A stretch of 64,000 nucleotides of DNA from an uncultured Pelagibacteraceae bacterium (GTDB taxonomy: Bacteria > Pseudomonadota > Alphaproteobacteria > Pelagibacterales > Pelagibacteraceae), in the NCBI GenBank assembly GCA_902552805.1, contig CACDIC010000004.1, positions 1 through 64,000 of the forward strand, in the 5' to 3' direction. A program made the position numbers and the translations under genes. A model generated the notes under the pieces. The model did no database searches. It was not told where the DNA came from and saw only the letters and a list, made by a program, of their open reading frames with translations. This document shows positions 1-64,000 of the stretch, piece by piece (the first letter of the stretch is position 1; each line of letters starts with the position of its first letter).

Positions 1-2
1 TC

Positions 3-248
3 TCCCAAGCACAATCGGTAAATTTATTTTTACCGGCTGATGTTCATAAAAAAGAATTACATAGAATTCATTTTGATGCATGGAAAAAAGGTCTTAAAAG
101 CCTTTACTATTGTAGATCAAAATCGATTCAAAGAGCTGAAAATATCAACAACGCAAAATCGACTGATGTTACAGCCAATGTATATAAATCAAAAAACCAA
201 CAAACTAACGATCAACCAGAATATGAGGAGTGTTTATCATGTCAGTAA
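3..248 (+). CDS. nrdA: Ribonucleoside-diphosphate reductase alpha subunit, C-terminal fragment (5' truncated by window edge)
   Basis: Frame 3 translation SQAQSVNLFLPADVHKKELHRIHFDAWKKGLKSLYYCRSKSIQRAE...EECLSCQ*; the Cys-x-x-Cys tail is typical of class I NrdA; directly precedes nrdB. Absent from ORF track because truncated. Confidence 0.9.
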   Translation, partial: SQAQSVNLFLPADVHKKELHRIHFDAWKKGLKSLYYCRSKSIQRAENINNAKSTDVTANVYKSKNQQTNDQPEYEECLSCQ

Positions 249-1255
249 CAGATAAAATTAAGACAGAAAATAAAGAAATAATTCAACCAAAAAAGATGGG
301 TCTATTAGTTGAGAACCCTGTATACAAACCATTTAGATATCCTTGGTGTTATGATGCTTGGTTAACCCAACAAAGAATACATTGGTTACCAGAAGAAGTT
401 CCACTTGGAGATGATGTGAGAGATTGGCAAAAAAACTTGTCTCAACCAGAAAAAAATCTCTTAACTCAAATTTTTAGATTTTTTACTCAAGCGGATGTTG
501 AGGTAAATAATTGTTACTTAAGACACTACACAACAGTATTTAAGCCAACAGAGGTTCTAATGATGATGACTGCTTTTGCGTCTATGGAAACAGTTCACGT
601 AGCTGCTTACTCTCATTTATTAGATACAATCGGTATGCCAGAGTCAGAATATTCAGCATTTATGAAATATAAAGAGATGAAGGATAAATATGACTACATG
701 CAAGGATTTAATGTTAACTCTAAAGAAGATATTGCTAAAACTGTTGCTGTATTTAGTGCTTTTACAGAAGGACTTCAGTTATTTGCAAGTTTTGCAATTC
801 TCTTAAATTTTCCAAGACACAATAAAATGAAAGGTATGGGCCAAATAGTAACTTGGTCTGTTAGAGACGAAACTCTTCATTGTAATTCTATGATAAGAAT
901 TTTCAAAGAGTTTATTAAAGAAAATCCAGAAATCTGGACTCCAAAATTAAAAAAAGAACTTTATGAAGCCTGCAGAACAATCGTAGAACACGAAGATTCT
1001 TTTATTGATTTAGCTTTCGAGATGGGTCCAATGGAAGGTTTGACTGCACAAGAGGTTAAAGACTACATTAGATTTATCGGAAATAGAAGATTAGTTCAAT
1101 TAGGTCTTGAACCAATTTATGACGTAGAAAAAAATCCTCTAGGATGGCTTGATACTATGTTAAATGCTGTTGAGCATATGAACTTTTTTGAAGGCCGTGC
1201 AACAGAATATTCTAAAGCATCAACTCAAGGGACTTGGGTAGAAGCATTTAGTTAA
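239..1255 (+). CDS. nrdB: Ribonucleoside-diphosphate reductase beta subunit
   Basis: R2 motifs (ASMETVHVAAYSHLLDTIG, WSVRDETLHCNSM). ATG at 239 (MSVTDKIK) is more likely than 230; overlaps the nrdA stop. Confidence 0.93.
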   Translation: MSVTDKIKTENKEIIQPKKMGLLVENPVYKPFRYPWCYDAWLTQQRIHWLPEEVPLGDDVRDWQKNLSQPEKNLLTQIFRFFTQADVEVNNCYLRHYTTVFKPTEVLMMMTAFASMETVHVAAYSHLLDTIGMPESEYSAFMKYKEMKDKYDYMQGFNVNSKEDIAKTVAVFSAFTEGLQLFASFAILLNFPRHNKMKGMGQIVTWSVRDETLHCNSMIRIFKEFIKENPEIWTPKLKKELYEACRTIVEHEDSFIDLAFEMGPMEGLTAQEVKDYIRFIGNRRLVQLGLEPIYDVEKNPLGWLDTMLNAVEHMNFFEGRATEYSKASTQGTWVEAFS

Positions 1256-1261
1256 TATCAA

Positions 1262-1873
1262 GTGCAAGACTTTGGTCTAGTAGTTATAGGAGCTCATTCA
1301 GGACTTTATTTAAAAGATTTAGTAGTTGAATATGAAGGCAGGAACATTCTTTTAGTTGAGCCTGTTCCTTATAATTACGAAATATTAGATTTGGAATACA
1401 AAGATGATCCTAAAATTATAATTTGTAAGAATGCAATAATAGATAAATCTAAAAAAGATTTTTTTTATTATGTGAAAAAAGAGTCGATAGCTAAACTCGG
1501 AAAGCATTGGGCGAGTCAAATAGGATCTTTCGATAAAAATCATATTCTAAATCATAGAAATAAAAGATTTGACGTAAAAGAGGATGATATAGAAACTATT
1601 CAAATTGAATTTATTACTTTTGATGATTTAATTCAAAAATATTCAATCAAATCAATTGATAAACTTCAAATAGATGTAGAAGGTGCAGAATATAAAATTA
1701 TGAATTCAATAAATTTTCAGAAAATAGAGATAAATAAAATACTTTTTGAGTCAAAACATTTTGATGGAACTTTTGTTGAGGGAAAAAAATTACAAGAGAT
1801 TGAAAAAAAACTTAAGTCAAACGGCTACAAAATTCAGAAAATAGATAAAGAGAATATTTTGGCAAGCAAATAG
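1262..1873 (+). CDS. FkbM-family SAM-dependent methyltransferase
   Basis: VVIGAHSGLYLKDLV ... LLVEPVPYNYEIL ... KLQIDVEGAEYKIM; GTG start. Confidence 0.75.
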   Translation: MQDFGLVVIGAHSGLYLKDLVVEYEGRNILLVEPVPYNYEILDLEYKDDPKIIICKNAIIDKSKKDFFYYVKKESIAKLGKHWASQIGSFDKNHILNHRNKRFDVKEDDIETIQIEFITFDDLIQKYSIKSIDKLQIDVEGAEYKIMNSINFQKIEINKILFESKHFDGTFVEGKKLQEIEKKLKSNGYKIQKIDKENILASK

Positions 1874-1877
1874 GTAT

Positions 1878-3002
1878 TTATCTCTGATTTAATTGTAATA
1901 CTTTTCTGTGTTTGTTCCCTTTATAGCTCGCTAGTGGTCTAATAAGTTTATTGGCAGCATGTTGCTCCATTATGTGTGCTGACCAACCTGTAATTCTTGA
2001 AATGACAAATATTGGCGTAAAAAAATCAGTATCAAACCCCATCAAATGGTAAGTAGGACCAGTTGGATAATCAACATTTGGATGAATATTTTTTCTTTCA
2101 ATCATTACTTTTTCAACAATATCATAAATTTTTTCAAATTTTTTATCCTTTTTAATTTTGGCAACTTTAGCAAAATATTTTCTCATGGTTGGAACTCTAG
2201 AGTCTCCTGATTTATAAACTCTATGCCCAAAACCCATCACTACTTCTTTTTTATCTAATGCATTATTTATCCATTTAAGAGCGTTATTTGGAGATTTAAT
2301 TTTATTCATCATATGCATTACTTCTTCATTAGCACCACCATGAAGAGGGCCCTTTAAACTAGCTATTGCTCCAGTTATTGCTCCGTGAATATCCGATAAG
2401 CTACTAGTAATAGTTCTTGCTGTAAATGTTGAAACATTAAAGCTATGTTCAGCATATAAAATTAAAGATACATCAAATGCTTTTACAATTTCTTTTTGAG
2501 GAACTTTTCCAAAACACATATAGAAAAAATTCTCTGCTATATTAAGATTTTTCTTAGGTTTAATAATATTTTTCCCTTTTCTTATTCTGTAAAAAGCAGC
2601 TAATGCAGTTGGGGTTTTTGCCAAAATTCTTATAGCTTTTCTCATATTTGCTTCCTCTGAGGAGTCAGTGGTTTCTTTATCCTCAAGCCCCATTATGCTT
2701 ACTGCCGTTCTGGCAACATCCATTGGATGAGATTTTTTTGGCATTTTTTTTATTATTGAATAAAGATCTTTGGACAAGTCTCTATTATTTTTTTCTTCTT
2801 TTTCAAATTTTCTTAGCTGTATTGTATTTGGTAAATCCTTATTTAAAATTAAATAAGCCACTTCTTCAAATCTACAATATTCACATAAATCCTGAGCCGC
2901 ATAACCCCTATATGTTAGAGAGTTGATTTCAGGCATAACTTTAGAAACTTCAGTTTCATCAACAACTATTCCTAGTAAACCTTTTTTAATATCATCACTC
3001 AT
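1878..3002 (-). CDS. prpC: 2-methylcitrate synthase / citrate synthase family
   Basis: Citrate synthase motifs GPLHGGANEEVM, VMGFGHRVYK; adjacent to prpB and prpD. Confidence 0.88.
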   Translation of the reverse strand: MSDDIKKGLLGIVVDETEVSKVMPEINSLTYRGYAAQDLCEYCRFEEVAYLILNKDLPNTIQLRKFEKEEKNNRDLSKDLYSIIKKMPKKSHPMDVARTAVSIMGLEDKETTDSSEEANMRKAIRILAKTPTALAAFYRIRKGKNIIKPKKNLNIAENFFYMCFGKVPQKEIVKAFDVSLILYAEHSFNVSTFTARTITSSLSDIHGAITGAIASLKGPLHGGANEEVMHMMNKIKSPNNALKWINNALDKKEVVMGFGHRVYKSGDSRVPTMRKYFAKVAKIKKDKKFEKIYDIVEKVMIERKNIHPNVDYPTGPTYHLMGFDTDFFTPIFVISRITGWSAHIMEQHAANKLIRPLASYKGNKHRKVLQLNQR

Positions 3003-3898
3003 TACTCATGTCCCTTGGTGCTAAAATTATAAATTTTTTCGTCCAAACTATTGTACTTTTCATAATCAACAAGCTCATAGAGTCTTTTTCTAGTTTGCAT
3101 TTTATCTATGATATTATTTTGATGTCCATTTGCATAAATGTCTCGTAATCCATCTTCAACATTTTTCATAGCTAGTCTTTGAGTGGTTACTGGATAAATT
3201 ACAATATTGTATCCAAATTTTTCTAATTCTTTATAATTAAATAATTTTGATTTACCAAATTCAGTCATATTAGCTAGTAGGTAACAAGAAAGTTCTTTTC
3301 TTACTTTCTCAAAATCTTTTTCATCGTGTAAAGCTTCTGGGAAAATTATTTCTGCTCCAGCATCCACATAAGCTTTACATCTATCTATCATCTTATCTAT
3401 TCCCTCAACACTTTTTGCATCAGATCTCGCTATAATTTTAAAATTTTCATCTTTTTTTGCTGATACACATTCTTTAATTTTTTTAACCATAGCTTCTGTT
3501 GATATCAATTCTTTATTGTCTAGGTGTCCACATCTTTTTCTCTCAATTTGATCCTCTAAATGAACAGCTGTAATTCCAAATTCCTCAAAAGTTTCAATCG
3601 TTTCTTTACAAGATTTAAATCCAGTATCAATATCAACAATTGTTGGAAGGTTGGTCACTCGTGAAATAAGGTAAGACCTTGTACTAACATCCTGCAATGT
3701 AGTTAAACCAATATCTGGAAAGCCAAGATCATTTGCCATAACTCCTCCAGACACATAAACTGCATCGTAACCGATTTCTTCAATTAACTTTGCAGTTAAA
3801 GGATTATAAGCTCCAGGAACTCTTAGAATTTTGTTAGATTTTAATTTATTAACAAAATCCTCTCTTTTTTGTGTTGGCTCTTTTTCAATAAAGTGCAT
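3002..3898 (-). CDS. prpB: Methylisocitrate lyase
   Basis: RVPGAYNPLTAKLIEEIGYDAVYVSGG, VHLEDQIERKRCGHL (ICL/PEPM KKCGH-like motif); in prp cluster. Confidence 0.9.
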   Translation of the reverse strand: MHFIEKEPTQKREDFVNKLKSNKILRVPGAYNPLTAKLIEEIGYDAVYVSGGVMANDLGFPDIGLTTLQDVSTRSYLISRVTNLPTIVDIDTGFKSCKETIETFEEFGITAVHLEDQIERKRCGHLDNKELISTEAMVKKIKECVSAKKDENFKIIARSDAKSVEGIDKMIDRCKAYVDAGAEIIFPEALHDEKDFEKVRKELSCYLLANMTEFGKSKLFNYKELEKFGYNIVIYPVTTQRLAMKNVEDGLRDIYANGHQNNIIDKMQTRKRLYELVDYEKYNSLDEKIYNFSTKGHE

Positions 3899-5400
3899 TA
3901 AAAAATCCCTTTTTTAAAATTTCTTTTTAGTTTACTCTTTTTTACTTCAATATTTAACTTATCAAGTTGACCTGGTTTTAATTTTTTTAAATTTTGTACA
4001 ACCTTTAAAAATCTATCACTTTCTTTTTTATCTAAGATATTTCCAGTTAAAGTTAAGAATTTATTGATATAATTTTTTCTTTTAAAAGGTCGTAAACCAT
4101 AAGGATGAGCATCTGCTACACCTTGCTGCTCAGTAATTTTTTTTCCATTATTGAGAGTTATTACCACTTTTGCACCAAATGCTTTCTTTCTAGGATTAGG
4201 ATCATGATATTTTTTAGTCCATTTTTTATCTTCATGAGTTTTTATTGATTTCCATATTTTAATTGTACTTTTTCTTTTAGCCCTTGCTTTTGTGTAAGAT
4301 TTTACGTGATGCCAAGTACCATCCTCAAGTGCAACAGCAAATATATACATTATTGAGTGATCTAATGTTTCTCTGCTAGCATTAGGATCCATTTTTTGTG
4401 GATCGTTTGCACCTGTTCCGATTACATAATGAGTGTGGTGACTTGTAAAAATATCTATTTTTTTGATCTGATTAAGATTTTGAACTTTCTTTTTAAGTTT
4501 TTTTGCTAAGTCAATTAAAGCTTGAGATTGATATTCTGCAGAATACTCTTTTGTATAAGTTTCAAGTATCGCTTTTTTTACTTCTCCTTTTTTTGGTAAT
4601 GGAACTTTATATAATGCATTTTTACCATCAAGTATTTTTGCTATCACACTATCCTCACCTTCATAAATTGGACTTGGTGCTCCTTCACCACGCATAACTC
4701 TATCAACAGCCTCTATAGCAAGTTTTCCTGCATGTGCGGGAGCATAAGCTTTCCAACTTGAAATTTCACCTTTTCTAGATTGTCTTGTGGAAATTGTTGT
4801 ATGTAATGCCTGCTGAATAGCTTGATAAATAGTTTCTGTTTTTAACCTTAACATTGAACCAATCCCAGCTGCAACACTTGGACCAAGGTGAGCTATATGA
4901 TCTACCTTATGTTTATGCAAACATATTCCTTTAACCAAATTAACCTGGACTTCATAAGCTGTAATTATTCCTCTTAAAAGATCTAAACCACTTTTTTTGT
5001 TTTGCTGAGCAACACTTATAAGTGGAGGAATATTATCTCCTGGATGACTATAGTCTGCTGCTAAAAAAGTATCATGAAAATCTAATTCTCTGACAGCAGT
5101 TCCATTAGACCATGCTGCCCATTCACAATCAAATTTTAATTTATTATTAACACCAAATAACGTTGCACCATTTCTTCTTGAATGCTTTAAGGCCATTTCT
5201 CTGGATGAAACAACAGGTTTTCTATTAAGTGAAGCTATAGCCACTGATGCATTATCAATAATCCTATTAATTGACATTTCAATCGCATCTTTATTTAATT
5301 TAGAATTATCGCTTGCAATTTCTGCAATTTTCCATGCAAGCTGATTTTTTTTTGGTAAATGAATTTTAGATGGGTAAACTTTAATTTTATGAACTATCAA
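3898..5400 (-). CDS. prpD: 2-methylcitrate dehydratase, MmgE/PrpD family
   Basis: MmgE/PrpD-like sequence ([36 protein letters not shown]); in prp cluster. Confidence 0.9.
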
Positions 5401-5454
5401 ATTAACTCCTAATTAACGAGATTGGTTTTAATAGTTAAAAAAAAATAATCAATA

Positions 5455-6138
5455 TTAAAGATATTTTGATACAATCTTTTCGATACCAATAAAGTCTTTT
5501 ACTAAGTGATTATGGTAAATTTCATTCGTTTTTTTTTCGGTATATCCATCTTCCATTAAGATAACTGGTATTCCAGCATTTTTCGCTGCATTCGCATCAG
5601 TTTCACTATCTCCAATCATTAATGATTTTTTTATATCACCTTGTAATATTTCAATTACAGAAGTTAGATGTCTTGGATCAGGCTTACAATAATCAAAGGT
5701 ATTATGTCCCGCAACATATTCAAAAAAATCATAAATCCCAATTTTTTTTAAAAGATCGACGGCTAGGTAATCAGTCTTATTTGTACAAACAGCCATAGAA
5801 ATATTATTTTCTTTTGACCATATCAAAAAATCTTTGACCCCATTTATCAGGGTGCTTTCGTTAACAATGTTTTTACCATAAAAGTCAGTAAAATCTTTTA
5901 TCATTTCTTTTTTAATCTTTTCATCTTGTACTTTTCCAAACTCTTTTTTAGCTTGCCCCCAAATTGACCTTCCGAGCATTGCACCAGCACCTTGACCAAC
6001 AAGATTCCTTATTTCCTCAGTAGACTTTGTGGGGTAACCAAATTTTTTCATTACATGATTATGTGCACGCATCAAATCTGGCGCTGTATCAACTAAAGTT
6101 CCATCCAAATCAAAAAGAATTGTAAAATTTTGTTGCAT
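5455..6138 (-). CDS. gph: HAD-family phosphatase, phosphoglycolate phosphatase-like
   Basis: ILFDLDGTLVDTAPDL, CTNKTDYLA, MIGDSETDANAAKNAGI. Confidence 0.8.
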   Translation of the reverse strand: MQQNFTILFDLDGTLVDTAPDLMRAHNHVMKKFGYPTKSTEEIRNLVGQGAGAMLGRSIWGQAKKEFGKVQDEKIKKEMIKDFTDFYGKNIVNESTLINGVKDFLIWSKENNISMAVCTNKTDYLAVDLLKKIGIYDFFEYVAGHNTFDYCKPDPRHLTSVIEILQGDIKKSLMIGDSETDANAAKNAGIPVILMEDGYTEKKTNEIYHNHLVKDFIGIEKIVSKYL

Positions 6139-6209
6139 AATTAAAAGTTTTTTTAAGAAATATTATGTGAATTAAGAAACATGTATACATAATATAAAGG
6201 ATTTTATAG

Positions 6210-6833
6210 ATGAAACAATTAAATTTACAAAAGCTTCAAAATGACCTTCGAAATAAATTTTTAAAAGTCGGAGTAAAAATGATTGGTCCAGAAACAATTT
6301 TTTTTTCGATAGATACCAAGATAGGTAAGAATGTGATTATCGAACCTTATGTAGTAATAGGTCAAAAAGTGAGAATTGGAAACAATGTAACAATAAAATC
6401 TTTTTCTCATCTGGAAAATTGTAAAATAGAAAATAAAGTTGATATTGGACCATACGCCAGAATAAGACCAGGTGTAGTTTTAAAAAGTGGTTCAAAAATT
6501 GGAAATTTTGTTGAAATCAAAAAAAGTACTTTAGGTATAAATTCAAAAGTAAACCACTTAACATATATCGGTGATAGTGAAATAGGTAAATCAGTCAACA
6601 TTGGCGCTGGAACAATTACTTGTAATTATGATGGAGTAAAAAAGAATAAAACTAAAATAAAAGACAATGTTTTTATTGGCTCAAATTCATCATTGGTAGC
6701 ACCAGTTACAATCGAAAAGAATAGTACAGTTGGGGCTGGTTCGGTTATAACAAAAAATGTGAAAAAAAAATCATTAGCATTAACGAGAAGTTTACAGACT
6801 GAAATCAAAAATTATAAAAGAAAGTCTAAATAG
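6210..6833 (+). CDS. glmU: GlmU C-terminal half only (left-handed beta-helix glucosamine-1-phosphate N-acetyltransferase-like)
   Basis: [74 protein letters not shown] match the GlmU acetyltransferase domain; no N-terminal uridylyltransferase domain. Confidence 0.82.
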
Positions 6834-6835
6834 TT

Positions 6836-8656
6836 ATGTGTGGAATAATTGGAATTAATAGTAATAAACCTGTGTCAGCAACTATAATTAATTCTCTAAA
6901 AAAATTAGAGTATAGAGGTTATGATTCAGCTGGTATGGCAACTCTCTATAATGGATTGATAAATGAGGTAAAATCTGAGGGAAGAGTAGAAAATTTGGAA
7001 AAAAACTCCTTAGCTCAAAGCATGGAGGGAACTATCGGTATTGGTCATGTGAGATGGGCAACACACGGGCTCCCTAATAGTATTAATGCTCATCCACATT
7101 CTTCCCAGAATGTTTCAGTTGTTCATAATGGAATTATTGAAAACTCAACAATATTAAAAAAATTTTTAATTGGAAAAGGTCACAAGTTTAAATCTCAAAC
7201 TGATACAGAGGTAATAGTACATTTAATTACCGAAAATCTAAAAACAGAAAATATTGTTAACTCGATCCAAAAAACTTTGAAGTCATTACATGGAAGCTTT
7301 GCACTTGGTATAATTTTTAAAGATCAACCAGATTTAATTGTTGGAGCAAGAAGAGGTTCACCATTAGCTGTTGGTTATGGTCCTAACGAAAATTATCTAG
7401 GTTCAGACTCTTATGCGCTTAAATCGATGACAAATAAGATTACATATTTAAATGATGGTGAATTCTGCATTATTAAACAAGATCACGTAGAATTTTTTAG
7501 TGAGGAAGGAATTAAAATTAATAAAAAAGTTTTACAATTATCCTCAACAGAAGAAAAATACGACAAAGGTGATTACAAACATTTTATGGCCAAAGAAATT
7601 GAAGAACAACCAAGTACAATTAGAAATGGAATTAATGAGTATATAGATATGTCAAATAAAGATATTAATATTTATAACTTTCCTTGGAAAAGTAATGAGA
7701 TTAAATCAATAACCTTAATTGGATGTGGAACAGCATATCATTCATGTTTAATGGCAAAATATTGGTTTGAGGAAATAACATCATTAGATGTAAATATAGA
7801 TATAGCATCAGAATTTAGATACAGAAAAACTAGATTTAAAAAAGACACACTTTATGTATTTGTATCACAATCTGGAGAAACAGCAGATACTTATGCTGCT
7901 TTAGATTTATGTAAAAAAAACGACATGAAAACTTGTGCAGTTGTAAATGTTGTAGAAAGCTCAATTGCAAGAGACTCCGAATTTGTATTACCAATACATT
8001 GTGGAACTGAAATAGGTGTTGCTTCAACTAAAGCTTTTCTTGGACAAATATTAATTTTATACATTCTAGCCTTGAAACTTGCTTTATTGAGAAAAGATAT
8101 TGAAAAGACTCATTTTGACAAAAAAATTGATGATCTTAAAAATTTACCAAAACTTGTTGAGCAAACATTATTGATTGATAACAAAATACAGACAATTTCA
8201 AATACTTTTAATGAGGCGAAGGGTTCTATGTTTTTGGGACGTGGTTTTTCTTATCCAATCGCTCTTGAGGGTGCATTAAAATTGAAAGAATTATCATATA
8301 TTCATGCCGAAGGTTATCCAGCAGGTGAGATGAAACACGGACCTCTTGCGTTAATAGAGGAGGGTATGCCAGTTGTGGTTTTGGCTCCAAGAGATAATTA
8401 TTATAAAAAAACAATTTCGAATATGCAGGAGGTAATTGCACGGGGAGCTAAAGTTTTATTAATTACAAATAAAAGTAAAGATGAAGTAATTTCAGAAAAT
8501 ATTTGGGAGAAAATCGAAGTTGAAAGCACTAATGAGGATCTACTACCTTTTCTTTTGACAATTCCTTTACAAAAATTAGCTTATTATTCAGCGCTTAAAA
8601 AAGGTTATGACATTGATAAACCTAGAAACTTGGCAAAATCAGTAACTGTTGAGTAA
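6836..8656 (+). CDS. glmS: Glutamine--fructose-6-phosphate aminotransferase
   Basis: MCGIIGI N-terminus, RGYDSAGMA, SQSGETADT, EIGVASTKAF, C-terminal KSVTVE. Confidence 0.97.
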   Translation: MCGIIGINSNKPVSATIINSLKKLEYRGYDSAGMATLYNGLINEVKSEGRVENLEKNSLAQSMEGTIGIGHVRWATHGLPNSINAHPHSSQNVSVVHNGIIENSTILKKFLIGKGHKFKSQTDTEVIVHLITENLKTENIVNSIQKTLKSLHGSFALGIIFKDQPDLIVGARRGSPLAVGYGPNENYLGSDSYALKSMTNKITYLNDGEFCIIKQDHVEFFSEEGIKINKKVLQLSSTEEKYDKGDYKHFMAKEIEEQPSTIRNGINEYIDMSNKDINIYNFPWKSNEIKSITLIGCGTAYHSCLMAKYWFEEITSLDVNIDIASEFRYRKTRFKKDTLYVFVSQSGETADTYAALDLCKKNDMKTCAVVNVVESSIARDSEFVLPIHCGTEIGVASTKAFLGQILILYILALKLALLRKDIEKTHFDKKIDDLKNLPKLVEQTLLIDNKIQTISNTFNEAKGSMFLGRGFSYPIALEGALKLKELSYIHAEGYPAGEMKHGPLALIEEGMPVVVLAPRDNYYKKTISNMQEVIARGAKVLLITNKSKDEVISENIWEKIEVESTNEDLLPFLLTIPLQKLAYYSALKKGYDIDKPRNLAKSVTVE

Positions 8657-8658
8657 TT

Positions 8659-9474
8659 TTGTTTAAAATAGATTTTACAAATAAACGTGTAGATTTTTTT
8701 GGATTAGCAACTTATGCTAAAAAACATAAACTAAATCATAAAGATTGTTTAAAACAAGCTTTTGAACAAAATGCTTTAATTGAAGACAATAAAGATTTAC
8801 TTTTTAATTTTATTGAAAGTTTTGATAAAATAAAAAATTTTCAATCTCAATTATATCAAGATATTTGTGCTGCGTTTATAATCGGAGATAAATTTGAAAA
8901 AACTTTTCTAGAATTCGGCGCAACTGATGGCCTTAGTCTATCTAATTCTTATTTACTTGAAAATTCATTAGATTGGAAAGGTGTTCTGTCAGAACCAAGT
9001 CCACAATGGTATGATAGTCTTAAAATGAATAGAAAAAATTCAACAATAATCACCGATTGTATTTGGAAAGAAACAGGAAAAAAACTAGATTTTTTTATGT
9101 CTGATATTGGTGAGTATTCTACAATCAATGACTTTATAGAAAATGAAATAAAATCTATTCCAGGAAATACTAGGGCTAGAAAAAAAGGGGGTAAATTAGT
9201 TTCCGTAGAAACGATATCATTAAATGATGTAATAAAAAAATATTTTAATGATTCATGTCCATCTTATATATCTATTGATACAGAGGGGTCTGAATACGAA
9301 ATTTTAAAGGCCTTTGATCTAAATAAATACAGACCTAAATTGTTTACTGTTGAGCACAATTTCACTGAAAATGAGAGAAAAATTGATGAGCATTTAATTA
9401 CTAATGGTTATGTGAGAATTTTCAGAAAATTAACAACTTTTGACGCTTGGTATATACCATTTGAAAATCTTTGA
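8659..9474 (+). CDS. FkbM-family methyltransferase
   Basis: FLEFGATDGLSLSNSYLLE, SIDTEGSEYEILKAFD; TTG start. Confidence 0.72.
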   Translation: MFKIDFTNKRVDFFGLATYAKKHKLNHKDCLKQAFEQNALIEDNKDLLFNFIESFDKIKNFQSQLYQDICAAFIIGDKFEKTFLEFGATDGLSLSNSYLLENSLDWKGVLSEPSPQWYDSLKMNRKNSTIITDCIWKETGKKLDFFMSDIGEYSTINDFIENEIKSIPGNTRARKKGGKLVSVETISLNDVIKKYFNDSCPSYISIDTEGSEYEILKAFDLNKYRPKLFTVEHNFTENERKIDEHLITNGYVRIFRKLTTFDAWYIPFENL

Positions 9475-9507
9475 TTAAAAAAAGGTAATTAGAAAACTAA
9501 AAACTTT

Positions 9508-10269
9508 ATGAAAAATAATAAAATAAACATTATTACTTCTTTTCCAAAATCTGGAAATACTTGGATGAGATTTATTATTTATGACTTATTATTTAATGAC
9601 CAAAATATAACTATTGAAAATTCAAGCGAAATAAACCGATTGATACCAGACTTTCACATGTCAAAAAACAATCAGCTTATTTTAGATAGTAGATTAAAAG
9701 ATAAGGAAGTTTTTTTAAAAACTCATTCAAGTTATGATCAAATGAGCAAATTACCAATTGGTAAAATTATTTTAATGATTAGGAACCCTCTTGATGCATT
9801 TGTTTCATTATACAATTATTATGAAATTGACAAAAAAGATAAAAGTGAAATGATAGATTTTTTTTGTACTTATCAGACATTACCATTCTTAAAAAAAGCC
9901 AATTTTCCAAATTGGCAAGAACATATCGAAAGCTGGGTTAATTCAGGAAAAAAATATCATATAGTAAAATATTCAGATCTAATTGATGATTTTGATAATC
10001 AAATTAAATATTTATGTAATTTTTTAGATTTAGAAATAACTAATGAAAAGATTGATTTTGTTAAAAGAAATACAAGTTTCAATAATCTTAAAAAAATTGA
10101 GATTAGAGAAAGAGAGGAAAATATTGCAGGGTTCTTTTCTGGAAATATGAAGGGAAAAAAGACTAATTTCATGAATAAAGGTGGTTATGGAAACTACAAA
10201 TCATTCTTTAATTCCTCTGAATTATTGAAATTAGAAAATTCATTTAAAAAAAATAAGTGGATAAGTTGA
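9508..10269 (+). CDS. Sulfotransferase domain protein
   Basis: 5'-PAPS loop FPKSGNTWMRF, MIRNPLDAFVSLYNYY, C-terminal NKGGYGNYKSFF. Confidence 0.82.
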   Translation: MKNNKINIITSFPKSGNTWMRFIIYDLLFNDQNITIENSSEINRLIPDFHMSKNNQLILDSRLKDKEVFLKTHSSYDQMSKLPIGKIILMIRNPLDAFVSLYNYYEIDKKDKSEMIDFFCTYQTLPFLKKANFPNWQEHIESWVNSGKKYHIVKYSDLIDDFDNQIKYLCNFLDLEITNEKIDFVKRNTSFNNLKKIEIREREENIAGFFSGNMKGKKTNFMNKGGYGNYKSFFNSSELLKLENSFKKNKWIS

Positions 10270-10308
10270 ATAATTTACAATCTCTGATACAACAATCTCG
10301 AGTTGAGT

Positions 10309-11688
10309 ATGAAAAATTGGAAAGTAAATAGTTGGAGAAAATATCCGGTAAAACATATCCCGGAATATCCGGATAAAAAAGAATTGGATCAAGTCTTAAA
10401 TAAAATTAAAACTTTTCCACCATTAGTTTTTGCCGGAGAAACTAGGCATTTGAAACAGCAACTTGCCGAAGTTGTTGATGGAAAAGCGTTTCTATTACAA
10501 GGTGGAGATTGTGCGGAAAGTTTTGCAGAATTTCATCCTGATAATATAAGAGACACATTTAAAGTTATTCTTCAAATGTCATTAGTTTTGACTTATTCGG
10601 CATCTTTGCCAGTTGTAAAACTTGGAAGAATAGCAGGACAATTTTCGAAACCAAGAAGTGCCCCGACTGAAATACAGGGTGGTAAAGAACTACCAAGTTA
10701 TTTAGGTGACAATATAAATGCAATTGATTTTACAGAAAAAGCAAGAAGACCAGATCCTAAAAGGATGTTTAAAGCTTATTCTCAATCAGCATCAACATTA
10801 AATATTTTAAGAGCTTTTTCAAAAGGAGGTTTTGCAGATTTAAATAAAGTCCATTTATGGAATTTAGATTATATTAAGAAAAGCCCTCAAGCTAAAAAAT
10901 TTAAAGAGCTAGAAGATAAAATTGCTGACGCATTAGCATTCATGGAAGCTTGTGGTATCACTTCAGATTTTAATAATAGATTATACACAGTTAATTTCTG
11001 GACTTCACATGAGGCTTTACATTTACCTTTTGAGGAAAGTATGACTAGAATTGATTCTACTACAGGAGAATATCATGACACTTCAGCTCACTTTGTTTGG
11101 ATTGGTGACAGAACAAGACAAATTGACGGTGGTCATGTAGAATTTTGTAAAGGTATAGAAAACCCTATAGGAATCAAATGTGGACCAACTTCTAAGCCAG
11201 ATGAAATTGCAAAAATTTGTGAATTAATAAATCCTAATAATGAAAAAGGTAAAATTACTTTAATTTCTAGATTTGGTCATAAAAATGTAGAGAAGTTTTT
11301 ACCTAAATTGATCAGAGGAATAAAAAAAGAGGGTTTAAATGTTGTTTGGTCATGTGATCCAATGCATGGAAATACAATCAAATCGACAACAGGTTTTAAA
11401 ACAAGACCATTTAATGATGTTGTTAGTGAGGTTAAAAATGTATTTGCTGTTCATCAGTCGGAAGGTTCTTATGCTGGTGGTTTACATGTTGAAATGACTG
11501 GACAAGATGTGACAGAGTGTACAGGAGGAGCAAGAAAAATATCTGATGCTGACTTATCTAGTAGATATCACACTCATTGTGATCCTCGTTTAAACTCAGA
11601 TCAAGCAATTGAACTAGCATTTTTAATTTCTGATGAGATTAAAAAGAATAGCAGCTATTCAAAAAATGCTATTCAAGCGGCATCTTAG
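10309..11688 (+). CDS. aroG: 3-deoxy-7-phosphoheptulonate synthase, class II
   Basis: LLQGGDCAESF, RIAGQFSKPRS, GLHVEMTGQDVTECTGG. Track start 10303 is TTG; ATG at 10309 plausible. Confidence 0.95.
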   Translation: MKNWKVNSWRKYPVKHIPEYPDKKELDQVLNKIKTFPPLVFAGETRHLKQQLAEVVDGKAFLLQGGDCAESFAEFHPDNIRDTFKVILQMSLVLTYSASLPVVKLGRIAGQFSKPRSAPTEIQGGKELPSYLGDNINAIDFTEKARRPDPKRMFKAYSQSASTLNILRAFSKGGFADLNKVHLWNLDYIKKSPQAKKFKELEDKIADALAFMEACGITSDFNNRLYTVNFWTSHEALHLPFEESMTRIDSTTGEYHDTSAHFVWIGDRTRQIDGGHVEFCKGIENPIGIKCGPTSKPDEIAKICELINPNNEKGKITLISRFGHKNVEKFLPKLIRGIKKEGLNVVWSCDPMHGNTIKSTTGFKTRPFNDVVSEVKNVFAVHQSEGSYAGGLHVEMTGQDVTECTGGARKISDADLSSRYHTHCDPRLNSDQAIELAFLISDEIKKNSSYSKNAIQAAS

Positions 11689-11727
11689 ACTGTTGTTTTC
11701 ACATTAATAAAGATTAAATAATTAAAT

Positions 11728-12465
11728 ATGAATCCTGCTGAAAAAGTAAAATTTATATCGAATTGGATCAAGACATATGTTGATCAAATGCCAAACAAAG
11801 CTCAATCTTTAGTGATTGGCATCTCGGGAGGTATTGACTCTTCCGTTTCAAGTACTTTGAGTGCGATGACTGGTTTAAAAACAATTGTTTTGACTATGCC
11901 AATAAAACAAAAAGAAAATCAGCATGATTTAAGTTTAAAACATCAAGAATGGTTAACAAAAAAATTTAAAAATGTTGAAGCTCATACTATTAGCTTAGAC
12001 AAATTATTTGAAACATTTTCATCTACATTAAATAAATTTGATAACGAACATGGTTATGCGAATTCTAGAGCCAGATTAAGAATGACAACTCTTTATCAAG
12101 TAGCTGCAGCTAACAAAGGTATTGTTGTTGGAACTGGAAATAAAGTTGAAGATTTTGGTGTTGGTTTTTACACAAAATATGGTGATGGAGGGGTTGATAT
12201 TTCTCCAATAGCAGATTGTAACAAAACAGAAGTATGGGAATTAGGTAAGGAGCTTGGAATATTAAAAGAAATAATTGATGCTCCCCCAACTGATGGCTTG
12301 TGGGATGATGGTAGAACAGATGAGGGTCAATTAGGATTTAATTATAGTGAGTTAGAAGATGCAATGAGTAACCCAAACTCACCACATAGAGACCAATACG
12401 AAAAAATTAGAAATCAAAACTTGCATAAAATGGAGCCTATTCCAGTTTGCAAGATTCCCAGTTAA
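11728..12465 (+). CDS. nadE: NAD synthetase, NH3-dependent type
   Basis: GISGGIDSSVSSTLS, GTGNKVEDFGVGFYTKYGDGGVDISPIAD; no glutaminase domain. Confidence 0.92.
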   Translation: MNPAEKVKFISNWIKTYVDQMPNKAQSLVIGISGGIDSSVSSTLSAMTGLKTIVLTMPIKQKENQHDLSLKHQEWLTKKFKNVEAHTISLDKLFETFSSTLNKFDNEHGYANSRARLRMTTLYQVAAANKGIVVGTGNKVEDFGVGFYTKYGDGGVDISPIADCNKTEVWELGKELGILKEIIDAPPTDGLWDDGRTDEGQLGFNYSELEDAMSNPNSPHRDQYEKIRNQNLHKMEPIPVCKIPS

Positions 12466-12513
12466 TCAATTAGATTAACAAATCATTAAATAAGGTATAT
12501 TTCTTAATCATCA

Positions 12514-13860
12514 ATGATGGATATTTTTTTAACAAATAATTTAACAAATAAAAAAGAGCAATTCATTCCAAAAAATAAAGAAAAAATAGGAATGTATGTT
12601 TGCGGACCTACTGTATATGATGATCCACATATTGGTAATGCAAGACCTTTAGTTGTTTTTGATATTTTATTTAGATTACTTAAAAATAATTTTTCAAAAG
12701 TAACTTATGTTAGAAATATAACTGATATTGATGATAAAATTATCAAATCGTCTCAAGAACAAAAAATTTCTACAAAAGAACTTACTGAAAAAGTGACTTC
12801 AAGTTTTTTAAAAGATTGTGAATTTTTAAATTGTGAAAATCCAACTCATCAACCTAAAGCTACAGAGCACATAGACATAATGATAGAAATGATAACTGAA
12901 CTTATTAAAAAAGGGTTTGCTTATGAAAATCAAAAACATGTCTACTTTGAGGTAAAAAAATTTGCTGATTATGGAAAATTATCAAATAAAAATTTAGATG
13001 AATTGATTGCAGGATCGAGAATAGAGATTAGTGAAAATAAAAAAAACTCAGAAGATTTTGTTTTATGGAAGCCGTCAATTAATGATGAACCTTATTGGGA
13101 GTCTCCCTGGGGAAAAGGTAGACCTGGTTGGCATTTAGAGTGTTCTGCAATGTCTAAAAAATTTTTGGGCAATGAATTTGATATTCACGGGGGCGGTATA
13201 GATTTAATTTTTCCACATCACGAAAATGAAATTGCTCAATCTAGATGTGCAAATGAAACAAAAGTTTTTGCAAAATATTGGATCCATAACGCCTTTATCA
13301 CAATGTCTAATGAAAAAATGGCTAAGTCCCAAGGAAATATTTTAAAGATTAAAGATTTTAGAAATAAGATTAGTGGTCAGATTATTAGATTGGCCCTAAT
13401 GAGTACACATTACAAACAACCACTTGATTGGAATGATAAGTTATTAAGTGATTGTGAAAATACTTTAGATAAATGGTACAGAGTCTATTCATCTGATTTA
13501 AAATCAATTAAAGTTCCAGATAAAATTTTAAAGCCATTATATGAAGATTTGAACACACCTGGTTATATTGCAAATCTTCACAATTTATTTGAAAAAGCCA
13601 CTAAAGGTGAAGGTATAGACTTATTCATATCAGCATGTCAATTTATAGGTTTGATGAATGAAAGTACTGAGCAATGGAATGACTTTAAAAAGAATAAAGC
13701 ATCTATTAGTGAGTCTGAAATTAAAAACATGCTTAGTTTAAGAGATAAAGCTAGAGAAAATAAGAATTATAAAGAAGCAGATAGAATTAGAGATAAACTT
13801 TATGACAAAGGTGTTTTAATAGAAGACAAAGATGGTAAAACACTCTGGAAATTTAAATGA
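12514..13860 (+). CDS. cysS: Cysteinyl-tRNA synthetase
   Basis: MYVCGPTVYDDPHIGNAR, KMAKSQGN, HGGGIDLIFPHHENE. Confidence 0.97.
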   Translation: MMDIFLTNNLTNKKEQFIPKNKEKIGMYVCGPTVYDDPHIGNARPLVVFDILFRLLKNNFSKVTYVRNITDIDDKIIKSSQEQKISTKELTEKVTSSFLKDCEFLNCENPTHQPKATEHIDIMIEMITELIKKGFAYENQKHVYFEVKKFADYGKLSNKNLDELIAGSRIEISENKKNSEDFVLWKPSINDEPYWESPWGKGRPGWHLECSAMSKKFLGNEFDIHGGGIDLIFPHHENEIAQSRCANETKVFAKYWIHNAFITMSNEKMAKSQGNILKIKDFRNKISGQIIRLALMSTHYKQPLDWNDKLLSDCENTLDKWYRVYSSDLKSIKVPDKILKPLYEDLNTPGYIANLHNLFEKATKGEGIDLFISACQFIGLMNESTEQWNDFKKNKASISESEIKNMLSLRDKARENKNYKEADRIRDKLYDKGVLIEDKDGKTLWKFK

Positions 13861-15458
13861 GCAAAGAAAGATTATACATATTTGATACAACTCTTAGAGA
13901 TGGAGCTCAAACTCAGGGTGTTGATTTTTCTTTAGAGGATAAAGAAAAAATCGCCTCAGCTTTAGATAATTTAGGTGTTGATTATATTGAAGCAGGATGG
14001 CCTGGTGCTAATCCAACAGATACAGAATTTTTTCAAAAGAAACATAATTTTAAAAACTCAAAGCTAACATCTTTTGGGATGACTAAAAGATCTGGAAGAA
14101 GTGCAGAAAATGATACTGGTTTATCAGCACTCATGAATTCAAATACCTCTGCTGTTTGTTTGGTAGGAAAGTCCTGGGATTTTCATGTTGATGTAGCTTT
14201 AGGAATAACAAATGATGAAAATTTAGATAATATTTCTGAAAGTGCTAAACATTTTGTAAAAGCAAAAAAAGAGTTCATGTTTGATGCAGAGCATTTTTTT
14301 GATGGTTATAAAGCAAATCCAAAATATGCATTGTCTTGTATAAAGGCTGCATATGATCAAGGTGCAAGGTGGATTATTTTATGTGACACAAATGGAGGAA
14401 CACTTCCTCATGAAGTCACACAGATAGTTTCTGAAGTTTCTAAAGTTGTCCCAGGTAAAAACTTAGGGATTCATGCGCATAATGATACTGGCAATGCAGT
14501 TGCAAATTCATTAGCTGCAGTATTATCTGGCGTTAGACAAATTCAAGGAACAATTAATGGTTTAGGTGAAAGATGTGGTAATGCAAATTTAATGTCATTA
14601 ATTCCGACATTTTTTTTGAAAAAAGATTTTTCATCTCAATTTGAAATCAGTATCAAATCAGAAAACATTAAAAATTTAACTGAATGTTCAAGATTATTAG
14701 ATGAAATTTTAAACAGAAAACCTAATCAGCATCTACCTTATGTTGGTGCAGCGGCATTTTCACATAAAGGAGGATTGCATGTATCCGCTGTACAAAAGGA
14801 TCCAAAAACTTATGAACATATCAATCCAGAAGAAGTTGGTAATACAAGAAATATTGTTGTTTCAGATCAATCTGGAAAATCAAATATTATATCTAGACTA
14901 AAAAGTATCAAAATTAATATTGAGGAAAGTGATCCAAAAATCAAAAAACTACTAGATGAAGTCAAGGATCGAGAATTTATTGGTTATAGTTATGATGGGG
15001 CTGACGCCTCTTTTGAATTACTCGCTAGAAGAATTATTGGAGAAATACCAAGATATATTTCAATTAATGAATATGACGTGTCTGTAAAAAAAAATAAGTC
15101 TGGAGAAATAGTTTCCTCTGCAAAAGCTCAATTAGAAGTTGATGGAGAAAAAATTATGTGTGAAGGAGAGGGAAATGGACCTGTAAATGCATTAGATAAT
15201 GCTATTAGAGAAAACGTTGATAAACTTGCAAAATATTCAAAATATCTAAAAGATTTAAAACTTGTTGATTATAAAGTTAGAATTTTAAATACAGGAACAG
15301 AGGCAGTTACTAGAGTGTCTATTGAAAGCACAGATTCAAAAGGAAAGAATTGGTTTACTATTGGTGTATCTACAAACATTATCGATGCATCGTTTAAAGC
15401 ATTAATTGATAGCTTAGATTATAAATTATTTAAGGATAATGCTCCTGCTAGTAAATAA
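13857..15458 (+). CDS. cimA: (R)-citramalate synthase
   Basis: FDTTLRDGAQTQGVDFSLEDK, GIHAHNDTGNAVANSLAA, HISA-type HKGGLHVSAV, C-terminal LeuA dimer-like domain. Confidence 0.92.
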   Translation: MSKERLYIFDTTLRDGAQTQGVDFSLEDKEKIASALDNLGVDYIEAGWPGANPTDTEFFQKKHNFKNSKLTSFGMTKRSGRSAENDTGLSALMNSNTSAVCLVGKSWDFHVDVALGITNDENLDNISESAKHFVKAKKEFMFDAEHFFDGYKANPKYALSCIKAAYDQGARWIILCDTNGGTLPHEVTQIVSEVSKVVPGKNLGIHAHNDTGNAVANSLAAVLSGVRQIQGTINGLGERCGNANLMSLIPTFFLKKDFSSQFEISIKSENIKNLTECSRLLDEILNRKPNQHLPYVGAAAFSHKGGLHVSAVQKDPKTYEHINPEEVGNTRNIVVSDQSGKSNIISRLKSIKINIEESDPKIKKLLDEVKDREFIGYSYDGADASFELLARRIIGEIPRYISINEYDVSVKKNKSGEIVSSAKAQLEVDGEKIMCEGEGNGPVNALDNAIRENVDKLAKYSKYLKDLKLVDYKVRILNTGTEAVTRVSIESTDSKGKNWFTIGVSTNIIDASFKALIDSLDYKLFKDNAPASK

Positions 15459-16172
15459 ATGGGTAAAAATAATATTTCATTTATTTTACACAAACCTCAA
15501 TTATCAGAAAATATTGGTGCATGCGCTAGAGCAATAAAGAACTTTAATTTTAAGAAATTAGTTTTAATCAATCCAAAACCTATTTTCCCAAATGATAAAA
15601 TCTTAGCTACTTCTGTCGGTGCAAAAGACATTATTAATCAAAGTAAAAAATACGATAATTTAGAAAAAGCTTTGGAAAAGATTGATATTTTAATTGCTAC
15701 ATCAGCAAGATTTAGAAACAAGAATATAAAACATATTAATTTAGAGGACTTAAAAAAGATTAATTTTAAGAAGAGAGTTGGGTTTTTATTTGGGTCAGAA
15801 GCATCTGGTTTATCAAATGATGAGGTGAGTTATGCAAATTACACTTTACAAATTCCAACTAATCCTGATTTTAAGTCTTTAAATTTATCTCATAGTTTGA
15901 TCATAATAGCTCAATATGTAGCTAGTCTGTTTAAATTAAAAAATATTCCGTTTAAAAAATCAAAAAAGGTTAAATCAGCAAGTAAAAAAGAAATTCAATT
16001 AATGTTAGGCCTTTGCGTTAAAAATTTAGATGAAATAAATTTTTTTAGACCTAAAGAGAAGAGACCAAAAATGCTAGAAAACCTAAGAAACATTTTTTAT
16101 AAAATGGACTTATCTGATAAAGAAACACGTATATTATCCGGTGTATTTGCAAGTTTGGGTAAAAAACGTTGA
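15459..16172 (+). CDS. trmJ: tRNA/rRNA 2'-O-methyltransferase, SpoU/TrmJ-like
   Basis: FILHKPQLSENIGACARAIKNF, GFLFGSEASGLSNDEV. Confidence 0.85.
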   Translation: MGKNNISFILHKPQLSENIGACARAIKNFNFKKLVLINPKPIFPNDKILATSVGAKDIINQSKKYDNLEKALEKIDILIATSARFRNKNIKHINLEDLKKINFKKRVGFLFGSEASGLSNDEVSYANYTLQIPTNPDFKSLNLSHSLIIIAQYVASLFKLKNIPFKKSKKVKSASKKEIQLMLGLCVKNLDEINFFRPKEKRPKMLENLRNIFYKMDLSDKETRILSGVFASLGKKR

Positions 16173-16212
16173 TTGACAAAATAATGAGTAAGTTTATAAA
16201 GCCCTCTATTAA

Positions 16213-16830
16213 ATGACAAAAAGATTAAACTCTAAACATAAAGTTGACAGAAGATTAAAAGTAAATCTTTGGGGAAGACCAAAAAGCCCATTTAACACAA
16301 GAGCCTATGGACCAGGGCAACATGGTCAAACGAAAACTTCAAAACCGTCTGATTACGGAATTCAGTTACAAGCTAAACAAAAATTAAAAGCTTATTACGG
16401 GAATATTAATGAGAGACAATTTAGAAATATTTATAAAAAAGCTAGTATGCTTAAAGGTGATACAAGTGAGAACTTAATTGGATTATTGGAAAGAAGATTA
16501 GATGCAGTAATATATAGAGCAAAGTTTGCAACTACAATTTTTTCTGCAAGACAATTAATCAACCATGGACACGTAAAAGTTAATGGAAAAAAAGTAAACA
16601 TATCTAGTTATTCTGTTAGAGAAGAGGACACTATAGAAATTAGAGACAAATCTAAACAGCTTGCAATAATCGACATTGCTCTAGCAAGCAAAGAAAGAGA
16701 AGCTCCAGAGTATATTCAGATGGATGAAAAAAATAAAAAATTTAAGTTTGTTAGAATACCTAAATTTGAGGAAGTACCATATCCAGTTGTTATGGAGCCA
16801 AATTTAGTAATTGAATATTACTCTAGATAA
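16213..16830 (+). CDS. rpsD: 30S ribosomal protein S4
   Basis: [21 protein letters not shown]4 RNA-binding [19 protein letters not shown]. Confidence 0.97.
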
Positions 16831-16833
16831 TAA

Positions 16834-17166
16834 TTATTTTTTATAATTAATACCTTTATTATCAAATACTTTTTTTAATTCTCCACTCTCATACATTTCT
16901 TTAATGATGTCACATCCACCTATAAACTCTTTTTTAATATAAAGTTGTGGGATTGTTGGCCAATCACTGAATACTTTAATTCCATTTCTCAAAGATTGAT
17001 CTTCTAATACATTTACTCCCTTAAAATTTATTTCTAACATTTTGAGTATATTTGATACTGTCATTGAAAAACCACATTGTGGTTGATCTGGCGTACCTTT
17101 CATAAAAAGGCACACATCATTAGTATCAATGTGATTTTGAATTAAACTTTTTGTTTGATCATCCAT
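16834..17166 (-). CDS. grxD: Monothiol glutaredoxin (Grx4 family)
   Basis: MKGTPDQPQCGFSMTV (CGFS motif), DWPTIPQLYI. Confidence 0.93.
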   Translation of the reverse strand: MDDQTKSLIQNHIDTNDVCLFMKGTPDQPQCGFSMTVSNILKMLEINFKGVNVLEDQSLRNGIKVFSDWPTIPQLYIKKEFIGGCDIIKEMYESGELKKVFDNKGINYKK

Positions 17167-17396
17167 TATTGTTCCTTTGTTTTAATTGCTAAAGCGTGTA
17201 GTTCATTTCCCATCTTGCCTTTTAATGAATTATAAACCATTTTATGTTGTTCAATTTTACTTTTACCCGCAAATTGAGAAGAGGTTATAGTCGCTGAATA
17301 ATGATTACCATCTCCAGCTAGATCTTGAATATCTATTACAGCATCTGGCATTGCTTCTTTGATATATTTTTCGATTTCTTTTAAATCCATTGCCAT
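17166..17396 (-). CDS. bolA: BolA family protein
   Basis: GNHYSATITSSQFAGKSKIEQHKMVYNSL...LHALAIKT; next to grxD. Confidence 0.9.
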   Translation of the reverse strand: MAMDLKEIEKYIKEAMPDAVIDIQDLAGDGNHYSATITSSQFAGKSKIEQHKMVYNSLKGKMGNELHALAIKTKEQ

Positions 17397-17399
17397 TTT

Positions 17400-19589
17400 T
17401 TAACTCATATACTTTGATAACCAATTTGTATAATAAGACTTTAATTCGTCAATTGTAACTTTTGTCTTTTCATTAATAATCATATCGTTTTGTGTGATAA
17501 TCCCTAATTCCTCATGATGAACTGAGTTTTTGTTTAAAATTTTCGTGACTTCTTTTAAATCTTCTTTATTCACTTCAATTAAATATCTACCTTGATCTTC
17601 TGCAAAAAAATATTCAATTTCATTAATTAACTTCTTTGACTTATTAATCTTAATTCCCTTATTACCTTTAATGCACATTTTACTTATAGCAACTAATAGG
17701 CCTCCTAAAGATATGTCGTGAGCACTTTTGACATATCCTTTATCAATTAAATTTAATATTGACTCTCCATTATTTTTTTCATTAAAAAGATTTACCTCTG
17801 GTGGAGGTCCATTTTTTTCATCTAAAATTGTTCTAGCAAATAAACTTTGGTCAATATGCCCTTCAGTTTTACCAATGATTAAAACTAAATTATCTACTTC
17901 TTTTAAATCCATTGAAATCATCTTTTTGTAATCTTTAATAAGACCCACACCACCAATTGATGGAGTTGGTTTAATTCCAACTTCTTTAGTTTGATTGTAA
18001 AAAGATACATTGCCAGATACCACTGGGAAATTTAAATATTTACTAGCTTCACCTATACCTTGAACACATTCAACAAACTCACCCATGTTATCTTCTTTTT
18101 CAGGACTTCCAAAATTTAAACAATTGGTGATAGCGATAGGTTTTGCTCCGACTGAAATTAAGTTTCTCCAACTTTCAGCTACGACTTGTTTACCTCCCGT
18201 TAATGGGTGAGCCCAACAATATACTGCTGAGGAGTCTACTGATGCTGCTACAGCTTTATTAGTTCCATGTACTCTTACCACACCAGAGTCTCCACCCGGT
18301 TTTTGAATAGTGTCACCCATTACAGTATGATCATATTGTTGCCAGATCCATTCTTTACTACAGATATTTTGATTAGATAAAATCTTCATTAGTACATCCT
18401 TGATCTTTAATTTATTTAAAACTTCATTTTTAATTTTATTTTTTTTGGGTAACTTTGATTTTTTCCATTTGCGATCATACATTGGAGAATTTTCAACAAG
18501 AATATTAACAGGTATTTTTGCTACTTTTTCTTGATTAAAAAATAATTCGATGTTTTTTGAGTTTGTTGTTTTTCCAATGACCGCAAAGTCTAAATTCCAT
18601 TTATCAAATATTTTTTTTGCAATTTCTTCCTTGCCATTTTCTAAAACTATTAACATTCGTTCTTGGCTTTCAGACAACATAATTTCGTATGGAGTCATTT
18701 TAGTCTCTCTGCATGGGACTTTATTTAAATTAATTTCAATGCCTAAATTTCCTTTTGATGCCATTTCAATACTCGAAGAAGTAAGACCAGCAGCCCCCAT
18801 GTCTTGAATAGCAATAATTGAGTCACCAGCCATTAATTCTAAACATGCCTCTAATAAAAGTTTTTCTGTAAAAGGATCACCAACTTGCACAGTTGGTTTT
18901 TTTTCCTCAATCTTTTCATCAAAACTAGCTGAAGCCATACTTGCACCATGAATTCCATCTCTACCAGTCTTAGAGCCCACATAAATCACAGGTTTATTTA
19001 AACCAGTGGCCTTAGAATAAAAAATTTTATTTTTTTTTACCAGTCCAAGTGTCATTGCGTTAACCAAAATGTTTCCATTGTAAGAACTATCAAAAGAGGT
19101 CTGTCCTGCTATAGTTGGCACACCCATACAATTTCCGTAGCCACCAATACCATGTACAACTCCTCGTAAGAGATTTTTTGTTTTTTTATGTTGTGGAGAT
19201 CCAAAATGTATCGAATTTAAATTAGCTATCGGTCTTGCTCCCATTGTAAATACATCTCTCATAATTCCACCAACACCCGTTGCAGCCCCTTGATATGGTT
19301 CAATAAATGAGGGATGATTATGGCTTTCAATTTTAAAAACAATTGCATCTCCATCTTCTATATCGATAACACCTGCATTTTCTCCTGGACCTTGAATTAC
19401 TTTTTTTCCTTTAGTTGGTAGTTTTTTAAGGTGAAGTCGTGATGACTTATATGAACAATGTTCATTCCACATTGCAGAAAAAATCCCAAGTTCAGTAATA
19501 TTTGGAGTTCTCTTAAGTAATTGACAAATTTTTTTATATTCATCAGACTTAAGTCCATGATCTATAGCAATTTGTTCATTAACTTCCAT
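17400..19589 (-). CDS. purL: Phosphoribosylformylglycinamidine synthase II
   Basis: [50 protein letters not shown]. Confidence 0.97.
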
Positions 19590-20272
19590 TATTTGATATT
19601 ATTAATAAGGTTTTTGAAAAAAATTGAGCCATCTTCCCCAGATAAACTTTGGTCTATCATTCTCTCAGGATGAGGCATCATTCCTAATACATTTTTTTCT
19701 TTATTAAAAATGCCTGCAATATTTTTAATTGAACCATTTGGATTATATTGGTCTTCTATCTTGCCTTCCTTATTACAATAATAAATTGCTATTTGATTAT
19801 TATCCTCAATTTCCTTCAATTGATCTTTAGTACAAAAATAATTTCCCTCATTATGAGCAATATGAAATTCAAAAATATCTTTATTAAGATTTTTAAAATA
19901 TGAATTTTCTTTGTTGTCCAATTTCACGAAGACGTTTTTACATATAAACTCCAAATATTTATTTCTTAGCAAAACTCCTGGCACTAAACCTGTTTCAACC
20001 AGTATTTGAAATCCATTACAAATTCCCATGACCAATCCCCCAGATTTTGCAAAATTTATAACTGATTGCATTATCTTAGATTTTGAAGCCATACTTCCAC
20101 ATCGTAAGTAATCTCCATAAGAAAAACCACCTGGAAGTACAACTAAATCACTTTTAGGGAGTTCATTATCATCATGCCAAACCATCTTGTTGTTAAACCC
20201 AAATTTCTTGAGTGCAACATCCATATCTCTATCACAATTTGAACCAGGAAAAGTTATTACAGATGACTTCAT
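19589..20272 (-). CDS. purQ: Phosphoribosylformylglycinamidine synthase I
   Basis: [35 protein letters not shown]. Confidence 0.97.
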
Positions 20273-20275
20273 TAA

Positions 20276-20518
20276 TTATTGTGTTTCAATAATTTTAAAG
20301 TTTTCGATTACAAGATTAGCTAAAAGTTTTTTACACATGTCCTCTACAACAGCTTTTGCTTTGCCTGGATCATTTTCATTAACATCTATTTCAAAATATT
20401 TACCTTGTCTTACTTCACTGATATTTTCAAAACCCATTCCATCCAATGCTTGATGGATGACTTTACCCTGTGGATCTAAAACATCTTTTTTTAATGTTAT
20501 TATTGCGGAAACTTTCAT
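20276..20518 (-). CDS. purS: Phosphoribosylformylglycinamidine synthase, PurS subunit
   Basis: LKKDVLDPQGKVIHQALDGMGF; between purQ and purC. Confidence 0.95.
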   Translation of the reverse strand: MKVSAIITLKKDVLDPQGKVIHQALDGMGFENISEVRQGKYFEIDVNENDPGKAKAVVEDMCKKLLANLVIENFKIIETQ

Positions 20519-21300
20519 TTACTCTTTTTTTTTATAGACGAGAGTTTTGTGACATTAACAGCGGATACATTTGATTGTTCATGAAGAATACCAAGTCGTT
20601 TTGCAACCTCTGTATAAGCTGGTATCAAATCTCCCAAATCTTTTCTAAATCTGTCCTTATCAAGTTTTTTGTCAGTAATTGAATCCCACAATCTACAAGT
20701 ATCAGGGCTGATTTCATCCGCTAAAATAATATTATTTTTTCCACTTTCATGAGTGAATCCGAACTCTACTTTGAAATCGACTAATTTAATTCCAACTCCT
20801 CGAAATAAACCAAGTAAAAAATCATTCAATCGTTTTAAATTTTCATCAATTAAATCAAGCTGAATAGCGTTAAGCCAATTAAATGCCAGAATGTGTTCTC
20901 TACTTATGTTTGGATCACCTAATTTATCATCTTTGAGACAATACTCTATTAATGGATATTCAAGTACAGTACCATCTTCAATACCTAGTCTTTTTGTTAA
21001 AGATCCAGTTGCAATATTTCTTACAATGAATTCAATAGGAATAATATCTACAAGTTTCACAAGTTGTTCTCTCATATTTAGTCTTTTTACTAAATGATTT
21101 TTAATTCCAATTTGATTAAGGTTTGAGAGTATATGTTCTGAAATTCTATTATTAAGAACACCTTTTCCTTCAATAGTACTTTTTTTTTGATTATTAAATG
21201 CTGTTGCATCATCTTTAAAATATTGAATAACAAGATTTTTGTCAGAAGTTGCATAAATAATTTTAGCTTTTCCTTCGTATAGTTTTTTCCCTTTTTTCAT
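20515..21300 (-). CDS. purC: SAICAR synthetase
   Basis: KLYEGKAKIIYAT, EFIVRNIATGSLTKRLG, LADEISPDTCRLWD. Confidence 0.97.
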   Translation of the reverse strand: MKKGKKLYEGKAKIIYATSDKNLVIQYFKDDATAFNNQKKSTIEGKGVLNNRISEHILSNLNQIGIKNHLVKRLNMREQLVKLVDIIPIEFIVRNIATGSLTKRLGIEDGTVLEYPLIEYCLKDDKLGDPNISREHILAFNWLNAIQLDLIDENLKRLNDFLLGLFRGVGIKLVDFKVEFGFTHESGKNNIILADEISPDTCRLWDSITDKKLDKDRFRKDLGDLIPAYTEVAKRLGILHEQSNVSAVNVTKLSSIKKKSK

Positions 21301-22592
21301 TATTTAATTACTCTTCTAAAAATAAAATTGACATTTTTCATATGCTTTGAATAGCTAAATATTGATTTTAATTTCTTTATTGAGATTTTACTCGTTATAT
21401 ATCTGTCAGATTGTACAACATCAAATAAATTCAAATTTTCAGCAAAACACTTTTTTGAAAAACTTTGAACCATCCGATATGATTTTTCTCTAGTTAGTCC
21501 AGTTTTTGTAAGTTCAAGCATCAACTCTTGTGAAAAAATTAAACCTTTCGTTATATTTAAATTTTCTAACATTTTTTTTGGATAAACAATCATATTTTCT
21601 AAAATATTTGTTAATCTTACTAAAGCAAAATCAATAGTTATATTAGCATCTGGACCGATGTTTCTCTCTACACTCGAATGTGAAATATCTCTTTCGTGCC
21701 ATAAGGCTATATTTTCAAGTGCAGGAATTACTGTACTTCGTACCATTCTTGAAAGACCTGTTAAATTTTCACTCAAGATAGGATTTTTTTTATGTGGCAT
21801 AGCAGATGAACCTTTTTGTTTTTTTGAAAAAAATTCTTGTAGTTCATAAACTTCAGTTCTTTGTAAATGTCTTATTTCTGTAGCTACTCTTTCTACAGAA
21901 CCCGCAATAATTCCAAGAACTGAAAAATAAAAAGCATGTCTATCTCTTGGAATAACTTGAGTTGAAATTGGTTCAACTTTTAAGCCAAGTTTTTTAGCAA
22001 CATGTTTTTCCACATTAGGATTAATATTGGCAAAGGTTCCGACTGCACCCGATATAGCACATGTCGAGACTTCATCTATCGCATCAACTAATCTTTTTCT
22101 ATTTCTTTTAAATTCCGCGTAAAAGGAAGCAAGTTTTAAACCGAAGGTAATGGGTTCAGCATGTATGCCATGACTTCTTCCCATGCATGGTGTAAATTTA
22201 TATTTGTTTGCTTGTTTTTTTAATACTTTTAAAATTTGGTCAATGTCTTTGAGAATTATTTTTCCTGATTGAACTAATTGAATATTGAAACTTGTATCTA
22301 CCACGTCTGATGAGGTCATTCCTTGGTGAAGATATCTTGCTTTAATCCCAGCTTTTTCTGTTACAGAAGTTAAAAAAGCTATGACATCATGTTTAACTTG
22401 AGACTCAATTTGATGAATTCTTTTAACATTAATTCTTGCTTTTTTTCTCACAATTGAGGAGACCCCTCTAGGAATTTGATTTAATTTTTCCATAGCTTGT
22501 GCTGCAGCTATCTCTACATCTAACCAAATTTTGTATTTATTTTCTTCTGACCAAATATCAGTAAGTTCTTTTCTCGAATATCTTTTAATCAT
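21300..22592 (-). CDS. purB: Adenylosuccinate lyase
   Basis: TSSDVVDTSFNIQL, GRSHGIHAEPITFGLK, GSSAMPHKKNPILSENLTGL. Confidence 0.97.
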   Translation of the reverse strand: MIKRYSRKELTDIWSEENKYKIWLDVEIAAAQAMEKLNQIPRGVSSIVRKKARINVKRIHQIESQVKHDVIAFLTSVTEKAGIKARYLHQGMTSSDVVDTSFNIQLVQSGKIILKDIDQILKVLKKQANKYKFTPCMGRSHGIHAEPITFGLKLASFYAEFKRNRKRLVDAIDEVSTCAISGAVGTFANINPNVEKHVAKKLGLKVEPISTQVIPRDRHAFYFSVLGIIAGSVERVATEIRHLQRTEVYELQEFFSKKQKGSSAMPHKKNPILSENLTGLSRMVRSTVIPALENIALWHERDISHSSVERNIGPDANITIDFALVRLTNILENMIVYPKKMLENLNITKGLIFSQELMLELTKTGLTREKSYRMVQSFSKKCFAENLNLFDVVQSDRYITSKISIKKLKSIFSYSKHMKNVNFIFRRVIK

Positions 22593-22595
22593 TAA

Positions 22596-23369
22596 TTATA
22601 AATATGGAGGCTTAGAATAACCTTTAGCAGATTCTGTAAAAATTTCATAACCATTTTCTGTTATTCCAACAGTATGTTCAAATTGCGCAGACAAAGATTT
22701 ATCCTTTGTCACTGCTGTCCAACCATCATTAAGCATTTTTGTAGCAAATTTACCTGCATTAATCATAGGTTCAATTGTAAATGTCATTCCTGGTTTGAGT
22801 TCCATTCCTGTATTTTTAGTTCCATAATGTAAAATATTTGGTGACTCATGAAAAGTTGTGCCGATACCATGTCCGCAAAAATCTCTGACAACTGAAAAAC
22901 CTTTTTCTTCTACATATGTTTGAATTTCATGACCAATATCTCCAAGTTTTTTTCCAGGTTTTAAGATTTTTATGGCCCTCATCATCGACTCATGAGTTGC
23001 ATCTATAAGATTATTTAATTTTACAGAAGTTTTACCTATACAAAACATTCTACTTGTATCTCCGTAATGGTTATCAATGATTGCTGTGACATCCACATTG
23101 ACTGCATCACCTTCTTCTAAAATTCTTTCTTCTGATGGAATTCCATGACAGACAACATGGTTTAATGATGTACATAATGATTTAGTAAAACCTCTATAAT
23201 AAAGTGGGGCAGAGTAACCTCCGTTGTCTCTAATAAATTCGTAACCAAGTTTATCAATTTGTGCAGTTGAAATACCCTCTTTTATATTTTCAGTAAGCAT
23301 ATCTAAGGTCCGAGCCGCAAGTTTCCCTGCAATTCTCATTTTTTCAAATTTTTCTGAATAACTATCCAT
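22596..23369 (-). CDS. map: Methionine aminopeptidase
   Basis: HVVCHGIPSEERILEEGDAVNVDVT, GHGIGTTFHESPNILHYG, FTIEPMINAG. Confidence 0.96.
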   Translation of the reverse strand: MDSYSEKFEKMRIAGKLAARTLDMLTENIKEGISTAQIDKLGYEFIRDNGGYSAPLYYRGFTKSLCTSLNHVVCHGIPSEERILEEGDAVNVDVTAIIDNHYGDTSRMFCIGKTSVKLNNLIDATHESMMRAIKILKPGKKLGDIGHEIQTYVEEKGFSVVRDFCGHGIGTTFHESPNILHYGTKNTGMELKPGMTFTIEPMINAGKFATKMLNDGWTAVTKDKSLSAQFEHTVGITENGYEIFTESAKGYSKPPYL

Positions 23370-24060
23370 TTATTATCTTTAACTTTTTTTCTATTCTTAT
23401 TTCTCTTGAATTTAGTTTGCATCTATAAGCAAGAAAATTTACACCAGCTTTTTTGGCAATAAGATAGTTTTTATAGTATTCTTCATCAATATCTTTCGCA
23501 ATTTTAAAATTTTCCATATTTTGTATCTGAACTAAGAAGATCAAGTATGATTTATAACCTTTTTTTATGGCATCAATAAGGGTAAGAAGATGTTTGGAAC
23601 CCCTTGTAGTAATTGCATCAGGAAATTCAGCAGTTTTTTTCTCTCTAAAAAGAGTTACATTTTTAACTTCTATAAAACTTTTTTGCTTTTTTTTCTCTAT
23701 CAAAAAATCAAATCTAGTTTCTTTATTGTAAAAAACTTCTGACTTAATACTATCATTATTTTTTAGTTCATTTATTAAATTAGCACTTAGTCCATGTTCA
23801 ACAATTTTATTTGCCATGTGAGTATTTACACCAACTAGATTATTATTGGCTTTAATCAATTCTAAACCATATTTTAGTTTTCTTTTTGGATTATCATTTT
23901 TGAGTAAGTACACTTCATTTCCCTCATCAAGCAGACCTTGCATTGAGCCTGTATTTGGACAATGGGCTGTAACAACTTCTTTATTTATTTTTACATCTAC
24001 AAAAAAACGTTTATATCTTTTGATAAATTTGCCTTTTATTAAAGACTTGGTAAATTCCAT
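23362..24060 (-). CDS. sfsA: SfsA-like DNA-binding/sugar fermentation stimulation protein
   Basis: AHCPNTGSMQGLLDEGNEVYL, FIEVKNVTLFREKKTAEFPDAITTRGSKHL. Track start 24066 is TTG; ATG at 24060 likely. Confidence 0.93.
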   Translation of the reverse strand: MEFTKSLIKGKFIKRYKRFFVDVKINKEVVTAHCPNTGSMQGLLDEGNEVYLLKNDNPKRKLKYGLELIKANNNLVGVNTHMANKIVEHGLSANLINELKNNDSIKSEVFYNKETRFDFLIEKKKQKSFIEVKNVTLFREKKTAEFPDAITTRGSKHLLTLIDAIKKGYKSYLIFLVQIQNMENFKIAKDIDEEYYKNYLIAKKAGVNFLAYRCKLNSREIRIEKKLKIING

Positions 24061-24078
24061 ATTCAAATTATAGATAAT

Positions 24079-24828
24079 ATGAAAAAAAATACAAAAGTTA
24101 ATGCTGCTATATTAATAATTGGAAATGAAATTCTTTCAGGCCGAACTCAAGATACAAATACGAGCACCTTAGCTGTATGGTTAAATTCACTTGGAGTTCA
24201 GGTAAATGAAGTAAGAGTAATACCAGATATAAAAAAAACTATAATTGAAAATTTAAATGTCTTAAGAAAAAATAATGATTATGTTTTTACAACTGGTGGT
24301 ATTGGTCCAACCCATGATGATATTACCGCTGAGTCTGTTTCAGAAGCCTTTGGATTAAAATATGAAATTCATCCGGAAGCTTTTAAAATATTAGAAAGTT
24401 ATTATAAGGCAGGAGAATTTAATCAAGGTAGACAGAAAATGGTCTGGATGCCACATAAAGCAAAATTAATTTTGAATCCAACGAGTGGGGCACCAGGATT
24501 TAGTGTTGAGAATGTGTTTTGTTTACCAGGTGTTCCATCGATACTAAAATCAATGTTAGGAAGTTTAAAACAAAAAATTGTGGGAGGTGATCCAATACTA
24601 AGCCACACAATAAGTTTAAGAACTGTAGAAAGCGAAATTGCAAATTCTTTATCAAAAGTTCAAGATCAGAATAAAGATGTTGAAATTGGAAGTTATCCAT
24701 TCTTTCACGCAGGAAAACTTGGCGTATCCATAGTTCTTCGATCTGAACAGCAATCAAAAATAGATAGTTGCAATGCTCAGATTTTAGATTTTATAAAAGA
24801 AAAAAAAATTGAAATAGTAGATCGATAA
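24079..24828 (+). CDS. CinA-like molybdopterin-binding (MoaB/Mog) domain protein; no C-terminal amidohydrolase domain
   Basis: IIGNEILSGRTQDTNTSTLAVWLNSLG, TTGGIGPTHDDITAESV, GAPGF...LPGVPSI. Confidence 0.88.
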   Translation: MKKNTKVNAAILIIGNEILSGRTQDTNTSTLAVWLNSLGVQVNEVRVIPDIKKTIIENLNVLRKNNDYVFTTGGIGPTHDDITAESVSEAFGLKYEIHPEAFKILESYYKAGEFNQGRQKMVWMPHKAKLILNPTSGAPGFSVENVFCLPGVPSILKSMLGSLKQKIVGGDPILSHTISLRTVESEIANSLSKVQDQNKDVEIGSYPFFHAGKLGVSIVLRSEQQSKIDSCNAQILDFIKEKKIEIVDR

Positions 24829-25230
24829 ATGCTTTATTTTGCTTATGGGAGTAATCTTCATCATTTTCAAATGAAAAGAAGATGCAAGGATAGTATTTTT
24901 TTGAGGAAAATAAATTTATACAATTTTAAGTTAACTTTTAGAAGTAAATATAGAGCGGCAGATATAGAGCCAAAAAAAAATTCGATTGTACCAGGTGGAC
25001 TTTTTGAAATATCAAAAAGTGATGAAAAAAAACTTGATGTGTATGAAGATTTTCCAAATTTATATAAAAAGTATTATTTTTTATATCATGGAAAAAAAGT
25101 TATGACTTATACAATGACAAACAAAACACCTTTTAGATTTCCAACCGAAAGATACCTTAATGTTGTAAAAAGAGGTTATAAAGATTGTAAACTTGATCCA
25201 AAATATTTGTTAAAAGCTTTATCAAATTGA
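24829..25230 (+). CDS. Gamma-glutamylcyclotransferase (AIG2/GGCT-like) family protein
   Basis: LYFAYGSNLHHFQMKRRC, VPGGLFEISKSDEKKLDVYED. Confidence 0.8.
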   Translation: MLYFAYGSNLHHFQMKRRCKDSIFLRKINLYNFKLTFRSKYRAADIEPKKNSIVPGGLFEISKSDEKKLDVYEDFPNLYKKYYFLYHGKKVMTYTMTNKTPFRFPTERYLNVVKRGYKDCKLDPKYLLKALSN

Positions 25231-26181
25231 TGATAACTCATTAATTATAAAATGAACTTTTTTTGCATCAAAAAAATTTGGTTTTAATAACTTTTTTTCA
25301 TTAATACTTTTTTGAAAATTTTTTAGATTTGTTAAGACAGGATAAAATCTGAAATCTTTTTTATCATTTATTGGCTTATAAATAATTTTACTTGATTTCT
25401 TTAATATAAATTGATCACTTAAACTCTCAGTTTTTGAAAATAATTCAAAATTATTTTTTTTACTGAAAATCTTGATTTGGTGAATAGGTTTTTGTCTAGA
25501 TTTTAAAGATAAAATTTTAAAATTTACGTAAATAATAAAATTCTTTTTAATATTTTTTAATTTAATTTTTATAGAAGTAGGATTCTTTTTTTTATTTTTA
25601 TCTACTTTTTCAATGGCAAAATCACCAAATAAGTTCTCCAAATAATATATGCTATGACATATGTAATTATAAAAAATACCACCACCTCTATTATGAGAGT
25701 TTTTCCATGAAGACCTTTTTTGTTGAGAAATTTTGATTGTCCAATTTATTTGAATTTTTTTGATATGAATTTTTTTTAAAATATTTTTTTTAAAAAATTT
25801 AAATGCTGCTATTTTTGGGAATTCATAATTCACAATATGAAATAATTCTTTATTTTTTAATAAATTGGTAACTTGTATGACTTGTTTGTAAGATTTAGTT
25901 ACAGGTTTTTCACAAAAAATGTGAATTTTTTTCCTAATAGCTGTTTTGATTATTTCTAGATGTGTTTCTGGTGGAGAAGATATTATTACTGCATTAATTT
26001 TTTTGTTACTTAGCATTTTTTTCCAGTCCGTATATATCTTAATTTTATTTAAAGTTTTGAAATTACTAGGATTTTTGAAACAAAAAGCAATTGTGTTAAA
26101 TTCTTTTAATCTTTGAATTACAGTGAAAATAAGTTTATAGCCAAAATTTTTTCCAATTATTCCTACATTAATTTTTTTCAT
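25222..26181 (-). CDS. Gfo/Idh/MocA-family oxidoreductase
   Basis: INVGIIGKNFGYKLI Rossmann start, AVIISSPPETHLEIIKTAIRKKIHIFCEKPVTKS. Internal ATG at 26181 gives a 4-bp stop/start overlap with the upstream GT2 gene; track start 26217 less likely. Confidence 0.8.
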   Translation of the reverse strand: MKKINVGIIGKNFGYKLIFTVIQRLKEFNTIAFCFKNPSNFKTLNKIKIYTDWKKMLSNKKINAVIISSPPETHLEIIKTAIRKKIHIFCEKPVTKSYKQVIQVTNLLKNKELFHIVNYEFPKIAAFKFFKKNILKKIHIKKIQINWTIKISQQKRSSWKNSHNRGGGIFYNYICHSIYYLENLFGDFAIEKVDKNKKKNPTSIKIKLKNIKKNFIIYVNFKILSLKSRQKPIHQIKIFSKKNNFELFSKTESLSDQFILKKSSKIIYKPINDKKDFRFYPVLTNLKNFQKSINEKKLLKPNFFDAKKVHFIINELSSI

Positions 26182-26876
26182 TTTTTTAAAGCAGACATTA
26201 AAATGTACAAGTACCATTTAAAATAAAATGGAATTGTATAATAACTGAATTTACTTTCACCACTTGTTCTTACTGGCCATTTTTCAGGCAGTTCTGTAAT
26301 TTTATAATTATTTCTATGTGCTTTTGCTAACAACTCTATACTAAAAGTAAAACCCCTCTTTGACTCAATTGGGAATTTTTCAACAATTGATTTTGAAAAC
26401 AATCTAAAGCCGTTGGTTGCATCTTTTGTTGGTAAAGATGTAAAATTAGTTAATGTAAAAGACACAAACTTCACAATTAATCTTTTAATTAGTGGTGCCC
26501 CCTCATAACTTCCACCATCAATAAATCTACTCGCGCAAACTATGTCATAACCTTCATTAAATTTATTAAACATTTTAGATATTAAATTAAAATTCTTGTG
26601 ATCATCTGCGGGGTAAAGCAATGTTGCCTTAGATTGAATATTCTCAAAGCCTGTCTTTATAGCTCCATTAAACCCTTCGTATTTATTTTTTAAACAGATT
26701 ACTTCAGATTTATTAAATCTTTGACTAATTACACTAAGTGTAGGATCTTCATCGAAATCATAAATAACTAATACTCTATAATTTATCTCTGAAATTTTAA
26801 AAATTTCTTGTAACGTTTTTGAGATATTACCTTCCTCCCTAAAAACTGGCACTATGATATCTAAATCATATTTCAT
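26178..26876 (-). CDS. Glycosyltransferase family 2
   Basis: LDIIVPVFREEGNISKTLQEIF, LYPADDHKNFNLISKM, SRFIDGGSYEG. Confidence 0.85.
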   Translation of the reverse strand: MKYDLDIIVPVFREEGNISKTLQEIFKISEINYRVLVIYDFDEDPTLSVISQRFNKSEVICLKNKYEGFNGAIKTGFENIQSKATLLYPADDHKNFNLISKMFNKFNEGYDIVCASRFIDGGSYEGAPLIKRLIVKFVSFTLTNFTSLPTKDATNGFRLFSKSIVEKFPIESKRGFTFSIELLAKAHRNNYKITELPEKWPVRTSGESKFSYYTIPFYFKWYLYILMSALKK

Positions 26877-26932
26877 TTTAATTTAAATGACTTGTCATTA
26901 TCTTATATAAAGGTATTTATTATTCAATAGAT

Positions 26933-28189
26933 ATGAGTGTTTCTGATTTAAAACCCGGAGTTATTAATGAATGTCAGATTTGTAGGTCAAAAAAAATATA
27001 TGAAATTTTAGATCTTGGACATTCCGGTCTGTGTGACAGCTTACTCAAGAAAGATGATTTAAATAAATACGAAAAAAGTTATCCATTAAAACTTTTTAAA
27101 TGTAAAAATTGTCATTTACTTCAAATAAATTACGTTGTGGATAATAAAGAGGTTTTTCATTTAGATTATCCATATAAAAGTGGTATAACAAAAACTCTTA
27201 AAGACTTATTACATAGTACCAGCAAATATACAGTTAAAAATTTTGAATTTTCAAAAAACCCCCTAGCTATAGATATAGGGTCTAATGACGGTACTCTTCT
27301 TAAAGGTTTTAAAAACCAAGGGTTCAAAGTTCTAGGTGTTGAACCAACAAATATAGCTAAATTAGCAAATAAAAAGGGAATCAAAACAATTCAAAAATTT
27401 TTTGATTCTAAAACTGCTCAATTTATTAAAAAAAGATATCAGAAAGCCGAAGTAATTACTGGAACAAATATTTTTGCCCACATCAATAAACTTGATAGTT
27501 TGATGAAGGGAGTAAAGAGTTTAATGAATATAAAAAATGGAATTTTTGTCACTGAGTCTCATTATGCAGTGAATATTTTAGACGAAATGCAATTTGACTC
27601 AATTTATCATGAGCATTTAAGATTTTACTTATTAAAGCCTTTAATTTTTTTATTAGAGAAATATGGTTTTAAAGTAATCGATGCATCCCGAATACCAAAT
27701 TATGCAGGTTCTATAAGAGTCACAGCAACTCTTAATAAAAACATAAAACCAAAAAAAAGTGTAAAAAAGTTAATAATTCAAGAAAAAAAAAGGGGCTTTT
27801 ATTCTGAAAAAAAATATAAACAATATGCAAATAAAGTTATTAAGGTAAAAAAAGATTTAACTGAATTACTTTGGAAATTAAGATTAAAAAGAAAAAGAAT
27901 TGTTGGAGTAGGATGCCCTGGAAGAAGTATAACTTTATTAGCTTATTGCAATATAACTAATCAATTGATTGATTATATTGCTGAGCAAAGTAGTTCATTA
28001 AAGTTAAATATGTTTACCCCAAGTACTCATATAAAAATTATAGATGAAAAATATATGATTAAGTATCAACCAGATTATGCACTTATTTTATCTTGGCATT
28101 ATGGAAAAAATGTGATGAAAAATTTAAGAAATAAAGGTTATAAAGGTAAGTTTATTATGCCGTTACCAAGACCTCGAATTATTAATTAA
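26933..28189 (+). CDS. Sugar C-methyltransferase-like class I SAM methyltransferase with N-terminal zinc-binding motif
   Basis: CQICRSKKIYEILDLGHSGLCDS...CKNCHLLQ; AIDIGSNDGTLLKGFK; DSIYHEHLRFY. Confidence 0.82.
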   Translation: MSVSDLKPGVINECQICRSKKIYEILDLGHSGLCDSLLKKDDLNKYEKSYPLKLFKCKNCHLLQINYVVDNKEVFHLDYPYKSGITKTLKDLLHSTSKYTVKNFEFSKNPLAIDIGSNDGTLLKGFKNQGFKVLGVEPTNIAKLANKKGIKTIQKFFDSKTAQFIKKRYQKAEVITGTNIFAHINKLDSLMKGVKSLMNIKNGIFVTESHYAVNILDEMQFDSIYHEHLRFYLLKPLIFLLEKYGFKVIDASRIPNYAGSIRVTATLNKNIKPKKSVKKLIIQEKKRGFYSEKKYKQYANKVIKVKKDLTELLWKLRLKRKRIVGVGCPGRSITLLAYCNITNQLIDYIAEQSSSLKLNMFTPSTHIKIIDEKYMIKYQPDYALILSWHYGKNVMKNLRNKGYKGKFIMPLPRPRIIN

Positions 28190-28217
28190 ATACAATAATA
28201 AAATTTATTTCGTAATA

Positions 28218-29687
28218 ATGGAATTAAGCAAAAAAAAAGAAATCATTTTATATATTACGCTTAGCTTTTTTTTTGCATTAACAGTTCAGCAATTTCCACT
28301 TTTTAAAGGAAACTCATTGCATTTACTTCATGCGATAAAAGATTTTGAGTTTAATAAGTTGCAAAATGACTGGATAGCTAATCAAACTAATCATTTACCA
28401 TTTTTTACAATGGTTAATCATTATTTGATTAAATTTTTTTCACTTAAAATATTATATTTTGTTCATTTTATATTATTATCACTATGTTCCTTTTTTTTAT
28501 TTTTAATTTGTAAAACTCACTTCAAAAAGCTTTCAAATGTTTATTTATCTATAATTTGGTTTGCACTATTTTTAATCATTTATCACGAAAATAGTTTGTT
28601 CGGTGGCGTTGCGGGTCAAGATATTATCAATGAGGGTTATCAACCTGCAAGCTTTGGCGTACTTTTTTTTATTGGTATTTATTTTTTCCTAAAAAAGAAA
28701 AATTTATTTGCAGTTTTTTTTATTTGTTTGGCGGCAACTTTTCACCCAACTTATACACTTCATTCAGGATTTTTGATAAGTGGGATTTTGATCTATCTTA
28801 TTTTTAGAAAAGAATTTAAAGAATTTTTTAAAGTCTTAATCTTTTATATCCTTTTAATTTTACCGATAACGATGTATGTAATTTATAATTTCTTACTCAT
28901 AGAAAGTGATATACTTTTAGAGGGTCAAAAAATTTTATTAAACAGAATTCCTCATCATGCAAATATAAATCATTGGTTTTCTAATAAAGATCTATTATCT
29001 GTTATTACTTATTCAATTTCGTTGCTAATTGTCTATAAAAACAAGCGCATATTTTTACCAATATTTATTTTTGGTTTTGTTGCAATTTTTTTATCTGTTG
29101 TTGATTATTTTATTTCAAATAATTCACTATCACTTGCGTTTCCATGGAGAAGCTCAGTTATTTTAATCCCATTATCAACAACTATTATTTTATCTTTCTT
29201 ATTATCAAAAATTTCATTAGAAAATAAAACTCTCAAATTAGTAAGTATTGTTTTTTTTGTTTTATCTTGTTTTTTCTTTTTTATTAAAAATCATTATATT
29301 AAAAATTCTAATAAAGATTTTAATAAAAATTTAGAGTTGGTAAAAAAAATCAATAAGAATTATGACTCTATAGAGAGAATTTTGATTCCTGATAATTTGA
29401 CATATATAAGAATGAATACAGGTTTACCAATATTTATTGACTGGAAACATCATGCTTTTAAATATGATGAAATTATTCATTGGAAAGAAAGATTAGATCT
29501 TACAAGAAGTTTTTATAACTCCAAAAATTTTGATGATAAAAAATTGATTTTAGAGAACATTAATAAAATTGAAAAAGTCACACATATTCTTTTTTATAAA
29601 AAAAATTTTCCTCTAAATTGTGAAAATTTGATCGATGATAAAAACTTCATATTTGTTGAAAAAAATAGCTGTTTTGGGATCAATTAG
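28218..29687 (+). CDS. Polytopic membrane protein, possibly GT-C-like
   Basis: Many hydrophobic helices, no recognised motif; located in glycan cluster. Confidence 0.5.
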   Translation: MELSKKKEIILYITLSFFFALTVQQFPLFKGNSLHLLHAIKDFEFNKLQNDWIANQTNHLPFFTMVNHYLIKFFSLKILYFVHFILLSLCSFFLFLICKTHFKKLSNVYLSIIWFALFLIIYHENSLFGGVAGQDIINEGYQPASFGVLFFIGIYFFLKKKNLFAVFFICLAATFHPTYTLHSGFLISGILIYLIFRKEFKEFFKVLIFYILLILPITMYVIYNFLLIESDILLEGQKILLNRIPHHANINHWFSNKDLLSVITYSISLLIVYKNKRIFLPIFIFGFVAIFLSVVDYFISNNSLSLAFPWRSSVILIPLSTTIILSFLLSKISLENKTLKLVSIVFFVLSCFFFFIKNHYIKNSNKDFNKNLELVKKINKNYDSIERILIPDNLTYIRMNTGLPIFIDWKHHAFKYDEIIHWKERLDLTRSFYNSKNFDDKKLILENINKIEKVTHILFYKKNFPLNCENLIDDKNFIFVEKNSCFGIN

Positions 29688-29712
29688 CCTTATAAAATTA
29701 TTTATAATAATT

Positions 29713-31437
29713 CTATATATTAGATATCCACAGAGTTTCAAAAGGTTTTAAAAATACAAATTGGTTATTTTTAATTTGTATCTTTGAACCCATTAAATTT
29801 CTAATCTTTTGATTGTTTCTTTTAATTTTTATTTTTTGGGCCACTGAACTCAAATTTGTAACACATGTTATTGTTTGTTTTTTATCTCTACTTATTCTTT
29901 TAAATCCAAATACTTTTGATCCAAAATTCATATTTATTCTTTTTGCATTTGGGTGGAAAGCTTTTTGCTTTCTTCTAATGTCTAATAACCTACATATATT
30001 ATTATAAAATATACTTTGCTTAGTTTCAGGGTTTCTAAGTTTATTAGAAATATTTTTTAAATTCCATTTATATCTGTTTACGTCTCTATTATTACCACTG
30101 ATAATAAATTTGGTTTCATCATTAGAAGTTCCAAAAATAGAATTAAAATATATGGCTGGTATTCCTTCAAAAGAGATCATTATAGCATGAGCTGAGATAT
30201 ATCTTTCTAAATAAAATTCACCTTTTTGATCATAATCTGATTTTTTTAAAGCATCAAAAACTGTAATATTTGCCTCATAAACTTTTTTAGTTTTATTTTG
30301 AACTTTTCTGTAAGAAAATTTTGAACCATTTTTTTTTAGTCTCTTCAGAAAATTATTCAATGTTTTTTCATTTAACAATCCCTCTGTTGGTCTCATTCCT
30401 ATTCCATCATGTGAAGCAATGAAATTTAAATAACAATTTTCATTTTTTGTATTTGGAAGATTTTTACTCCACTTATTTAGATATGAACTATTTTCAAATA
30501 AAAAAGCATGAATTAATAATGGTGGTAAGGAAAAATTATATATCCAATTAGCCTCATCATTTTTACCAAAATAACTCAAATTTTCTTTTTCAGGTAAATT
30601 TGTCTCGGTAATGATAGTAGTTTGTACATTTAGCAAATTAATTATATTTCTTAAAAGTTTAATAATTTCATGAGTTTGTTTTAAATTAATACACTCACTT
30701 CCATTTTCTTTCCAAAGGTATGCAATAGCATCTAATCTAAAAATAGTTACACCATTGTTAATTAGATGTATCATTATTTTGATGAATTGAATTAAAACAG
30801 ATGGATTTCTAAAATTTAAATCAATTTGATCTGGGCTAAATGTTCGCCAAAGATAATCAGATTTTTTAAAAATTTTTATTTTTTTCAGTAATTTATGATC
30901 TCTTGGTCTAACCACTTTAGAAGTGTTAAATTTATTGTTGACTGTTAAAAAATAATCTTTTCCAGGATCCTTTTTTTTTAAAAAATTTTTAAACCATAAA
31001 CCTCTTGCTGATGAATGATTAATAACCATATCGGCCATGACATCACTTGATTTCGAAACATTCTTTATATCTAACCAATTACCAAGTTTATTCTCAACTT
31101 TATAATGATCTTTTACAGCAAAGCCACTATCACTGCTTGAGGGATAGAATGGTAAAAAATGAATAGTATTAAAATAATTTTTTAATTTTTTCTTAAAGAA
31201 GCCCTGAAATACTCTAATCGATTTTTTTTTCTCAGAATATACACTATCACCATAACAAATAACTAAAGTAGTTTTTTCAGAGATATTTTTCTTCTTTTTT
31301 GGATTTTTTTTATTAAAATTTTTGATTGTTTGAACAATTTCATTCTCAAAATAATCAATATCTTTTTTAGATAAGATTATTTTGTAAATATTATCTAGTC
31401 TAGATCTTATAATTCTCTGATCTTTTTGAGTTAACAT
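29713..31437 (-). CDS. GH13 sucrose/glucosylglycerate phosphorylase-like protein
   Basis: FLPFYPSSSDSGFAVKDHYKV, MADMVINHSSARGLWF, FRLDAIAYLWKENGSECI, IITETNLPE, FIASHDGIGMRPTEGLL. Confidence 0.82.
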   Translation of the reverse strand: MLTQKDQRIIRSRLDNIYKIILSKKDIDYFENEIVQTIKNFNKKNPKKKKNISEKTTLVICYGDSVYSEKKKSIRVFQGFFKKKLKNYFNTIHFLPFYPSSSDSGFAVKDHYKVENKLGNWLDIKNVSKSSDVMADMVINHSSARGLWFKNFLKKKDPGKDYFLTVNNKFNTSKVVRPRDHKLLKKIKIFKKSDYLWRTFSPDQIDLNFRNPSVLIQFIKIMIHLINNGVTIFRLDAIAYLWKENGSECINLKQTHEIIKLLRNIINLLNVQTTIITETNLPEKENLSYFGKNDEANWIYNFSLPPLLIHAFLFENSSYLNKWSKNLPNTKNENCYLNFIASHDGIGMRPTEGLLNEKTLNNFLKRLKKNGSKFSYRKVQNKTKKVYEANITVFDALKKSDYDQKGEFYLERYISAHAIMISFEGIPAIYFNSIFGTSNDETKFIISGNNRDVNRYKWNLKNISNKLRNPETKQSIFYNNICRLLDIRRKQKAFHPNAKRINMNFGSKVFGFKRISRDKKQTITCVTNLSSVAQKIKIKRNNQKIRNLMGSKIQIKNNQFVFLKPFETLWISNI

Positions 31438-32657
31438 TAATAATATTTTTTATTATCATCATTAACTACTTTTTCAAGTCTTCCAAGAAAATCTGGTATA
31501 GCGCTTTTTACTCTACTCCATGTTGGTATAAAAGGAGTATCCATTGGGTTTAGAATAAAAGCCTCTCCTGCTTTCATTATATTCATTGCAAACAATTCAA
31601 CAGCCTCTTCTTCATAGTGGGAGTCAAATTTTAATCCATTCATCATAGCATCACTTCTATATATATCGATTAAATCAAGAGCTGATCTATAATAAGTTGC
31701 TTTCAATGTTCTAAATTTTTCTCTACTAAAAGAATTACCTTGCGTAGCTAATTTTTTAATAAAAGTTTTGATAATATCTATCGACATTCTTGATAACCCT
31801 TTGGTTTCATCATCAAGTGAGAGAACTTGGTGTTTATGATCATAGGTATCAGCTAAATCAACTTGACAAATATTTTGAGGTGAAAAGCTTCTTTGCATTT
31901 CTGATAAAATACCAACTTCAATACCCCAATCTGAGGAAATTCTTAATTCAGGTAAAACATTTCTTCTAAACGAAAATTCACCAGCAAGAGGATATTTGAA
32001 TGACTTCATAAATTCCAGATAATCGCTTTTGCCGATTGTTTTTTCTAAAGCAGTCAAGAGGGGAAAAACTAACAATCTAGCAACTCTTCCATTCATTTTG
32101 TTGTTTGCTACTCTTGGATAATATCCTTTACAAAACTCAAAATTAAAAAGGGGATTGACAACAGGATAAAAAAGTTTTGCTAACATTCTTCTATCGTATG
32201 TTTTTATATCACAATCATGAAGAGCAACTGAACGAGCTGTATCTCTTGCTATAGACATTCCAATACAATACCAAACGTTTCTACCTTTACCTAATTCGTC
32301 TGGAGATAAATCTTTTTTTCTTAATTCCTGATCAAGCTTTTTTAAATTTGGACCATCATTCCATAAAATTGAAAAAGGGGTTTTTAATTTTTTGAAAAAT
32401 TTCCATGCCTTTTTGGCTTGCTTTTCACTTGCTTTATCTAGCCCAACAATTATATGATCTAAGTATTTAGTCTTACTTATTTCTTCCACTATATTCGGTA
32501 AAGCATTACCTTCTAACTCAGAGTACAAACATGGTAAAATTAATTCCATTTTTCGTTCTTTTGAAAATTTTAATAAATCTTTTTCTATTTCGGCTGTGGA
32601 CCTAGTACCAAAATCATGCAATGTCGAAATTATGCCATTTTGGGAAAATTCACTCAT
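31437..32657 (-). CDS. Glucosyl-3-phosphoglycerate synthase-like glycosyltransferase
   Basis: ILPCLYSELEGNALPNIVEEISKTKYLDHIIVGLDKA, ALHDCDIKTYDRRML; adjacent to GH13 and HAD phosphatase. Confidence 0.78.
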   Translation of the reverse strand: MSEFSQNGIISTLHDFGTRSTAEIEKDLLKFSKERKMELILPCLYSELEGNALPNIVEEISKTKYLDHIIVGLDKASEKQAKKAWKFFKKLKTPFSILWNDGPNLKKLDQELRKKDLSPDELGKGRNVWYCIGMSIARDTARSVALHDCDIKTYDRRMLAKLFYPVVNPLFNFEFCKGYYPRVANNKMNGRVARLLVFPLLTALEKTIGKSDYLEFMKSFKYPLAGEFSFRRNVLPELRISSDWGIEVGILSEMQRSFSPQNICQVDLADTYDHKHQVLSLDDETKGLSRMSIDIIKTFIKKLATQGNSFSREKFRTLKATYYRSALDLIDIYRSDAMMNGLKFDSHYEEEAVELFAMNIMKAGEAFILNPMDTPFIPTWSRVKSAIPDFLGRLEKVVNDDNKKYY

Positions 32658-32665
32658 TTTAAATT

Positions 32666-33472
32666 TTAGTCATTATAATTTAATTTTGCTAGAGCCTTTT
32701 TAATCACATCAGCCCAGCCTTCAGGAGATGGCTTATTAGAAAATATCAGATTATCAATATTAATTTGGTCTAATTTAAATTGGTCATTGAAAACTAAGCA
32801 TGGAATATCACAATTCTTTAACATATCTAAATCATTGTAATTATCACCAACCGCAATTGTTTTAATTTTTTCCTCTATCTTTTTTAAAATTTTTACAACT
32901 CTATTCATCGATTTTACTTTATTTACATTGTCACACAGATTTAAAACACGACCACCTGCCTGCAAGGTTAATGAATTTGAATTTAAAATTTTGATCAAAT
33001 TATTTTTTTCTGCAGTGTTTCCATTAAATAAAAAAGGGATAGTGTAGTTTCTATCCAACACATCTTTAAGCCTTTCATTTTTTTGTCCAAATATTTTTTC
33101 CTGTTCCTTTTTATCAAGTTTAAAAATTTGTACACATTTACTTAACAATCTTTTAGGAACTTTAGTTTTAAAAATTTTGAGTAATTCTTCTTTATCTCTA
33201 CTAAGAATTATCTTATTTGGAAAATTTGAATTGACCAGATTTAACCCATGAATTGCTGAACCATTTTCTGAAATAAATGGTAGCTCCATACCAAGTTCTT
33301 CATTAAATTTTTCTATCTCTGTTTTAGTTTTGCTTGAATTCGGAATAATAATTATTCCTCTGTTATCAAGGCTTTTTATATAATCTTTGATTGTATCAAA
33401 TTTAAAAGTATCTCTATGAAGCAACGATCCATCTAGGTCAGTGAATATTATTAATGAAAATTTTTTATACAA
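32666..33472 (-). CDS. HAD-IIB phosphatase, mannosyl-/glucosyl-3-phosphoglycerate phosphatase-like
   Basis: IIFTDLDGSLLHRDTF, FISENGSAIHG, TIAVGDNYNDLDMLKNCDIP. Confidence 0.82.
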   Translation of the reverse strand: MYKKFSLIIFTDLDGSLLHRDTFKFDTIKDYIKSLDNRGIIIIPNSSKTKTEIEKFNEELGMELPFISENGSAIHGLNLVNSNFPNKIILSRDKEELLKIFKTKVPKRLLSKCVQIFKLDKKEQEKIFGQKNERLKDVLDRNYTIPFLFNGNTAEKNNLIKILNSNSLTLQAGGRVLNLCDNVNKVKSMNRVVKILKKIEEKIKTIAVGDNYNDLDMLKNCDIPCLVFNDQFKLDQINIDNLIFSNKPSPEGWADVIKKALAKLNYND

Positions 33473-33478
33473 ACGAAA

Positions 33479-34531
33479 CTATCTAATCCTATTTTCATAC
33501 TTATCAAAAAATAGAACCTTATCTTTAGGAAAAGATATATTTGATGGTTGTTCATTTATATTTTCTGAAGACTTTATTATTATTTGATTGTTCAATTGTT
33601 TAGTATAAATTATTTTTTCAGATCCTAAATTTTCAACAAGATCAACTTCAACTTTCATTTGGATTTCATAATCATTCTTTAAACTAATATGTTCAGGTCT
33701 AATCCCTATATACATCTCGTCTTTAAAATCATAATTTTCAAAAGTTATTTTATTATCAAATAAATCTAAAGTGTTTGAATTAATAATTTGTTCATTTTTT
33801 ATCTTAATAATATTCATTTTCGGCGATCCAATGAATTCTGCGACAAAAATGTTATTTGGGTTAGAGTATATTTCATTTGGTGTACCGAATTGTTCAATAA
33901 TTCCTTTATTAAGAACTACGATTCTATCAGCTAGTGTCATTGCTTCTATTTGGTCATGGGTTACATAAATTATATTAGAATTTAGTTTTTTATGGAGTTT
34001 AGATATTTCAACTCTCATCTCAGATCTCAAAGCAGCATCTAAGTTTGATAAAGGCTCATCAAATAAGAAAACTTTAGGGTTTCTGGTGATTGCTCTACCA
34101 ATCGCAACTCTTTGCCTTTGTCCTCCTGAAAGCTGTTTTGGTTTTCTTTTAAGTAAATCCTCAATTTGAAGTGTGATAGCTGCATTATTTACTTTTTCAT
34201 GGATTTCTTTTTTTGGAATTTTTTCCATCTTTAATCCAAAAGACATATTTTCAAAAACATTCATATGTGGATACAAGGCGTAGGATTGAAAGACCATTGC
34301 AATTTCACGTTTAGAAGGAATTAAATTATTAATCAATTTTGTATCTAGAAAAATTTCTCCCTCGTCAACACTTTCTAAACCAGAGATCATTCTCAGAAGA
34401 GTTGATTTTCCACAACCTGATGGACCAACTAAAACAATAAATTCTCCATCTCTTATGTCTATGTTAAAATTATCTATAACTTTATTATCGCCAAAAGATT
34501 TTTTGAGATTTTTAATAACAATTTTTGACAT
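33479..34531 (-). CDS. Sugar ABC transporter ATP-binding protein (MalK/UgpC type)
   Basis: GPSGCGKSTLLRMISGLE, LSGGQRQRVAIGRAITRNPKVFLFDEPLSNLDA, C-terminal TOBE-like region. Confidence 0.93.
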   Translation of the reverse strand: MSKIVIKNLKKSFGDNKVIDNFNIDIRDGEFIVLVGPSGCGKSTLLRMISGLESVDEGEIFLDTKLINNLIPSKREIAMVFQSYALYPHMNVFENMSFGLKMEKIPKKEIHEKVNNAAITLQIEDLLKRKPKQLSGGQRQRVAIGRAITRNPKVFLFDEPLSNLDAALRSEMRVEISKLHKKLNSNIIYVTHDQIEAMTLADRIVVLNKGIIEQFGTPNEIYSNPNNIFVAEFIGSPKMNIIKIKNEQIINSNTLDLFDNKITFENYDFKDEMYIGIRPEHISLKNDYEIQMKVEVDLVENLGSEKIIYTKQLNNQIIIKSSENINEQPSNISFPKDKVLFFDKYENRIR

Positions 34532-34670
34532 TTATTTGATTTAAAGGGATTTTAACCAACCATTAAATGTTGTTAAAAATTTATTACACTGCTAGATTTA
34601 TGCAATGAAAAAATCGCGTGTATTAGTGAAAACTAAATACCAGAGAGGAACAATATAAGAGGGGGAATAT

Positions 34671-35999
34671 ATGATTAGAAAAATCATAGTAAGTATATTT
34701 GCTCTAGTATTTTTAATTACAAATACTAGTTTTGCAGATATTAAATTTTGGACGACAGAGGTCCAACCAGCAAGAATGGCAAAACAAGAGGAGATGGCTA
34801 AAGCGTTTGAAGCTAAAACTGGCATCAAAGTTGAAGTCATACCAATTGAGGAAAAAGATCTTGGTACAAGAGCTACTGCAGCAGCAGCAGCAGGAGATCT
34901 TCCAGATGTGATTTATCACACTTTGCAATATGTTTTACCATGGGCTGAAGCAGGCATATTAGATGTAGATGCAAATAATGCTGTAGTTAAGTCGTTAGGC
35001 AAAAAAACTTTTGCGCCTGGTGCATTAAATATGGCTAAGAAGGGTGGAAAAATTGCTGCTGTTCCAGTAGATGGCTGGACACAAATGGTCGTTTATAGAA
35101 AAGATTTATTTGCTGCAGCTGGTTTAGAGCCGCCAACTTCATATGCAAACATCGTTAAAGCAGTTAATGCATTATCAAGCAATGATATGTTTGGTTTTGT
35201 AGCTGCTACCAAAACAGATGAAAACTTTATGAGCCAAGTACTTGAACATGTACTTTTAGCTAATGGAGTTAATTTTGTTAAAAAAGGTGGAACTAAAAAA
35301 CAAGGGAAAGCTTTAAAAAATTCTCTAGAATTTTATAAAGTGATTGCGAAAGCAAGCCCTCCAGGAGAATTATTCTGGAAACAATCAAGAGCATTATACT
35401 TTGCTGGAAAAACACCGATGATAATTTGGTCGCCATTTATTATGGATGAGTTAGCAGGTTTAAGAGACTCTGCTCCGCCAACAATTAATAGTGATCCAAC
35501 ATCACCAGAGTTAGCTTCTAAAACTGGTTTCATTACTAATTTTAGTGGACCGAACAATAAAAAAGGAGCTGCTTGGGCTGATGTAAGATACTTTGGTATT
35601 ACTGCGGATGCAGATACTGATGAAGCTAAAAAATTCATAGAGTACTCTATGAGTGAAGGTTATACAGCTACATTAGGAATTGCTCCGGAAGGAAAATTTC
35701 CAGTAAGAAGAGGAAACAAGAGTGATCCTAGTGCTTACACTAAAGCTTGGAGTAAACTACCAGTAGGTGTTGATAGAAAAGCTCCTTTAACAGATCTTTA
35801 TTCTGCAGATGTTATTGATAACATCGTTGCAGGTTTAGATACTGCAAACAGATGGGGTGTTAAAGAGGGTGAACTATCTCGAGCATCAAAAATCATCAAT
35901 TCTCAATTCTTAAATAGAATCACTAGAGAATATATTGATGATCAAATCTCAGTTGATGAAGCGGTTAAGAAAATTAACGCTGAATTAGCTAAGTTTTAA
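34671..35999 (+). CDS. Sugar ABC transporter extracellular substrate-binding protein
   Basis: Signal peptide MIRKIIVSIFALVFLITNTSFADIKFW; family 1 extracellular solute-binding pattern; divergent from the ATPase and upstream of two permeases. Confidence 0.9.
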   Translation: MIRKIIVSIFALVFLITNTSFADIKFWTTEVQPARMAKQEEMAKAFEAKTGIKVEVIPIEEKDLGTRATAAAAAGDLPDVIYHTLQYVLPWAEAGILDVDANNAVVKSLGKKTFAPGALNMAKKGGKIAAVPVDGWTQMVVYRKDLFAAAGLEPPTSYANIVKAVNALSSNDMFGFVAATKTDENFMSQVLEHVLLANGVNFVKKGGTKKQGKALKNSLEFYKVIAKASPPGELFWKQSRALYFAGKTPMIIWSPFIMDELAGLRDSAPPTINSDPTSPELASKTGFITNFSGPNNKKGAAWADVRYFGITADADTDEAKKFIEYSMSEGYTATLGIAPEGKFPVRRGNKSDPSAYTKAWSKLPVGVDRKAPLTDLYSADVIDNIVAGLDTANRWGVKEGELSRASKIINSQFLNRITREYIDDQISVDEAVKKINAELAKF

Positions 36000-36016
36000 A
36001 TAATAAATTTATAAAG

Positions 36017-36045
36017 AGCGGATAATATTTTATTATCCGCTTTTT
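36017..36045 (+). terminator. Intrinsic terminator/attenuator hairpin between substrate-binding protein and permease genes
   Basis: agcggataata-ttt-tattatccgct: perfect 11-bp stem, 3-nt loop, followed by a T run, 4 nt before the permease start codon. Confidence 0.85.
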
Positions 36046-36048
36046 ATT

Positions 36049-37308
36049 ATGAGTGATTCATTATCAAAATTAGAAAAAAGAACTGCTTACACTTTAGTTC
36101 TACCTGCAGTCCTATTAGTTTTTGCCATCGTATTATTTCCTATATTTGCCAATGTTTGGATCAGTTTCAAAGACATTGAATTAAAAGATATTAGAATTCC
36201 AGAACCTCGAGCAAAGAAAATTGTTAAATCAATTTCAGAAAATCAATCAGAGTTAAAAATTGTTTATAAATTAAGAAATAGTTCTTTAATTCAAGAAATA
36301 AGGAATGTTCAGTTTCAAGATAAATTTCCAACAAATGTTTCACCAGTCAATCTTGACTCAAGATGTAATTTTCAATCTAAAAAAGTTGTTTGTAATTTTG
36401 GAAATTGGGAGGCGAAATACAGGGAAAATTTTGAAATAACTATACAGAATAACAATGGTGAAATAATTGATAAAAAAATAATTAAATCTCAAAAACCAAT
36501 TTTAAGTGGGAAAGCAGATAACCCGCTACTCACTACAAATTTTACTTTAGAAAATTTTAAAAAAGTTTTTTATGAAAATAATTTTGTTGAATTACTTTTA
36601 ACAACATTTTACTTCACTTTTTTTGGCACAGTGGGAGCTATTATTTTTGGAATTTTAGCAGCACAATTAGTTAATCAAAATATTCAAGGTCGAACATACA
36701 TGCGAGGTATTTTACTTTTTCCTTATGTGGGCCCTGTAGTTGCTTTAGCTTATACTTGGACTTTATTACTAGATCCAAATAGTGGAACTTTAAACGCATT
36801 ATTGGTTAATTTTAATATCATAGAGCAACCAATAAATTTATTAGGCCAAAAATACATAACCATGAGTATTTTAGGGTTTGAATTTAAATTAAGGTTGGCT
36901 TTAACCACAGTTATCTTTTTTGAAATTTGGCGCTATTTTCCACTCGCTTTTCTATTTATTTTAGCAAGATTGCAAGCAATACCACGAAGCTTATATGAAG
37001 CAGCGGAGGTGGATGGAGCAAGTCCTATTCAAAAATTTATCCATATTACACTGCCTCAAATTACAGCTATCATCTCAATTTTATTTATGATTAGGTTTAT
37101 TTGGAATTTTAATAAATTTGAAGACATCTTTTTATTAACCGGTGGAGCGTCTGGAACAAGAACTTTACCTATTAATGTTTATCAACAAGGGTTTGCGGTA
37201 TCAGATATTGGAATGGGTTCTGCTGTTTCAATAGTAATTGTCATGTTGCTTCTTAGTTTCATGGTTATTTATTTTATATTAATTGGAAAGAGGGCTAATG
37301 AAGTTTAA
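36049..37308 (+). CDS. Sugar ABC transporter permease
   Basis: EAAEVDGASPIQKFIHITLPQI (EAA loop); multiple TM segments. Confidence 0.92.
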   Translation: MSDSLSKLEKRTAYTLVLPAVLLVFAIVLFPIFANVWISFKDIELKDIRIPEPRAKKIVKSISENQSELKIVYKLRNSSLIQEIRNVQFQDKFPTNVSPVNLDSRCNFQSKKVVCNFGNWEAKYRENFEITIQNNNGEIIDKKIIKSQKPILSGKADNPLLTTNFTLENFKKVFYENNFVELLLTTFYFTFFGTVGAIIFGILAAQLVNQNIQGRTYMRGILLFPYVGPVVALAYTWTLLLDPNSGTLNALLVNFNIIEQPINLLGQKYITMSILGFEFKLRLALTTVIFFEIWRYFPLAFLFILARLQAIPRSLYEAAEVDGASPIQKFIHITLPQITAIISILFMIRFIWNFNKFEDIFLLTGGASGTRTLPINVYQQGFAVSDIGMGSAVSIVIVMLLLSFMVIYFILIGKRANEV

Positions 37309-38491
37309 GTCTCTTGCAATATTTTTAATAATTTCATCTTTTTTTCTGACATGCATTTTATCAATTGGTAAGATCATGGCTACACTACAAGGTTTAAGCT
37401 TTACTAATTTAAACATAACACCAATTTTCTTAATTGGTATTTTATTATCTTTAACATTTGTCTTAATTGACAATAAGATTAATCACTTAATAAAGATTTT
37501 TTCATTATCATTTATATTTTCAATTTTATATTTTTACTTAAATGAGGCATCTCCATATTGGTATATATTTGGAGTTTTCTTAATTACTTTATTTTTTACG
37601 AACAAACTCAAAAAATATAGTATGCAATCTTTACAGGAAGATTTTATATCTGAAAAAATTATTTTTGATTTTATCACTTTATTTGGCATTGTTTTCTTTG
37701 CATTTGTAATCTTATTTCCGTTTTACATTATGCTAGTTACCAGTTTTAAAACTCAGATCGCTTTATTAGTTAATCCTTTAGACTTTAGTCTAGATTTCAC
37801 CAAAAGCTTAACTGAGTTGTTTAAGTCTTATTTTGTTATCTTTGAAACTTACAATTTTGGAAGATATATCTTAATAAGCTCAGCAGTTTCTATCGGAACT
37901 GTTATTGTCACATTGTTATTTGCAATCCCTGCTGCTTATGCTGTTGCTAGATTAAACTTTTTCGGCAAAAACTTTTTATCAACTTCGATTTTAATTATTT
38001 ATATGTTTCCAGCTATAGTATTAGTCATCCCTTTATACACTGTGTTTAGTCAACTTGGCTTAAGAAACTCAATCTTTGGTTTATTGATTGTTTATACAGC
38101 AACTACCTTGCCAGTCGCTATTTATATGTTGCAAGGATATTTCAAAAGTATTCCCAAAGAAATCGAAGATGCAGGCATTATGGATGGTCAAAATTGGTTT
38201 GGTATAATTTTAAAGATTATTATTCCTTTAAGTTTGCCAGCTATTGCATCCGTTGCACTCTATGTCTTTATGATAGCTTGGAATGAATTCCTTTTTTCTT
38301 TGATGTTTTTGGATAGCCCTAAATCATTTACCTTATCAAGAGCCATTCAATATCTAAGCGGGGATGCAGAAACACCGCGTCAATACTTAATGGCAGGTTC
38401 AGTAATTGTAACTTTACCTGTACTTTTTATTTTCATATATTTTGAAAAATATTTAGTCAGTGGTCTAACTGCTGGCAGTGTAAAAGAGTAA
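37283..38491 (+). CDS. Sugar ABC transporter permease (MalG type)
   Basis: IPKEIEDAGIMDGQNWFGIILKIIIPLSLPAI (EAA loop); multiple TM segments. Confidence 0.9.
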   Translation: MERGLMKFKSLAIFLIISSFFLTCILSIGKIMATLQGLSFTNLNITPIFLIGILLSLTFVLIDNKINHLIKIFSLSFIFSILYFYLNEASPYWYIFGVFLITLFFTNKLKKYSMQSLQEDFISEKIIFDFITLFGIVFFAFVILFPFYIMLVTSFKTQIALLVNPLDFSLDFTKSLTELFKSYFVIFETYNFGRYILISSAVSIGTVIVTLLFAIPAAYAVARLNFFGKNFLSTSILIIYMFPAIVLVIPLYTVFSQLGLRNSIFGLLIVYTATTLPVAIYMLQGYFKSIPKEIEDAGIMDGQNWFGIILKIIIPLSLPAIASVALYVFMIAWNEFLFSLMFLDSPKSFTLSRAIQYLSGDAETPRQYLMAGSVIVTLPVLFIFIYFEKYLVSGLTAGSVKE

Positions 38492-38618
38492 TATTATTCA
38501 ATTGAAATATTATTTATTATTAATAATTTCTAGTAGAAGATGAATTTGTGAGTTGAGAAATATAAATGTGAGACATAGTGCAGTTTGACTAATATTTTAT
38601 GCATTCTAAATAAAATTC

Positions 38619-40358
38619 ATGACTTTAAATTTGATTAAAAAATTTTCAGAATATTTTATTTTAAGTAAAAAAAATTTTGTAATTAATAAAGATTTAATAG
38701 AAAATTTTGTAAATAATAATCATTTTGAAAATTTATTGATAAATCTTACAGAAATAAATCCCTATGATGTAAAAATAGCAAATGAATTTTCAAAACTAAA
38801 TGCTATTTCCTCACTACCTCATTTGAGAATTTTAAAAACTTCTCTAAATTTAACAACTGAAAGATTTTTTCTTGAACTTTCACATTTAGTTTTACCCTTT
38901 AATAAAGATTTATCAAAAAACCTAAATTTTTTATCTTCAAGTATCAGTGATACAGAGTTTGGAAACTCTAAATTAATCTCAAATTTACTTAACAGCTCCA
39001 AACATGCTTTTTATAAACAGCTTATTTTAGATTATGAGCAGAAAAATCCCTTAGCTTTGTATCCAACTTCCAGTTATAGAAATTCTAATGGACATGTTGT
39101 TAGCTCAAAAGATTATCAACAAATAGAAGCAACAATGAACTTAAACACATTTACATCAATTAAGGTTGAAGAGGACACGCTTAATATCAACAATCCTCTT
39201 TTAAGAGATAACTATAAATCATTTGGAAGATGTGTTTGTTTAATAGATCAAAATATTGAGGATAATTATGGACTAGCAATTGAAAATTATTTTAATCATC
39301 ATTCTATTATATTAGAGAAATTGGTTTATAGAGCTATGGAGGTTGATAAACATATAAAAAATGTGGAAAAAATAGTTGAGGATTTTAGAAAATTAGGTGT
39401 AAACAGAAATGAACCTATTTTGATAATTGGTGGAGGAGTTATAGGAGACATAGGAGCTTTTGCTGCATCTATTTATCATAGAAGCACTCCTTATATAATG
39501 TTATCAACATCAGTTGTCAGCGCAATAGATAGTGGACCTAGTCCAAGATCGTGTTGTGACGCTGGTGGATTTAAAAACCTTTTAGGATCTTTTCATGCAC
39601 CAGTGCTAAATATATCTGATCGATCATTTTTTAAAAGCTTGAGAACTTCTTGGGTTAGGCATGGGATTGCCGAAATTCATAAGATGGCAGTAATTAGAGA
39701 CAAAGAATTATTTATTTTACTTGAGGACACAGGGCTTGATTTGATGAATACTCATTTTGGTACAATAAATTGCAGTTCTCAAAATGAAATAGTATCTAAA
39801 TCAAAAAAAATTATCGGATTGTCTTTAAAAAGCTATGTTGAGAGTGAATATGATAATTTACACGAAGTTCACAGCATCAGAGATCATGCATTTGGCCATG
39901 GATTAAGTGCAAACTTTGAACTTAAAGCAGGATTACTACATGGTCATGCTATAAGTGTTGAAATGACCTTAAGTTCTTTTATGTCTTACAAAAGAGGCTG
40001 GTTAAGTGAAAAAGATTTACATAGAATTTTGAAATTATTTAGCGAATACGAATTAAGTTTATGGCATGAAATATTGTTAGATGAAAAATGCATGAATGAA
40101 GGTTTTGATAAAATTCTTCAAAAAAGAGGTGGTAACCTAGCTATTCCAGTTCCAATTGCTATCGGAAAATGTAAATATATTAATGATTTAACAAAACCTG
40201 AATTAAAAGAAATCATACAAGAATTTAAACAAGTAGTTTCAAAATATCCTAGAAAAGGATTGGGTGTTGAACCTCTTTGTTCAGATGCAGGCCTTGAAGA
40301 TCCAGTCACTGTTTTTAAAGCAGATGAAAATATAGAAAAAGAAGCAAAATTAAATTAA
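38619..40358 (+). CDS. Sedoheptulose-7-phosphate cyclase / AroB-related sugar phosphate cyclase (EEVS-like)
   Basis: GGGVIGDIGAFAASIYHRSTPYIMLSTSVVSAIDSGPSPRSCCDAGGFKNLLGSFHAPVL; metal-ligand positions RHGIAEIHK, RDHAFGHG, LLHGHAISVEM. Confidence 0.78.
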   Translation: MTLNLIKKFSEYFILSKKNFVINKDLIENFVNNNHFENLLINLTEINPYDVKIANEFSKLNAISSLPHLRILKTSLNLTTERFFLELSHLVLPFNKDLSKNLNFLSSSISDTEFGNSKLISNLLNSSKHAFYKQLILDYEQKNPLALYPTSSYRNSNGHVVSSKDYQQIEATMNLNTFTSIKVEEDTLNINNPLLRDNYKSFGRCVCLIDQNIEDNYGLAIENYFNHHSIILEKLVYRAMEVDKHIKNVEKIVEDFRKLGVNRNEPILIIGGGVIGDIGAFAASIYHRSTPYIMLSTSVVSAIDSGPSPRSCCDAGGFKNLLGSFHAPVLNISDRSFFKSLRTSWVRHGIAEIHKMAVIRDKELFILLEDTGLDLMNTHFGTINCSSQNEIVSKSKKIIGLSLKSYVESEYDNLHEVHSIRDHAFGHGLSANFELKAGLLHGHAISVEMTLSSFMSYKRGWLSEKDLHRILKLFSEYELSLWHEILLDEKCMNEGFDKILQKRGGNLAIPVPIAIGKCKYINDLTKPELKEIIQEFKQVVSKYPRKGLGVEPLCSDAGLEDPVTVFKADENIEKEAKLN

Positions 40359-40362
40359 TAAA

Positions 40363-41343
40363 ATGTACCAATTTGTGATTCCAATTCACCATGTGAATTG
40401 GAGTACAAGATCAGTTCTCGAGGGAATTTCCCAAAAATATAAACCAAAACAAATTTATGTCGTAACTTCTGATCATGAGATAAAAATTTTTAAAGATAAA
40501 TCTAACTCTTGGGATATTGAAAATTTAACATTGCTGGAAGAGGATAATTTTTTTTTAAATAAATATGGTTTAACAAAAAAAGATATCGTTTCTCAAATTA
40601 CTCAAAATAAACCCAATTATTCCCCTGGTTGGTTGTATCAACAGATTATTAAATTAGGAGCTAGTGATGTTATAGATGAATTAGAGGATGTTTTTTTAGT
40701 ATGGGATGCAGATTTGTTACCAGTAAAATCATGGCCGATCATTGATGAAAATAATGAGAAGTTTGCTTTACTTCAAGATAAATCATATGGAAACCAGGAT
40801 GTTTTAAATTCATGGAAAAATTTAATTATCAATGTATTGGAAATAAATCCTGTTGAGGACATCAGAGGAACATTTACTTCACATCATATGGTTTTTAAAA
40901 AAAAGTATTTAAAAAGTCTTAAGTTAAAATTTAAAGATCACTTCAAATCAGATCAAAATTGGATTGAATTAATAATAAAAGCTACAAATATATATGGTTC
41001 TTTTGGAGAATATTGGACTTATGCCAGTTGGGTAAATCATATAAATAAAGATGATTTAAATTATTATCCTTATGAAAAATATGGTTTAACCACAGAAAGA
41101 TTTTATGATGATGGCAATGGTTTATTTTCAAGAAAATACAAGAAATTTAGTAATTTTGATGAAAAAAAAGACTTTTATCCGTCTTATTCGTCTATATTAA
41201 ATTTTATAGATAAAAATTATCAGCTACCTCCTTCTTCTTTATCATTTGAAACGAATATCAGGCACACAAAGAAAAAAGATGAGAATATCCACCTTGAGGA
41301 AAAAAGATCTATTTGGAGAGAAAAAGTTTATGATAGAGATTAA
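40363..41343 (+). CDS. DUF6492-like putative glycosyltransferase
   Basis: FVIPIHHVNWSTRSVLEGISQKYKPKQIYVVT, SPGWLYQQIIKLGAS, FLVWDADLLPVKSW. Confidence 0.6.
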   Translation: MYQFVIPIHHVNWSTRSVLEGISQKYKPKQIYVVTSDHEIKIFKDKSNSWDIENLTLLEEDNFFLNKYGLTKKDIVSQITQNKPNYSPGWLYQQIIKLGASDVIDELEDVFLVWDADLLPVKSWPIIDENNEKFALLQDKSYGNQDVLNSWKNLIINVLEINPVEDIRGTFTSHHMVFKKKYLKSLKLKFKDHFKSDQNWIELIIKATNIYGSFGEYWTYASWVNHINKDDLNYYPYEKYGLTTERFYDDGNGLFSRKYKKFSNFDEKKDFYPSYSSILNFIDKNYQLPPSSLSFETNIRHTKKKDENIHLEEKRSIWREKVYDRD

Positions 41344-41413
41344 AAGATTTAATAATGTTCATGATGGAAGATCAATATTAATGAAGGAAGGAAATTCAAT
41401 TGAAAATTAAATT

Positions 41414-41803
41414 ATGATTGAACAAGTTAGTATTTATTTAATAGCAATGATTTTAGGAATAATGTTATTTTTTTCGTTTGTGATTGCTCCAGTAGTATTT
41501 ACTACTTTAGATGAAGATAATGCTCGAAAGTTTATAAGAAGAATATTTCCTTTTTATTATAATGTTAATTTAGCGATTAGCTTTATTGTTCTACTACTTT
41601 TTTTATTTTTAAGTAAATTAGGTGTTGATTTTTATTTAATCTTAATAATCACAATTTTATTTGCTATATCAAACTATTTATTAATGCCGTTAATTAATAA
41701 ATACAGAGATGAAAAACAGGATAAAAAATTCAAATATTCACACTTTATCTCAGTAGTAATTAATTTTGTTCAAATGATTTGTTTGGTGTTTCTTTTAATT
41801 TAA
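41414..41803 (+). CDS. DUF4149-like small membrane protein
   Basis: Four predicted TM segments; FSFVIAPVVFTTLDEDNARKFIRRIFPFYY. Confidence 0.6.
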   Translation: MIEQVSIYLIAMILGIMLFFSFVIAPVVFTTLDEDNARKFIRRIFPFYYNVNLAISFIVLLLFLFLSKLGVDFYLILIITILFAISNYLLMPLINKYRDEKQDKKFKYSHFISVVINFVQMICLVFLLI

Positions 41804-41928
41804 AAGTTTTTTATCTTTTTTGCTTTTTATTTCATTTTTTTGATCACAATATTTCTTAAAAATATAAGCTGTTGATACCCCACCAATTAGTATTAATTTT
41901 AATATCTTTAATTTAATAAGTGTTTTTA

Positions 41929-42138
41929 TCATGATTTAATATCAAACCTTTCTAATAAAAATTGGATTACTAAATTGTAGAGAAATACAAAACAAAAAAT
42001 ATAAAATAAAAAAATTACTTCTTTAGAATTAAAGAGGTATCCAGTTGCGGTTAAAAGCACGAAAAATAGGCTAATTGATAAAGCAAGCTTTGCCTGTGAC
42101 TTTTTTTTTAAGTGAGATTTAACAATATTGTTTTTCAT
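41929..42138 (-). CDS. Small two-TM membrane protein
   Basis: 69 aa, two hydrophobic segments, no overlap with a better ORF. Confidence 0.45.
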   Translation of the reverse strand: MKNNIVKSHLKKKSQAKLALSISLFFVLLTATGYLFNSKEVIFLFYIFCFVFLYNLVIQFLLERFDIKS

Positions 42139-42268
42139 TAAATAATAATAACTATTAAAGATATATATTCATCATGAATTTTGTCCTACCTAGACATTTG
42201 AATTGTAATGTTTTAACATTTTTAACACTCATTATTTGAATTAATTGAGTTATTAATGATTAATTGTT

Positions 42269-44368
42269 GTGAAAAGTATTTATAAAATTCATTACATTGT
42301 ATTTTTTTTAGCTTTAATTTTTTCTAAAGCTATAGCGGAGCCAACCTTTGTGCAAAGTAAATCACTCGAGACAGCCGATCATTATTATGGACTTACGTTT
42401 AATAACGATGGTACAAAAATGTATGCACTAGAAAGTCAGGTTGAAGATACAAATGATGTAGTTATCGAATTTATATTAACTAACGCATATGACATTTCAA
42501 CGGCAACCGAAAACCAAACTAAAAATATATATTTAGATGGAAAGCTTATAGCAACACAAGTAGTGTTCAATAATGATGGAACAAAAATGTTTATTGTTAA
42601 CCATGCTCATCAAAAGGAAATAGATTATTGGTCACTAACCACTGCATTTGATATTTCAACTGCTACACACGATGGTGCTTTTCCTATTTCTGGTCAAGAA
42701 ATTAGAGCAAATTCAGTTGCATTTAACAATGATGGTACCAGAATGTTTGTAGTTGGTGCAGGAAATATGTCCCAACATCGTATTCATGAATATTCACTTA
42801 GTACACCATATGATCTTAGCTCCACAGTTACTCATCTTAATACTGAAGACCTAAGTTCTTCTCACAATTACTTAGATGGAATTACTTTTAAAGACGATGG
42901 TACCAAAATGTTTATCATTAATGGTAATCAAAATACGATTTCTCAGTTTAAATTAACTACACCTTATGATGCTTCTACTTTATCCCTTGAAGGTAGCTTT
43001 GATGTAAGTTCTTATGATACCGAAGCAAGAGAAATGGCTTTTAGCAACGATGGAAGTAAAATGTTTTTCATTGGTGATGCAAATGATAAAGTTTTTGAAT
43101 TTAACCTAAGCTGTAATTGGAGCGTAATTGATGGTGCTTGTGATGACCCTGTTGGTAAATATAAAGGCGGTAAAGATCATTTAGCTATAATTGACTCACA
43201 AACAACAACAGCTAAACAAATTGCCATCCACGCCACTACGCCAGTATTAAATCGTATGTATTGGTTAAGAAGACATAGAAATAATGATCAATTAAGTAAC
43301 CAAAATATTAGATTAAATTTTTCTAATTCAATGATGGCCTCATTATCAGAAATGCTCCCAGTATCTAATAAAACTAATGAGTTTTTAGATAAATTATCAG
43401 ATGAATGGTCATTTTGGAGTGAGGGCAGTATTAGTTTTGGAAGAGCAGGAGATACCTCACATTCTTCGTCAAAAAAAATTGATAGTAAAGGTATCTCGTT
43501 TGGAATGGATAAAAAGATAAGTGAAAATAAATTATACGGATACGCATTCCGGTATGGTCGAGATGAAGTGGATGTAGGCTCTTTCGGCACGACACTGGAT
43601 ACTGATTCTATTAGTTTATCACTTTATGGAACTTTCCCACATGATGATGAAAGATTTATTGAAGGTATTTTGGGAGTAAGCAAGTTAAAGACTGATCATG
43701 TTAGAAAAGGAGGAGGGAATACTAGAACAGGTAATCGAAATGGATCACAAGTATTTGGCTCAATTAATTATTTTACTGCTTATCAAAAAGAAAAATTTAA
43801 TATTTCTCCTAATATGAGAATTGATCTCAGCTATACAGAATTATCAAAGTATTCAGAAACAGGGGTAGCTAGTCTTGTTTATAATAAACAAGTAGTTGAA
43901 ACTGGAATGATATCCTCAGGTTTTAACTTAAGTAATATTATTGACTATAACTCGTTAACTTTTGAACCAAATGCAGGTTTAGAATTTAGTTTAGACTTTA
44001 GCCCCACTTCAGATGCAACATACAGGTATATCTCACAAACAACAGAATATACTAGAGGTATCGGTCAAGATTCTAAAAGTATTAGAGGCAATATTGGGTT
44101 TGATTTAGAAATGGATAATGGTTTATCTTTAATGACGATCTATGAAAGAAGTCAAAGTGAAATTGCTCATAGTGACACTTTATATATAGGGTTTGGCTAT
44201 GTGCCTGATGAAAGTACTGAGTATGCTATGAAATTAGATAATAATGAAGCAACTTTAAATTATAAAAGAAATTTAAGTGGTTTTGATATCAACATAAGTT
44301 CTAACTATAGTTTAATGAGTGAAATTCCCGAATATGGAACCAACCTTGAATTAAGAAATACATTCTGA
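42269..44368 (+). CDS. Secreted beta-propeller-like repeat protein with C-terminal autotransporter-type beta-barrel
   Basis: GTG start, signal peptide; five FxNDGTKMFxxx repeats; C-terminal half rich in amphipathic strands, ending in ...LELRNTF (terminal Phe as in outer-membrane proteins). Confidence 0.72.
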   Translation: MKSIYKIHYIVFFLALIFSKAIAEPTFVQSKSLETADHYYGLTFNNDGTKMYALESQVEDTNDVVIEFILTNAYDISTATENQTKNIYLDGKLIATQVVFNNDGTKMFIVNHAHQKEIDYWSLTTAFDISTATHDGAFPISGQEIRANSVAFNNDGTRMFVVGAGNMSQHRIHEYSLSTPYDLSSTVTHLNTEDLSSSHNYLDGITFKDDGTKMFIINGNQNTISQFKLTTPYDASTLSLEGSFDVSSYDTEAREMAFSNDGSKMFFIGDANDKVFEFNLSCNWSVIDGACDDPVGKYKGGKDHLAIIDSQTTTAKQIAIHATTPVLNRMYWLRRHRNNDQLSNQNIRLNFSNSMMASLSEMLPVSNKTNEFLDKLSDEWSFWSEGSISFGRAGDTSHSSSKKIDSKGISFGMDKKISENKLYGYAFRYGRDEVDVGSFGTTLDTDSISLSLYGTFPHDDERFIEGILGVSKLKTDHVRKGGGNTRTGNRNGSQVFGSINYFTAYQKEKFNISPNMRIDLSYTELSKYSETGVASLVYNKQVVETGMISSGFNLSNIIDYNSLTFEPNAGLEFSLDFSPTSDATYRYISQTTEYTRGIGQDSKSIRGNIGFDLEMDNGLSLMTIYERSQSEIAHSDTLYIGFGYVPDESTEYAMKLDNNEATLNYKRNLSGFDINISSNYSLMSEIPEYGTNLELRNTF

Positions 44369-44378
44369 TTAATATAAT

Positions 44379-44420
44379 TAAAAAAATTTACTTATTCATC
44401 ATGTTCAATTATAAATATTA
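44379..44420 (+). repeat. Long direct repeat, copy 1
   Basis: taaaaaaatttacttattcatcatgttcaattataaatatta; matches 51915-51957 with one 1-nt indel and one substitution. Confidence 0.85.
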
Positions 44421-44499
44421 CCTTAAATAATTGTTAATCATATTTTAAACAAAAAGTAGATTTAAATTTTAGCGATAAGTATCAAATGAAAGATATAAA

Positions 44500-45567
44500 G
44501 TGAGGGTAAGAGAAGCTAAATTTAAAGATTTTATTAGTATAAGCAAATTACAATCAAGACATAAATTAAAAAGCATTCTTAATTATAAATATAAAATAAG
44601 CACAAATTATTTATTTTTTTCTAAAAAAAATCCTATGGGATGGGTTTTGGAGGATAAAGGTGTGATAAGAGGTTTCGTTGGAAATTTTGTAAAGAAATAT
44701 AGCCTAAGAAATAAGTATTTTTTTTGTTCATCAATTAATTCTCTAGTAGTTGATAAAAAATATAGACAAAACACATACCTTCTACTCAGAAGATACTTTA
44801 ACCAAAAAAAGATTTCATTTTATCTAAATAGCACACCCAATGATTCTACATATAAGATATGGAAAAAATTAGGAGCTAAAGAGATTCCTCAATCTACAAT
44901 TCAAAAAAAACTTTTATATATTCTTAAGATTGAAAACATTATAAATTCGTACTTATTAAAAAAAAAATTTTTTGTTCCCTCTTTAATAATTAAGTTAATC
45001 ACAAAAATTATTAATTTTATTTTTTTTAAAAGTAAAAATAACAAAGACAATTCAAATTTAGACTATGTTGAATTGAATAAATTCGACAGCAAAGTAAAGT
45101 TTTTTCTCAAGAAAAATCTTGAAAAAAATAAACTTTTTCTTTGTCGAGATAAACTATGGTTTAAAATGAACTATAATAAAAAAGATAAAAAAAAGTCTTT
45201 CATTTTTTTGATTTTAAGAAAAAAAGAAATTGTTGGTTTGATTAGTTTAATTGAAAATAATAATGATAGTATAGATTTAAAAAGACTAGAGATAGCAGAT
45301 TTTATTATTCATGAAAAGGAAAAATTTTTTTTTGGAAATATAATAAAAAAAATTTTTTTAGATACTCGGTTTAAAAGATATGATGTAATAGAAGCCCAAG
45401 GATTTTCTGAAAAAAAATTTAATATGCTGAAAAATATATTTCATCTAGAAATTAAACTTAATTCATTTCCATTTCTCTATAAATCTAATGATGAAAAGAT
45501 TAATAAAATTCTTGAAAACAATAAAATTTGGGATCTTTCTTTAATTGATGGGGATAATTTAATTTAA
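44500..45567 (+). CDS. GNAT-like N-acyltransferase family protein
   Basis: VREAKFKDFISISKLQSRH start, FCSSINSLVVDKKYRQNTYLLLRRYF pattern; GTG start. Confidence 0.55.
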   Translation: MRVREAKFKDFISISKLQSRHKLKSILNYKYKISTNYLFFSKKNPMGWVLEDKGVIRGFVGNFVKKYSLRNKYFFCSSINSLVVDKKYRQNTYLLLRRYFNQKKISFYLNSTPNDSTYKIWKKLGAKEIPQSTIQKKLLYILKIENIINSYLLKKKFFVPSLIIKLITKIINFIFFKSKNNKDNSNLDYVELNKFDSKVKFFLKKNLEKNKLFLCRDKLWFKMNYNKKDKKKSFIFLILRKKEIVGLISLIENNNDSIDLKRLEIADFIIHEKEKFFFGNIIKKIFLDTRFKRYDVIEAQGFSEKKFNMLKNIFHLEIKLNSFPFLYKSNDEKINKILENNKIWDLSLIDGDNLI

Positions 45568-45572
45568 AATCG

Positions 45573-46835
45573 ATGTATAATTTAATTATCCATAAAGATA
45601 AGTCTTATAAAAACTTATCATTAAATAAAATTTTGAAATTTAAGGAAATTGATGGGAATTTTTGTATCATAAAAAAGAAGAGTAATGATTATTATATTTT
45701 TAGAGACCATTTGGGAACTAAAAAATTATTTTGGTTAGTTAAAAAAGGAAAAGTTTTATTTTCTGACAATTTTATAAAGTTATCAAAATTAGATAAATCA
45801 AATAAGAATATAAAATCTTTTAGATCTGGTTTTTTAACTATTTTGAAAAAAAATGGTAAAATTATTCACCAAAAAAAATTGAAAAGACCAAAAATTTATT
45901 TACCAGATAAAATTACAAATAAAAACATTTCCTCTTTAGTTAAAAACCGAGTTAATAGGTTTTTAAAAGCTTTAAAATCAAATTATGGTAATGAGGTTTA
46001 TGTTTGTTTATCTGGTGGCTTAGATAGCACAATCATTGCTTATCTAGCTTCTAAAATTTTTAAAAAAGTAACTGCAATTTCTTGTTCAATGATTAACTCA
46101 AACGATTATAAAAAATATTTAAAACATAATGATAATAATAAAAATTTTTTTTCTCAAGATTTTTTGATTGCAAAAAGGATTTCTGAATTGTTGGGTATAA
46201 ATTTTAAACCTATTATTTTTAACGAGAAAGAATGTTTGAAAGACTTAAAAAAAGTTATGTATTTAAGTCAAGACTGGAGAGATTTTAATGTGCATTGTGC
46301 AATTTTGAATTTTCAAATAGCTAAAAATCTAAAAAAAGATAGAAAGTATAAATCCCAACCAGTAATAACCGGTGATTTTATGAATGAATTTGTAGCTGAC
46401 TACAAGAGTGAAAAAATAAATAATAAACTTTACTACGAAATACCAATTAAAAATAAAAAAAGAAAACAACAGTTTCTAATTAATGGTTTAAAGAGTTCTG
46501 ATCGTGAAAATGGCATATTCGGTTGCTTTCAAATACCAAGTTTTCAACCGTACTCAATTGTCTCTAAAATTTTTGAAAATTTACCTGAAAATTATTTAAA
46601 TGATGAAGATGTTAAGTATAAAATTAATGGAAAAATAATTGATAAAAAATTATTAAACATAATTAACAAAAAAAAGATTAGAGCTCAAGTTGGAGGAAAA
46701 GGTGGGGGAATTTTAGGATCAATGATTAAAAATAAAATTGATCAAAAAAAACTAATCAAAATTTTTAATAAGAATTTTAAATTTGATGATCAGTTTTTAA
46801 AATCATTTATTTTTTTAGGAGATTATACAAATTAA
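45573..46835 (+). CDS. Asparagine synthetase/beta-lactam-synthetase-like ATP-dependent ligase with degenerate N-terminal glutaminase domain
   Basis: PP-loop VCLSGGLDSTIIAYLASKIF; N-terminus starts MYNLII rather than MCGI; residual FRDHLGTKKLFW. Confidence 0.72.
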   Translation: MYNLIIHKDKSYKNLSLNKILKFKEIDGNFCIIKKKSNDYYIFRDHLGTKKLFWLVKKGKVLFSDNFIKLSKLDKSNKNIKSFRSGFLTILKKNGKIIHQKKLKRPKIYLPDKITNKNISSLVKNRVNRFLKALKSNYGNEVYVCLSGGLDSTIIAYLASKIFKKVTAISCSMINSNDYKKYLKHNDNNKNFFSQDFLIAKRISELLGINFKPIIFNEKECLKDLKKVMYLSQDWRDFNVHCAILNFQIAKNLKKDRKYKSQPVITGDFMNEFVADYKSEKINNKLYYEIPIKNKKRKQQFLINGLKSSDRENGIFGCFQIPSFQPYSIVSKIFENLPENYLNDEDVKYKINGKIIDKKLLNIINKKKIRAQVGGKGGGILGSMIKNKIDQKKLIKIFNKNFKFDDQFLKSFIFLGDYTN

Positions 46836-46840
46836 TATAT

Positions 46841-48814
46841 ATGTGTGGAATTACAGGATTTTGTTACGAATTTAAAAATTTGAAAAATCCAATTTTAAAG
46901 ATTTGTCAAATGCTGGATTTGATTAATCATAGAGGCCCTGATAAGTCCAAAGTTTTTTGCTCTAATTTATATTGTTCGGGAACGGCAAGACTTGAGATTG
47001 AAAATATTAAAGAAGGTTCTCAGCCATATTTTGACAAAAAAGATGAAATTGTAATTAACTTTAATGGTGAAATATTTAATTATAAAGAATTAATTAAAAA
47101 ATATTTTCCAAATAAAGAGATAAAAACAGAAATTTTATTATTATTAGAACTTTTTAAAAAGAAAAATGTTTCATTTATTGATGAAATAGAGGGACAGTTT
47201 GCTATTTCGATATTTGATATTAAAAAAAATAAACTTTATTTATTTAGAGATCGTTTTGGAATAAGACCCTTATTTTACAAATATACAAAGAGTGATTTTG
47301 TTTTTGCATCTGAAATAAAAAGTATTTTTTCTTTTTATAACGAATCTAACAACACATCCTTTCAATCCATACTTAATACATCCATGTTATGGACAAACTA
47401 TGAAAAATTGTCTGCGTTTGAAAATATTTATCAACTAGAACCTGGATCATATCTTATTTTTCAACATGGTAAAATATCAAAGAAGAAATATTGGACAAAT
47501 TCAATCTATAAATTCAATGATAATGATAAAGATAAATCATACACTAATATCAAAAAAAATTTTTTAATTGATGAACTAAAAAAAGCTTTATTGAAACAAA
47601 TTCATGGAGAAGTTGGTTTTGCATCCTATTTATCTGGAGGTATTGATAGTTCTGTAATTGCTCTACTTTTAACAAGTATCACAAAAGAAAAAATTGATAC
47701 TTTTTCTGTTGAATTTGAGAATAATGAATATGACGAGAGTAATTCTCAAAAAAAAATTTCTAAATTTATTAATTCAAATCATAGATCAATTAGAATAAGC
47801 AAAGATGATATTGCTAATAATTTTGAAAATACAATAAATCACTCGGAAACTCACTTATTTAGAACAGCTCCAGTTCCGATGTATTTACTTTCAAAATTAG
47901 TAAAAGATAATGGTCATAAAGTCGTTTTTACTGGTGAAGGTGCAGATGAAATTCTGTTAGGATATGATATTTTCGCTGAAAATAGAATTAGAAGATTTTG
48001 GAGTAGAGATAAAAAATCTAAGTTAAGACCTCAATTACTTAAAAAATTATATCGATATCTTCCCCAATTTAAAAATTCAAGATATTTTGAAATGATAAAA
48101 GACTTTTATCTTAAAAATTTAGAGGACTCAAAAAATATTTTTTATTCTCATTTTGTAAGATGGGATCAATTTCAATCAATAAACAAGTTCTTTAATCAAG
48201 ATAAATCAAAAGGACATTATAATAAAGTTATTAAAGATTTTGACAATCTCTACTCCGATAAATTTAAAAATTTATCTTTTGATAGAAGAACTCAAATTTT
48301 AGAGATTGAAACGCTATTAACAAATTATTTACTTTCATCTCAAGGAGACAGGATGTCAATGGCTAATGGAGTGGAAGGCAGGTATCCTTATTTAGATGAT
48401 GATTTTTGCTACACCATCTCTCAAGTTCAGTCAAAATCAAAACTTTCAAACCTTAAACTTAAAAATTTACTTAGAGATTCTTTTAGTGAATTGCTTCCAA
48501 AAGAGGTTATTAATAGACCCAAAATCGCTTATCAGGCTCCTGAGGCTATGGCATTTTTTTCAGATAAAAAAAATCATCCTATAATTGATGAATTTATGGA
48601 TGATCTTAAACAAAATGATAATTTCAATACAGAAGCCTTTGAAAATCTAGTGTTAAAATTCAAAGATGCAAATATAAATCAGAGAATTGGATTTAGAGAA
48701 AATACCGCTTTTATAATTGGTTTATCGGATTTTTGTTTGAGAAAAAATTCAAAAAAATGGATTCATTTACCAAAAAAACAATATGATATCGATATTCAAA
48801 AGTATAATATTTAG
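46841..48814 (+). CDS. asnB: Asparagine synthase (glutamine-hydrolysing)
   Basis: MCGITGFCYE N-terminus, NHRGPDKSKV, FRDRFGIRPLFY, SYLSGGIDSSVIALL, GEGADEILLGY. Confidence 0.9.
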   Translation: MCGITGFCYEFKNLKNPILKICQMLDLINHRGPDKSKVFCSNLYCSGTARLEIENIKEGSQPYFDKKDEIVINFNGEIFNYKELIKKYFPNKEIKTEILLLLELFKKKNVSFIDEIEGQFAISIFDIKKNKLYLFRDRFGIRPLFYKYTKSDFVFASEIKSIFSFYNESNNTSFQSILNTSMLWTNYEKLSAFENIYQLEPGSYLIFQHGKISKKKYWTNSIYKFNDNDKDKSYTNIKKNFLIDELKKALLKQIHGEVGFASYLSGGIDSSVIALLLTSITKEKIDTFSVEFENNEYDESNSQKKISKFINSNHRSIRISKDDIANNFENTINHSETHLFRTAPVPMYLLSKLVKDNGHKVVFTGEGADEILLGYDIFAENRIRRFWSRDKKSKLRPQLLKKLYRYLPQFKNSRYFEMIKDFYLKNLEDSKNIFYSHFVRWDQFQSINKFFNQDKSKGHYNKVIKDFDNLYSDKFKNLSFDRRTQILEIETLLTNYLLSSQGDRMSMANGVEGRYPYLDDDFCYTISQVQSKSKLSNLKLKNLLRDSFSELLPKEVINRPKIAYQAPEAMAFFSDKKNHPIIDEFMDDLKQNDNFNTEAFENLVLKFKDANINQRIGFRENTAFIIGLSDFCLRKNSKKWIHLPKKQYDIDIQKYNI

Positions 48815-48822
48815 TATTTAAT

Positions 48823-49083
48823 ATGAAAAAAGATAAAGTTTCTGATTTATTAATCACATATCTTAAAAAAGGTAATCCGTCTTTAGATAAAATCAAAGAT
48901 ATTCCAATGGACCAATCTTTAGTCGAATTAGGTTACATGGATTCATTTGGAGTAATTGACACTGTAACTTTTATTGAAAATAAATGGAAAATTAAAATTG
49001 AGGATGAGGAATTAACCAAAGAAAAATTTGGTTCTATCAATAAAATGGTTAAATTAATTTGTCATAAAATTAACAAGAAATGA
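48823..49083 (+). CDS. Acyl carrier protein
   Basis: ELGYMDSFGVIDTVTFIENKWKIKIEDEEL: DS-containing phosphopantetheine site and acidic helix. Confidence 0.8.
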   Translation: MKKDKVSDLLITYLKKGNPSLDKIKDIPMDQSLVELGYMDSFGVIDTVTFIENKWKIKIEDEELTKEKFGSINKMVKLICHKINKK

Positions 49084-49835
49084 AAATTGATAAAAAAATT
49101 TTAATTCGTTTTGATGATATATGTGAAAATATGAATTGGGATTTTATGAATAGGTGTGAAGTTATATTTGATAAATATGATATAAAACCTTTATTAGGAG
49201 TCATACCTTCTAATCTTGACGATGATTTAAAAAAATGGCCAAAGAATGATAATTTTTGGGAAATGGTTCGTGCATGGCAAAATAAAGGATGGGAAATATC
49301 CATGCATGGTTATAATCATTTATATAATAAAGAGACTCACGGTCTTGATTATTTTGGTTATGGAGGCAAAACAGAATTTTTTGGAGAAAATTACGATATA
49401 CAAAAAAAAAAAATTTTGAAAGGTATTAAAAAATTTAATGATGAAAATATTCAGATAAGATCATTCTTTGCGCCAAGCCATACTTATGACATTAATACAT
49501 TTAAATCTTTACATGAGTCGGGTATTAAATATGTAATTGATGGATATGGGCTATTTCCTTATTATCAACATAAACTGATATTTATACCACAATTGTTTTA
49601 TAATTTAATATTTTTTCCTTTTGGCGTACAATCTACTCAAATTCACTTAAATATGTGGTCTGAAAAAGATATGAAAAAATTTGAAAATTTTATTATAAAA
49701 AATAAAAAAAATATTTTTTCATTTAATGAAATAATTAATCATACAAGTAAAAACAAAAGTGTTTTTATTATAAATTACTTATTAAAATTTGCTTTAAAAT
49801 TTATGAGAAGTTTTAAGAATAAAAGAAATGTTTGA
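49080..49835 (+). CDS. DUF2334-like polysaccharide deacetylase-fold protein
   Basis: ILIRFDDICENMNWDF, WEISMHGYNHLY, IRSFFAPSHTYD; 4-bp overlap with ACP. Confidence 0.7.
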   Translation: MKIDKKILIRFDDICENMNWDFMNRCEVIFDKYDIKPLLGVIPSNLDDDLKKWPKNDNFWEMVRAWQNKGWEISMHGYNHLYNKETHGLDYFGYGGKTEFFGENYDIQKKKILKGIKKFNDENIQIRSFFAPSHTYDINTFKSLHESGIKYVIDGYGLFPYYQHKLIFIPQLFYNLIFFPFGVQSTQIHLNMWSEKDMKKFENFIIKNKKNIFSFNEIINHTSKNKSVFIINYLLKFALKFMRSFKNKRNV

Positions 49836-49877
49836 AAATAGATGTTAAATCAAGTATTAAACAACTTCTTTTATATT

Positions 49878-49916
49878 GCCCTCGTGGTGAAATTGGTAGA
49901 CACAAAGGACTTAAAA
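49878..49916 (+). pseudogene. Displaced 5' fragment of tRNA-Leu(UAA)
   Basis: gccctcgtggtgaaattggtagacacaaaggacttaaaa, identical to the first 39 nt of the tRNA at 51985, diverging just after the anticodon. Confidence 0.95.
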
Positions 49917-49972
49917 AGTGTCGTGTTTTACTATTAAGATAATAAAATCAGCACTTCTAGTTAAAATCACTC

Positions 49973-49992
49973 TCGTGTAGTTCTCGTGTAGT
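49973..49992 (+). repeat. Paired TCGTGTAGT repeat, copy 1
   Basis: tcgtgtagttctcgtgtagt; identical 20 bp at 50807-50826; internal 11-bp periodicity. Confidence 0.9.
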
Positions 49993-50051
49993 CGGTGGAA
50001 GACACAGATTATAGACTTCACGATTAGTAAAAGTGTGATATTTAGTACACG

Positions 50052-50714
50052 ATGAAAAATATTAATTCAATCAGAAAAAAAGAAGCAGATAAATATTTTT
50101 TAAGAAACAAAGATTCTTTGTCTGTAAAAGATGAAAAAATTTTCAATTTAATTAAGATTAATTCTATTAAAGCAAATAATATTTTAGAAATAGGATGTGC
50201 TAATGGAAATAAGTTAAATCAATATTCAAAATTATGTAAATCTAAAAAAAGTTATGGTGTTGATTTATCAAAAAAAGCAATTTTAGATGGAAAACGAAGA
50301 TATAAAGATCTTAAATTGTTGAATATTTCCAGTATTGAGATTGATAAAATTAAGGTAAATTTTGATTTTATAATATGTGGTTTTTTTCTTTATCACTTAG
50401 ATAGAGAACTTATATTTAAACAATTTGATTTAATTCATGACAAATTATCAAAAAATGGACTATTATTGATATGGGATTTTGATCCACTATTTAAACATTC
50501 AAATAAAGATCATAATACAAATAAATTAAACACTTTTAAAATGAGTTATGATAATTTTTTAATAGAAAGTGGATTATTTGAAATTGCTTACAAACACAAA
50601 TATTTAACTTCAAAAGTAATTTATAGAGATAAAAAAAAATTTAAATCTAATAGTGTTTCTTTAACACTATTTAAGAAAATTGAATTTAAAAAAGAATACC
50701 CAGAAAACATATAG
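50052..50714 (+). CDS. Class I SAM-dependent methyltransferase
   Basis: NILEIGCANGNKLNQYSKLCKSKKSYGVDLSKKAI, FDFIICGFFLYHL. Confidence 0.78.
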   Translation: MKNINSIRKKEADKYFLRNKDSLSVKDEKIFNLIKINSIKANNILEIGCANGNKLNQYSKLCKSKKSYGVDLSKKAILDGKRRYKDLKLLNISSIEIDKIKVNFDFIICGFFLYHLDRELIFKQFDLIHDKLSKNGLLLIWDFDPLFKHSNKDHNTNKLNTFKMSYDNFLIESGLFEIAYKHKYLTSKVIYRDKKKFKSNSVSLTLFKKIEFKKEYPENI

Positions 50715-50806
50715 TTTATTAAAAATATATTTTTATGTATTATGTAAATAATTTTTTAATACACGAGTAATTTGTTGATTATTTGTATCTCTTTTCATAT
50801 TATAAG

Positions 50807-50826
50807 TCGTGTAGTTCTCGTGTAGT
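50807..50826 (+). repeat. Paired TCGTGTAGT repeat, copy 2
   Basis: tcgtgtagttctcgtgtagt, identical to 49973-49992. Confidence 0.9.
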
Positions 50827-50898
50827 TAATGAATTACAAATTACTTGAAAGATGACATCAAATAAATATAAGAAAATAAAGTTTATTGAATGTTTCAA

Positions 50899-50936
50899 AA
50901 CCAGTACCAAACCAGTACCTAAAGAGATAATATAAA
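50899..50936 (+). repeat. Tandem CCAGTACC repeat (11-bp phase), copy 1
   Basis: aaccagtaccaaaccagtacctaaagagataatataaa; aligns 30/38 to 51881-51918. Confidence 0.75.
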
Positions 50937-50940
50937 CCTC

Positions 50941-51513
50941 ATGAAACGCTTAATAGCATATATGTTCCTGGTTCTAGTTTTAACATTAAGTCCTCAATCT
51001 TGGACCAAGGCTAATGATATTGGTGAATTTGAGATAGAAGGAATTAGTATAGGCGATAGTTTGCTCGATTATTTTAGTATAACAGAAATAAATAAAGCTA
51101 TTGATGAATCTAAAGATGATAGAGTCTACAAAGTTAAAAGTTTTGTTGAGCAAAAATTTAAAATATACGACGCTGTCCAAATATCTTATAAAGCAAATGA
51201 TAACAAAAAAATTATAACAAGTATTGCTGGTGTTATTTCATTTCCAAACAAAATTGATTTGTGTAAAAAAAAGATGTACCAAATTGATAACGATTTAATT
51301 AATTTATTTCCAAGTGCTGTTAGAAAAGATTGGGGAAAGTATGATAATCATGATAATTCAGGGCATTATTTTCCTATCACTTTTTATTTTGATGACGCAT
51401 CATTGGCTATGGTCTCTTGTCATGATTGGAACAAAAGTACTAGAATTGATGACAATTTAAAAGTTTCTTTGTTTGAAGCAAAATATGCATCATATGTAAA
51501 AAATCAAAATTGA
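50941..51513 (+). CDS. Hypothetical exported protein
   Basis: N-terminal signal MKRLIAYMFLVLVLTLSPQSWTKA; no family recognised. Confidence 0.65.
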   Translation: MKRLIAYMFLVLVLTLSPQSWTKANDIGEFEIEGISIGDSLLDYFSITEINKAIDESKDDRVYKVKSFVEQKFKIYDAVQISYKANDNKKIITSIAGVISFPNKIDLCKKKMYQIDNDLINLFPSAVRKDWGKYDNHDNSGHYFPITFYFDDASLAMVSCHDWNKSTRIDDNLKVSLFEAKYASYVKNQN

Positions 51514-51522
51514 TATTAAAAA

Positions 51523-51867
51523 ATGTTTACTGCAAAAATAATTATAATTACTTTCTTATCAACATTCTTTGGTATATTTCTAGTACAATATCTTGAAAAT
51601 AAAGTTAAATATCAAAAGATCCTAAAAATTATTTTATTAGTATTTATTATTTTTTCATTTTACAATTTTATAGCTGGTTTAAGTATGAGTTTTGGTTGGG
51701 AAGACCCTTTGTCAAACACAAGTCCAGAGCAAAAAGGACGAGCTGCTGCTAGAAGAGGAGGTGGATTAGTTTTATTGATCATTAGTTTCTGGCCTTATAT
51801 TCTAACATTTGCTGGAGCATATATGAGTTGGTTATATTATATGCTTTTTAAAAAAATTAGTGCATAG
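51523..51867 (+). CDS. Hypothetical multi-TM membrane protein
   Basis: Three hydrophobic segments; 9 nt after the preceding ORF. Confidence 0.6.
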   Translation: MFTAKIIIITFLSTFFGIFLVQYLENKVKYQKILKIILLVFIIFSFYNFIAGLSMSFGWEDPLSNTSPEQKGRAAARRGGGLVLLIISFWPYILTFAGAYMSWLYYMLFKKISA

Positions 51868-51880
51868 GATAATTTAGAAC

Positions 51881-51918
51881 AACTGGTACTCAACTGGTAC
51901 CTAAGGAGATAAAATAAA
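51881..51918 (+). repeat. Tandem ACTGGTAC repeat (11-bp phase), copy 2
   Basis: aactggtactcaactggtacctaaggagataaaataaa. Confidence 0.75.
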
Positions 51919-51957
51919 AAAATTTTACTTATTCATCTTGTTCAATTATAAATATTA
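51915..51957 (+). repeat. Long direct repeat, copy 2
   Basis: taaaaaaattttacttattcatcttgttcaattataaatatta; see copy 1 at 44379. Confidence 0.85.
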
Positions 51958-51984
51958 GCATAAACACTCATGAAATTCACAAAT

Positions 51985-52070
51985 GCCCTCGTGGTGAAAT
52001 TGGTAGACACAAAGGACTTAAAATCCTTGCCGCTTGCGGAGTGCCAGTTCGAGTCTGGCCGAGGGCACCA
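51985..52070 (+). tRNA. tRNA-Leu(UAA), CCA encoded
   Basis: Acceptor GCCCTCG/CGAGGGC, anticodon loop CTTAAAA, long variable arm, TTCGA loop. Confidence 0.97.
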
Positions 52071-52077
52071 CTCATAG

Positions 52078-53007
52078 ATGAAACAATATTTCAGAGTAAT
52101 TCTCGGCCGACAACATAAACACTTTCAAGATTGTTTTGATGGAAAATTTGTTGGTGTTGGCTTCATACCAGATATAGATTTAAAAAATGATTTAGTAGAT
52201 GACTGGAGGGAGTTTAATAAAAAATTTATTCCTATCTATTTAAAAAGTAATCCTGGTGCCCACAAAGTGAAAGCTGGTTTAGCATGCAGTGCAATACATA
52301 CTGTTGCAAAAAGAATGAATAATGATGATTTTGTTTTATGTCCAGATGGGCAAAGAAATTATAAAATTGCAAAAATTTCAGGAGATTATTTTTATAACCC
52401 AGAAAAACCATCGATAGTTCATAGAAGACCTGTCGAGTGGTTATCTACTACGATTAAGAGAGATGAAATGAGTGAAGCATTAAGAAACTCTACAGGTGCC
52501 ATAGGAACAATTTCAGATATTTCAAAACACGCTGATGAGATTGAACAATTTATTAAAGGTGAGAGTCCAATTTCAATATCATCTAAAGATAAGGATATTG
52601 AAAATCCAAGTATGTTTGCTTTGGAAATGCATTTGGAAGATTTTTTAATTAAAAATTGGGAACACACTCCATTAGCACAAAATTATGATATTTATGAAGA
52701 CGAAGAAGTTTTGGGAAAACAATTCCCAACTGACACAGGACCGATTGATATACTTGCAGTGAGTAAAGATAAAAAGGAATATCTAGTTATAGAGTTAAAA
52801 AAGGGTAGAGCTAGCGATAGTGTTGTTGGACAAGTGCAAAGATACATGGGTTTCATTAAAGAAGAATTTTTAGAAGAGGGACAGCGAGTTAGAGGTGCCA
52901 TAATAGCTTTAGAGAACGATTTAAAAGTAAAAAGAGCTTTGAGTGTTACTAATGATATTGATTTTTATGAATATAAAATAAATTTTGATTTGGTAAAAAG
53001 TAAATAA
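52078..53007 (+). CDS. Probable PD-(D/E)XK nuclease: Mrr N-terminal-like domain plus NucS/DUF91-like C-terminal nuclease
   Basis: N-terminal part ...KIAKISGDYFYNPEKPSIVHRRPVEWLSTTIKRDEMSEALRNSTGAIGTISDISKHADEI resembles Mrr-type restriction proteins; C-terminal GPIDILAVSKDKKEYLVIELKKGRASDSVVGQVQRYM gives D...ExK. Confidence 0.72.
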   Translation: MKQYFRVILGRQHKHFQDCFDGKFVGVGFIPDIDLKNDLVDDWREFNKKFIPIYLKSNPGAHKVKAGLACSAIHTVAKRMNNDDFVLCPDGQRNYKIAKISGDYFYNPEKPSIVHRRPVEWLSTTIKRDEMSEALRNSTGAIGTISDISKHADEIEQFIKGESPISISSKDKDIENPSMFALEMHLEDFLIKNWEHTPLAQNYDIYEDEEVLGKQFPTDTGPIDILAVSKDKKEYLVIELKKGRASDSVVGQVQRYMGFIKEEFLEEGQRVRGAIIALENDLKVKRALSVTNDIDFYEYKINFDLVKSK

Positions 53008-53070
53008 TGATAAAATATGAATTGGTAGATGTCAGGGATTTATGGTCTACTTACAACTACCAACCACAAG

Positions 53071-53110
53071 AATGTGCATTAATGTGCATAAGTGTGCATC
53101 AATGTGCATT
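53071..53110 (+). repeat. Four tandem 10-bp repeats (consensus aATGTGCATt)
   Basis: aatgtgcatt aatgtgcata agtgtgcatc aatgtgcatt. Confidence 0.92.
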
Positions 53111-53169
53111 AAAAAAATATGAAGAAAATTAAAATGCTTGTAAAAACAAAACTATTGGGCTTGGGAGTA

Positions 53170-53227
53170 GACTTAAAATCCTTGCCGCTTGCGGAGTGCC
53201 AGTTCGAGTCTGGCCGAGGGCACCACT
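53170..53227 (+). pseudogene. Displaced 3' fragment of tRNA-Leu(UAA) including CCA
   Basis: gacttaaaatccttgccgcttgcggagtgccagttcgagtctggccgagggcaccact, identical to 52015-52072. Confidence 0.95.
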
Positions 53228-53229
53228 AA

Positions 53230-54000
53230 ATGAATAGGGTTCAAATCATATCTGACAAAAATCAAAGATCTTTAAAAATAAAATCAGCAATCCAAAAAAA
53301 AATTAATCAAAATAAAATTAAAAGATCCAATATTACAATTGTTATCGGGGGCGATGGTTTCATGCTTCAAACACTAAAAAAGAATAGAAAATTAAAAAAG
53401 TTTTTTTACGGTATAAATTCTGGGAGTTATGGATTTTTAATGAATAAATTTTCATCAAAAAATATCATAAGTAATTTGCATAAAGCAAAAATGATAACGA
53501 TCTCTCCGCTGGAGATGGTTGTTAAAAATAATAAAAATGAAACTAAAAAACATATAGCTATAAATGAAGTTTCGATTTTAAGACAAAGTAGACAAGCTGC
53601 GTCTTTATCTATTCATCATGGTTCTAAACAAGTCATAAAAAAACTTGTTTCTGATGGTGTACTAGTTTCCACACCTGCTGGAAGCACTGCTTATAATTTA
53701 TCAGTTCACGGACCTATATTAAGTTTGAATTCAAAAAGATTGTCCATATCTCCTATAAGTCCATTTAGACCGAGAAGATGGAAGGGCAAAATTGTAAGTG
53801 ATAAATCTAAAATAAATATCAGAAACTTAAATTCTATAAAAAGACCAATTTCTGCTGTTGCGGATAATATTGAGGTCAGGAATGCAAAAAATATTATAGT
53901 GAAAACTAATCAAAAAATTAAATTTAATCTTCTCTATGATAGAAACAGAAGTTTGCAAAAAAAAATCAAAATAGAACAATTGAGAAAAGAAACGTATTGA
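53230..54000 (+). CDS. nadK: NAD kinase
   Basis: IVIGGDGFMLQTLKK, INSGSYGFLMN, VSTPAGSTAYNLSVHGPIL. Confidence 0.92.
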   Translation: MNRVQIISDKNQRSLKIKSAIQKKINQNKIKRSNITIVIGGDGFMLQTLKKNRKLKKFFYGINSGSYGFLMNKFSSKNIISNLHKAKMITISPLEMVVKNNKNETKKHIAINEVSILRQSRQAASLSIHHGSKQVIKKLVSDGVLVSTPAGSTAYNLSVHGPILSLNSKRLSISPISPFRPRRWKGKIVSDKSKINIRNLNSIKRPISAVADNIEVRNAKNIIVKTNQKIKFNLLYDRNRSLQKKIKIEQLRKETY

Positions 54001-54076
54001 TGGTGCCCCCGCACGGATTCGAACCGCGGACCTATTGATTACAAATCAATTGCTCTACCAGCTGAGCTACAAGGGC
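54001..54076 (-). tRNA. tRNA-Thr(UGU)
   Basis: Reverse complement GCCCTTGTAGCTCAGCTGGTAGAGCAATTGATTTGTAATCAATAGG...GGGGGCACCA; anticodon loop TTTGTAA. Confidence 0.97.
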
Positions 54077-54109
54077 ATGCGCAATAACTAATAATTATTT
54101 ATAAATTAA

Positions 54110-54853
54110 TCAACTCTTTTTTTTTAGATAACTTAAATGATGAAATACAATCGCTGCACTATTTGATATATTTAGGCTCTCAATTTTTTTATTTATCTCA
54201 ATCTTTACTAAAAAATCTGCATATTTGGATGTATGTTTATGCATTCCTAGTCCTTCAGATCCAAATAATAATATATTATTTCCTTTCCACTCGATATCAG
54301 TAAAGTCTTTTTTTCCATTACCATCAAAACCATATACCCAAAAATTTTTTTCTTTTAGATTTTTCAGTGTAGAATTGATATTAGAAACCTCAAAGATATT
54401 AATATATTCAATTGCACCACTTGCTGCTTTATACATGAGTTTACTTTCACTAGGAAAGTTTCTTTCTTTAATAATTACTCCATCTATATTAAAAGAAGCA
54501 GCACTTCTGATCAAAGATCCTATATTTCTTGGATCAGTTACACCATCAAGACAAATTAAAGTAACGTTATTCTTCTCCTTAACATATTCTTTAAGAATTG
54601 GTTTTTTAATATGTTCAATTTCTGCGACATATCCTTGATGTTTTAAATTTTCTTTAGTGCTATACTTATCAAGTTCTTTTTTGGTTTTAAAATATACCTT
54701 GACCTCATTTAATAAGTTTTTGTTAGGGTTTTTCTTATGAATATTTTTCTTACTTTCCTCTGTTAAAAATACTCTCAAAACCTTCCTTTTTGGATTACGT
54801 AAAGCTTCAATGACAGCATGTTGACCAATTATAAAAAAAGATGATTTGTTCAT
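54110..54853 (-). CDS. rlmB: 23S rRNA 2'-O-methyltransferase, TrmH/RlmB family
   Basis: IIGQHAVIEALRNPKRKV, CLDGVTDPRNIGSLIRSAASF, LLFGSEGLGMHKHT, SLNISNSAAIVFH. Confidence 0.9.
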   Translation of the reverse strand: MNKSSFFIIGQHAVIEALRNPKRKVLRVFLTEESKKNIHKKNPNKNLLNEVKVYFKTKKELDKYSTKENLKHQGYVAEIEHIKKPILKEYVKEKNNVTLICLDGVTDPRNIGSLIRSAASFNIDGVIIKERNFPSESKLMYKAASGAIEYINIFEVSNINSTLKNLKEKNFWVYGFDGNGKKDFTDIEWKGNNILLFGSEGLGMHKHTSKYADFLVKIEINKKIESLNISNSAAIVFHHLSYLKKKS

Positions 54854-54982
54854 AAAATTACCTTTGTTTTACACGTTTTTTCAAATATTTTCTTAATAAA
54901 TCACGTGTTGCATTTGGACAAATAAAATATATAAAACGCTTGTTGTTTGAAGCTTATTGAACAAGGGGACACTTCCCCTAAG

Positions 54983-55068
54983 GGAGGGGTTCCAGAGCGG
55001 TCAAATGGGGCGGGCTGTAAACCCGTTGACTTCGGTCTTCGAAAGTTCGAATCTTTCCCCCTCCACCA
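54983..55068 (+). tRNA. tRNA-Tyr(GUA)
   Basis: ggaggggttccagagcgg...cgggctgtaaacccg...cccctccacca; long variable arm. Confidence 0.97.
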
Positions 55069-55112
55069 TTCAATAATCTTTAGCAACACTGGAGTGTTAC
55101 TCTTGGGGTTGT

Positions 55113-55186
55113 GCGGGTGTAGTTCAATGGTAGAACGCTAGCCTTCCAAGCTGGATGTAAGGGTTCGATTCCCTTTACCCGCTCCA
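55113..55186 (+). tRNA. tRNA-Gly(UCC)
   Basis: gcgggtgtagttcaatggtagaacgctagccttccaagctgg...tacccgctcca. Confidence 0.97.
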
Positions 55187-55232
55187 AGAAAAATATAGTT
55201 TATAAAAAAATAAAATGTGAGGAATATAAGTA

Positions 55233-56423
55233 ATGTCAAAAGAAAAATTTGTAAGAAATAAACCGCATTGTAACATTGGAACAATCGGTCATGTCGATCA
55301 CGGTAAAACAACTCTAACTGCTGCAATCACTAAAGTTTTATCTGAAACTGGTGGAGCACAGGCTGTTGCTTATGATCAAATTGATAAAGCTCCAGAAGAG
55401 AAAGAAAGAGGTATTACAATTTCAACAGCACACGTTGAGTATGAAACTGAAAAAAGACACTATGCGCACGTAGATTGTCCTGGTCATGCTGATTATGTAA
55501 AGAATATGATTACAGGTGCAGCACAAATGGATGGTGCGATTTTAGTTGTTAACGCTGCTGATGGTCCTATGCCTCAAACAAGAGAGCATATTCTTTTAGC
55601 AAGGCAAGTTGGTGTTCCTGCTATCTGTGTTTATTTGAATAAAGTAGATCAGGTTGATGATAAAGAAATGATTGATCTTGTCGAAGAAGAGATCAAAGAA
55701 TTATTAACTTCATATAAATTCCCTGGTGACAAAACTCCTATAGCTAAAGGTTCTGCACTAGCTGCTGTTGAAGGAAGAGATGATGAAATTGGAAAAAATT
55801 CAATTTTAGAATTGATGAAGAATGTAGATGAGTTTATTCCACAACCAGACAGACCAAAAGATAAAGATTTCTTAATGCCAGTAGAAGATGTCTTCTCAAT
55901 CTCAGGAAGGGGTACAGTTGCAACTGGAAGAGTTGAGTCTGGTGTACTGAAAACAGGAGATGAACTTGAGATAGTTGGTATTAGAGAAACTAAAAAATCA
56001 GTTTGTACTGGTGTTGAAATGTTTAGAAAACTTTTAGATTCTGGCGAAGCAGGAGATAACGTTGGAGTACTTTTAAGAGGTGTAGAGAGAACTGATATTG
56101 AAAGAGGACAAGTTCTTTGTAAACCAGGATCTGTTACGCCACATACTAAATTTGAAGCTCAAGCGTATGTACTTAAAAAAGAGGAAGGTGGAAGACACAC
56201 ACCTTTTTTCACAAAGTATAGACCACAATTCTATTTTAGAACTACAGATGTAACTGGAGAGGTAGAGTTACCGGCTGGGACTGAAATGGTTATGCCTGGT
56301 GATGATGCTAAATTTACAGTTAAACTAATTACACCAATTGCAATGTCTGAGAAATTAAACTTTGCAATTCGTGAAGGTGGAAGAACTGTTGGAGCTGGTG
56401 TAGTAACTAAAATTATAGAGTAA
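55233..56423 (+). CDS. tuf: Elongation factor Tu
   Basis: [39 protein letters not shown]. Confidence 0.99.
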
Positions 56424-56432
56424 ACTCTATAT

Positions 56433-56508
56433 AGGAGTGTAGCTCAATTGGTAGAGCGCCGGTCTCCAAAACCGGAGGCTGAGGGTTCGAGTCCCTCCGC
56501 TCCTGCCA
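56433..56508 (+). tRNA. tRNA-Trp(CCA)
   Basis: aggagtgtagctcaattggtagagcgccggtctccaaaaccgg...gctcctgcca; between tuf and secE. Confidence 0.97.
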
Positions 56509-56525
56509 ATATAAAATAAAGGAAT

Positions 56526-56717
56526 ATGAAGAACCCGATTAAATTTATTCAGGAAGTAAAACAAGAAGCATTCAAAGTTTCTTGGCCTACAGGAAAAGAG
56601 ACACTCCAAGGTGCATTAATGGTTTTTGCAATGGCAGTAGTAATGTCCTTATTTTTTTTATTATTAGATCAGGTTTTAAAATTTTTCTTAGAATTATTAC
56701 TTAAAGTGAGCATCTAA
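56526..56717 (+). CDS. secE: Preprotein translocase subunit SecE
   Basis: FIQEVKQEAFKVSWPTGKETLQGALMVF; upstream of nusG. Confidence 0.95.
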   Translation: MKNPIKFIQEVKQEAFKVSWPTGKETLQGALMVFAMAVVMSLFFLLLDQVLKFFLELLLKVSI

Positions 56718-57247
56718 TGAAAAATTGGTACATAGTTCAATCTCACTCTAGTTTTGAGAACAAAGTTGCAGGACTTATTAAAGAAGAAGCAGACAAAGCT
56801 AAAATTTCTGAAAAATTTGAGGAAATTATTGTTCCAACTCATGATGTAACTGAAGTAAAAAGAGGTAAAAGAATTCAAAGAAAAAAAAAATATTTTCCAG
56901 GTTATGTTCTGATTAAAAGTGAGATGGACAATGATATTTATCACATGATAAAAAACATTAAACGTGTCAGTGGTTTTTTAGGTACAAAGGGAATGCCTGT
57001 ACCCGTGTCTGATAAAGAAATTGATAAAATTTTAGGTCAAATTAAAGATGGGGTTGCCCAGCCTAAATCAGCTGTAGAATACACAGTTGGCGAAAAAGTT
57101 CAGGTTATTGACGGACCTTTTGCATCATTTAGTGGAATGGTTGAAGAAATTGATGAAGAAAAGTCTAGACTTAAGGTGTCAGTTTCTATATTTGGAAGGC
57201 CAACACCAGTTGATTTAGAATATAATCAAGTGGAGAAAGTAAGTTAA
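56717..57247 (+). CDS. nusG: Transcription termination/antitermination protein NusG
   Basis: [45 protein letters not shown]. Confidence 0.97.
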
Positions 57248-57251
57248 ATTT

Positions 57252-57683
57252 ATGGCAGCTAAAAAAGAAGTAAGTGGTTTTATAAAATTACAAATTAAAG
57301 GAGGTCAAGCAAATCCTGCTCCGCCAGTTGGACCTGCATTAGGACAACGTGGGGTAAACATAATGGAATTTTGTAAAGCTTTCAATGATAAAACAAAAAA
57401 GTTAGCTGGTAAACCGGTACCAGTTGAAATTACTGTTTATAAAGATAAAAAATTTGACTTTAAAATAAAATCACCACCAGCATCTTTTTTCATAAGAGAA
57501 GCTGCAAAATTAAAGAGTGGTTCTCAGGAACCTGGTCGAAATATTGTTGCATCAATAACAAAGAAACAAGCTGAAGAAATTGCTAAACAAAAAATGGAAG
57601 ATTTAAATGCTCTTGATTTAGATCAAGCGGTCAAAATAATTGCTGGTTCAGCAAGATCAATGGGTATTGAGGTAAAAGATTAG
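57252..57683 (+). CDS. rplK: 50S ribosomal protein L11
   Basis: [34 protein letters not shown]. Confidence 0.98.
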
Positions 57684-57685
57684 TT

Positions 57686-58375
57686 ATGTCTTCAAAAAGA
57701 TTTAAAAAACTTCCTGAAAAAACTCAAGAACTTCCATCTGAAGTGATTGAAAAATTACTTCCTGTAGTTAAAAAAAATTGCACAACTAAATTTGATGAGT
57801 CCGTTGATTTAAGTTTTCAAATTAACAATAAACAGAAAAAAAGTGAGATAAACATTAGGACTGTAGTCAATCTTCCTGGTGGAACTGGTAAAAAAATAAA
57901 AGTTGCTGTCGTATGTGAGGATGCAAAATCTGGCGAAGCAAAAACTGCTGGTGCTGATATTGTAGGCGGTGATGAATTTATTGAAAAAATTAAAAATGGA
58001 GAAATGAATTTTGAAAAATTAATTTGTACTCCATCTATGATGATTAAATTATCAAAATTAGGAAAAGTATTGGGACCAAAAGGTTTAATGCCCAATCCAA
58101 AATTAGGAACTGTGACTGAAAATTTAAAAACAGCAATTTCAGATGCAAAATCTGGTCAAGCAGAAATTAGAAATGATAAAGATGGAAATATCGGAGTTAG
58201 TATAGGAAAAAAATCTTTTAATGATGAAAAGTTAATTAAAAATTTTAACGCTGTTATAGATACACTTGAGAAAGAAAAATCAAATAATACAGTAAAAGGT
58301 GAACTAATTAGAACTGCATTTGTGACATCAACAATGGGTGTTTCATATAAGTTAAAATTAGGAAAAAATATTTAA
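57686..58375 (+). CDS. rplA: 50S ribosomal protein L1
   Basis: LGKVLGPKGLMPNPKLGTV. Confidence 0.98.
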   Translation: MSSKRFKKLPEKTQELPSEVIEKLLPVVKKNCTTKFDESVDLSFQINNKQKKSEINIRTVVNLPGGTGKKIKVAVVCEDAKSGEAKTAGADIVGGDEFIEKIKNGEMNFEKLICTPSMMIKLSKLGKVLGPKGLMPNPKLGTVTENLKTAISDAKSGQAEIRNDKDGNIGVSIGKKSFNDEKLIKNFNAVIDTLEKEKSNNTVKGELIRTAFVTSTMGVSYKLKLGKNI

Positions 58376-58378
58376 GTT

Positions 58379-58900
58379 ATGATGAATAAAGAGCAAAAGA
58401 AAAACTACATTGCTGAAATGACAACGCAATTTGAGAATAGTAAAGCGGTTATGGTTACTCATTATCAAGGTCTGACAATGACTCAATTAGATGAATTAAG
58501 ATCGAAAATGAGAGAACATGGAATAATTTTTAAAATTACAAAAAACAGAATTACAAAATTAGCATTGGAAAAAACTAAGTGTAAAGATTTATCAAACTTA
58601 TTCACTGGTCCAACAGCCGTTGCATTTGGAGAAGATGCAATTATGTCAGCACGAATTTTATCCAAGTTTGCAAAAGATAATGAGAATCTCAAACTGATCG
58701 GTGGAATGATGGAAAATGAAATTCTTGATCAAGCTGGAGTAATGAATGTCGCAAATTTACCTACTTTAGACGAAGCAAGGGCTAATATTGTGGGTATTTT
58801 GAATGTATCTGCATCAAAATTAGTAAGTATTTTGCTTGCACGATCGGAAAAAATGAGTAGTTTACCTCCAGAAAATTCTGAAACACAACCTAAAGAGTAA
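58379..58900 (+). CDS. rplJ: 50S ribosomal protein L10
   Basis: VMVTHYQGLTMTQLDELRSKMREHG; between rplA and rplL. Confidence 0.96.
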   Translation: MMNKEQKKNYIAEMTTQFENSKAVMVTHYQGLTMTQLDELRSKMREHGIIFKITKNRITKLALEKTKCKDLSNLFTGPTAVAFGEDAIMSARILSKFAKDNENLKLIGGMMENEILDQAGVMNVANLPTLDEARANIVGILNVSASKLVSILLARSEKMSSLPPENSETQPKE

Positions 58901-58903
58901 ATT

Positions 58904-59269
58904 ATGCCAGATCTAAATAAAATCATCGAAGACTTATCAAGTTTAACTGTTGCTGAAGCAGCAGATCTTTCAAAGCAACTAGAGGAAAAATGGGGTGTTA
59001 CGCCAATGGCGGCAGCAGCTCCAGCAGCAGCAGGAGGAGCGGCAGCAGCAGAAGAAAAGGATGACTTTTCAATTATGCTCGTTTCCGCAGGAGATAAAAA
59101 AATTAACGTAATTAAAGAAGTAAGAGCAGCAACTTCTCTTGGTCTTAAAGAAGCAAAAGACTTGGTAGAGGGCGCACCTAAAGAAGTAAAAGCTGGTGTA
59201 CCGAAAAAAGAGGCAGAAGAAATTAAAGCAAAGTTAGAAGCTGCAGGGGCAAAAGTAGAACTTAAATAA
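58904..59269 (+). CDS. rplL: 50S ribosomal protein L7/L12
   Basis: [61 protein letters not shown]. Confidence 0.98.
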
Positions 59270-59289
59270 ATTAACAGGAAATTTTTAAG

Positions 59290-59315
59290 TACTGATTAAT
59301 TAAATTTAATCAGTA
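59290..59315 (+). promoter_or_regulatory. Hairpin in the rplL-rpoB spacer, possible attenuator or processing site
   Basis: tactgattaa-ttaaat-ttaatcagta: 10-bp stem, 6-nt loop, no strong T run. Confidence 0.4.
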
Positions 59316-59326
59316 TTAAGACATAG

Positions 59327-62300
59327 ATGCAAATATCTTTTACTGAAAAGAAAAACATTAGAAAGAGTTTCGGAAAACTAAAAGAAAGTTTATCCATACC
59401 CAATCTAATAGAAGTTCAAAAAAATTCCTACAACGAATTGACATTTTTTAACCCAGAAGCGGGTGATTTAACTAAAGGATTTGACAGAGTATTTAAAAGT
59501 ATTTTTCCTATTGAAGATCTTAATGATAAAGCAACTTTAGAATATGTATCATACAGACTTGAAAAACCAAAATTTGATGTAGAAGAATGTATTGCTAGAG
59601 GCTTAACTTACTCCTCTGCATTAAAATGCACACTGCGACTAGTTGTTTATGAAATAAATCAAGAAACTAACACTAAAGATATTTTGTCAGCAAAAGAACA
59701 AGAAGTTTACATGGGAGAAGTGCCTATGATGACTAATAGTGGTACATTCATAACGAATGGTGTTCAAAGGGTTGTTGTGAACCAAATGCATAGAAGTCCA
59801 GGAGTATTTTTTGATCATGATAAAGGCAAAACGCACGCAAGTGGAAAACTTTTGTTTAATTGTAGAGTAATTCCAAATAGAGGATCATGGTTAGACTTTG
59901 AATATGACGTAAAAGATTTTTTATATTTTAAAATTGATAGAAAAAAGAAAATTCTTGCCTCGACTTTATTATTGGCTCTTGGTTACTCAAAAAATGAAAT
60001 AGTAAATGAATTCTATGAGTCAGAAAAATTTACTTTTGATGCAAAATCAGAAAAGTGGAAAACAAAATTTAACCCTGAAAATTATAAGGCTAAAAACTTC
60101 TCTGAAGAAGTTGTTGATGCTAAATCAGGAAAAGTTGTAATTAAATTAGGAGAAAAAATAAATTATTTAAACGCTAAAAAATTATCTAATGATGGATTAA
60201 AAGACATATTGGTTGCTAAAGAGTCTTTATTTGGAAAGTTTTTGCATAAAGATATTAAATTAAATGATCAAGAGGATGGGCTATTAAAAATTGGTAGTGA
60301 GTTAAATGAAACAATTATTCAACAAATTTTAGACGCAAATTTTACAAGTTTAGATATTTCTGTAACAAATTCTATCAATAAAGGTCCTTATTTACTTACT
60401 ACAATCTTGAATGACAAAAATAACACTAAGGACGAGGCAATCACTGAAATTTATAAAATGTTGAGACCCGGTGAGCCTCCAACAATTGAAATAGCAACTC
60501 AAATTTTCAATAATTTATTCTTTAGCTCAGACCGATATGACTTGTCTGACGTTGGTAGAGTCAAAATGAATTCTAGACTAGATTTAGAATGTTCAGATAA
60601 AATTACAATATTAAGAAATGATGATATTTTAGCAATAATTCGTAAAATGCTAGACTTAAGAGATGGTAAAGATGAAGTTGATGACATTGATCATCTTGGA
60701 AATAGAAGAGTTAGATCTGTAGGTGAATTAGTTGAAAATCAAGCTCGTATTGGTGTTTATAGAATGGAGAGAGCAATAAAAGAAAAAATGACCACCTTAG
60801 ATATCGAGTCAGCAATGCCGCAAGATTTGATTAATGCAAAACCACTTACAATTTCACTTAAAGATTTTTTTGCAAGTTCTCAACTTTCTCAATTTATGGA
60901 TCAAACAAACCCGCTTTCAGAAATTACTCATAAAAGAAGAGTTTCAGCTTTAGGCCCTGGTGGATTAACAAGAGAAAGAGCTGGTTTTGAGGTAAGAGAC
61001 GTGCATCCAACTCATTATGGAAGGATCTGTCCTATAGAGACACCAGAAGGTCCAAATATTGGTTTGATCAATAGTTTATCTACATATGCAAAAATTAATA
61101 AGTATGGTTTTATTGAAAGTCCTTACAAGAGAGTAAAAGAAGGTGTTGTTCAAGATAAAGTAGAATATTTGTCTGCAATGGAGGAAACAAAATTTACCAT
61201 TGCTCAAGCAAATACTAAAATTGATAAAAATGGTAAAATAGTTGAAGAATTAGTTTCTTGTCGACAAAACTTAAACTTCCTTTTAGCAAAACCTGAAACA
61301 ATAGATTATATTGATGTTTCTCCTAAACAATTGGTTTCTGTTGCTGCTTCTTTAATACCCTTTTTAGAAAATGATGATGCAAACAGAGCATTAATGGGTT
61401 CTAACATGATGAGACAAGCAGTCCCGTTATTAAAACCTGAAGCACCTTTAGTTGGAACTGGAATAGAAAGCGATGTTGCATTAGACTCAGGAGTCACAAT
61501 TGTTGCTAAGAGAGACGGAGTAGTTGATAAAATTGATGGTAAGAGAATTGTAATTAAAGTCACTGAAGAAACTGATTTCTCAAAATCTGGAGTTGATATT
61601 TATAATTTACAAAAATTTAAAAGATCTAACCAAAATACATGTATTAATCAAAGACCTTTAGTTAGAGTTGGAGATAAAGTAAAAACAGGTGATATAATTG
61701 CAGATGGTCCGTCGACTAAATTAGGTGAGTTGGCTCTAGGAAAAAATGTTACTGTAGCATTTATGCCTTGGCAAGGATACAATTTTGAGGACTCAATTTT
61801 AATTTCAGAAAGATGTGTGACTGATGATGTATTTACCTCAGTACATATTGTTGAATATGAAATTATGGCAAGAGATACAAAACTTGGTGAAGAAGAAATC
61901 ACAAGAGATATACCCAATGTTAATGAGGAAGCTTTAAAAAATTTAGATGAGTCGGGAATAGTATATATTGGTGCAGAGGTAAATGCTGGTGATATATTGG
62001 TAGGGAAAGTTACACCTAAAGGAGATTCCGCGTCAGGTCCTGAAGAAAAATTATTAAGATCAATTTTTGGTGAAAAAGCAATTGATGTGACAGATACATC
62101 TTTAAGGATGTCTAGAGGAAGCAGTGGTACTGTAGTTGATGTAAGAGTGTTTAATAGACACGGAATAGAAAAAGATGAAAGATCTATCACAATTGAAAGA
62201 GCTGAAATTGATCAAGTGCAACAAGATAAAATTGTTGAAGAAGAAATTTTGGAGAGAAGTATTAAACAAAGAGCTGCTCAAATTTTATCAGGAGAAACAC

Positions 62301-63415
62301 TTTCTAAAAAAATAAAGGATGTTGAAGCTGGTTCTAAATTAGATTTTGAAACTATTAATAAAATATCAATTAATGATCTTTTTAAATTAACTATTTCAAA
62401 TTCAAAAAATGAGAACGCATTTTTACAATTAAAAGATCAGTATAATAAAGCAAAACAAGATATTACTGAAAGATTTGAAGATAAAGTTTTAAAAATAAGA
62501 AGTGGTGATGATTTATTACCTAGCGTGATGAAAATGGTAAAAGTTTTTGTTGCAATCAAAAGAAGATTAAGACCAGGTGATAAAATGTCAGGAAGACATG
62601 GCAATAAAGGAGTTGTCAGTAAAATTGTACCAGTTGAAGATATGCCTTACAGAGAAGATGGACGACCAGTGGATATAGTTTTAAATCCTCTAGGTGTGCC
62701 TAGTCGTATGAATGTAGGGCAAATACTTGAAACTCACTTAGGATGGGCTTGTAAAGAATTTGGTGAACAAATTAAGAATTTAGTTAATGAAAATAATAAA
62801 AAATTCGAGAGGAATGAAAAAATAGAGAGTTTTTTAAAATCTGTTTATGGTGAAGAAATATTTGGTCAAAAAGTAGATAAATTAAGTAAAACAGAATTTA
62901 AGGATTTATGTGAAAATTTACAAAATGGTATAGCTATATCCACTCCAGTTTTTGATGGAGCTAAAGAAAAAAATGTAACAGAAATGTTAGAGTTAGCAAA
63001 TTTACCTAAATCAGGACAAACTTATTTATGGGATGGAAGAACTGGTGAAAAATTTGACAGACCAGTTACTGTTGGAATCATTTACATGCTTAAACTTCAT
63101 CATTTAGTGGAAGACAAAATTCACGCTAGGTCTACTGGTCCTTATAGTTTAGTAACTCAACAACCATTGGGTGGAAAAGCTCAGTTAGGTGGACAAAGAT
63201 TTGGTGAAATGGAGGTATGGGCACTTGAGGCATATGGTGCATCATACACACTTCAAGAAATCCTTACTGTAAAATCTGATGATGTTGCAGGAAGAGTAAA
63301 AGTTTATGAGACTATTGTTAAGGGTGAGGAAAATTTTGAGTCTGGAATACCGGAATCATTTAACGTACTTGTTAAAGAAATTAAATCATTAGCTTTAAAT
63401 GTGGAATTAAATTAA
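59327..63415 (+). CDS. rpoB: RNA polymerase beta subunit
   Basis: GERSMLE-region equivalents: [59 protein letters not shown]. Confidence 0.99.
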
Positions 63416-63417
63416 TT

Positions 63418-64000
63418 ATGAAAAAAGAACTAACAGATCTATTTAAAAATTCAGAAATATCTGAAGCTCAAAATTTTAATAGTATCAAGATCTCACTAGC
63501 TAGCCCAGAGAAAATAAAATCTTGGACCTATGGTGAAATTAAAAAACCAGAAACTATTAATTACAGAACTTTTAGACCAGAGAAAGATGGCCTTTTCTGT
63601 GCAAGAATATTTGGTCCAATTAAAGATTATGAGTGTTTGTGTGGAAAATATAAAAGAATGAAATTTAGAGGCATCATCTGTGAAAAATGTGGTGTTGAGG
63701 TGACAAAATCAAATGTTCGAAGAGAACGAATGGGTCATATTAATTTAGCAACACCAGTTGCACATATATGGTTTCTAAAATCACTACCAAGTAGAATAGC
63801 ACTTGCTGTGGATATGAAGCTTAAAGAAGTCGAAAGAGTTTTGTATTTTGAAAATTTTATTGTCATTGAGCCAGGTTTAACAGGTCTGCAAAAAAATCAG
63901 CTTTTAAATGAAGAGGAACTAGCAAAATATCAAGATGAATATGGTGAGGAGGCTTTTACAGCTGGAATTGGAGCTGAAGCAGTTCTGGAAATGCTTAAAA
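63418..64000 (+). CDS. rpoC: RNA polymerase beta' subunit, 5' part (truncated by window edge)
   Basis: [96 protein letters not shown]; not in ORF track. Confidence 0.98.

Follow-up and report, generated by a model that had tools for sequence, protein, structure and literature searches.

Among the known systems closest to the elements reported here are the Pelagivirus T7-like temperate pelagiphages, of which HTVC105P and MedDCM-OCT-S35-C6 carry nt 1-43 of tRNA-Leu(UAA) directly downstream of the integrase gene, forming an attP with the 5' half of the target gene. CIMEs are integrase-less hitchers. CALINs and MITEs are likewise integrase-less hitchers (PMC11389934). VEIMEs and tycheposons are marine satellite-like or tRNA-targeting integrative elements (named in PMC11389934), and tycheposons are described as spanning 4-200 kb and carrying a tyrosine recombinase (PMC10872708). 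In cluster K mycobacteriophages, 11-bp arm repeat pairs flank the attP core, and changes in the arms accompany changes in the integrase N-terminus (PMC3203893).

In this study, we analysed a 64,000-nt stretch of DNA from an uncultured Pelagibacteraceae bacterium (the window; contig CACDIC010000004.1, positions 1 to 64,000), and propose, with good though not full confidence, that its tRNA-Leu(UAA) gene is a hotspot for stacked cargo elements that have only an attP and are moved in trans by arm-matched integrases. The site and the tRNA half used match those of HTVC105P, and the Pelagivirus phages resemble the upstream elements in target gene, core and a 5'-half attP with promoter-like sequence by the integrase. 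However, these phages are 42 kb long with full gene sets, whereas the window elements measure 1-2 kb and lack both phage genes and an integrase; family searches of the window ORFs gave no match to phage structural or replication families, and a Pelagivirus prophage is not present by that measure. VEIMEs and tycheposons, as cited second-hand, share with these elements the tRNA targets and the carriage of cargo in streamlined marine bacteria. The window elements (~0.9-1.2 kb) differ from them in having no recombinase or replication genes and in being smaller than 4 kb, and thus fall outside the size range and recombinase content of a tycheposon. CALINs, MITEs and CIMEs are alike in bearing recombination sites at each end while encoding no recombinase, the enzyme being needed in trans; here, in contrast, each element is an attP that targets a tRNA gene and includes arm sites, rather than an attC cassette or transposon end, and the arms vary as an address. 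Complete att sites without a recombinase, the mark of such hitchers, are found in the class as a whole, but the two upstream elements of the window are damaged.

All features described below lie on the + strand. The intact tRNA-Leu(UAA) gene (anticodon TAA) was identified by ARAGORN at 51985-52070. An earlier note on this DNA had described exact displaced copies of its two ends, overlapping only in a 9-bp anticodon-loop segment. The displaced 5' half (49878-49916, nt 1-39) is a 100% repeat of 51985-52023 as it stated, and the repeat search extended the match one base beyond the tRNA half (49877-49916 and 51984-52023, 40 nt, 100%). The 58-nt duplicate on the 3' side is also exact (52015-52072 and 53170-53227, 100%), but only 56 nt of it belong to the tRNA: the 3' fragment (53170-53225) is a 100% repeat of nt 31-86 (52015-52070), and the final two nucleotides, CT, lie outside the gene. 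The fragments do overlap solely in the core, GACTTAAAA, at 49908-49916, 52015-52023 and 53170-53178. The 86-nt gene matched the window's assembly at just these three places (E 1e-39, 1.8e-23 and 2.6e-14; next E 0.15), and exact repeats of 39 and 56 nt lie far beyond what chance could explain. A fragment marking the island end and a regenerated tRNA gene, both expected of a tDNA genomic island, are therefore present. The tyrosine integrase expected inside such an island is not: ORF and family searches found none encoded in 49917-53169, as the earlier note had observed. The window's assembly (87% complete) contains two tyrosine-recombinase genes only, both on other contigs and, by inference, XerC/XerD-like. 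A tRNA-like RNA function for the displaced 5' fragment was considered and dropped because no unusually stable RNA was obtained when it was folded with the element sequence that follows (z 0.39, 2.25 and -1.13).

Relatives were compared for an empty 3' side, and one was found in 60 of 71 loci, with the tRNA 3-12 nt before nadK. A displaced 5' half was present in 40 of 74 loci, in one to three copies with varied small cargo between them; eight loci have two or more 5' halves, and one (L129) has three. Since 5' halves without a 3' fragment are the state of nearly all other loci, the two sides represent independent events. The 3'-type junction occurs in 6 of 399 genomes, so the condition set for refuting integration, a three-copy arrangement in every relative, does not apply. 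A T7-like prophage occupies a 3'-type junction in G072 and G376, its integrase abutting the 3' fragment and nadK. Empty 3' sides, lone 5' halves, the pelagiphage attP and these 3'-type prophages thus support the proposal that recombination in the anticodon loop involves one kind of element restoring the 5' half and another restoring the 3' half. Of phage attP sequences sharing either half, the 5' type was found in the two pelagiphages named above, but neither exact nor degenerate 3'-half patterns were found in IMG/VR. With no free 3'-type attP there, the evidence for the 3' class comes from host genomes. Inserts between the tRNA and nadK in L040, L044, L051, L054, L063 and L067 were not accepted as this type, having no 3' fragment. 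The fragments, the empty 3' sides and the stacking can all be read directly from the nucleotide sequences.

At least three elements have left remnants in the window: two of the 5'-half type, B and A, lie upstream of the intact gene and one of the 3'-half type, C, lies downstream. None of them encodes an integrase. One element on each side had been assumed previously; this holds downstream, but the upstream side comprises remnants of two. The displaced half at 49878-49916 marks the left boundary of the array, its outermost and oldest point. It is followed by the remnant B (49917-50826), with a left arm pair at 49973-49992 and a right arm pair at 50807-50826, reading TCGTGTAGTTCTCGTGTAGT at both places, and a left end resembling that of the L067 element, which has CTAGTGTAGT pairs. 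Between the pairs lies a gene for a 220-aa SAM-dependent methyltransferase (50052-50714; Methyltransf_12, E 1.1e-9). Element A (50827-51984) has two arm pairs, two cargo genes and a promoter-like sequence for the tRNA. Over ~50863-50960 it is ~97% identical to the second element of L049, which retains its 5' half there; the inference is that A lost its own left 5' half through a deletion that fused B and A. The left arm pair of A (50899-50919; AACCAGTACC AAACCAGTACC) is followed by GAGATAA, and its repeat unit is also present in the integrase-bearing element L154 of SAG AG-909-L14. The right pair (51881-51901; AACTGGTACTC AACTGGTACC) is unlike it, and the ends of A therefore probably derive from two different elements. 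One of the cargo genes (50941-51513) encodes a 190-aa protein whose N-terminus is signal-like; it has no family match but has relatives in the L049 and L140 elements. The other (51523-51867) encodes a small protein of 114 aa, inferred from its sequence to be a membrane protein. A promoter-like stretch (51938-51961; TTGTTCAATTATAAATATTAGCAT), brought with the 5' half by the element, is near-invariant in the right-end alignment of 26 elements. Because the two arm pairs of A differ and its left 5' half is missing, the upstream array has probably lost the ability to move as a unit.

Downstream, element C (52071-53169, ~1.1 kb) has an exact copy of nt 31-86 on either side and carries one gene. By inference, the intact tRNA owes nt 1-39 to element A and nt 31-86 to element C. 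The C gene (52078-53007) encodes a 309-aa protein with a NucS-type nuclease C-terminus (NucS_C, E 4e-8), which matches the PADLOC candidate defence family PDC-S02 over its full length (E 2.6e-135); a scan of IMG/VR found no relatives of this nuclease. Next comes a stretch similar to the D arm and anticodon stem of tRNA-Leu (53019-53064; GAATTGGTAGATGTCAGGGATTTATGGTCTAC...), common to the other integrase-less elements of the C type, and then four GTGCAT repeats 10 bp apart (53074-53109), which are the putative arm sites of this element. GTGCAT repeats of a similar kind adjoin the integrase of the G072 and G376 prophages. The fixed downstream neighbour, nadK (53230-54000; NAD_kinase_C, E 2.6e-13), starts 4 nt past the 3' fragment.

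The attP of 5'-half elements has an 11-bp-spaced repeat pair at each end. The pair detector fired on 1.7% of random segments, compared with 32/48 left and 36/48 right ends; 22 of the 48 elements had no detectable pair at one or both ends. In the 26 elements with detectable pairs at both ends, left and right 9-nt units were identical in every case, compared with 75 matches in 650 comparisons across elements (11.5%; permutation p 5e-5, the lowest value that the test can give), and 25 of the 26 have no integrase. Their spacing is near-fixed, at 161-167 nt from the 5'-half start and, in 24 of the 26, 103-107 nt ahead of the tRNA or of the half that follows. Constant inverted sequences were also seen in the elements, without assignment to the IHF or Xis sites of a lambda-type attP. 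By inference alone, the repeat pairs are most likely arm-type sites to which a large tyrosine integrase binds through its N-terminal domain. No paired matching arms were seen around the Pelagivirus attP, unlike in the 5'-half elements. Arm codes common to integrase-bearing and integrase-less elements (3/6) were not significant (null probability of 3 or more ~0.41), and this sharing, being within small-alphabet expectation, is not used as proof. Separately, gene conversion between the ~35-bp end repeats is an alternative way in which matching ends could be kept alike.

This large integrase was found in 5 of 300 genomes of the genus, and wider searches gained few more; L153, an attP-signature pattern match, was discarded as chance. 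In integrase-bearing elements the pairs lie inside the start of the integrase gene, with a third copy further on. L079, a 7.8-kb IMG/VR contig with identical attP at both ends, indicating a circular or tandem form, encodes a 545-aa integrase, a primase-helicase and a RusA-like protein, and resembles satellites such as VEIMEs and tycheposons. Related integrase-bearing contigs in IMG/VR hint at phage-satellite packaging, but this is suggestive only. The few integrase pairs available (n=4) were compared over residues 1-130 and elsewhere. Where the arms differ, identity in these residues was 52% versus 93% elsewhere (L113/L154), 56% versus 97% (L095/L097) and 76% versus 94% (L079/L094); the same-arm control (L079/L111) gave 94% versus 94%. 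The N-terminal domain, predicted by structure modelling to comprise strands plus a helix, matched the arm-type binding domains 3jtz (TM 0.75) and 3ju0 (TM 0.64), with weak Foldseek E-values (0.06 and 0.15), and also full-length lambda Int. The paired arms, and a coupling in which this domain diverges where arm repeats differ while the catalytic part stays near-identical, are evident at the level of sequence. Paired arms and covariation with the N-terminus recall cluster K, but there close relatives differ by two residue changes (PMC3203893), whereas here the whole domain (residues 1-130) differs between integrases whose remaining sequence is 93-97% identical, and an integrase is absent from most elements.

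Our model is that the site would be cut in the anticodon loop, at the core, by two independent kinds of element. The 5'-half elements would carry an attP that combines a promoter with tRNA nt 1-39. On insertion they would rebuild the gene from its upstream side and leave the former 5' half at their distal end; successive insertions would therefore stack, with the newest closest to the tRNA. The 3'-half elements, with core and nt 31-86, would rebuild it from downstream and leave the old 3' half before nadK. Intact elements of the 5' class have a tandem arm pair on either side of the core, matched within and different between elements. An integrase from the rarer satellite-like relatives most likely binds these pairs via its N-terminal domain, and integrase-less elements would then be moved in trans by whichever integrase fits. 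On this model the window holds remnants of B and then A, fused by deletion, plus C, all integrase-less cargo carriers. Trans mobilisation, arm binding and this history of the array are inferred; no excision or transfer has been observed. The earlier suggestion of remnants or elements mobilised in trans can nevertheless be sharpened, because elements without an integrase are the rule and intact ones keep a complete attP with paired arms.

The alternative that prophages or satellites integrated and then lost their integrase and most genes through deletion bias, leaving immobile leftovers, would fit the integrase-bearing satellites and prophages at the same tRNA, the fused B/A boundary and mismatched arms of A in the window, and a cargo-free element of 267 bp (L138). 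We consider it unlikely, as integrase-less elements retain a complete, evenly spaced attP with perfectly matched arms, and both ends would not stay matched under random decay. Their cargo is also varied (129 ORFs in 103 clusters, as single genes or operons), and their right-end promoter region differs from that of the integrase-bearing satellites. The end repeats themselves might instead be promoters, or sites for replication or helper-phage packaging, given that in integrase-less elements the left pair lies shortly before the first cargo gene and that the GAGATAA after it resembles a ribosome-binding or initiation region. Positions at near-fixed distances on both sides of the core, as in lambda-type arms, the pairs within the integrase gene with their third copy beyond, and their change along with a domain that is itself like arm-type binding domains make this quite improbable.

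A single element carrying a complete tRNA-Leu could also have split the host gene, the outer fragments being the original halves and the middle copy cargo; the fragments do join into one gene with a 9-bp overlap, and phage HTVC200P has a complete tRNA-Leu(UAA)-like sequence adjoining its integrase. This can be given almost no credence, since relatives with one fragment kind only already contradict it: lone 5' fragments are usual, loci with two or three 5' halves exist, the intact gene adjoins nadK in most relatives, and the end structures and repeats differ between elements of the two sides. Stacked attP-only elements moved in trans remain our preferred explanation.

No description of these elements was found in the literature searched, which left out the original reports on how pelagiphages integrate and on VEIMEs and tycheposons. 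The new part is the paired matched arms varying between elements, apparently coupled to diverged integrase N-terminal domains. If this reading holds, they form a naturally occurring series in which arm sites change along with arm specificity while the catalytic part and the target do not. The code by which tyrosine integrases recognise arms could then be tested directly and put to use in orthogonal integration tools.

Cells of SAR11 rank among Earth's most abundant, and accessory-gene exchange in their streamlined genomes is poorly known. A wider proposal, which we regard as evenly balanced, is that SAR11 shares a communal pool of minimal carriers (an attP, a tRNA promoter and one to few accessory or defence genes), the arms being the address for a helper integrase and helpers swapping their N-terminal domain to change code. 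If the trans-mobilisation model is true, the order of the 5'-side array would be a record of arrival sequence, and one tRNA gene would be a defined, readable port for small cargo, including restriction-modification, a candidate defence nuclease, transporters and surface functions.

The intact tRNA-Leu(UAA) gene lies at 51985-52070, and exact repeats of its nucleotides 1-39 and 31-86 are present at 49878-49916 and 53170-53225, respectively, overlapping only in GACTTAAAA, within the anticodon loop, as the earlier note had described. A search of the whole assembly (22 contigs, 1.07 Mb, completeness 87%) with the gene revealed nothing comparable beyond the intact copy and these two fragments. The genes between the fragments, a methyltransferase followed by 190-aa and 114-aa proteins without known family upstream of the tRNA and a 309-aa NucS-like nuclease, followed by nadK, downstream, include no integrase, again as noted. 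The only two tyrosine recombinase ORFs of the assembly (325 and 318 codons), both on other contigs, are inferred to be XerC/XerD. Asparagine-synthase-like, carrier-protein-like and DUF2334 deacetylase genes (45573-49835) immediately precede the oldest 5' half, and the array thus adjoins a surface-glycan-type region.

The tRNA match was present in 159 of 201 genus genomes, and the regions fetched around it contained 74 loci with an intact tRNA gene, including the window. The tRNA was located no more than 12 nt before nadK in 60 of the 71 loci where nadK was visible, which bears out the proposal that nadK was its ancestral neighbour. At least one additional 5' half was found 0.3-10.7 kb upstream in 40/74 loci, ending almost without exception at nt 39-44; eight loci carried two or more and one carried three, and a conserved right-end signature was detected in 46/74. 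In both G105 and G188, close relatives by nadK (93% identity), the tRNA adjoins nadK, and G105 has an upstream element of 1.6 kb unlike that of the window. These arrangements therefore indicate that empty sites exist, that cargo differs and that the two sides represent independent events. Several relatives carry single glycan-type or methyltransferase genes between the tRNA and nadK without a 3' fragment.

Integration at the anticodon loop by two opposite half-restoring routes, as the note had proposed, was corroborated by phage sequences. In Pelagivirus HTVC105P and MedDCM-OCT-S35-C6, tRNA nt 1-43 directly follow the integrase gene, behind promoter-like sequence; insertion of such an attP would rebuild the gene from upstream and leave the old 5' half upstream, matching the observed layout. 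The exact 5' half was also found on 23 IMG/VR contigs, the majority of which code for a relative of one of four integrases used as queries. One 7.8-kb contig (L079), encoding a 545-aa integrase, a primase-helicase and a RusA-like protein, carries attP at each end, which makes it a circular or tandem form, and relatives of its integrase are located at the tRNA in G168, G120, G201 and SAG AG-909-L14. On the opposite side, a T7-like prophage in G072 has its integrase immediately before the 3' fragment and nadK, and the junction in G376 is identical in type. Small integrase-less elements occupy this 3'-type junction in the window (element C), G197, G343 and G398; G343 shares the layout of the window, with 5' halves upstream of an intact tRNA, then a C element with a single gene and finally the 3' fragment. 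In element C of the window, four GTGCAT repeats adjoin the 3' fragment, as in both prophages, and the nuclease of this element matches the candidate defence family PADLOC PDC-S02 (E 2.6e-135).

Other arrangements were also observed. At tRNA-Leu in G201 (L114), an integrase-less element with CCAGCAC pairs precedes a 10-kb element that encodes a distant large integrase. Three IMG/VR contigs (L082, L084, L101) carry another attP type on the tRNA-Leu 5' half, in which the core is followed by repeats like CGTAGTAG, unlike the described classes. Pelagibacter phage HTVC200P contains an unannotated, complete tRNA-Leu(UAA)-like sequence (L077, 4001-4084; ~75% identical to the host gene), flanked by integrase and MarR-type genes, which might serve as an attP or as a rescue tRNA. 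Upstream of their GTGCAT repeats, the integrase-less C elements of the window (at 53019-53064), L163, L164 and L059 share a segment similar to the D arm and anticodon stem of tRNA-Leu (GAATTGGTAGACGTCAAGGACTTATGGTCTACC).

The left end of the 5'-half elements consists of the 5' half, three AGTCT repeats, ATCCTATAAAATCCTATAA, a tandem repeat pair ~11 bp apart and GAGATAA; the right end, before the tRNA, opens with TTATAGGATTTTATAGGATAA, which is the constant left stretch in reverse complement, and continues with a second occurrence of the pair, another GAGATAA and promoter-like sequence that is conserved. Pair distances are almost constant, and the pair sequence varies by element (CTAGTAG, CCAGTAC, CTCGTAC, CTGGAGC, CTTGCAC and others), with 15 codes across 25 integrase-less elements. 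The left and right 9-nt units were identical in all 26 elements with both pairs detectable, and units matched in 75/650 comparisons of ends from different elements; the pair detector's background was 1.7% of random segments. Where an element encodes an integrase, its left pair falls within the opening codons of that gene, and a third copy lies further along. One locus (L138, G077) has just 267 bp from 5' half to intact tRNA, with one pair and no cargo, as if its two end pairs had recombined with loss of the cargo. The 129 ORFs of the upstream elements formed 103 clusters, and among the families represented are restriction genes of type IIG and type I, an EcoRI-type methylase, MADS-like and transporter proteins. 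Since some cargo is common to elements with unlike arms (L059, L062, L124), exchange of cargo or ends between elements is suggested.

Comparison of integrases revealed an abrupt break in identity at residues 125-150. Identities before and after residue 130 were 52% and 93% for L113/L154 and 56% and 97% for L095/L097, with differing arms; 76% and 94% for L079/L094, with arms one base apart; and 94% and 94% for L079/L111, with the same arms. An AlphaFold2 integrase model (pTM 0.43, mean pLDDT 78) puts strands within residues 52-99 and a helix at residues 107-121. Foldseek matches were full-length lambda integrase and XerH, and a shorter stretch matched, with weak E-values, the arm-type binding domains 3ju0 (rmsd 2.0, TM by target length 0.64) and 3jtz (rmsd 2.4, TM by target length 0.75). 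Because N-terminal divergence accompanies differing arms and arm-domain matches were found, the pairs are best read as putative integrase arm sites, a reading resting on sequence comparison and a predicted structure.

In the window, the arm-like pairs of upstream element B, TCGTGTAGTTCTCGTGTAGT at 49973 and 50807, bracket the methyltransferase. Element A, next to it, has a left pair CCAGTACC at 50899, with the code of the integrase-bearing L154 element, and a right pair CTGGTACC at 51881; as these are mismatched, its ends probably derive from two elements. Over ~50863-50960 it shares roughly 97% identity with an element in L049 that keeps its 5' half, so the half between B and A was probably deleted. 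The extent to which carriers and helpers share arm codes was statistically uninformative, and mobilisation of the integrase-less elements in trans is inferred. The general pattern of matched arm pairs, integrase-less carriers and exchangeable N-terminal domains is supported at the sequence level, and the window array is an eroded example of this common class.

What the first reader, a model, noticed from the sequence alone, without database searches (positions are those of the whole stretch)
52015..53227. Roughly 1.2-kb integrase-less cassette placing a predicted Mrr-N/PD-(D/E)XK nuclease directly behind a tRNA
Between the identical tRNA 3' segments (52015-52072 and 53170-53227) lies one gene. 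Its ATG (52078) is 8 nt after the CCA end, with no room for its own promoter, so it may be co-transcribed with tRNA-Leu and released by tRNA 3' processing. Sequence motifs suggest a DNA-recognition domain like those in Mrr-type restriction proteins plus a NucS/DUF91-like nuclease core (GPIDILAV...VIELKKG). Inference: a minimal single-gene defence cargo in a tRNA-linked satellite, loosely comparable to tRNA-inserted tycheposon islands described in Prochlorococcus.
Basis: partly seen in the sequence, partly recalled or inferred. Interest (0 to 1): 0.86.

Follow-up and report, generated by a model that had tools for sequence, protein, structure and literature searches.

The report
Integrase-less anti-phage cassette using phage arms
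In an abundant ocean bacterium (SAR11), a single putative anti-phage nuclease gene sits in a 1.16-kb insert in a leucine tRNA gene that has no integrase of its own but carries the integrase-binding arm of viruses that use the same site, so it may spread with the enzyme of the phages it probably fights.

Summary
Two identical 58-bp tRNA-Leu(UAA) 3' segments (52015-52072, 53170-53227) flank one 309-aa gene in a Pelagibacter genome.

The flanks are recombination products, not a duplication: in two relatives (L003, G409) the two 3' halves differ. A 9-bp core, GACTTAAAA (anticodon loop), is the crossover.

Four TGTGCA repeats lie 97-67 bp before the right-hand core. IMG/VR phage contigs, and two prophages in other SAR11 genomes, have the same motif at the same distance (-97/-86/-75) between their integrase gene and the same core. 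The cassette most likely moves with a phage integrase supplied in trans; none was found in its own (87% complete) genome.

The gene matches PADLOC candidate PDC-S02 over its whole length (E 2.6e-135). AlphaFold/Foldseek gives a YTH/EVE-like modified-base reader plus a NucS-like PD-(D/E)XK nuclease, so "Mrr-N" is wrong but a Type IV-like restriction role is plausible. dN/dS is 0.02-0.11.

The promoter-less start belongs to the site: in 16 of 16 relatives with nothing inserted there, nadK starts 2-7 nt after the tRNA CCA.

Other cassettes of this kind carry other cargo (DUF3427-NOV_C, small secreted-type proteins). Anti-phage function and mobility are untested.

The parts
51985..52070 (+). tRNA-Leu(UAA), complete; left junction (attL-like), inferred hybrid of a resident 5' half and a cassette-borne 3' half
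   Evidence: ARAGORN; the halves differ in L003 and G409
52015..52023 (+). 9-bp crossover core GACTTAAAA, left copy
   Evidence: only sequence shared by the 5'-half copy, the 3'-half copy and the phage attP
52015..52072 (+). tRNA 3' segment, copy 1
52078..53007 (+). 309-aa PDC-S02 protein: YTH/EVE-like domain (about 1-160) plus NucS-like PD-(D/E)XK nuclease (about 175-300)
53019..53060 (+). conserved segment after the cargo, tRNA-D-arm-like, shared by cassettes with different cargo; role unknown
53072..53109 (+). four direct repeats ATGTGCAT/GTGTGCAT at 10-bp spacing: arm-type integrase-site candidates
53170..53178 (+). crossover core GACTTAAAA, right copy (attR-like), preceded by GTA as in the phage attP
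53170..53227 (+). tRNA 3' segment, copy 2 (resident remnant)
53230..54000 (+). nadK, the native gene behind tRNA-Leu
   Evidence: Pfam NAD_kinase_C 2.6e-13; conserved neighbour in relatives
49877..49916 (+). stranded tRNA-Leu 5' half ending in the core; left edge of the upstream cassettes
49970..50826 (+). upstream cassette with a methyltransferase-like gene (50052-50714), bounded by matching CTCGTGTAGTT pairs at 49970-49992 and 50804-50826

Best explanation
The unit 52015-53178 is a non-autonomous, site-specifically inserted cassette. SHOWN: it lies between two copies of a 9-bp anticodon-loop core (GACTTAAAA) of tRNA-Leu(UAA); it has no integrase; in relatives the insert brings its own tRNA 3' half; its right end carries TGTGCA repeats with the motif, near-identical spacing and distance to the core found between the integrase gene and the attP core of temperate T7-like SAR11 phages, two of which sit as prophages at this tRNA in other genomes. 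INFERRED: the integrase of that phage family binds the cassette's arm and inserts or excises it in trans when such a phage infects or is resident. The cargo takes nadK's promoter-less slot directly behind the tRNA and is probably expressed from the tRNA-Leu transcript. INFERRED from the fold: the product is a modification-dependent (Type IV-like) restriction nuclease, in which a YTH/EVE-like domain reads a modified base and a NucS-like PD-(D/E)XK domain cuts, so that it restricts phages with modified DNA.
For: Identical flanks with shared core. Unequal 3' halves in L003 and G409. TGTGCA arms at -97/-87/-77/-67 in the window against -97/-86/-75 in phage attP contigs and the G072 prophage, same array in further phage contigs and in the G376 prophage. 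The prophages carry integrase next to this arm. No such integrase in G000, G343, G197 or G409. Same cassette ends with other cargo in G197, G343 and G409. nadK occupies the same slot in empty sites. PDC-S02 full length, NucS fold and invariant D224/E239/K241/Q252, YTH-like reader fold, dN/dS 0.02-0.11, RM neighbours in L008 and L109. EVE/YTH-PD-(D/E)XK enzymes are described in the literature (PMC7641849).
Against: No excision, circle or packaging was observed. The phage's second arm (+127/+139) is not present in the cassette, so it may be only partly competent. The integrase is rare in sampled genomes (2 of 399). The YTH match is at fold level with modest TM-scores (0.46-0.49). Not all cassette cargo looks like defence. 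PDC-S02 itself is a computational candidate; I found no direct test in the papers searched.
Confidence: 0.6

Rival explanations
1. A fossil: what is left of a decayed prophage at this tRNA (only its attR arm and core) that picked up a defence gene, is no longer mobile, and spreads by homologous recombination across the tRNA-nadK region.
For: The second phage arm is missing; CIME-type decay and accretion is well described for other elements (PMC5704250); no integrase in the host.
Against: Different single-gene cargo with the same compact end in four SAR11 lineages, including another genus, and a cassette-borne tRNA 3' half that differs from the resident one, suggest repeated insertion of ready-made units.
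Confidence: 0.25
2. The cassette is real, but the nuclease serves the element rather than defence: for example it cuts empty tRNA-Leu sites or competing phage DNA to favour its own spread (homing-like or superinfection exclusion).
For: A nuclease is the only gene in the unit; the cassette occupies the attachment site of a phage family.
Confidence: 0.1
3. Simple duplication of a tRNA end, or an assembly artefact.
For: The two copies are 100% identical in the window.
Against: Same arrangement in several independent assemblies, with unequal halves in L003 and G409; phage-like arms at one end.
Confidence: 0.02

Closest known systems
Temperate T7-like SAR11 phages at tRNA-Leu (prophages in G072 and G376; IMG/VR contigs L079, L081-L083, L090-L096)
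   Same: Same 9-bp core GACTTAAAA, same GTA before it, same TGTGCA arm array at about -97 to -75; inserted between tRNA-Leu and nadK.
   Different: The phages encode the integrase and virion genes and have a second arm; their attP has no tRNA half. The cassette has one cargo gene and, judged from relatives, brings a tRNA 3' half.
CIMEs (cis-mobilizable elements) and tandem accretion at tRNA genes
   Same: Flanked by att sites at a tRNA gene, without integrase or transfer genes; stacked with other elements.
   Different: CIMEs are described as decay products of ICEs or IMEs (PMC5704250); here the related autonomous element is a phage, and the ends are re-used with different cargo.
Phage satellites (PICI, P4-like, PLE, PICMI)
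   Same: tRNA or att-site insertion tied to a phage; often carry defence genes.
   Different: Described as encoding their own integrase for excision (PMC10803314); this unit has none, and packaging is unknown.
Tycheposons
   Same: tRNA-linked marine mobile elements with cargo.
   Different: Described with a tyrosine recombinase and 4-200 kb in size (PMC10872708); this unit is about 1.16 kb without recombinase.
EVE/YTH-PD-(D/E)XK modification-dependent restriction enzymes; PADLOC PDC-S02
   Same: Full-length PDC-S02 family match; PUA-superfamily-type reader fold plus PD-(D/E)XK nuclease.
   Different: Nuclease domain closest to NucS/EndoMS; target modification unknown; no experimental test found in the papers searched.

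Membership tests
PDC-S02 (PADLOC candidate) | Full-length match to the family model | tested here: met
   E 2.6e-135 over residues 1-307
PDC-S02 (PADLOC candidate) | Anti-phage activity | not testable with these tools
   needs plaque assays
Modification-dependent (Type IV-like) restriction enzyme with PUA-type reader | Nuclease domain with intact PD-(D/E)XK residues | tested here: met
   NucS_C 4e-8; EndoMS fold 5e-7; D224, E239, K241, Q252 invariant in 8 relatives
Modification-dependent (Type IV-like) restriction enzyme with PUA-type reader | Modified-base reader domain of the PUA superfamily | tested here: met
   fold level only: YTH domains E 3e-4, prob 1.00, TM 0.46-0.49
Modification-dependent (Type IV-like) restriction enzyme with PUA-type reader | Cleavage that depends on DNA modification | not testable with these tools
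   needs biochemistry
Mrr-type (Mrr_N) restriction protein | N-terminal Mrr_N winged-helix domain | tested here: not met
   no Mrr_N hit reported; N-terminal fold is YTH-like
Phage satellite (PICI/PICMI type) | Own integrase | tested here: not met
   one ORF only; the two integrase genes of the genome lie on other contigs
Phage satellite (PICI/PICMI type) | Helper-dependent mobilisation and packaging | not testable with these tools
   arm-site match is indirect evidence only
Tycheposon | Tyrosine recombinase | tested here: not met
   absent
CIME | att-flanked, without integrase or transfer genes | tested here: met
CIME | Derived from an ICE or IME | tested here: inconclusive
   the related autonomous element found is a phage; the cassette holds no conjugation gene

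The most novel reading that the evidence does not exclude
SAR11 tRNA-Leu hosts a class of integrase-less cassettes whose ends copy the arm-type sites of local temperate phages. The phages' own integrase is thus a shared insertion enzyme, and part of what it carries is anti-phage nucleases (PDC-S02, DUF3427-NOV_C) expressed from the tRNA promoter.
Probability: 0.45. Interest if true: 0.8.

Novelty: new variant of a known kind. Interest (0 to 1): 0.64.

Why it matters
SAR11 is among the most abundant bacterial groups, and how its streamlined genomes gain defence genes is open. A one-gene module that needs only a phage-mimicking att site would be a very small mobile defence unit, and the arm-site match names a specific helper integrase that can be tested in vitro.

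Tried and rejected
Mrr-N domain: rejected. Missing promoter as a sign of a special mechanism: rejected, because nadK has the same layout in empty sites. Duplication or assembly artefact: rejected. PDC-S02 in annotated phages: no match; in viral contigs the single-protein scan found none, and the profile scan found two relatives whose contigs hold no tRNA gene. A phage whose attP has the left end of the upstream cassettes (GACTTAAAAGCCGAGGGAT): none in IMG/VR. The genome's own C3 integrase as helper: unlikely, it adjoins a partial tRNA-like sequence that looks like tRNA-Gly and is rare in the genus. The left junction of the G072 prophage was not found. An RNA hairpin in the shared post-cargo segment is not conserved. 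No convincing family hit for the 190- and 114-aa ORFs of the neighbouring upstream cassette. L005, L009 and L010 were left out of the protein alignment because the fetched stretches held stops.

Full report
WHAT IS THERE. The window belongs to a Pelagibacter (SAR11) assembly, G000, contig C4; the closest named hits are Pelagibacteraceae assemblies. tRNA-Leu(UAA) lies at 51985-52070. Its 3' part, 52015-52072, recurs at 53170-53227 with 58/58 identity, and its 5' part, 51984-52023, recurs at 49877-49916 with 40/40 identity. The only sequence shared by all three copies is GACTTAAAA, the anticodon loop plus two bases. One ORF (52078-53007, 309 aa) lies between the 3' copies. nadK follows at 53230.

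THE SITE. In relatives with nothing inserted downstream (for example L048, L050, L058) tRNA-Leu is followed directly by nadK, whose ATG lies 2-7 nt after CCA in 16 of 16 cases examined. Joining window 49877-49916 to 53179 onward gives this same tRNA-nadK arrangement. Stranded 5' halves upstream of tRNA-Leu are common in the genus, and 3' halves downstream are rare.

RECOMBINATION, NOT DUPLICATION. In L003 the complete tRNA has variable arm CCATTTATGG while the downstream 3' remnant has CCCTTTTGGG; in G409 the T-arms also differ. There the 3' half next to the cargo must have come with the insert. In the window itself the two halves are identical, so this step is carried over from the relatives.

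THE PHAGE LINK. The cassette's right end has TGTGCA at -97, -87, -77 and -67 from the core; no other place in the 64-kb window has three or more within 120 bp. L003 has the motif at -96/-86/-76/-66 (one copy inverted), and L002, G197, G343 and G409 have the same kind of array. In G072 a prophage with phage structural and terminase-like genes (judged by eye from the ORFs) ends, in order, with a 349-aa tyrosine integrase (Pfam Phage_integrase 1.1e-13), TGTGCA-type repeats at -97/-86/-75, GTCGGTA and GACTTAAAA, followed by the tRNA-Leu 3' half and nadK. G376 has a 78% identical integrase with the same kind of attR. Uninserted phage contigs of IMG/VR show integrase, repeats, GTCGGTA, GACTTAAAA and then non-tRNA sequence, so the common core is just these 9 bp. 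Such a phage would interrupt tRNA-Leu unless it brings a spare; contig L093 does encode a complete tRNA-Leu(UAA). No relative of this integrase was found in G000 or in the other cassette carriers G343, G197 and G409. The natural inference is that the cassette is an integrase-less passenger of this integrase. The phage's second arm (+127/+139) has no counterpart in the cassette, so full competence is not shown.

MODULARITY. The same kind of end is attached to different cargo: PDC-S02 (window, L002, L003), a 334-aa DUF3427 + NOV_C protein in G343 (PADLOC PDC-S36 9e-42), and small proteins with signal-peptide-like N termini in G197 and G409. G409 belongs to another genus of the family. L001 carries a 97% identical PDC-S02 behind a damaged tRNA 3' half at a different locus.

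THE CARGO. Full-length match to PADLOC PDC-S02 (2.6e-135) and NucS_C in Pfam (4e-8). The full model (pLDDT 76) matches EndoMS/NucS in the PDB (5e-7); D224, E239, K241 and Q252 are invariant. The N-terminal domain modelled alone (pLDDT 87, pTM 0.81) matches YTH domains (3e-4, prob 1.00). Fusions of EVE or YTH-like domains with PD-(D/E)XK nucleases are described as putative modification-dependent restriction enzymes (PMC7641849; see also PMC7897488). The gene is under strong purifying selection, dN/dS 0.02-0.11 among four SAR11 copies. Relatives occur in other phyla and on plasmids; in L008 and L109 they adjoin type I or type IIG RM genes. It is not core: full-length in 1 of 300 genus genomes sampled, with 5 more matching in the nuclease half only.

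HOW IT PROBABLY WORKS. Shown: architecture, crossover core, shared arm sites, fold and selection. Inferred: a phage integrase acts in trans; expression by read-through from tRNA-Leu; restriction of phages with modified DNA. I put about 0.9 on site-specific insertion, 0.6 on phage-integrase mobilisation, and 0.6 on modification-dependent restriction.

NOVELTY. The protein is a member of a known kind. The integrase-less att cassette resembles CIMEs (PMC5704250) but is tied to a phage integrase and re-used with different cargo. Known satellites are described as encoding their own integrases (PMC10803314). I found no description of this arrangement in the papers searched, but the library is partial, and the original tycheposon and VEIME papers, which may touch on SAR11, were not among those held.

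Noticed in passing
L002, L049, L052-L064, L068, L072, L073 upstream of tRNA-Leu; window 49877-51984: Upstream cassettes are very common in the genus: each runs from a stranded tRNA 5' half to the next 5' half, with no integrase seen. Each carries at both ends a tandem pair of 8-9-mers (such as ACTGGTAC, ACTAGTAC, ACTTGCAC, ACCAGCAC) that matches between the two ends of one cassette but differs between cassettes (permutation p about 1e-4). Cargo includes pilin-like arrays and an N6_Mtase/Methylase_S pair. What reads the pair is unknown.
   Followed up: partly
window 50826-50900: Two upstream cassettes look fused: the expected tRNA 5' half and left end between them appear to be deleted.
   Followed up: partly
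L093 8235-8320 (minus strand): A phage contig with the same attP core encodes a complete tRNA-Leu(UAA), plausibly a replacement for the host gene it interrupts.
   Followed up: partly
L103 (G409:C2:48000-57000) at 4921-5005 and 6367-6453: Two complete tRNA-Leu(UAA) genes flank stacked inserts in another genus of the family.
   Followed up: no
window 53019-53060; also L003, L060, G343, G409: A conserved tRNA-D-arm-like segment (GGTAGAYGTCARGGAYTTAYGGTCTAC) follows unrelated cargo just before the arm repeats; its role is unknown and an RNA hairpin is not conserved.
   Followed up: partly
G000:C3:6407-7357 (L107): The window's genome has an integrase beside a partial tRNA-like sequence (looks like the 5' half of a tRNA-Gly) on another contig, rare in the genus.
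   Followed up: partly
L055 6188-16392: A 10-kb insert at the same tRNA with a VapE/DUF5906-type primase-like protein looks like a phage satellite or small prophage with its own, different arm repeats.
   Followed up: no
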